DNA from: a virus
Direction: 5' to 3' (one strand)
Length of the DNA stretch: 23,121 bases
Virus record (IMG/VR): IMGVR_UViG_3300027573_000120
Span: 1-23,121 of that record
Shown here: positions 1 through 23,121 of the stretch, in pieces
Numbering within the stretch: position 1 is the stretch's first letter
Layout of the letters: every line of letters begins with the position of its first letter
Program-made: the position numbers and the translations under genes
The notes under the pieces: generated by a model
Databases searched by the model: none
What the model was told of the DNA's origin: nothing
The model's input: only the letters and a program-made list of their open reading frames with translations

Positions 1-1
1 A

Positions 2-163
2 CTGACGGCCAGCGAAGGTAACGTATCTCCTACGGGCCGTGCTCAGGGAGAAGACACAGCCACTACGGTGACATTGATAGGTGAAGAAGGGCTTCCTTAT
101 AGAATGTTGCTTAACACTGACTATGCGACTACGTTGGCTTTGGTACAGGCTTACGAATTCTAA
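2..163 (+). CDS. C-terminal fragment of an unrecognised, probably structural, phage protein (5' partial)
   Basis: The frame is open from the left edge and ends at TAA 161-163, giving 53 residues that end in LALVQAYEF. The fragment is rich in Thr, Gly and Ala with short hydrophobic stretches, as expected of a beta-rich protein. It lies directly before an intrinsic terminator and upstream of the glycosylation cassette and portal gene. That position suggests a virion protein such as a capsid or tail component, but no family motif is visible in this fragment, so the function is not assigned. The start lies outside the window. Confidence 0.7.
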   Translation: MTASEGNVSPTGRAQGEDTATTVTLIGEEGLPYRMLLNTDYATTLALVQAYEF

Positions 164-187
164 CCTAAACCGAACCTTTAAATAAAG

Positions 188-211
188 AAGCCTCTTCACC
201 GGGGCTTTTTT
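188..211 (+). terminator. Rho-independent terminator
   Basis: AAGCCTC (188-194) pairs with GGGGCTT (201-207), a 7-bp stem with one G-U pair and a 6-nt loop. It is followed by a T-run through 211. It begins 24 nt after the stop codon of the upstream partial gene and separates that transcript from the glycosylation cassette. Confidence 0.8.
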
Positions 212-212
212 G

Positions 213-242
213 TTGCTTAATTTAAATTAAAACTTAAATTTG
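213..242 (+). promoter_or_regulatory. Candidate Bacteroidota-type promoter for the glycosylation cassette
   Basis: TTG at 213-215 is followed after 19 nt by TAAATTTG at 235-242, a full match to the TAnnTTTG -7 box used by Bacteroidota sigma factors. It lies just after the terminator, where a new transcript would be expected. The box ends only 3 nt before the ATG at 246, so the mRNA would be leaderless for that gene or would begin inside it. The surrounding sequence is AT-rich, so a chance match is possible. Confidence 0.4.
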
Positions 243-245
243 GCT

Positions 246-419
246 ATGACGAAGTCAGAAATTAAGGCTGCCTTAAAGACCAGAGGCATCTTCGACACTA
301 ATTCCAAAGACCAACTCTGGCAGCAAGCCTTCCAATTATACTATCAGGAGACTAAACAGAAACTATCTATTAGCTGTGGTTCCTGCTTCAACCGCGTTCG
401 TAACTGGCTACAGGCATGA
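246..419 (+). CDS. Small hypothetical protein with C-terminal CGSC motif
   Basis: This is a 57-residue ORF from ATG 246 to TGA 417-419. The N-terminal part is charged and helical, and the protein ends with CGSCFNRVRNWLQA, a CxxC pair followed by an amphipathic helix. A single CxxC pair could bind metal only as a dimer or with a partner, so a zinc role is a guess. Its stop overlaps the ATG of the next gene in an ATGATGA context, which suggests translational coupling. It is the first gene of the cassette after the terminator. Function is unknown. Confidence 0.65.
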   Translation: MTKSEIKAALKTRGIFDTNSKDQLWQQAFQLYYQETKQKLSISCGSCFNRVRNWLQA

Positions 420-1051
420 TGCACCAGATTTACTACAAGCCTGAACAGAAGAATAAGCTATACCCATTTGCAACCCCGTACTATAACGAAGGGCTTACTA
501 TCTTTTTTGAGAACAAACCGATTGAAGCCATTGTAAAAGAGGCTACAGGGGAGAAAATAGCGGTAGCAAGCTGGAAACTATCGCAGAAATTAAGAAGACA
601 TCAGCCTTTAACTAATGAACGGTTAGAGGCTGACTATCAAGTGTTAAGTTTTACCAGGAATTCGGGGCGTCACAGGATGATGGCGATGTCTAACCAGTGG
701 CATCCGGGTTTTTTGAAGACAATTAGCCTCTTATGGGAGAAATTAGGGCTTAAAATGCCTGGAGAGGCGAAGGAACCGATCTATCAGAACCATTATTCCG
801 CGAAAAGTGACATTTACAAGCGTTATGTCAATGAATTCCTGTCGCCAGCGATGGAATTGATAGAAAAAGACGAAGAATTGCACAGTTTAATGGTTGTACC
901 GTCACGCTATGGGTCATTGTCAAGAGAAGCGGACCTGAAAAGCGTGAAAGAGAAATTGGGAATGACGGATTACCCGTTGTGTCCTTTCATTTTAGAACGT
1001 TGTCCTTCATTGTGGTTCACTATTCACCGGATTCCAGTCACTTACCTATGA
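416..1051 (+). CDS. Hypothetical protein of the glycosylation cassette, possibly a divergent glycosyltransferase
   Basis: A 211-residue protein. It starts IYYKPEQ and has a PYYNEGLTIFFEN segment near residue 21. A VASWKLSQK strand follows, then a C-terminal half with YQNHYSAKSDIYKRYVNEFL around residue 123. The last pattern, an Asn followed by a residue run like 'xxYxxYxxxFLxPAM', resembles the acceptor-side region of DUF4422-type GT-A glycosyltransferases, but no clear DxD motif is present, so the enzyme assignment is inference. The gene overlaps its upstream neighbour and shares an ATGA stop/start with the next gene (1048-1051). Two start codons (416 and 419) are possible. Confidence 0.6.
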   Translation: MMHQIYYKPEQKNKLYPFATPYYNEGLTIFFENKPIEAIVKEATGEKIAVASWKLSQKLRRHQPLTNERLEADYQVLSFTRNSGRHRMMAMSNQWHPGFLKTISLLWEKLGLKMPGEAKEPIYQNHYSAKSDIYKRYVNEFLSPAMELIEKDEELHSLMVVPSRYGSLSREADLKSVKEKLGMTDYPLCPFILERCPSLWFTIHRIPVTYL

Positions 1052-1692
1052 TTAGCATTTTACACCCATCACGCGGCCGTCCGGAGAAAGCGAAGCAGAC
1101 CGCTAACGAATGGGTGGACAATATTGGGGATGTCAAATGGGAATACATTATTTCATTAGACATCGATGATAATACGTTAACCAAATATCCACTGTGGCTT
1201 CTTCAGGAAAACGTTTTCACAATTGTTGGTGATAACACTTCAGTAGTGGAGGCCACAAACCAGGCGGCTAAAAAAGCTACAGGCGACATTCTGATTTATG
1301 TAACAGATGACTTCAAATGCTTTCCTAACTGGGGTAAAGTTATTGAAGACCGGATAGGCGATACTTCAAAACCTGTCATGTTAAAGGTGGATGATTGCTT
1401 GCAACAGTTCAGGGTAGGGGTTCTTACCATCCCAATAATGACGAGGGCACTTTATAAGATGTTGGGTTACTTCTTTCATCCGGAATACAAGTCAATGCAC
1501 GTAGATGTAGATTTATTCGAAACGTGTAAAAAATTAGGGGTAATAAAGTACTGTCCTGATTTAAAGTTTCCTCATCATCATGTTTCCAACGGTAAAGCTG
1601 AAATGGATGAAACCTATCGGAGAAGCACAGCGCATTGGAATCAGGGGTTAGAAGTAATAGCCAAACGCAGACGATTAGGGTTCCCGATATGA
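1048..1692 (+). CDS. GT-A fold glycosyltransferase (family 2-like)
   Basis: 214 residues from ATG 1048, chosen because this ATG overlaps the previous stop as ATGA, matching most of its neighbours. The frame is open upstream to 979, but that region lies inside the previous gene. The N-terminus MISILHPSRGRPEKA is typical of GT2 proteins. SLDIDD lies at 36-41, a GDNTSVVEATNQAA segment at 62-75, and YVTDDF (85-89) supplies the DxD-like metal and nucleotide-sugar site. HVDVD (151-155) and HHH (176-178) are further candidate catalytic or metal residues. Donor and acceptor are unknown; the setting suggests a virion or host-surface glycan. Confidence 0.8.
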   Translation: MISILHPSRGRPEKAKQTANEWVDNIGDVKWEYIISLDIDDNTLTKYPLWLLQENVFTIVGDNTSVVEATNQAAKKATGDILIYVTDDFKCFPNWGKVIEDRIGDTSKPVMLKVDDCLQQFRVGVLTIPIMTRALYKMLGYFFHPEYKSMHVDVDLFETCKKLGVIKYCPDLKFPHHHVSNGKAEMDETYRRSTAHWNQGLEVIAKRRRLGFPI

Positions 1693-2267
1693 CACTGGCC
1701 ATTTTAATATGTACCCTACCAGAACGCTTCGAAAAGTTGAAGCGGCTGAAGAACATTTTAGAACCCCAAGTGGAACGATTTAAAGACAGGGTTTCTATTC
1801 ACTACCATGACGGGGGGAGTTCGCTACCAACAGGAACAAAGCGTAATTTATTAATAGAAAACAGTTCATCAGATTACTTCTGCTTTGCCGATGACGATGA
1901 TTTAGTTTCCGCTTTCTATGTGTCTGAAATAGTCAAGGCAATGGACCAGAACCCTGATGTGATTACTTTCTGTGGATACATAACAACCAACGGAGCGAAC
2001 CGGGTAAACTGGGAGATTAAACTAGGAAATGAATATGTAGAACGGAACGGTATGTACTACCGATGGCCTAACCATTTAGCCGTAATGAAACGGCAGCTAG
2101 TCAGACACGTTAAGTTTCCGGCGGTGTGGCAGATGGAGGACTTCAGATGGTCAGAAGAAATAGCACGAAGGAAACTATTGAAGACTGAGGTACACATTCC
2201 GTTAGAATTGTACCACTATGACTGTATTCCAAAAACAAGAAGAGTAAATGAAAGAAGACTTCGATAA
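1689..2267 (+). CDS. GT-A fold glycosyltransferase (family 2)
   Basis: 192 residues from ATG 1689 (ATGA overlap with the upstream stop). The layout is classical: a first strand LAILICTLPERF (3-14), then GTKRNLLIENSSSDYFCFAD (49-68), the 'G-x-K-R-N' segment leading into DDDD (68-71), the metal-binding DxD region. An ED pair at 150-151 (MEDFRW) is the likely catalytic base region, and YHYD (175-178) is a late metal or acceptor site. It is shorter than most GT2 enzymes and has no membrane helix, so it is probably soluble. It overlaps the next gene by 20 nt. Confidence 0.85.
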   Translation: MTLAILICTLPERFEKLKRLKNILEPQVERFKDRVSIHYHDGGSSLPTGTKRNLLIENSSSDYFCFADDDDLVSAFYVSEIVKAMDQNPDVITFCGYITTNGANRVNWEIKLGNEYVERNGMYYRWPNHLAVMKRQLVRHVKFPAVWQMEDFRWSEEIARRKLLKTEVHIPLELYHYDCIPKTRRVNERRLR

Positions 2268-2862
2268 GCATTTTTTTCAAACGGCATGGGGTGAAGAGGG
2301 CTACTTAGAGCCATTCAGCTACGGTGTTGGTATTGAGACGGTGTGTGAAGTTGGTTTAATACCATTCCTGTCACCGCATAAGGACGCTTTAGAGATTGGT
2401 CCCGGGGGAGGGACGTTCACCCAACGGATGGTGGGCAACTTCAACCACTTGACGGTGATGGATGTCATCAAACAGCCCAAAGCATTTGAAGCGTTCGAAA
2501 ACTTCACTTATATCGAATTATCAGATAAGAACTTTGACTGTCCTGTCGATGCCTATTCAATAGACTTTTGTTTCTGTTATAATGTCTTTTGCCACTTATC
2601 AAATGAGGCTTTAAGTAAATACATGAGGGGCATAAACAAAGCATTGAAGTTTGGGGGTGACTTTGTGTTTATGCTTTCAAACTACCGCCATACCAGTCAA
2701 TACGGCAAAGGTTATTCACTCGGGGACTTCCTGCCAATGGGGCATTTCTATCAGGATCTACGGACGCTGGATTTGATTGTTGATTACAACCAATGGGAGG
2801 TAATTAATAATAATTTACTCCCAGACCACAGGGATATAGTATGTCACCTACGGAAAATATGA
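2248..2862 (+). CDS. Class I SAM-dependent methyltransferase
   Basis: 204 residues. ALEIGPGGGTF (47-57) is motif I, the SAM-binding glycine loop. VMDV (70-73) carries the acidic residue that would contact the SAM ribose. SIDFCFCYNVFCHL (104-117) occupies the motif IV position typical of small-molecule methyltransferases. The C-terminal half continues with a Methyltransf_11/25-like strand order. It overlaps the upstream glycosyltransferase gene by 20 nt and shares ATGA with the next one. Between two glycosyltransferase genes, O-methylation of a sugar is the simplest role, but the substrate is not visible in the sequence. Confidence 0.85.
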   Translation: MKEDFDKHFFQTAWGEEGYLEPFSYGVGIETVCEVGLIPFLSPHKDALEIGPGGGTFTQRMVGNFNHLTVMDVIKQPKAFEAFENFTYIELSDKNFDCPVDAYSIDFCFCYNVFCHLSNEALSKYMRGINKALKFGGDFVFMLSNYRHTSQYGKGYSLGDFLPMGHFYQDLRTLDLIVDYNQWEVINNNLLPDHRDIVCHLRKI

Positions 2863-3497
2863 TAGCCTCTATCCTCATCCCGACAATGCCTGGAAGATTG
2901 GAAAAGTTTACCAATCTGTTCAACGAACTACATCGGCAATTGGCCTATATGCAAACCTTTCACCCAACACTTGGACAGATTGAAATAGTAATAGACGATT
3001 CCAAACGGTTTTTAGAGGGTGGGCTTTCAATCGGAAAGAAACGGGAGGCGTTAGTCCAGCGGGCGGAAGGGAAATACTGCTGGTTTCTGGATGATGATGA
3101 GACTATAGCTCCGAACTACCTGGAAACATTGGTAAGACTTTGTTGCAGGAATGAGGACGTATGTACGTTCCGGGCCATAGGGAAATTTGATAACTATTGG
3201 GCGGTTTATGATATGTCGCTTTATAATACATGGAATGAACCATCCACACCTGATAAAACAGTAGTTCGCCAGCCGTGGCATCAATGTCCGGTTAAGACTA
3301 AATACGCAAAACTGTATCCATTTCCAGATACGTCCTATGGTGAGGATTGGGAATGGATGGAACAAGTCTTAAAGCATTGCAAGTCAGAGGCACATACAGA
3401 CGCTATTTTACTTCAATACAATCACGGTAAACATTCAGAAGCAGATAAAATAACTAACCATGTACAGTCAGAATCAGGAGGAGAAACACATTGTTGA
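2859..3497 (+). CDS. GT-A fold glycosyltransferase (family 2)
   Basis: 212 residues from ATG 2859. An in-frame start at 2841 exists, but 2859 gives the ATGA overlap seen in this cassette and begins directly at the first strand, MIASILIPTMPGRLEKF. The segment LSIGKKREALVQRAEGKYCW (56-75) precedes LDDDE (77-81), the DxD site. GEDWEWME (161-168) supplies the candidate catalytic base. YNHGKHSE (187-194) resembles the late His metal ligand. The architecture matches the protein at 1689-2267, so the two are probably paralogues with different donors or acceptors. Overlaps the next gene by 38 nt. Confidence 0.85.
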   Translation: MIASILIPTMPGRLEKFTNLFNELHRQLAYMQTFHPTLGQIEIVIDDSKRFLEGGLSIGKKREALVQRAEGKYCWFLDDDETIAPNYLETLVRLCCRNEDVCTFRAIGKFDNYWAVYDMSLYNTWNEPSTPDKTVVRQPWHQCPVKTKYAKLYPFPDTSYGEDWEWMEQVLKHCKSEAHTDAILLQYNHGKHSEADKITNHVQSESGGETHC

Positions 3498-4065
3498 ATA
3501 CTTCGGATATCATATAGGTACCTTCATCGATGTAGGTTGCAATGATTGCGAAACGTTTTCCAATACCAGGGCTTTAGCTTTGAGAGGATGGAAAGGGATA
3601 CTATTGGATTGCAGTCCAACGGCTATTGATCGCTGTAAGAAACTATACAACGGACACAAGGGCATTTATATTTACGACTATGCGATTTCATCTCACAATG
3701 GTAAAGCGATTCTACAGGAATCCGGGCCGTTATGTACTCCTTCCGATATTGGGTTGGTTAGTACTTTCCATCAACACGAGAAGGCCAGATTTGATAGGAA
3801 GGTTAAATATGAACCTATTGAAGTCAAAACGTTCAAATGGAAAACAGCATTAAACAGGTGGAAGATAAAAGAGTTTGACTGTGTTTCTTTAGACGTTGAA
3901 GGGGACGAGCTTAACATTCTACCTGATATGGACTTATCAAAGACACGATTAATTGTAATCGAATGGAACAGTAAGCCTGAACTAAAGACAGCCTATGAGA
4001 AATATTTGGACGGGTTCACGGTCATTTATACGTCAGCCGAAAACATCGTTTATGCCAGAATTTGA
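3460..4065 (+). CDS. FkbM-family methyltransferase
   Basis: 201 residues. The start MYSQNQEEKHIVEYF is the usual FkbM opening. TFIDVGCNDCETFSNT (21-36) is motif I. LLDCSPTAI (48-56) carries the ribose-binding acidic residue. SLDVEGDELNIL (143-154) is the diagnostic late motif, and VIEWN (166-170) follows. FkbM enzymes usually O-methylate hydroxyls on sugars or small molecules, which fits a glycan-decorating role here. This is one of three methyltransferases in the cassette, each of a different subtype, so they are not recent duplicates. Confidence 0.9.
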   Translation: MYSQNQEEKHIVEYFGYHIGTFIDVGCNDCETFSNTRALALRGWKGILLDCSPTAIDRCKKLYNGHKGIYIYDYAISSHNGKAILQESGPLCTPSDIGLVSTFHQHEKARFDRKVKYEPIEVKTFKWKTALNRWKIKEFDCVSLDVEGDELNILPDMDLSKTRLIVIEWNSKPELKTAYEKYLDGFTVIYTSAENIVYARI

Positions 4066-4630
4066 TATAAGTCTTTATGATGAAGAATTCTTTGAATGGC
4101 ACGTAACCCATGCCCGCAAATATTCCATGCGCACAATGGATTGGTATATCCAAAAATCCAAACCTGATTCAGTGGTAGACTTTGGCTGTGGGATTGGTAG
4201 CTATTTGGAAGCTGCCTTTGACTACGGCATTAAGATAAAAGGCTATGAGATTTCTTGGGAAGCCATTATACATACACCTGAACGCATACGGCCATACATT
4301 GAATACAGGGACTGCACCGAACCCATAAACGCAGGGGTATTCGACACGGTTATATCTTTTGAAACAGCGGAACATATTGAACCGGAAGGCACTAACCAAT
4401 TCATTTTGAACCTTGTAAACGCTACCGGCAAAACGTTACTATTCACAGCAGCCCCACCAGGTCAGGAAGGAACCGGCCACATTAACTGTCGTTATAGAGA
4501 CTTCTGGATGTTGGAGTTAAGTGACCTCCTGATTTACAATGATGTGTTAACAGGGGAGATTTCAGAAGCATGGGAGAAGTTAGGGGCCCCGTGGTACATC
4601 GTTAAAAATCTAATGGTATTCAGCCGATGA
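4052..4630 (+). CDS. Class I SAM-dependent methyltransferase (Methyltransf_23-like)
   Basis: 192 residues from ATG 4052, overlapping the FkbM gene by 14 nt. An upstream in-frame start at 3995 would place 19 extra residues deep in the FkbM gene and is not preferred. VVDFGCGIGSYLE (41-53) is motif I, YEIS (65-68) carries the acidic ribose contact, and ISFETAEHIEPE (101-112) is the typical post-motif of Methyltransf_23/11 proteins. TAAPPGQEGTGHIN (132-145) resembles the loop with a His near the active site. The likely role is glycan O-methylation, by context. Confidence 0.88.
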   Translation: MPEFDISLYDEEFFEWHVTHARKYSMRTMDWYIQKSKPDSVVDFGCGIGSYLEAAFDYGIKIKGYEISWEAIIHTPERIRPYIEYRDCTEPINAGVFDTVISFETAEHIEPEGTNQFILNLVNATGKTLLFTAAPPGQEGTGHINCRYRDFWMLELSDLLIYNDVLTGEISEAWEKLGAPWYIVKNLMVFSR

Positions 4631-5256
4631 CCATAGTGAACTTTTCAACAAAAGGCTACGGGATGCTACAACGTAGATTAAGAGCTTCACTGGGGGGTAC
4701 TAAACAAATAATGTTCAGCAATTACGGTCAGATAGACAGCCCTAGTCAACAGGAAAGCCCCTACCAGTTTAAAATACATTCTATTGAAAAAGCATTTCAA
4801 CACGATGACATCGTGCTATGGTGTGATTCATCCCTGTTTCTGGTTGGAAACCTACATATCATCGACAATCTAATAAAACAGGATGGATACTTTATGGAAG
4901 AGGCGGGGCATTGGGTGGGGTCATGGACGAATGAGTTTACAAAGGATTATTTCAAGATGACGGAAGAAGAACTAGCCGTCCCTGGTGGGATATTTATGTT
5001 TACCGCTGGGTGCTTAGGGTTGAACCGGCAGAACCCGACAGCTATGGAATGGTTCCGGCAGTGGAAGGAATCAGCATTAGCGGGGTGTTTTAAAGGTCAC
5101 TGGCACGACCATCGACACGACATGACCTGTGGATCTATCATAGCCCAACGGCTTGGGATGAAGTACCAACGCGGGGGTAAATACCTTGCTTATGTGGGGC
5201 CAGACTACCCCAAACCTGAGCCGGGGGTAGTATTTAAACTAAAGGGCTATTTATGA
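4627..5256 (+). CDS. Glycosyltransferase-like protein (GT-A type, uncharacterised)
   Basis: 209 residues starting at the ATGA overlap. SPYQFKIHSIEKAF (44-57) is followed by DDIVLWCDSSLFLVGN (60-75), which places CDSS where GT8-like and related GT-A enzymes carry their DxD. FTAGCLGLNRQN (125-136) and WHDHRHDMTCGSIIAQRLGM (159-178) resemble the acceptor-side segments of the same group, where a conserved His-Asp precedes a helix. No exact family is recognised, so the activity is inferred from fold-level similarity and position. It lies between a methyltransferase gene and a zinc-ribbon gene, with 4-nt overlaps on both sides. Confidence 0.65.
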   Translation: MTIVNFSTKGYGMLQRRLRASLGGTKQIMFSNYGQIDSPSQQESPYQFKIHSIEKAFQHDDIVLWCDSSLFLVGNLHIIDNLIKQDGYFMEEAGHWVGSWTNEFTKDYFKMTEEELAVPGGIFMFTAGCLGLNRQNPTAMEWFRQWKESALAGCFKGHWHDHRHDMTCGSIIAQRLGMKYQRGGKYLAYVGPDYPKPEPGVVFKLKGYL

Positions 5257-5447
5257 GAATACTACTGGCGTGGTGGTTCTGGATTACCAATAGGAATAAT
5301 GAACTAGCTCAGAAGCGTCTTAAAATCTGTAGTAGCTGTGAAAAAATGAAATGGGGGATATGCAAAGTTTGTGGATGTCCATTACAGACTAAAGCCAGAT
5401 TGTTAGATGAACCGTGTCCACATCCGGATGGAAATAAGTGGAATTAA
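5253..5447 (+). CDS. Small zinc-ribbon-like protein (DUF6171-like)
   Basis: 64 residues. KICSSCEKMKWGICKVCGCP (25-44) carries two Cys knuckles, CxxC and CxxCGC, and the protein closes with PCPHPDGNKW. This spacing matches small phage and bacterial zinc-ribbon proteins in which a final 'CP...KW' completes the site. The N-terminus MRILLAWWFWI is unusually Trp-rich and hydrophobic, perhaps membrane-associating. It shares ATGA with the upstream gene and is the last gene before an inverted repeat. Function is unknown. Confidence 0.75.
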   Translation: MRILLAWWFWITNRNNELAQKRLKICSSCEKMKWGICKVCGCPLQTKARLLDEPCPHPDGNKWN

Positions 5448-5477
5448 AAGGGGGCCAATCGCCAACAAGCCCCCCTT
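5448..5477. terminator. Inverted repeat, possible weak terminator at the end of the cassette
   Basis: AAGGGGG (5448-5454) pairs with CCCCCTT (5471-5477) across a 16-nt loop, immediately after the stop codon at 5445-5447. The T-run is poor (AATGTTTT follows), so termination may be incomplete. The next 67 nt up to the GTG start at 5545 are AT-rich and contain no recognisable gene. Confidence 0.45.
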
Positions 5478-5544
5478 AATGTTTTCGCCGGACTTATTGG
5501 TTTTACCGACGCGAAGTAAATATAACAATTTAAATGCCATTTAA

Positions 5545-6291
5545 GTGAAGTTATGCGCTATTTACAACGTATGGGCCGATTGGGATATTCTGGAATATTC
5601 ACTTAAAAACATAGAACCGTTAGTTGACGGGGTGATTATCGTCGGCTCCACCAAGAGCAACTTTGGGGAATATTTTCCAATCCCTGAGACTTTTAAAGAC
5701 AGGGTAGCCATACGTGAACCACAGTTTAAAAATGCAAGAGACTGCGAAACAGACAAACGTAATTTCGGGTTAGATTTAGCCAGGTGGGCAGGGTTCACAC
5801 ACTTCCTAACTATTGATGCGGACGAATTCTACGACCCTGAAAAATTCAACTTAGCTAAAAAATTAGTTGATGACACTGGACTTGTTGGGCTGGTTTGTAC
5901 CTGTACGACTTACTTCAAAAGCCCGACGTTAACGATTGGATTGGATGTGACGCTGGTTCCGTTCATCCACGAACTTACACCGACCATTAAGCACACGTTC
6001 AATAGAAACTATCCCTATGCGTGGAACGGGCCACAGATTCGGATAGACCCTACCCGAAGTTTGAATATCGATGATGGGGTGTTTATGGTTGACATAACCA
6101 TGCATCACATGTCGTGGGTACGTGCAGACATCAAACGGAAGATGCGGAACTCCACGGCAAAAGCCAACCTTGAACGGTCCACTATATTGCAAGATTATCA
6201 GCAAGCCAAAGAAGGATATTATTGCCAGTTTTATGGCAAGGTTCTCACACGCGTGGCGAACCGCTTCAATATCCCGGAGATATGGACGTAA
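5545..6291 (+). CDS. Glycosyltransferase (family 2-like, GT-A)
   Basis: 248 residues starting with GTG at 5545. No upstream in-frame ATG exists, and the reading begins directly at the first strand, MKLCAIYNVWADWDILEYSL. NARDCETDKRNFGLDLA (63-79) leads into LTIDADEFYDPE (88-99), a clear DxD site. MHHMSWVRADIKRKM (186-200) matches the late segment of this glycosyltransferase type. It is separated from the main cassette by an inverted repeat and overlaps the portal gene by 59 nt. It may therefore be transcribed with the head genes, and its acceptor could be a virion protein (inference). Confidence 0.85.
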   Translation: MKLCAIYNVWADWDILEYSLKNIEPLVDGVIIVGSTKSNFGEYFPIPETFKDRVAIREPQFKNARDCETDKRNFGLDLARWAGFTHFLTIDADEFYDPEKFNLAKKLVDDTGLVGLVCTCTTYFKSPTLTIGLDVTLVPFIHELTPTIKHTFNRNYPYAWNGPQIRIDPTRSLNIDDGVFMVDITMHHMSWVRADIKRKMRNSTAKANLERSTILQDYQQAKEGYYCQFYGKVLTRVANRFNIPEIWT

Positions 6292-7816
6292 AGAAAAGTC
6301 CGGCCAATATCTCCCCTTCGGGCCGGATGATATGTTCCCCAATAAATTAGCTTCCTTAGTTCAGGGTTCCCCCACGGCGACTGCGTGTTTATCTACTATG
6401 GTAGACTTCGTCACCGGAGAGGGATTCAACAAAGGGGTAGGACTTGAGAATCTTGTTATTAATAATCAGGGGTTAAAGTTCTTTCGGTACCATAGTATTT
6501 TATCAGATTCATTAGTTCATAACTGGGGGGTTGCTTCCATCGTCAAGTACAACCAGGCCGGGGAGATTACACAGATATTTGACATCCCTTTTGCCTACTG
6601 CCGACTGGGTAAACCCGATGATAGGGGCATAATTTCAAAGATACTTTACAACCCCTATTTCGGGACGGGCCTTTATAACAGGGCACAGACGGTAGAATAT
6701 GACGTTTACAATCCAACGGCGGCCACCGTTCAGATGGGAATGGAAAAGAAATGGAAAGGGCAGATAAACTGGCTCGGCATTAAAGACCAGAAACATCCGT
6801 TTTATCCTATTCCTGATTATTATTCCGCTTCGCACTGGATGAATGTGGAAAAGAACGCGGCGGTTTACTTCGATACCAATTTAGAGAACGGGTTTCTTCA
6901 GTCTATGGTATTAAAGATGGTCGGTGACCCTAATGACGTTTCCGGGAAGAAGGATGGAAACGACGAGGATATAACCAAAGGGAAACTTTTGGATGAAATG
7001 TTAACCAAAGACTTCTCAGGACCAAAGCGGGCGCATAAGATAATGACCCTATGGGGAAACAATAAAGAAGAATGGCCTGAACTGGCGGCCTTCCCCACGA
7101 ATGCTAATTCAGATTTATATAGGGTACAGGATGAACAGGCCACCCGCAAGATAAGCATAGCTACCAAAGTGCCCGCTATTTTAGCCAATGTAAACGACGC
7201 CAATAACTTCGGAGGGGAACAAATAAGACCAGCGGTGAAATTAATGCAACAACGGGCCAAAAGGCCACAGGATTTATTACTAGATTATTACTCGGATATG
7301 CTGAAACGGTTCATTAATCCGGTGACTGTTCCGATAAAAATAGTCCCTTATAACCCGTTCCCAGAATTAGAGAGCATAGATCCACAAGTGTGGGGCGTGA
7401 TGACGCTGGAAGAACAAAGGAAATGGACACAAGACCACACAGAAATAGAATTAACGCTTACAGCCCCCCAAACACCGGCTCCACCCGTCGAAAACAGGTT
7501 TGTGAACCTACATTTTGACTCTTACCCCGCCGGGGCGAAGGCAAATGCAAAACGGGCGGTAGAATGGGAGGAAAAAATGCAAACTTTCTGTCAACCGAAG
7601 AAAGGAAGGATGTTGACAGACCAGATTTTGAACGGGATTCCCCTGGGGCCGAAAGAAATCAAGCGTTTATCACGGTATTTAAGTAAGAATACGATACATA
7701 AAGACAAACCCTACGGCGAAAGTTGTGAGGCGGTGATGTATGACGCGTGGGGAGGGTCTGAAATGATGGTATGGGCTAACGAAAAAGTAAAAGAGTTAAA
7801 TGGCAAAGCTGATTAA
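6233..7816 (+). CDS. Phage portal protein with an extra C-terminal domain
   Basis: 527 residues from ATG 6233. The frame is open to 6122, but that part lies inside the glycosyltransferase gene. The N-terminal pattern (YLPFGPDDMFPNKLASLV, 26-43, then SPTATACLSTMVDFVTGEGF) is the usual opening of Bacteroidota phage portals. A middle region with YPIPDYYSA and a late KVPAILANVNDANNFGGEQI segment match the clip/stem part of the family. From about residue 417 a separate Lys-rich domain follows (FVNLHFDSYPAGAKANAKRA to AWGGSEMMVWANEKV). It resembles the short 'AKRALEW..RMxSFF..H..D' module found in some phage head morphogenesis proteins. Portals form the dodecameric DNA gate at one capsid vertex. 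Confidence 0.85.
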   Translation: MARFSHAWRTASISRRYGRKEKSGQYLPFGPDDMFPNKLASLVQGSPTATACLSTMVDFVTGEGFNKGVGLENLVINNQGLKFFRYHSILSDSLVHNWGVASIVKYNQAGEITQIFDIPFAYCRLGKPDDRGIISKILYNPYFGTGLYNRAQTVEYDVYNPTAATVQMGMEKKWKGQINWLGIKDQKHPFYPIPDYYSASHWMNVEKNAAVYFDTNLENGFLQSMVLKMVGDPNDVSGKKDGNDEDITKGKLLDEMLTKDFSGPKRAHKIMTLWGNNKEEWPELAAFPTNANSDLYRVQDEQATRKISIATKVPAILANVNDANNFGGEQIRPAVKLMQQRAKRPQDLLLDYYSDMLKRFINPVTVPIKIVPYNPFPELESIDPQVWGVMTLEEQRKWTQDHTEIELTLTAPQTPAPPVENRFVNLHFDSYPAGAKANAKRAVEWEEKMQTFCQPKKGRMLTDQILNGIPLGPKEIKRLSRYLSKNTIHKDKPYGESCEAVMYDAWGGSEMMVWANEKVKELNGKAD

Positions 7817-8327
7817 CTACCAATATCTCCGGGTCGAAGCTGACATTTCACAGAATGTCAAAGACCTTGAACTGGACAACCCTATCAAGCGGTCGGAAGA
7901 GATGCTTGCAATGCTTATAGGCGATAGTTTATACGCTGAACTGGTTTCAGAAAACCCCAATTTTACAGGGGGGAATATTACGCTGATGCCCTACGTGAAA
8001 AAATTCTTAGCGTGGCAGGCTTATCAGTTCTGGTTACCAAAAGCAAACTTCAAAACGCACAATTCAGGGCTAAGAGTGCACGAAGAGGAGAATTCAAGGG
8101 CGGCAAGTTCAGAAGAGATGGCCAATTTAATCCGTGACGCAAAGATGTGGTGCCAGACGCAGAAGGATAAGCTAGTGCAGTACTTAGAAGACAACTGTGA
8201 TGGGTATCCGCTTTACAACTGTCAGTGTAACGACACTACTAAAACGGGGACAGGCTTTCATATTACTTCGGTAGGTAATCATCCCCACGGGTGCGGGTGT
8301 AATTCATGCAGACATGGACATTCATAA
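7800..8327 (+). CDS. Head-tail connector / neck protein (DUF6712-like)
   Basis: 175 residues, overlapping the portal gene by 17 nt. An N-terminal helical part (IKRSEEMLAMLIGDSLYAEL) leads to YVKKFLAWQAYQFWLPKANF, a conserved-looking Trp-rich core typical of the small connector that follows the portal in Bacteroidota phages. The C-terminus is a Cys/His-rich tail, roughly residues 138-173 (YNCQCN, then HPHGCGCNSCRHGH), that could bind zinc. The likely role is in the neck ring below the portal. The family assignment rests on pattern memory, not on a search. Confidence 0.65.
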   Translation: MAKLINYQYLRVEADISQNVKDLELDNPIKRSEEMLAMLIGDSLYAELVSENPNFTGGNITLMPYVKKFLAWQAYQFWLPKANFKTHNSGLRVHEEENSRAASSEEMANLIRDAKMWCQTQKDKLVQYLEDNCDGYPLYNCQCNDTTKTGTGFHITSVGNHPHGCGCNSCRHGHS

Positions 8328-8667
8328 TGAATTCATAGCCAATAAGAAAGACCTTGTGTTCTATGCAGGGAAAGCGATACTTAATAAAGTACACGCCTTC
8401 TTTGACATTAACGGTGACCCGTGGGACTTTTCGGACGCTATTGGATTCACGTTCACCATCTGGCAGGAGCGGGAAGGGGGATTAGAGATGATAGCATGGA
8501 CGGACCCAACGAATTTACCATCTACTACGACGACTAATGAAATAACATTGAATGCACCGGCTTCGGACACTGATATTGAATTAGGAAAGTATTACTATGA
8601 AATAGAGTATTTAGTGGCTGGGGGTTATTCTGTTTTAATCGCTTATGGTGAAGCTAAGTTTATATGA
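8314..8667 (+). CDS. Ig-like / BppU-type baseplate or fibre-attachment protein
   Basis: 117 residues, overlapping the connector gene by 14 nt. The arrangement of strands (DLVFYAGKAILNKVHAFFD, then FTFTIWQEREGG, NEITLNAPASDTDIELGKYY, YEIEYLVAGGYSVLIAYGEAKF) is that of the N-terminal Ig-like domain of baseplate upper proteins, where a 'D-x-x-x-G-x-F-x-x-x-x-x-V' strand is followed by a 'GxYYYEI' hairpin. Such domains join receptor-binding proteins to the tail. No longer fibre part is present, so it may act as an adaptor for the fibres encoded downstream. Confidence 0.6.
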   Translation: MDIHNEFIANKKDLVFYAGKAILNKVHAFFDINGDPWDFSDAIGFTFTIWQEREGGLEMIAWTDPTNLPSTTTTNEITLNAPASDTDIELGKYYYEIEYLVAGGYSVLIAYGEAKFI

Positions 8668-8915
8668 ACTTCACTTTAAATGATAATGCTGTAAACTTTG
8701 AGTTAGAGGATAGGAAGGATTTTGAACTAGGGCAAGATAGGCTAAGTTTTAAACTGAATGCTATCACGGATGTTCCGGTAGTTTCTGGATGTTTGAGACT
8801 ACTGGAAGATGGGTTTTTCAGGCTTTTACAAGATAGTTCTTTCAGGCTTTTAGAACAGTGTGCGCAACCAATAGGGAATGAATTTGATTACACATTGGAT
8901 TTTACTTTTGAATAA
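8664..8915 (+). CDS. Small beta-repeat protein with period-8 FxLxxD repeats
   Basis: 83 residues built almost entirely from an imperfect 8-residue repeat: FTLND, FELED, FELGQD, FKLN, LRLLED, FRLLQD, FRLLEQ. Alternating hydrophobic and polar positions suggest short strands of a sheet or solenoid. It shares ATGA with the upstream gene and TAATG with the downstream fibre gene, so it belongs to the fibre operon. No enzymatic motif is present. A role as a structural adaptor or fibre tip is inferred from position alone. Confidence 0.6.
   Translation: MNFTLNDNAVNFELEDRKDFELGQDRLSFKLNAITDVPVVSGCLRLLEDGFFRLLQDSSFRLLEQCAQPIGNEFDYTLDFTFE
8790..8861 (+). repeat. Tandem 24-nt (8-codon) repeat, three units
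   Basis: The three units encode CLRLLEDG, FFRLLQDS and SFRLLEQC. At DNA level TTTCAGGCTTTTA recurs at 8816 and 8840, exactly 24 nt apart, so the last two units are recent enough to share sequence. Confidence 0.7.
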
Positions 8916-9751
8916 TGCCTAACAAAAAAATAACCGAACTACCAGCAGCCGGCGCTATAACAGGTACTGAATTGATGGAGGCTGTTCAGGGTGGAATAAA
9001 TGTACAGACTACAGTTGCAGCGGTAGTTGCTACTGCCGGAGGCGGTTCGGCGTGGACCACTACAACAGCAGGGATAGTACAACGGTCTACACAAGCGCAG
9101 GCACAAGCGATCGCCACCAGGGCGGGGTTGGGATCTTCTTCTGGGCAGGATGATGCCAGAGCGCCTTCAGAATTAGGTCTGTTGGATATGCTCATCCAAC
9201 TGTTCAATACAGCGGTGACATGGGTAGCTAAAATGACGTTCACTGCGGCGCCAAGATTTAATTCAACTACAGCGAGTCAATTTTTAAAAGTAGATAGTAG
9301 TAAGGATTTAGTCTCTGTTGCATCCGCGACACAGTCAGAATCGGTAACGGGAACGGATGATACCAAACCTTTAACGCCCCTTTCATTAGAAAATAAAACC
9401 AGTGTAAAGAGAGCGTCAGCAGCAATATCTGCCGGAACGATGACCTTGAATTGTGCCAGCAAAGAAACTATACGATTCGAAGACACATCAACAACGTCAT
9501 CTGCATTTACGATAGCGTTCTCCAATGAGTCTGTTGTTGAAATGTTTGAGCTGAATATATTTATCACCGGTACTGTAGCGGTGACTATGCCTTCTTCGGT
9601 TATTATGACTTCTATTGATGGACGGTGGGTTAACGGTACAAAAATACTGACATTAACGGGGGTTACGGCCTCTCCGTTCTGTCTTATATTTTCAAGAGTT
9701 TCATCGACAAGGTTTGAATTAGTTGCTTCTTATGCTTTCTATGCAACATGA
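8915..9751 (+). CDS. Tail fibre protein
   Basis: 278 residues. The N-terminus KKITELPAAGAITGTELMEA (4-23), then VQGGINVQTT, is a short module repeated nearly intact in the fibre protein at 10768-11634, so it is probably the attachment segment. The middle is Ala/Thr-rich with low complexity (QAQAQAIATRAGLGSSS). A QSESVTGTDDTKPLTPLSLE segment near residue 140 is typical of phage fibre 'TDDTK(A/P)VTPL' joints. The C-terminal part is a beta-rich receptor-binding-like domain. The gene abuts its neighbours (TAATG upstream, 4-nt overlap downstream). Confidence 0.75.
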   Translation: MPNKKITELPAAGAITGTELMEAVQGGINVQTTVAAVVATAGGGSAWTTTTAGIVQRSTQAQAQAIATRAGLGSSSGQDDARAPSELGLLDMLIQLFNTAVTWVAKMTFTAAPRFNSTTASQFLKVDSSKDLVSVASATQSESVTGTDDTKPLTPLSLENKTSVKRASAAISAGTMTLNCASKETIRFEDTSTTSSAFTIAFSNESVVEMFELNIFITGTVAVTMPSSVIMTSIDGRWVNGTKILTLTGVTASPFCLIFSRVSSTRFELVASYAFYAT

Positions 9752-10380
9752 GTTTAATATTACAAAAAAAGAAATTCTTTAGTCCTCAAGCACCAGAGGT
9801 AGCACAACGAAAACTATCTACGAATGCTTCTAATACTGTTACACTAGCTTTTGATAGTGTCCCTGCTGCTGGTAGCCTGTTGCTTTTTTTCTATACAAAC
9901 ACACTATCGCAAGAAGATCTATCAGCATCCCCCAGCGGATATACGAATTTAAATGCACCGTCACCTAGTGTAGATGGTCCTAAAGCACATACCGGTTACG
10001 TCATAGCAGATGGGTCTACTAATTCATTCACATTTACAACTGCAACTGGGGCCGCTGCTTCTTTGTATGGATTTGAAATAGTAAGCTATTCAGCGGTAAG
10101 CACTGAGGGATTTAATTTTGCAACTTCAACAACTTTCGTACAGGCCGGCGGTAGTGCTGATGCATTGGCTTTTGGGGCCACTAATTTAGGATTTGCTTTT
10201 GTTGCGGTGGGTAATACATTTTCGTCACTGACCGTAGATGAGGCGTATACAATAAATCTGTCAAATTCAAGAAGCGGATCGGCAGAAAAATTCTACTCAG
10301 TTGCAGAAACAGAAGACCCCATTTTCTCATGGGTAACTGCCAGACAAACAAGATCAGTAGTTATAAGAGTAAGACTTTAA
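9748..10380 (+). CDS. Tail fibre-associated beta-sandwich protein
   Basis: 210 residues with a basic N-terminal stretch (LILQKKKFFSPQ), then alternating beta strands throughout: VTLAFDSVPAAGSLLLFFYT, GYVIADGSTNSFTFTTAT, NLGFAFVAVGNTFSSLT. This looks like a jelly-roll domain of the kind seen in phage receptor-binding proteins and in fibre-associated proteins. No catalytic motif is visible. It shares ATGA with the preceding fibre gene. Carbohydrate binding is a plausible role but unproven. Confidence 0.6.
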   Translation: MSLILQKKKFFSPQAPEVAQRKLSTNASNTVTLAFDSVPAAGSLLLFFYTNTLSQEDLSASPSGYTNLNAPSPSVDGPKAHTGYVIADGSTNSFTFTTATGAAASLYGFEIVSYSAVSTEGFNFATSTTFVQAGGSADALAFGATNLGFAFVAVGNTFSSLTVDEAYTINLSNSRSGSAEKFYSVAETEDPIFSWVTARQTRSVVIRVRL

Positions 10381-10390
10381 AACAAAACAT

Positions 10391-10765
10391 ATGGCAACAG
10401 CAATCACACCAGAACAAATGAAAGCACTTGAATCTCATCAGCGTCACCGTGATATATGCACCCAGTGGGTGAGAGACATTGCAACCTTTCTTCGCCAGAC
10501 GGCTAACGGGGATGTAACATGGGCACAAAAGCGAGTTATAGCCGCTGGGGTGGCCTTGCACCCAAACTCACAGGACTATAGTGAATGGATAGCTCAAATG
10601 ACGGCTACTCAAAAGGGGGCTGTGATATGGGACGGTATAGATGCGGAGATAACACCAGAAAACCTTGATGCTACGGTAGACTTTCTTGCTTCCGGTGGTG
10701 GAACAAAGTATGATGAAATGGCAAATGATGTTTATACACTTAGGGCCACACGAATAGAGTTTTAA
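10391..10765 (+). CDS. Hypothetical protein in the fibre operon
   Basis: 124 residues, mainly helical in appearance, with Glu, Gln, His and Arg in its first 40 residues (MATAITPEQMKALESHQRHR). There are no Cys pairs, glycine repeats or catalytic motifs that would identify a family. It is preceded by a 10-nt gap and followed 2 nt later by the next fibre gene, so it is almost certainly co-transcribed. Its predicted helical nature sets it apart from the beta-rich neighbours; a chaperone or trimerisation helper for the fibres is one possibility (inference). Confidence 0.55.
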   Translation: MATAITPEQMKALESHQRHRDICTQWVRDIATFLRQTANGDVTWAQKRVIAAGVALHPNSQDYSEWIAQMTATQKGAVIWDGIDAEITPENLDATVDFLASGGGTKYDEMANDVYTLRATRIEF

Positions 10766-10767
10766 GT

Positions 10768-11634
10768 ATGCAAAATCTAAAAATAACAGAATTACCACCA
10801 GCATCATTACCTATAACTACGGGGGTGAAGTTTGAAGCTGTACAAGCGGGGATAAACGTTCAAGTGGACGCAGACAATATGCCCGGAAGTGGCGGTGGTG
10901 CATGGGGAACGATAACCGGTACACTGTCTGCCCAGACAGATCTACAGGCAGCGTTAGACCTTAAATCAGATAAAATCCCCAATATCAACACTGAAACCGT
11001 AGACTATACGCTAGTATTAACCGATGAGTTTGTTTCTATGGATAAGGCCACGGCTGTAAATTTAACAGTACCGCCGAACTCCAGTGTGGCATTCCCTCTG
11101 AATAAATATATTCCAGTACTTCAGGCGGGAATAGGAACTGTAAACTTTGTGGCTGGTGTAGGTGTAACGATTACAAGTTCTTCGGGAAACCTAACTACGC
11201 CAAGTCAAAATTCTATCGTAGGATTAATCCAAACAGGTATAGATGACTGGCAGTTGATAAACGGAAGTTTAGGAGACATCATAGACTGGTCTACAGGTAT
11301 TACTCCGGTGGGATGGGCTTCTTTTACAACAAAGCAAGCGTATTATATTGATGATGGCCGTCGTGTGTTTCTAACGGGCCAAATTTCAGGCACTGGGGAT
11401 TCGGGCACCACCGCCTCTTTCTCTTTACCTGTTGCGGCAAACTCTACCGTATATGCTACAGCCGCTGGGGTTTTTGTTTGTCAAACGGTGAGCAGTGGAA
11501 CCGTTGCTGCGGGTATCGCTGCCATATCTGGCGGTTCGGTAACATGCACAATATTCCCGACAGTAACAGGGTCTACAGGATGGAGCGCTAATAACGCTCG
11601 TCAAATAAGATTTTCATTCACCTATTTCAAATGA
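10768..11634 (+). CDS. Tail fibre protein with KITELP module
   Basis: 288 residues. The N-terminus (LKITELPPASLPITTGVKFE, then AVQAGINVQVDADNMPG) is the same short attachment module as in the protein at 8915-9751. A helical TLSAQTDLQAALDLKSDKIP joint, common in trimeric fibres, follows at about residue 53. Beta-rich domains come next, ending with GWASFTTKQAYYIDDGRRVF and a C-terminal beta sandwich (RQIRFSFTYFK). The shared N-terminus suggests the two fibres dock at equivalent sites or compete for one. Confidence 0.75.
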   Translation: MQNLKITELPPASLPITTGVKFEAVQAGINVQVDADNMPGSGGGAWGTITGTLSAQTDLQAALDLKSDKIPNINTETVDYTLVLTDEFVSMDKATAVNLTVPPNSSVAFPLNKYIPVLQAGIGTVNFVAGVGVTITSSSGNLTTPSQNSIVGLIQTGIDDWQLINGSLGDIIDWSTGITPVGWASFTTKQAYYIDDGRRVFLTGQISGTGDSGTTASFSLPVAANSTVYATAAGVFVCQTVSSGTVAAGIAAISGGSVTCTIFPTVTGSTGWSANNARQIRFSFTYFK

Positions 11635-12623
11635 TAACTACTTTATTGCCAACCACAAATCTGCTACGTGTAAATAATGCGTATACTGAATTTGAATACT
11701 TTTTGTACAGCTCAGTGGAGCCTTATGTCTCTAATCCTATATTAGTAGGAACCCCACCCAGGACAAATACGTGTCCAGCGGGGATTCTGGTTGACCCATT
11801 AGATGCTACTAAAAAATTATTTTGGAGGGGAGAGTTCGATAATACCGGGGGTTCTCTTAATTCACAAATAGGATTATTTGAAGGGTCAGACGTTGACGAT
11901 CCTTATGACCTTGGCACCCGGTACGGTACTGTCATTGCACCAGGAGCTACAGAAGATGTAAGGGGATGCCGTTTCGGAATGCCTGTATTCATAAGCGGCA
12001 CAGACGTTTGGTATTATTATGTTGGCTTAGACATCGGATATAATTGGACCATTTGCAGGGCTGTGTCTACCGACGGGGGGCGAACATATACAAAAATGGG
12101 CATTGTTCTCAGCCCAAACGGTACGGATGAATTTGGCGTATCTGGTCCGGCTATTTACAGAGAAGGTGGGACATGGTATATGGGGTATACTTGTTGGAGT
12201 GGCCCTGTAAATTCAGTGGGAATTACACACGATCCTGGTGCATCATCTGTGGGAATACGGTTGGCTACTTCTTCAGACGGTATAACATGGACTAAAGCTG
12301 GGGTTACTTTAGTGCCGTTGGTTTATGATCGTGTAGAAGATTCCCAATTTTATAAAATAGGTGACAAATATGTTTTACTGTATAATGTATACAAGGCTGC
12401 GGGGGCTACTACGTGGTCACTGTTTGTAAGTTCCAACACTGTACCAAATACAACATTTACGGTACAAAAACCTTTTAAATATGTATATGGAGAAGTCAGG
12501 GCAGTAGGTTTTCTTTTTACCTATAGTGACGGTTTTACATATGTGTATTACCAGCAGGAAGATCCACCTCCAGGATCTGGAATAGATAATATTTATGTTG
12601 CAAAACTAATACCTCCTAACTAA
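11631..12623 (+). CDS. Beta-propeller protein, GH43/GH32/sialidase-like
   Basis: 330 residues. Successive blades carry paired 'S-x-D-G-x-x-W/Y' turns: STDGGRTYTKMGIVL near 144 and SSDGITWTKAGVTL near 215. They lie with tight aromatic strands such as YREGGTWYMGYTCW and FYKIGDKYVLLYNVY. This is the layout of five-bladed glycoside hydrolase propellers (GH43, GH62, GH32/130). Three acidic residues of a GH43 site cannot be confirmed by eye, so it may bind rather than cleave glycan. No signal peptide or fibre N-terminus is present. It shares ATGA with the upstream fibre gene and abuts the next gene. Confidence 0.7.
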   Translation: MITTLLPTTNLLRVNNAYTEFEYFLYSSVEPYVSNPILVGTPPRTNTCPAGILVDPLDATKKLFWRGEFDNTGGSLNSQIGLFEGSDVDDPYDLGTRYGTVIAPGATEDVRGCRFGMPVFISGTDVWYYYVGLDIGYNWTICRAVSTDGGRTYTKMGIVLSPNGTDEFGVSGPAIYREGGTWYMGYTCWSGPVNSVGITHDPGASSVGIRLATSSDGITWTKAGVTLVPLVYDRVEDSQFYKIGDKYVLLYNVYKAAGATTWSLFVSSNTVPNTTFTVQKPFKYVYGEVRAVGFLFTYSDGFTYVYYQQEDPPPGSGIDNIYVAKLIPPN

Positions 12624-13646
12624 ATGATAACCTATACCGATAAAGTTCAGTTAACGCCTAACCCTAATCCTGATGTAAATCAATGGAAGGCGGATGATGC
12701 TAATGAGGTAAAGACGGAGGTGAATACAGACATTACCAATTTAGCCACCCACGTAGCTAATACTTCAAATCCTCACACGGTCACAGCTACACAAGTAGGG
12801 TTAGGAAATGTTGACAATACTTCAGACGTAAACAAACCAGTAAGCAGTGCAACTCAAACATCATTGAATGGTAAGCAGGATGTGGACTCTGATCTTACTA
12901 CCATCGCAGGATTAACACCCTCCAATGACGACTTCCTACAACGCAAATCTGGGGCATGGGCGAACAGATCCATAGTACAAGTACAGTCTGATTTAGGCAT
13001 AGGTGGGGGTACAGGAACGGTAACAGTCACAGGAACTGATACACTTGATTCAAGTGATTTTAACAAAACAATTTTATGCTCTGGAACATCGACTGATTAT
13101 ACCGTTAACCTCCCTACGGCAGTGGGTAATACAGGGCAGATATTTGACTTTGTTGGAGTGTCCGCGCTAACGAAAATAGTTACTGTAGATGCTAACAGTA
13201 CAGAGACAATAAACGGAATAGTAACACGAGCATTCACCGGAAGGGGTGGATTTAAAATAGTTTCAGATGGGGCCAATTGGCAAGTACTCGGCGAACGCCC
13301 TTCTAATATTCTATACACACCAACATACACAGGGTTTTCTAGTCCGCCAACTAACATAACTACGTTTAGTTTGCTAGGCAAGATGATGACCATCATCTAT
13401 AACATTTCCCCTGGTGCTGCTTCAGGAACCGGATTAACTTTTACCATTCCGTCCGGGTTTACAATAGGAGCCACTACCTATAATTATTCAAGGGTCCAGA
13501 CCGCCGGAGCGTATGTCAATACTGGTATGGCCGAAGCTGGTATAACTGGTACTATTATAACGATATATACTACAGCGGCGGGAGGAACTCCAGCCAGCAC
13601 AAGTAATAAAGCTGCTAATGGTCAGATAACTTTTGAAATACAATAA
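12624..13646 (+). CDS. Long tail fibre protein
   Basis: 340 residues, starting directly after the previous stop (TAAATG). The segment HVANTSNPHTVTATQVGLGN (42-61), then VDNTSDVNKPVS, is the classical phage fibre joint 'NPH-x-V-T-x-x-x-V-G-L-G-N-V-x-N', followed by a TQTSLNGKQD helix. The rest is beta-rich: two domains with repeated TITV-type strands and a C-terminal domain containing SNKAANGQITFEIQ. It is the last gene of the fibre block. Confidence 0.8.
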   Translation: MITYTDKVQLTPNPNPDVNQWKADDANEVKTEVNTDITNLATHVANTSNPHTVTATQVGLGNVDNTSDVNKPVSSATQTSLNGKQDVDSDLTTIAGLTPSNDDFLQRKSGAWANRSIVQVQSDLGIGGGTGTVTVTGTDTLDSSDFNKTILCSGTSTDYTVNLPTAVGNTGQIFDFVGVSALTKIVTVDANSTETINGIVTRAFTGRGGFKIVSDGANWQVLGERPSNILYTPTYTGFSSPPTNITTFSLLGKMMTIIYNISPGAASGTGLTFTIPSGFTIGATTYNYSRVQTAGAYVNTGMAEAGITGTIITIYTTAAGGTPASTSNKAANGQITFEIQ

Positions 13647-13647
13647 T

Positions 13648-13848
13648 ATGGAACTACTCATAACGCTTCTAATCTACATTATCGTCTTCGCGTTGATTTA
13701 TTATCTGGTGATCACGATTATAGGAATGCTTCCAGTACCGGCACAGATTCAACAATTTGTGAAGGTGATTTGCTTGGTGATCTTCTTGATTCTTATTGTT
13801 TCACTGTTCTTCGGATGGCAGCCTCTGCCCAGATTTCATTTTAAATAA
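13648..13848 (+). CDS. Two-TM holin-like small membrane protein
   Basis: 66 residues from ATG 13648 (a TTG at 13633 in the same frame lies inside the fibre gene). Two hydrophobic segments (LLITLLIYIIVFALIYYLVI and VKVICLVIFLILIVSLFF) flank a short loop with PVPAQIQQ. The C-terminus is short and basic (PRFHFK). The layout matches the Thivi_2564-like family of small membrane proteins and class II holins. It lies upstream of the tailspike and endolysin genes, so a lysis-timing role is plausible. It resembles the protein at 20006-20191 and the insertion at 14917-15099. Confidence 0.65.
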   Translation: MELLITLLIYIIVFALIYYLVITIIGMLPVPAQIQQFVKVICLVIFLILIVSLFFGWQPLPRFHFK

Positions 13849-13849
13849 A

Positions 13850-14134
13850 ATGGCAACTAAGAAAGCAGTACTGGAGGATGATGATTACGAACCCGCCGTA
13901 GTAATAGGAATGATATTGGCCGCACGAACCATCGCACTGGATTTGGATTCCCGTAAACGACAGTTTGCCAGAACTGTGTTAACTAATCCGGTGGACTATA
14001 TTCCGATATTCAAGTATCTCATCATCGTAAATTTGGATACCACGAACTGGGGAGCAATGACAGAGCCGCAGAAAATAGCAGCGACAGAAATAGAAGCCTA
14101 TAACGTGTTCAGTCAGGCAGGAAACATAATATGA
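13850..14134 (+). CDS. Hypothetical protein
   Basis: 94 residues from ATG 13850, preceded by the stop of the holin-like gene one base earlier. It starts with a charged segment (MATKKAVLEDDDYEPA), then shows amphipathic helices (AARTIALDLDSRKRQFART, IEAYNVFSQAG). There is no signal peptide, TM segment or known motif. The next gene begins at the ATGA overlap 14131-14134, so it is in the lysis/tailspike operon. Function is unknown. Confidence 0.6.
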   Translation: MATKKAVLEDDDYEPAVVIGMILAARTIALDLDSRKRQFARTVLTNPVDYIPIFKYLIIVNLDTTNWGAMTEPQKIAATEIEAYNVFSQAGNII

Positions 14135-15957
14135 AAATATTACTCTTATTACTGCTACCATTTTTTGCATTCGCGCAGGACTCCCTGCACATCGAAGAAC
14201 TCGGGGTATATGTGAAGACCACGGAAACGCCTCCACCGATACCTGTGGATTCCTTCCTGACGATTGATAATGCTGTGAAGGGTATTCAAGGCTATCAACA
14301 CAACTATACAGGAACATGGAGCGAAGGAACCAGCGCCAATTGGTATGCCAGTACATTAACCTATACCACCAATGGCGCTGTTACCTTCCGATTCAATGGA
14401 ACCAAAATAGAGTGGTACACGGAGAAGGGTCCGACTCATGGTAAAGTAGGGGTAACTGTAGATACTTCACCAGAAGTCATCATCGACCTGTATGCCGCTG
14501 CGTTCGCTCAGAAAGTGAAAGTCTTCGAACGTGTCACCACGCAGGACATTCACACGATCAAGCTGCGATCTACAGGCACGAAGAATCCTGCATCCAGCAA
14601 CACGTATTTATTAACGGACTTCTTCAAGATCAAGGATCCGGGGTTCGTGCCTGATACGGTTCCTTCTATTCCTCCACCCATCACTGGAGATATTATTGTA
14701 TCACCAGGGCAAAGTATCAAGGCTGCTGTAGAGTCAGCTACATCTGGTAAGATCGTAAGTCTGTTGGAGGGAACTTATAACGAGAATCAATTCAACGTAC
14801 CGCAGGGTGTATCGCTGGTCGGTGCTGGCAAACTCAAAACTATAATCAACTTTACCGGAAGTATGCCACAGCAAAGTGAGAACGCGATGATCCAGCTTAA
14901 AGGGGGGTCACTGGTACGTATTATGCCGATGACAATGGGTATCACTGGCATCATGTTATTGGTTCTCTTATGGTTAATAGCCAACTACGGACCGTGGACA
15001 TCTAAAATAAAGCTGATTATCACCGCTGTTCTGGTTGTTATCCTTATCGGAATTATCATCTACATCGTTAATGCCCCTCAAGCCTCCCAACAGGCAGCGG
15101 GTAATCAAACGATCTCAGGCTTTACTATCAATGGTAAGTTTTTATGCAACGGCGGGATAATAGTAGACGGCAGGGATAATGTGAAAATACTGGATGTTAA
15201 AGTTCAGGAGACAACCTACTTCGGGGCATGGTTAAAGAACACCACAGGCTCCGAGTTTGCCAATAACGAGTTATTTAATTCATCGTGGGCTTCTGTAGGA
15301 TGGGTCACGGGCGAACTTTGTGTGCACAACATTACTAATACCATCATCCATCACAACTTTTTTAAGACTACGCGCAACGATAAAGGATACGGCATTAAAG
15401 GTCTATGGCCTGATGGTACAGTTACCAACTCAAAGTTCTATAATAACAAGTTTGAGCTAACACACTTTTCTCTTTGGAACAACGGGTCAGCGCCTAACAT
15501 AGATATCGAATTACACAATACGTTCTACAATGGTATAGAGATTTACGAGAATGACTTTTCAGTGATGGGCTTATCATTAGCATCGCATAGACCAACTAAA
15601 GGCGGCAGGACCATTGTACGCAACAATCGTTTTGTATGGTGTTCAACCGCTCACATTGAACTGGTCTGCTCAAACATAACCATTGGCCCGGGTAACGTGT
15701 TCTCAGGCGCGCCGATGCTGACAGCTAACTTCCAGCCCAATGGAAAGTGGACTGATATTATCGTAACCGGTAACACCTTCACCAGTAACGGAGCAAATCC
15801 AAGCTGGGGAGGAACGCATTTGATTGGAGCTAATGGCATGGATATGACCATTACGAACAACACCTACAATAATTTAGGGGGGTATACCTTTGTCAAGCAT
15901 ATGGGAGCGCCTGCTAATAGTGTGATAGTGGACACAGGAAACACCAAGAACCAATGA
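14131..15957 (+). CDS. Exported parallel beta-helix protein with internal two-TM insertion
   Basis: 608 residues. The N-terminus [16 protein letters not shown] is a Sec signal peptide with cleavage likely near residue 15-16. Residues about 45-168 form a jelly-roll carbohydrate-binding-like domain ([19 protein letters not shown], 87-104). From about residue 186 a parallel beta-helix of the pectate-lyase type begins ([19 protein letters not shown]). It is broken at 263-323 by a hydrophobic hairpin with two TM segments, then resumes at [14 protein letters not shown] (324-337) and continues to the end with repeated 'NxFxxN' turns. A signal peptide is unusual for a virion tailspike, since virion proteins assemble in the cytoplasm; the protein may instead act in the host envelope. 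Shares ATGA with the tailspike gene downstream. Confidence 0.8.
14917..15099 (+). other. In-frame two-TM holin-like insertion inside the beta-helix gene
   Basis: Codons 263-323 of the beta-helix gene. TM1 is [19 protein letters not shown] (269-287), the loop is PWTSKIK, and TM2 is [19 protein letters not shown] (295-313), followed by APQASQQAA. Both flanks read as normal solenoid rungs (MIQLKGG before, NQTISGFTI after). Clustered ATG codons at 14923, 14929 and 14935 mark a possible internal start, but no stop follows until 15957. The segment resembles the separate small proteins at 13648-13848 and 20006-20191. No target-site duplication is obvious at the edges. Confidence 0.65.
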
Positions 15958-17300
15958 ATATAACACTGGACGAAGATGTAGCCGCTGGGAAGTATTTATT
16001 AGTACCAGAGGCTGAAATTCCTGAACCCTGCGAATGTCCTCCGGGACCACAGGGTGAACCAGGGCCAATAGGACCACAGGGACCAATCGGGTTAACCGGG
16101 CCGAAAGGAGACAAGGGAGATACCGGAGCGACAGGCCCAATCGGACCACAAGGTCCGGCAGGCGGTGGAACAGGTGGAGGACTGAAGGGATGGTTTGACA
16201 TCACTGCATACGGAGCGGTGCGAGATTCCACAACAGACTGCACCGCAGCAATTCAAGCCGCTATCGATGACTGTATAAGAAATAAAGGAACATTATATAT
16301 CCCAAGTGATGATGGACACAACTACTATAGAATAAACAATACTTTAAATATTGTAGCCAGTGCCTCTTATCCAGAAGACCAGATACACATGAACGTGTAT
16401 GGTGAAGGCCATCTGGCCCGTCAGATTGTTTATCATGGTCCAAGTAATAGCTGTGCAGTAAAGATACTAGGGTTGAAGGGCGGTACTATACAGAATTTTA
16501 AAGTAAGGTTTGCGGATGGTGTAACAAACTGCGCTGTTTTTGAAGTTGGTACAAATGCTTATGCCGGTTCCTGTGGCAGTTTTACTTTTCAGGATTGTGT
16601 GGCTGGATTGCATACGGGTGAAAATAATGTCGGATGGAGACTGGGAGCAGTAGAAGGTAGTGGTGCTGATGTTTCAAATATCACATGGGTCAACTGTCTG
16701 GTAAATGGGGGACGAATACACGGTTATGCGGGACAATACGGATGGCATTGTACCGGTGGTAATTCATTCCAGTTTACGTGGATAGGTGGAGGGGCATCCT
16801 ACTGTTATAATGCTGTGAGAATATCGATGGGTGGCTCATTATATTTTTATGGTGTTGGGGGTTCGGGTAACACCGTGGACTTCCAATTGAATTATGTAAG
16901 TTCCCTTACAATAGATGGAAACAGGTGGGAAAATGGTAAGAAGTTTCTACACGCAGCCGGACAGGAGGGTCATTCAACAGTAATGATTTCAAATTCTTCA
17001 CTTGGAGCGTATAATCCCGAAGATGGTTATGTGATCCTGGTTGAACAGCCAGGAACTATTATCCTGGATGCTTTCGGAGTTTACAAGGATGGCGGCGGAA
17101 TGTATACTGGCCCCGTTGTTCATTTAGCCAGCACATGGCACATTGGCAATTTCCATTGGAGAGGGGGCTATGTACAATCTACATCTTCCACACTTGTAAA
17201 AGTTCAGAATGCTGCCAATTGGAAACAACGGGTAACGACAGTTGGGAAGATGGACGCAAATTATAAAACACCTGATTACTTCCCTGATGTAACGACATGA
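15954..17300 (+). CDS. Tailspike with collagen-like repeat and pectate-lyase-fold domain
   Basis: 448 residues. Residues 1-30 are an acidic segment with a CEC motif, residues 31-69 are thirteen Gly-X-Y triplets, and a Gly-rich hinge (GGGTGGG) leads to [20 protein letters not shown] (80-99), the standard opening of a Pectate_lyase_3-type beta-helix domain. A long solenoid follows. No signal peptide is present, in contrast with the upstream protein, so this one is the better candidate for the virion tailspike. Collagen-like stretches in phages form trimeric stalks. It shares ATGA with both neighbours. Depolymerase activity is likely from the fold, but catalytic residues are not assigned. Confidence 0.85.
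16044..16160 (+). repeat. Collagen-like Gly-X-Y repeat, 13 triplets
   Basis: The codons read [18 protein letters not shown], then [21 protein letters not shown] without interruption. The Pro content and GDKGDT units favour a triple helix even without hydroxyproline. Repeats of this kind often change length between related phages. Confidence 0.9.
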
Positions 17301-17857
17301 AATTCCTGTTAGTAAAAGATAACGTTGTGTTAACCGAGCACATTACCCCGGTTATTGAACGGCTGGACCCGTTTTTTAAGGCGGCCAATTTAACCGCCTA
17401 CGTGACTTCAGGGCTACGCAGACCAGAGGACCAGTTACGTATCATCCGGAATGAATTAAACCGCCGTGGGCTATCTGGGGACTTTCAGCAGGGCTTTGAC
17501 GACATCGGGGATAGAATACAATACGAAGGACAAGAAGTTTACGCATGGCAGCCGGCGTGGAGTAAGTTACTTTCGGTTGGTTTTGTTGTTAACCCTCCAT
17601 ATCCGGCTGTCGCTTTAATGGACTATTTCAGGCCCGGAAGTCAGGAGAATAGAAAGGGAAAGATGATAGGGGACAGCCCACATATTAGGGGAACGGCTTT
17701 CGACATCGGGGGAGGCAAGGACGGGGTAACCAATGAGGCTCAGGTAATAGAACGGGCTATGGGGAAGGTCAAAGGGCTGAAAGGGTATTTGATTGAAAGA
17801 AACCAGAACTGTTTGCACGTGGACTGTCAGCCGATTGACATGGAAGACTTCAAATGA
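17297..17857 (+). CDS. Endolysin: M15-type zinc peptidase (VanY / DD-peptidase fold)
   Basis: 186 residues. The zinc site is SPHIRGTAFDIG (127-138), giving ligands H129 and D136 in the 'SxHxxGxAxD' motif, with LHVD (173-176) supplying H174. TSGLRRPEDQ (37-46) is the usual upstream substrate-side segment (S-G-x-R). Enzymes of this type cut peptide cross-links or stem peptides of murein. There is no signal peptide, so release depends on a holin; the two-TM protein at 13648 is the nearest candidate. It overlaps the tailspike gene and the spanin gene by 4 nt each. Confidence 0.88.
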   Translation: MKFLLVKDNVVLTEHITPVIERLDPFFKAANLTAYVTSGLRRPEDQLRIIRNELNRRGLSGDFQQGFDDIGDRIQYEGQEVYAWQPAWSKLLSVGFVVNPPYPAVALMDYFRPGSQENRKGKMIGDSPHIRGTAFDIGGGKDGVTNEAQVIERAMGKVKGLKGYLIERNQNCLHVDCQPIDMEDFK

Positions 17858-18090
17858 AAGTGCTTGTTCTGCTGCTGTTGTGCTCCTGTTCAACCATGCG
17901 GCAGCGGACGGTGGTGGTTAGTGTGTATGATTATCCGATGCAATTAGATTCAGTAAAGATTCCGGCGGATTCGGTGGTACACTACCGGCAGGAAATAAGG
18001 AAGCAGGAGAACAAAAAAAACTTTTGGAAGGGTGCTACCATTACTCTATTCTTGTTCATCCTGCTGGAGATATTTGTTAATACGAACTAA
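17854..18090 (+). CDS. Putative unimolecular spanin (u-spanin) or Rz1-like lipoprotein
   Basis: 78 residues. The start MKVLVLLLLCSCSTM is a lipoprotein signal with C12 as the probable lipidated residue. The middle (about 13-55) is a charged periplasmic stretch (QEIRKQENKKN). Residues 57-75 form a C-terminal TM helix (FWKGATITLFLFILLEIFV). An outer-membrane lipid anchor plus an inner-membrane TM segment in one protein is the u-spanin plan, as in T1 gp11, though this one is much shorter. It directly follows the endolysin gene, the usual spanin position. The lipobox is slightly unusual (Cys at -2). Confidence 0.65.
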   Translation: MKVLVLLLLCSCSTMRQRTVVVSVYDYPMQLDSVKIPADSVVHYRQEIRKQENKKNFWKGATITLFLFILLEIFVNTN

Positions 18091-18380
18091 TTTTCGTCAC
18101 GTTTGAATTTATCCTGACCACCGAATTTATAGATCCCTCCGTCATTCCATTCAAGTTTGGTATCGTATTGCCTTTGAGTTTCAGCGTATAAGTTATTGGT
18201 AAAGCCAACGGCTAACCAGAAAGCTAAAACGTTGCTTAATTCTCCTAACTGATTATCGCGGATGTAAGCGGTTAGCACCAGCGGGTTTAATTCATTTTCG
18301 TGGAACTGAACAGTAAAACGGTTTTCAATGCAGGCTTTGTGGAGGGCGTCTTTGTGGGCTTTGTCAATGGTTAGTTTCAT
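18087..18380 (-). CDS. Hypothetical protein, last gene of the small early operon
   Basis: 97 residues, converging on the spanin gene with stops overlapping (4 nt), so there is no room for a terminator between the two transcripts. It starts MKLTIDKAHKDALHKACIEN, helical and basic, with a later segment (LSNVLAFWLAVGFTNNLYAE) of moderate hydrophobicity. The C-terminus is charged. Its ATG overlaps the stop of the upstream small membrane gene. No family is recognised. Confidence 0.55.
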   Translation of the reverse strand: MKLTIDKAHKDALHKACIENRFTVQFHENELNPLVLTAYIRDNQLGELSNVLAFWLAVGFTNNLYAETQRQYDTKLEWNDGGIYKFGGQDKFKRDEN

Positions 18381-18475
18381 ACGAATAAGGTTAAAAGGAT
18401 AGTGATTAAAATTAACATTACAGCCAGCGGGGCCATTCTTTCAGAGAGTTCTTGGTTAGGATTGTGGTCAGTCAT
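18377..18475 (-). CDS. Tiny single-TM protein
   Basis: 32 residues from ATG (complement of 18473-18475) to TGA. A polar N-terminus (MTDHNPNQELSERM) is followed by one TM helix (APLAVMLILITILLTLFV). It overlaps the upstream gene by 8 nt and shares ATGA with the downstream gene, matching the overlap style of the operon. It is shorter than standard length cut-offs, so annotation pipelines may miss it. A host-membrane effector or an antiholin-like role is possible, but nothing in the sequence decides. Confidence 0.55.
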   Translation of the reverse strand: MTDHNPNQELSERMAPLAVMLILITILLTLFV

Positions 18476-18686
18476 TTTCATTATATCTAGTGTTTAAGTC
18501 TGATGCCATACGGTCGAACATTTCAATACATTCGCACTGTCGCCGCCATTCTTCGCTTCCTGCCTTTACTTTGCCAGACATCAAGTCTTGACCTAGCTTT
18601 TCTTCTGCGTTTGACTTTAGGAGGTTCCAGTCTTTTTCTTCTTTTCTAAACTGATGGCCGTACCATCCTTCGAATTGGTTTTTCAT
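18468..18686 (-). CDS. Hypothetical protein
   Basis: 72 residues, highly charged and helical (HQFRKEEKDWNLLKSNAEEK; SEEWRRQCECIEMFDRMASD), with a CEC pair near residue 51. The composition suggests a small helical bundle or a protein-binding factor. It shares ATGA with the upstream gene (18683-18686). No family is recognised. Confidence 0.55.
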   Translation of the reverse strand: MKNQFEGWYGHQFRKEEKDWNLLKSNAEEKLGQDLMSGKVKAGSEEWRRQCECIEMFDRMASDLNTRYNEND

Positions 18687-18883
18687 TTCTGTAACTGTTT
18701 AAGTGAATTGCTGTATTGCAAGTGAAGTGTTATCAGATCGGTTTTTTTCTGGTTCTCCACAAACTGCCAGAACTTTTCAATTCCAGTACCATCGCAACAC
18801 CGGCAATAGTCCATGTAGTCACGTAGTCCTGTTCCGTTACAGTTACCACAAAGGATGAAGTTTTCGAAGTAAAAGCGTTTCAT
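18683..18883 (-). CDS. Small protein with DnaJ-type zinc-finger knuckles
   Basis: 66 residues. CGNCNGTG (12-19) and CRCCDGTG (27-34) are two CxxCxGxG-type knuckles, as in the central zinc domain of DnaJ, here reduced to a single pair. The C-terminal half is a helix (FWQFVENQKK, LHLQYSNSLKQLQK). No J-domain is present. Small phage proteins with this motif may bind protein or nucleic acid; which applies here is unknown. It lies directly downstream of a ribbon-helix-helix gene and shares a 4-nt overlap with it. Confidence 0.65.
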   Translation of the reverse strand: MKRFYFENFILCGNCNGTGLRDYMDYCRCCDGTGIEKFWQFVENQKKTDLITLHLQYSNSLKQLQK

Positions 18884-19023
18884 GACTGTAGTGTTTGAAG
18901 TGTTGCGGCAATAGCTGCCATTTCTATGAACCGTTTTACGCTTTGGCCCTTGATAGAAGCAGCCTTGATAAGCTGCCTCTTTTCGGACTCTGTGAATTCT
19001 ACTCTTTTGCTTTGCTTGTTCAT
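18880..19023 (-). CDS. Ribbon-helix-helix DNA-binding protein
   Basis: 47 residues. KRVEFTESEKRQLIKAASIK (6-25) gives a short beta strand (RVEFT) followed by a helix, then a turn (GQS) and a second helix (VKRFIEMAAIAATLQTL). This is the ribbon-helix-helix plan of Arc/MetJ, MobC and DUF1778-like proteins. It would bind DNA as a dimer and could repress its own operon through the TGTACA repeat at 19263-19279 (inference). It is preceded by a hairpin that ends close to its ATG. Confidence 0.65.
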   Translation of the reverse strand: MNKQSKRVEFTESEKRQLIKAASIKGQSVKRFIEMAAIAATLQTLQS

Positions 19024-19028
19024 ATTGT

Positions 19029-19044
19029 GGGGGCTTTCACCCCC
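19029..19044 (-). promoter_or_regulatory. G5/C5 hairpin just upstream of the ribbon-helix-helix gene
   Basis: On the minus-strand RNA, GGGGG, a 6-nt loop (TGAAAG) and CCCCC form a stable hairpin between the stop at 19050 and the ATG at 19023. No T-run follows, so a simple terminator is unlikely. Its closeness to the start codon suggests a translational control element or an RNA processing site. Confidence 0.45.
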
Positions 19045-19049
19045 GTTTA

Positions 19050-19223
19050 TTATGCTAGTTTATATTTCTTTTTGAAGTGCGGTATCCCCTGTGTGAACTC
19101 TAACATTTCGCTCAGTTGATTGTAAGCTGCAAACCTTACCCGATTTCCGATTATCTCTACGACTACGGCTGTTTTTAACATTCTGCCTTCTTCTTTTCTG
19201 GTGTAAACTTCTCCTACTTTCAT
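19050..19223 (-). CDS. Small beta-rich hypothetical protein, first gene of the early operon
   Basis: 57 residues from ATG (complement of 19221-19223) to TAA. Strands MKVGEVYTRK, TAVVVEIIGN and RVRFAAYNQL suggest a small SH3-like or KOW-like barrel; the C-terminus is basic (HFKKKYKLA). Another frame over the same bases gives a longer Arg-rich ORF, but this frame has a better-behaved sequence, fits the downstream operon and starts about 25 nt after a promoter box. Function is unknown. Confidence 0.55.
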   Translation of the reverse strand: MKVGEVYTRKEEGRMLKTAVVVEIIGNRVRFAAYNQLSEMLEFTQGIPHFKKKYKLA

Positions 19224-19247
19224 TTTGTGTTTCTGTTAATTGATATG

Positions 19248-19279
19248 TAAATATACGCAGTCTGTACATATTTTGTACA
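19248..19279 (-). promoter_or_regulatory. Early promoter with TGTACA inverted repeat (candidate operator)
   Basis: On the minus strand, TATATTTA (19248-19255) is a 7/8 match to the TAnnTTTG -7 box. Upstream of it lies TGTACA-5-TGTACA (19263-19279), a near-perfect 17-bp palindrome that would overlap the -33 region. A dimeric repressor bound there would block RNA polymerase. The 132-bp gap between the two flanking genes holds no other candidate element, apart from short AGCCT/AGGCT repeats near 19313-19345 that may act as a weak terminator for the GNAT gene. Confidence 0.45.
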
Positions 19280-19355
19280 TAAATGTAAGAAAAGAATAGA
19301 AATGTTTGAAATTAGCCTGAATTGGCCTGTTTTATTTTAAAGGCTATGTAAGGTT

Positions 19356-19970
19356 TTACTCATTTTTCAACTTTTCAAGGTCGTCAGCCTTTGAAATAAG
19401 TTGAAGCCGGTAGTTTTCTAACTTCTTCCCCCTGTCGAATTGGGTTATTATTCCGGTGTTCTTATGTTTCCGCCATAGGCTGGCATCCTGTTTCCCCTCC
19501 ACTGGTTCAACCCAGATAGGCGCAAAGATTTGTTCCTGTAGGTACTTTCGCCAAACGTTTATCTTACGCATTCTCCTAACACCGCCTTGTTTAACAGCAA
19601 TACAGTTGTAGCCCAATTCCTTCCAAAATTGATTGGCGTCAAGATCGAACCCACAACGTAGCGTAACACTACTGGAAAGGCTTGCATTGGCATAGTTCTC
19701 CATAGCGACCACTAACATAGCCCCGTATAATTTGCGCCTTAAATCGTATTGTATGCAGACCTGATGGCATTTAACATCACCACCAGCAGAACCTACGTAG
19801 ATATAACCACACGGCTCGTTATTCAGAAGTCCTAAATACAGGCGTCCGTTCTTCGCTTCCCGTTCAAATACCTGTTTGGGGTAAAATGAGAGTGCATCAG
19901 CGTTCTTTCGTTGTAGATAGTCGATGTATTCTATCAGTCTTGGGTGGTCTTTTACGATTATGAAGTCCAT
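19356..19970 (-). CDS. GNAT-family N-acetyltransferase
   Basis: 204 residues from the ATG at 19970. An in-frame TTG at 20003 would extend it to within 2 nt of the divergent gene and is not preferred. YLGLLNNEPCGYIYVG (45-60) is the core strand pair, VCIQYDLRRKLYGAMLVVAM (71-90) is motif A with the acetyl-CoA loop (R-R-K-L-Y-G-A), and CGFDLDANQFWKELGY (106-121) is motif B. The C-terminal extension (GGVRRMRKINVWRKYL) is common in phage-borne GNATs. The substrate is unknown; modification of a host protein or of a small molecule is possible. Divergent from the 20006 gene with 35 bp between the starts. Confidence 0.75.
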   Translation of the reverse strand: MDFIIVKDHPRLIEYIDYLQRKNADALSFYPKQVFEREAKNGRLYLGLLNNEPCGYIYVGSAGGDVKCHQVCIQYDLRRKLYGAMLVVAMENYANASLSSSVTLRCGFDLDANQFWKELGYNCIAVKQGGVRRMRKINVWRKYLQEQIFAPIWVEPVEGKQDASLWRKHKNTGIITQFDRGKKLENYRLQLISKADDLEKLKNE

Positions 19971-20005
19971 ATCAGGATTTGGTAAAATTTTTTGTATCTT
20001 CAAAC

Positions 20006-20191
20006 ATGAGCCTACTTGTAATCATCCTGGTTATCGTCTTCGCTGGCCTGATTCTGTGGCTGGTAGAGAAATACATTCCAATGGACCCCGGACTGAAGAC
20101 GCTTTTAAGAGTTGTTGTGATAGCTATTGTCATCTGGATATTACTTAGAGAATTAGGAGTGCTGCACTATCTTTCAACTGTTAAGATTTAG
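20006..20191 (+). CDS. Two-TM small membrane protein (Thivi_2564-like)
   Basis: 61 residues from ATG 20006 (an upstream TTG in the same frame is not preferred). SLLVIILVIVFAGLILWLVE (2-21), YIPMDPGLK and TLLRVVVIAIVIWILL (about 31-46) reproduce the 'LxxWLVxxYIPMDxxxK' signature of the Thivi_2564 family of small membrane proteins. It is the only plus-strand gene within the minus-strand block, divergent from the GNAT gene and converging (11-nt overlap) with the coiled-coil gene. Its own promoter must lie in or near the 5' end of the GNAT gene. Role unknown; an antiholin or second holin is a reasonable idea. Confidence 0.7.
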   Translation: MSLLVIILVIVFAGLILWLVEKYIPMDPGLKTLLRVVVIAIVIWILLRELGVLHYLSTVKI

Positions 20192-20591
20192 CTTCGTGTT
20201 TGGATAGAAGTGACGCACAAATAATATAAACGTTTCTAGCGTAGCCACTGGACTGATACATTGTTTCTTGGCAACAAGTGTTCAGCGCCTCAAGTAGTTG
20301 CGCCTTGTCGGCCTGAAGTTTAGAAATAGTGTTGTAATAATCCACCCATAACTTCGCGTCTTCCTTCAGTCGCTCGTTCTCTTCTCTTTGCCTACGCATA
20401 ACAATTTCAGCTTGTTCTTTGTAGCCGCTATTAACGAGTTTAAGATGTTCGTTCTCTGCCAATAGTTTATTCACCCACTCATCGTGCTTGCCATAGTTAT
20501 CGTATAACTTTTGATACTCTGCCTTGAGCGCAGCGAGTTCATCCAATAGCTTCTGATTGATTTCTATATTAACGTTTTCTACTGTTGCCAT
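20181..20591 (-). CDS. Coiled-coil protein
   Basis: 136 residues. Long heptad-like stretches (INQKLLDELAALKAEYQKLY; MRRQREENERLKEDAKLWVD; YYNTISKLQADKAQLLEALN) indicate an extended coiled coil over about residues 10-105. The C-terminal part is less charged and contains CC and a single Cys (ALNTCCQE, YIICASLL). Such proteins are frequent in phage early regions without a known role. It is preceded by a 177-nt untranslated leader and converges on the plus-strand membrane protein gene. Confidence 0.65.
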   Translation of the reverse strand: MATVENVNIEINQKLLDELAALKAEYQKLYDNYGKHDEWVNKLLAENEHLKLVNSGYKEQAEIVMRRQREENERLKEDAKLWVDYYNTISKLQADKAQLLEALNTCCQETMYQSSGYARNVYIICASLLSKHEAKS

Positions 20592-20768
20592 ATCTCTGTT
20601 TAGTTAAAGACCTAAGATTTGTTTAAAATGGTCGGGTCTCTCCCCGAATGTCACCCTCCACTGTTTCGCGCGTCAATTTGAAATAACAACACGTGAAATT
20701 TCTCTTATCTATTCCAGCCGCGGACAGGTCAACGCTGGCATTTCTTAGCTTTACACCTTAAAATAGAT
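20592..20768 (-). promoter_or_regulatory. 177-nt intergenic leader with two hairpins
   Basis: No ORF above about 17 codons was found here on either strand. On the minus strand a CCAGC/GCTGG stem (20714-20718 with 20734-20738) is followed by TCGGG-6-CCCGA (20632-20647), the latter close to an ATTTT stretch and thus resembling a weak terminator. The region might be a structured leader or attenuator for the coiled-coil gene, or a small RNA. No known riboswitch class was recognised. Confidence 0.4.
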
Positions 20769-20981
20769 TCATTTTATAACCAAAAAACTATTCATTGCAA
20801 TTCTAAAGGCTTCAAATTTATTCTTTCCGAAACCAAATGAAGGCTTTGCGTAATCTGTGTACAAATGACAGAACCAACCTTTTCCATGTGTTAGATCGCG
20901 CCCACGGTATAGGTATATTCTTGCGCCGTGAATCTCTTTGTAGCAAGCCTTATCAAATCCGTGTACTTTAATTTCACTCAT
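20769..20981 (-). CDS. Small hypothetical protein
   Basis: 70 residues with an aromatic, basic core (IYLYRGRDLTHGKGWFCHLY; FGFGKNKFEAFRIAMNSF). The arrangement of short strands and one C-terminal helix suggests a compact alpha/beta fold, and its charge would suit nucleic acid binding, but no motif is decisive. It abuts the upstream gene (TAATG overlap of one base) and ends before the structured leader. Confidence 0.55.
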   Translation of the reverse strand: MSEIKVHGFDKACYKEIHGARIYLYRGRDLTHGKGWFCHLYTDYAKPSFGFGKNKFEAFRIAMNSFLVIK

Positions 20982-21565
20982 TACATTATCGATAATGGAT
21001 CGTCAATACTTTTGAATTTATCCAGGTAGGCTTGAACTTCATCGTCTAAACTATCAGGATAGGCATCACGAAACGTTTTAACACGGCATCTTCTAACCAT
21101 TTCTACGTGAGCTATATAGGCTGTGCGCTTTTCCATCTCCGTAGGTTCCCGTATTTCCACAGGCTTAGGCCGCCAGTCACCGTTTTCAATAAGTTCACGG
21201 CTGCTGATAGGTGCAGTCTTCATCGCTGGTAACTTAGCTAAAGCGTCCATCCATTCCTGTAGTCTCTTTGCCCTAGCTTCACCTGTCAATGGTATGTCTT
21301 TTAATTCAGGCTGTTTGGTTTCTATCTCTTTCAGATACCACGGTTTCTTTACTTTGTCCGGCAACACTTTACACAGCTTGTTAAAGACGTGCTGCCTATG
21401 AAGTTTCATAGGCGTCTGTGCAAATTCTAAAGAGTCTGTCATTCCATTGGTGTAGACTTTTAAGGCTACATCTTTGAAGGTTTCAGGCTTATGGTTCATG
21501 CCAGCTTGTTCGAACCAGCGTTCGTCGCTTGTTAGTTCTTTATACCAATCATCGAAGTTTTTCAT
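20981..21565 (-). CDS. Hypothetical protein
   Basis: 194 residues from the ATG at 21565, which overlaps the upstream stop as ATGA; a longer in-frame start at 21592 lies inside the upstream gene. The protein is helical and charged (FDDWYKELTSDERWFEQAG; GEARAKRLQEWMDALAKL; EKRTAYIAHVEMVRRCRVKT) with many Lys, Glu and Pro, and has no recognisable catalytic motif. Its setting between two unknown genes and the DNA methyltransferase suggests a DNA-metabolism or early-takeover role (inference). Confidence 0.55.
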   Translation of the reverse strand: MKNFDDWYKELTSDERWFEQAGMNHKPETFKDVALKVYTNGMTDSLEFAQTPMKLHRQHVFNKLCKVLPDKVKKPWYLKEIETKQPELKDIPLTGEARAKRLQEWMDALAKLPAMKTAPISSRELIENGDWRPKPVEIREPTEMEKRTAYIAHVEMVRRCRVKTFRDAYPDSLDDEVQAYLDKFKSIDDPLSIM

Positions 21566-22260
21566 AGTAGTTCCGATTTTATTAATGACCACAGAACACC
21601 ATTCATCGACCTAAGTGTAATTAAAGCACTTGTTTTTTCGCTTATGAATTTAGCCACAGTTGACTTGTAAACCTTATCCGCTTCTGCAAATGTTTCATAA
21701 CGTGCGAACTTCCTGGAGTCATAATTGCCATTTTTAAGATAACATACATCTACTTCATGCAGTTTTGATAGTTGCCTTGTCGCTTCCTCTGCTGTTAGCA
21801 AATTCAGTTTAATCCAAAATTCATTTATTTTATGCGTCCTGTCTTCGTCGATGTAGTCTAATACACCACGTTCCCTACAATCACCTTCGTTTACAACTTC
21901 ATAAAATTTGAAAGGAGGTTTACCTTTTTGTGTTTCTACTATAAACATTCTGCTTCCGAGTCGGCGAGACATTAAAAATTGCGCCCATGTAGACCCACCT
22001 TTTTTGCATGCTAATGCTTCGGCTAATCTTGGTGAACCTGATACTTTTAAATCGAATACTGCCGTAAAAACACAGCCAGAATATGGCGTCCGGTATTCTA
22101 CAAAAGTTTCATCTTCATTGGCTAACTGTTTTAATGAGCCGTTATCAATACCAACCATTGAATCTATATCCGTAAAGCAAATAGAAGGCGGTAATTTTCG
22201 GTGTGCTTCGCCAAATTCTGTGCCTTTACCATTCAGGCGTGGTCGTACTTCATTGTTCAT
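21562..22260 (-). CDS. Hypothetical protein, possibly PD-(D/E)XK nuclease-like
   Basis: 232 residues. Residues 25-50 contain PPSICFTDIDSMVGID, and a hydrophobic strand with FVEYR (53-57) follows. An acidic DxD then an E-x-(K/R) on the next strand is the plan of some phage PD-(D/E)XK nucleases, but here the position normally Lys is Arg and the surrounding pattern is weak. The rest contains no further signature. It overlaps the DNA methyltransferase gene upstream by 11 nt, and a nuclease beside a methyltransferase would be a restriction-modification or genome-processing pair; this is speculative. Confidence 0.45.
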   Translation of the reverse strand: MNNEVRPRLNGKGTEFGEAHRKLPPSICFTDIDSMVGIDNGSLKQLANEDETFVEYRTPYSGCVFTAVFDLKVSGSPRLAEALACKKGGSTWAQFLMSRRLGSRMFIVETQKGKPPFKFYEVVNEGDCRERGVLDYIDEDRTHKINEFWIKLNLLTAEEATRQLSKLHEVDVCYLKNGNYDSRKFARYETFAEADKVYKSTVAKFISEKTSALITLRSMNGVLWSLIKSELL

Positions 22261-23121
22261 TTAACCTAGCTTTTGATATGTTGACATTCTCAATATTCAT
22301 TTCAATACCATCAAAAAAACATCCATGCTTTAGTGCTGCTATTCCTGTAGTACCAGCACCGCAGAACGGATCTAAAATGCTTTGGCCGGGAATACACATC
22401 TTGGATATAATGTCATACATACCGCTTATAGACTGTCCCCATTTGTGAAAGTCTTTATCGTTTCCGTCGCTCTTAAAAACATCACCGAATATTTTTCCTT
22501 TATATTCTCCCTTTCGGAAGATCAACAAGGGTTTCCAAGTTGTATTTACATTCACCTGCCTTAATGGTGTTGGCTGTCCTGGTGTTAGGTAACAAGCCGT
22601 CCAATAGTATTGAATATTCCTTGACATCATTTCATAGATTTCATCTAAATAAGATTGGCCACTCATTACAATTAAAAGCCCACCATCTTTTAACCATAGT
22701 TTTGAATAAATTGCAAGGTCTTCAAACAGTGGTAGAAACTCTTTAGGATATGGAGGATCAGTAATTACAAAGTCGTACTGCTTCTGCTGTTTCCACGTCC
22801 TGAAATCAGAATGATATACTTTCCATCTTTCACTAATTGGTATTAGTGCACCAGCTTTTGCAATGTCCGAACGTGCTTCATTGCGTTTACCTTCACTAAC
22901 TTTCTTTTGTGCTTCAAATAAGGTGTGAACACCGTCCTTTACCTTTTCTAACTGTTCGTCTGGTAGTGATGCAATGTCCTGAGCGAGTTTGCTAGTTTTT
23001 TTATCCAAACCAATTTCAGCAAGTGTTGGTATACTGCTCGGCGGTTCCATTTTAGTACCACCGATATCTCTACCGTTGGCTCGTACACCTTGATTCTTAG
23101 GCATATCTTTTAACATTCTTC
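22250..23121 (-). CDS. DNA methyltransferase (N6_N4_Mtase, beta-class order), 5' partial
   Basis: The frame is open to the right edge, and the first in-window ATG is at 23116 (288 residues). VITDPPYP (117-124) is motif IV with DPPY, typical of adenine-N6 enzymes. HKWGQS (224-229) and LDPFCGAGTTGIAALK (248-263) follow, the latter being motif I with the SAM loop; the order (IV before I) indicates the beta class. The N-terminal part (IPTLAEIGLDKKTSKLAQDI, 29-48, then ASLPDEQLEK) resembles the linker found between a ParB-like domain and the methyltransferase domain in phage fusion proteins. A ParB-like N-terminus may therefore lie beyond the window. Likely role: protecting phage DNA from host restriction. 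Confidence 0.82.
   Translation of the reverse strand, partial: RMLKDMPKNQGVRANGRDIGGTKMEPPSSIPTLAEIGLDKKTSKLAQDIASLPDEQLEKVKDGVHTLFEAQKKVSEGKRNEARSDIAKAGALIPISERWKVYHSDFRTWKQQKQYDFVITDPPYPKEFLPLFEDLAIYSKLWLKDGGLLIVMSGQSYLDEIYEMMSRNIQYYWTACYLTPGQPTPLRQVNVNTTWKPLLIFRKGEYKGKIFGDVFKSDGNDKDFHKWGQSISGMYDIISKMCIPGQSILDPFCGAGTTGIAALKHGCFFDGIEMNIENVNISKARLNEQ

Follow-up and report, generated by a model that had tools for sequence, protein, structure and literature searches.

The DNA analysed here, called the window below, is a linear stretch of 23,121 bp from an uncultured virus and covers positions 1 to 23,121 of the IMG/VR record IMGVR_UViG_3300027573_000120. Its first third carries the following features, with genes designated by letters.

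2..163, + strand: Z, C-terminal fragment of a head protein that relatives encode after the major capsid gene (~180 aa in them); counted as structural backbone by similarity to these
181..214, + strand: terminator-like hairpin with a T tract; weak, as such sites in the region are not above shuffles
246..419, + strand: A, Cys-containing protein of 57 aa, present in most relatives; probable structural-backbone gene, not a glycan gene
416..1051, + strand: B, protein of no known family and no demonstrable glycosyltransferase; probably backbone (no family hits; occurs without a glycosyltransferase in two relatives)
1048..1692, + strand: C, GT2-like glycosyltransferase, hypervariable allele (phrog_14945, 6e-20)
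1689..2267, + strand: D, GT2 glycosyltransferase with a DDD motif (Pfam GT2, 29.8 bits; phrog_14775)
2248..2862, + strand: E, class I SAM methyltransferase (Pfam Methyltransf_11); often missing in relatives, or joined or replaced by a TylF-type methyltransferase
2859..3497, + strand: F, GT2 glycosyltransferase with a DDD motif (Pfam GT2, 32.8 bits; phrog_8858); its start codon (ATG at 2859) overlaps the stop codon of E
3460..4065, + strand: G, FkbM-type methyltransferase (FkbM/Methyltransf_21; PF05050, 39.9 bits, cut-off 22.7), the most constant methyltransferase of the family
4052..4630, + strand: H, class I SAM methyltransferase (Pfam Methyltransf_23/11), optional
4627..5256, + strand: I, predicted GT6-like GT-A glycosyltransferase by fold (AlphaFold2 model against GT6 structures)
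5253..5447, + strand: J, small CxxC protein, DUF6171 (PF19668, 31.2 bits; phrog_13558)
5545..6291, + strand: K, GT-A-like glycosyltransferase with DADE (family alignment), overlapping the portal gene
6233..7816, + strand: L, portal protein, the right border of the slot (phrog_11226, 5e-46)

Genes A to J (246-5447) overlap serially in the list of open reading frames of the window. Six junctions are 4-nt ATGA overlaps (A-B, B-C, C-D, E-F, H-I and I-J), and three overlaps are longer (D-E, 20 nt; F-G, 38 nt; G-H, 14 nt). A 97-nt gap separates J from K, whose end lies 59 nt inside the portal gene. The block from C to K with its overlaps is a single overlapping operon. A scan of the region for promoters and terminators gave no excess over shuffled sequences, and the G+C content of the cassette did not differ clearly from that of the remainder of the window.

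An earlier note on this DNA had drawn a glycan block at 246-6291. The open reading frames are as it described and the glycosyltransferases and methyltransferases are real, but the first two genes look structural. A resembles, by eye, the N-terminus of the gene at the same place in Bacteroides phage BS-TP3. B, listed in that note as an uncertain glycosyltransferase-like protein, was rejected as a glycosyltransferase: it has no significant match in Pfam, PHROG or PDB and none in public phage records or bacterial genome contigs, its mostly helical model is unreliable (pLDDT 48), and two relatives (contigs L107 and L170) have B although no glycosyltransferase was detected in them. Because A and B seem to belong to the structural backbone and B is without glycosyltransferase support, we moved the start of the cassette to 1048. 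The cassette proper is thus 1048-6291, with five GT-A-type glycosyltransferases (C, D, F, K and I) and three unlike methyltransferases (E, G and H).

D and F are above the Pfam GT2 (PF00535) cut-off of 23.3 bits. C is below it (18.5 bits), and K has no match of its own. In the K family, weak GT2 matches were obtained for 8 of 11 members (best 4e-4), and DADE is invariant across all aligned members. Distant relatives of K occur in Lak phages. Large-phage contigs of 151-364 kb (L062-L066) also have a distant K relative, with no such capsid-portal slot seen nearby. I has no sequence family in Pfam or PHROG and no sequence-level GT6 match. Its AlphaFold2 model, built with 11 relatives, has pLDDT 77 and pTM 0.81, and aligns with BoGT6a (4ayj) over 187 residues (Z 12.8, rmsd 3.3, 12% identity). 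A Foldseek search with this model returned glycosyltransferases from several GT-A families, and therefore I is best labelled "GT-A, GT6-like" rather than "GT6". The earlier note had counted at least four GT-A enzymes; C, D, F and K, together with I by its predicted fold, make five.

The three methyltransferases are as unlike as had been described, namely Methyltransf_11 (E), FkbM (G) and Methyltransf_23 (H). Comparison of G, E and H with solved structures gave nothing informative; E and H are generic enzymes without a close solved relative. G is present in nearly all cassettes of the window's type, and E is missing from many relatives. Where E is missing, D is frequently followed by a gene of the TylF family (PF05711, 1e-31), and one contig (L041) has both E and TylF. 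In the PDB, the TylF protein matches the sugar O-methyltransferases NovP (2e-17) and the mycinamicin III 3''-O-methyltransferase MycF (3e-16).

Relatives of the window were collected by a portal search, which gave 17 loci, and by portal and major capsid profile searches independent of the cassette, which added many more. Their open reading frames were ordered by family profiles, and the contigs were de-duplicated by hand by name, which left 37 IMG/VR contigs that run from the major capsid gene to the portal gene. The slot between these two genes holds a glycan-type cassette in 31 of the 37, one of which (L098) was included by eye, with glycosyltransferase-like genes not tested against Pfam. 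In the 31 the capsid gene is followed by Z, usually A, B, a series of glycosyltransferases and methyltransferases and, often, J and K before the portal. A full-length Z gene lies directly after the major capsid gene in L008, L014, L018 and most relatives, and the pieces of Z in relatives are 100% or 68-71% identical. The earlier note had proposed a search for the same gene order in related phages; the block was found ordered in one slot rather than scattered, with 391 of 391 cassette-family matches inside the slot and none in the flanking DNA examined, a count in which some contigs enter through more than one overlapping locus. A GT2 search gave matches in 10/10 records of the phage group. The conserved feature is the slot, rather than one fixed gene set.

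Such a slot might be a general cargo site that gathers unrelated accessory genes, in which case the glycan genes would act separately without a common product. Six of the 37 contigs have no glycosyltransferases, as far as seen. Two of them have only B (L107) or B and a Methyltransf_24 gene (L170) in the slot. The other four (L110, L112, L113 and L116) have it filled with other, mostly reverse-strand genes, as would be expected of a cargo site. Several relatives also have homing-endonuclease genes of the HNH and NUMOD4 types within the cassette, and L028 has an IS1595 transposase, which point the same way. However, glycan-type genes occupy the slot in 31 of 37 contigs, recur in order, overlap, and are under purifying selection (dN/dS, where computable, 0 to 0.19). 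As the cassette is kept across tens of relatives under such selection, it is not there by chance, and we regard the cargo-site explanation as quite improbable.

The reverse-strand filling includes a fibre-like protein of 489-669 aa (L110, 4425-7825; L113, 4905-7563; also L112 and L116). In Bacteroides phage BS-TP3 no cassette was found at the capsid-portal site.

The content of the slot also varies with respect to sugar donors. No nucleotide-sugar biosynthesis gene was found in the window, in agreement with the suggestion of the earlier note that donors are supplied by the host, but nucleotide-sugar dehydratase or epimerase genes are added in nine relatives, so that supply by the host alone does not hold for the family. 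Of these relatives, L037, L038 and L158 carry in the slot a cupin gene along with one for a GDP-mannose 4,6-dehydratase; a weaker epimerase/dehydratase match was obtained in the slot of a more distant set (L104, L105, L108, L159, L163 and L167). Two contigs of this set, L104 and L105, carry GT11, GT2, GT25, GT47-like, Glyco_tranf_2_4, Methyltransf_24 and FkbM-like genes. The O-methylated oligosaccharide proposed earlier is favoured by the relatives, in which TylF enzymes stand at or beside the position of E and GDP-mannose dehydratase genes lie in the same operon; both strengthen the case for O-methylation of a glycan.

Among close relatives, single genes differ far more than their surroundings. 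The window, L003, L004 and L015 have ~87-93% nucleotide identity over most genes, whereas for C the figure falls to 66-71%, across 41% of its length. The C proteins of close relatives are 49-59% identical to that of the window, and those of L003 and L004 are 76% identical to each other. G falls into two groups, the window with L004 (96%) and L003 with L015 (99%), with 78-79% protein identity across the groups. I is divergent in L003 only (70-72%), and H is most divergent in L015 (71-74%). These conflicting groupings of C, G, H and I are what gene-by-gene exchange predicts, and they suggest that such exchange takes place. The homing endonucleases may drive it.

Two rearrangements were also seen at the slot. 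B and a shortened C of L017 (3707-4730) run opposite to the other cassette genes. L002, L004 and L016 have an opposite-strand HNH-type gene between K and the portal, and the window is without it.

We compared the cassette with known phage systems. In profile searches D matches gp108 of Che8 (5e-31), gp15 of LittleE (8e-28) and pas33 of phiAsp2 (7e-29). F also matches all three (Che8 gp108 at 1e-25), and C matches the N-terminal part of phiAsp2 pas34 (6e-16). Che8 gp108 is a glycosyltransferase-methyltransferase fusion. D and F are homologous to its glycosyltransferase half, and its second half is similar to the TylF protein encoded after D in L008 (28% over 155 aa, 5e-10). Thus, a pair of adjacent genes in this phage group corresponds to one fused protein in Che8. 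No public phage protein similar to G (FkbM), I or B was found at the thresholds used.

According to PMC12363180, virion proteins of Che8, Corndog and Myrna are glycosylated, and Che8 gp110 and Corndog gp38 are essential to capsid glycosylation. In cluster O phages, three glycosyltransferases paired with an O-methyltransferase are said, in PMC11600133, to modify the capsid and the tail tube. The cassette shares with Che8 and with cluster O phages such as Corndog the tandem glycosyltransferases and the adjacent or fused methyltransferase. It differs in that five glycosyltransferases and three methyltransferases are separate genes, FkbM and GT6-like enzymes are added, and another host group is suggested. 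The genes of Che8 lie near the genome end, unlike the slot between capsid and portal. No cassette profile, nor any of the relatives' open reading frames searched, gave a significant match to the Che8 glycosyltransferase gp110; therefore we describe the cassette as working like the Che8/Corndog system and do not file it as a member.

A similar place is seen in LittleE, an Omegavirus mycobacteriophage with a glycosyltransferase cassette between the major head protein and the head-tail connector. LittleE gp15 and gp17 are homologous to adjacent genes of relative L114. The gene set is shared only in part, however, and no FkbM gene is annotated in LittleE. In Actinoplanes phage phiAsp2, pas33-35 likewise place a D-like glycosyltransferase beside a C-like one joined to a methyltransferase, but these are three genes only, located after the tail genes.

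That the block assembles a glycan is well supported, and very probably this glycan is methylated. We propose that the block is probably a late-expressed operon whose enzymes assemble, step by step in the cytoplasm, an O-methylated glycan on virion proteins. Because the genes overlap and run into the portal gene, the cassette proteins are probably made with the head proteins, so that the operon would be expressed late. Soluble glycosyltransferases working in the cytoplasm would add sugars singly, using nucleotide-sugar donors, and particular hydroxyls would be O-methylated by the methyltransferases. As the product, a capsid or tail protein of the virion would bear a short O-methylated oligosaccharide. 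What we infer in this proposal is which sugars are used, that the methyl groups are O-linked and how the phage benefits. The virion acceptor already suggested in the earlier note is consistent with the homology to Che8 gp108 and with the place in a head-gene operon, but the location in a structural operon is evidence on timing and not on the acceptor.

The acceptor could also lie outside the virion. Surface-polysaccharide loci typically contain glycosyltransferase and FkbM genes, so the cassette might during infection alter a glycan of the host surface (LPS or capsule) and thereby shield the progeny or exclude other phages. Phage-encoded glycosyltransferases able to change the host serotype are discussed in PMC10955285. 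We searched for the genes of such systems in ten records, nine of 41-45 kb and the window, which may be incomplete contigs. The GtrA flippase was found in 0/10, and neither an initiating sugar-phosphate transferase (Bac_transf) nor an integrase was found in any of the ten. The block proteins appear soluble, with no transmembrane-like segment in any of them (highest 19-residue hydropathy 1.36), and the genes are embedded in a head-gene operon. We consider this main rival unlikely.

Glucosylation of DNA is another activity known for phage glycosyltransferases, and F has a weak partial match to phrog_842 (0.041). The enzymes would then glycosylate modified bases of the phage DNA. A gene of the thymidylate-synthase/dCMP-hydroxymethylase family was present in 0/10 of the same, possibly incomplete, records. 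The glycosyltransferase families and the TylF and FkbM methyltransferases indicate sugar chains, and the cassette is placed with head genes, not with DNA metabolism. This explanation is very improbable. Taken together, the lack of integrase, GtrA, Bac_transf and thymidylate-synthase-family genes in these records and of transmembrane stretches in the block proteins weighs against both lysogenic serotype conversion and DNA glucosylation.

Three other genes of the window deserve mention. A tail protein (15954-17300) has collagen-like Gly-Pro-x repeats near its N-terminus and may, by analogy, be a glycan acceptor. Among the tail genes, 11631-12623 has weak similarity to GH130 and GH43, both below the cut-off, and possibly encodes a glycan-cleaving or glycan-binding tail part. 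A tail-spike-like protein of 608 aa (14131-15957) has two transmembrane-segment-like stretches (13 and 19 residues) mid-protein, which is unusual there.

The earlier note treated the virus as a Bacteroidota phage. Such a host is plausible only: relatives of the portal protein are found in Bacteroides, Parabacteroides, Cellulophaga and Tenacibaculum phages at 21-26% identity, and two scans of bacterial genomes with B or the portal gave no match.

Returning to the glycan-building function, we tentatively suggest, as a possible but somewhat doubtful extension, that a large group of uncultured phages has in this slot a "glycotype" locus. Both entire cassettes and individual alleles would be swapped, helped by homing endonucleases, and phages with ~90% DNA identity would carry different methylated glycans, as bacteria vary their O-antigens. 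Pressure from bacterial defences or predators, rather than from animal antibodies, may lie behind this diversity. The published cases of virion glycosylation by phage-encoded enzymes that we found concern actinobacteriophages, with an effect on antibody recognition. If the suggestion is true, a conserved and swappable glycan locus in environmental phages with another suggested host would mean that phage sugar coats are more widely spread and are selected independently of animal immunity. Relatives distinguished by a single methyltransferase, or by extra sugar-biosynthesis genes, would then offer a testable gene-to-glycan map.
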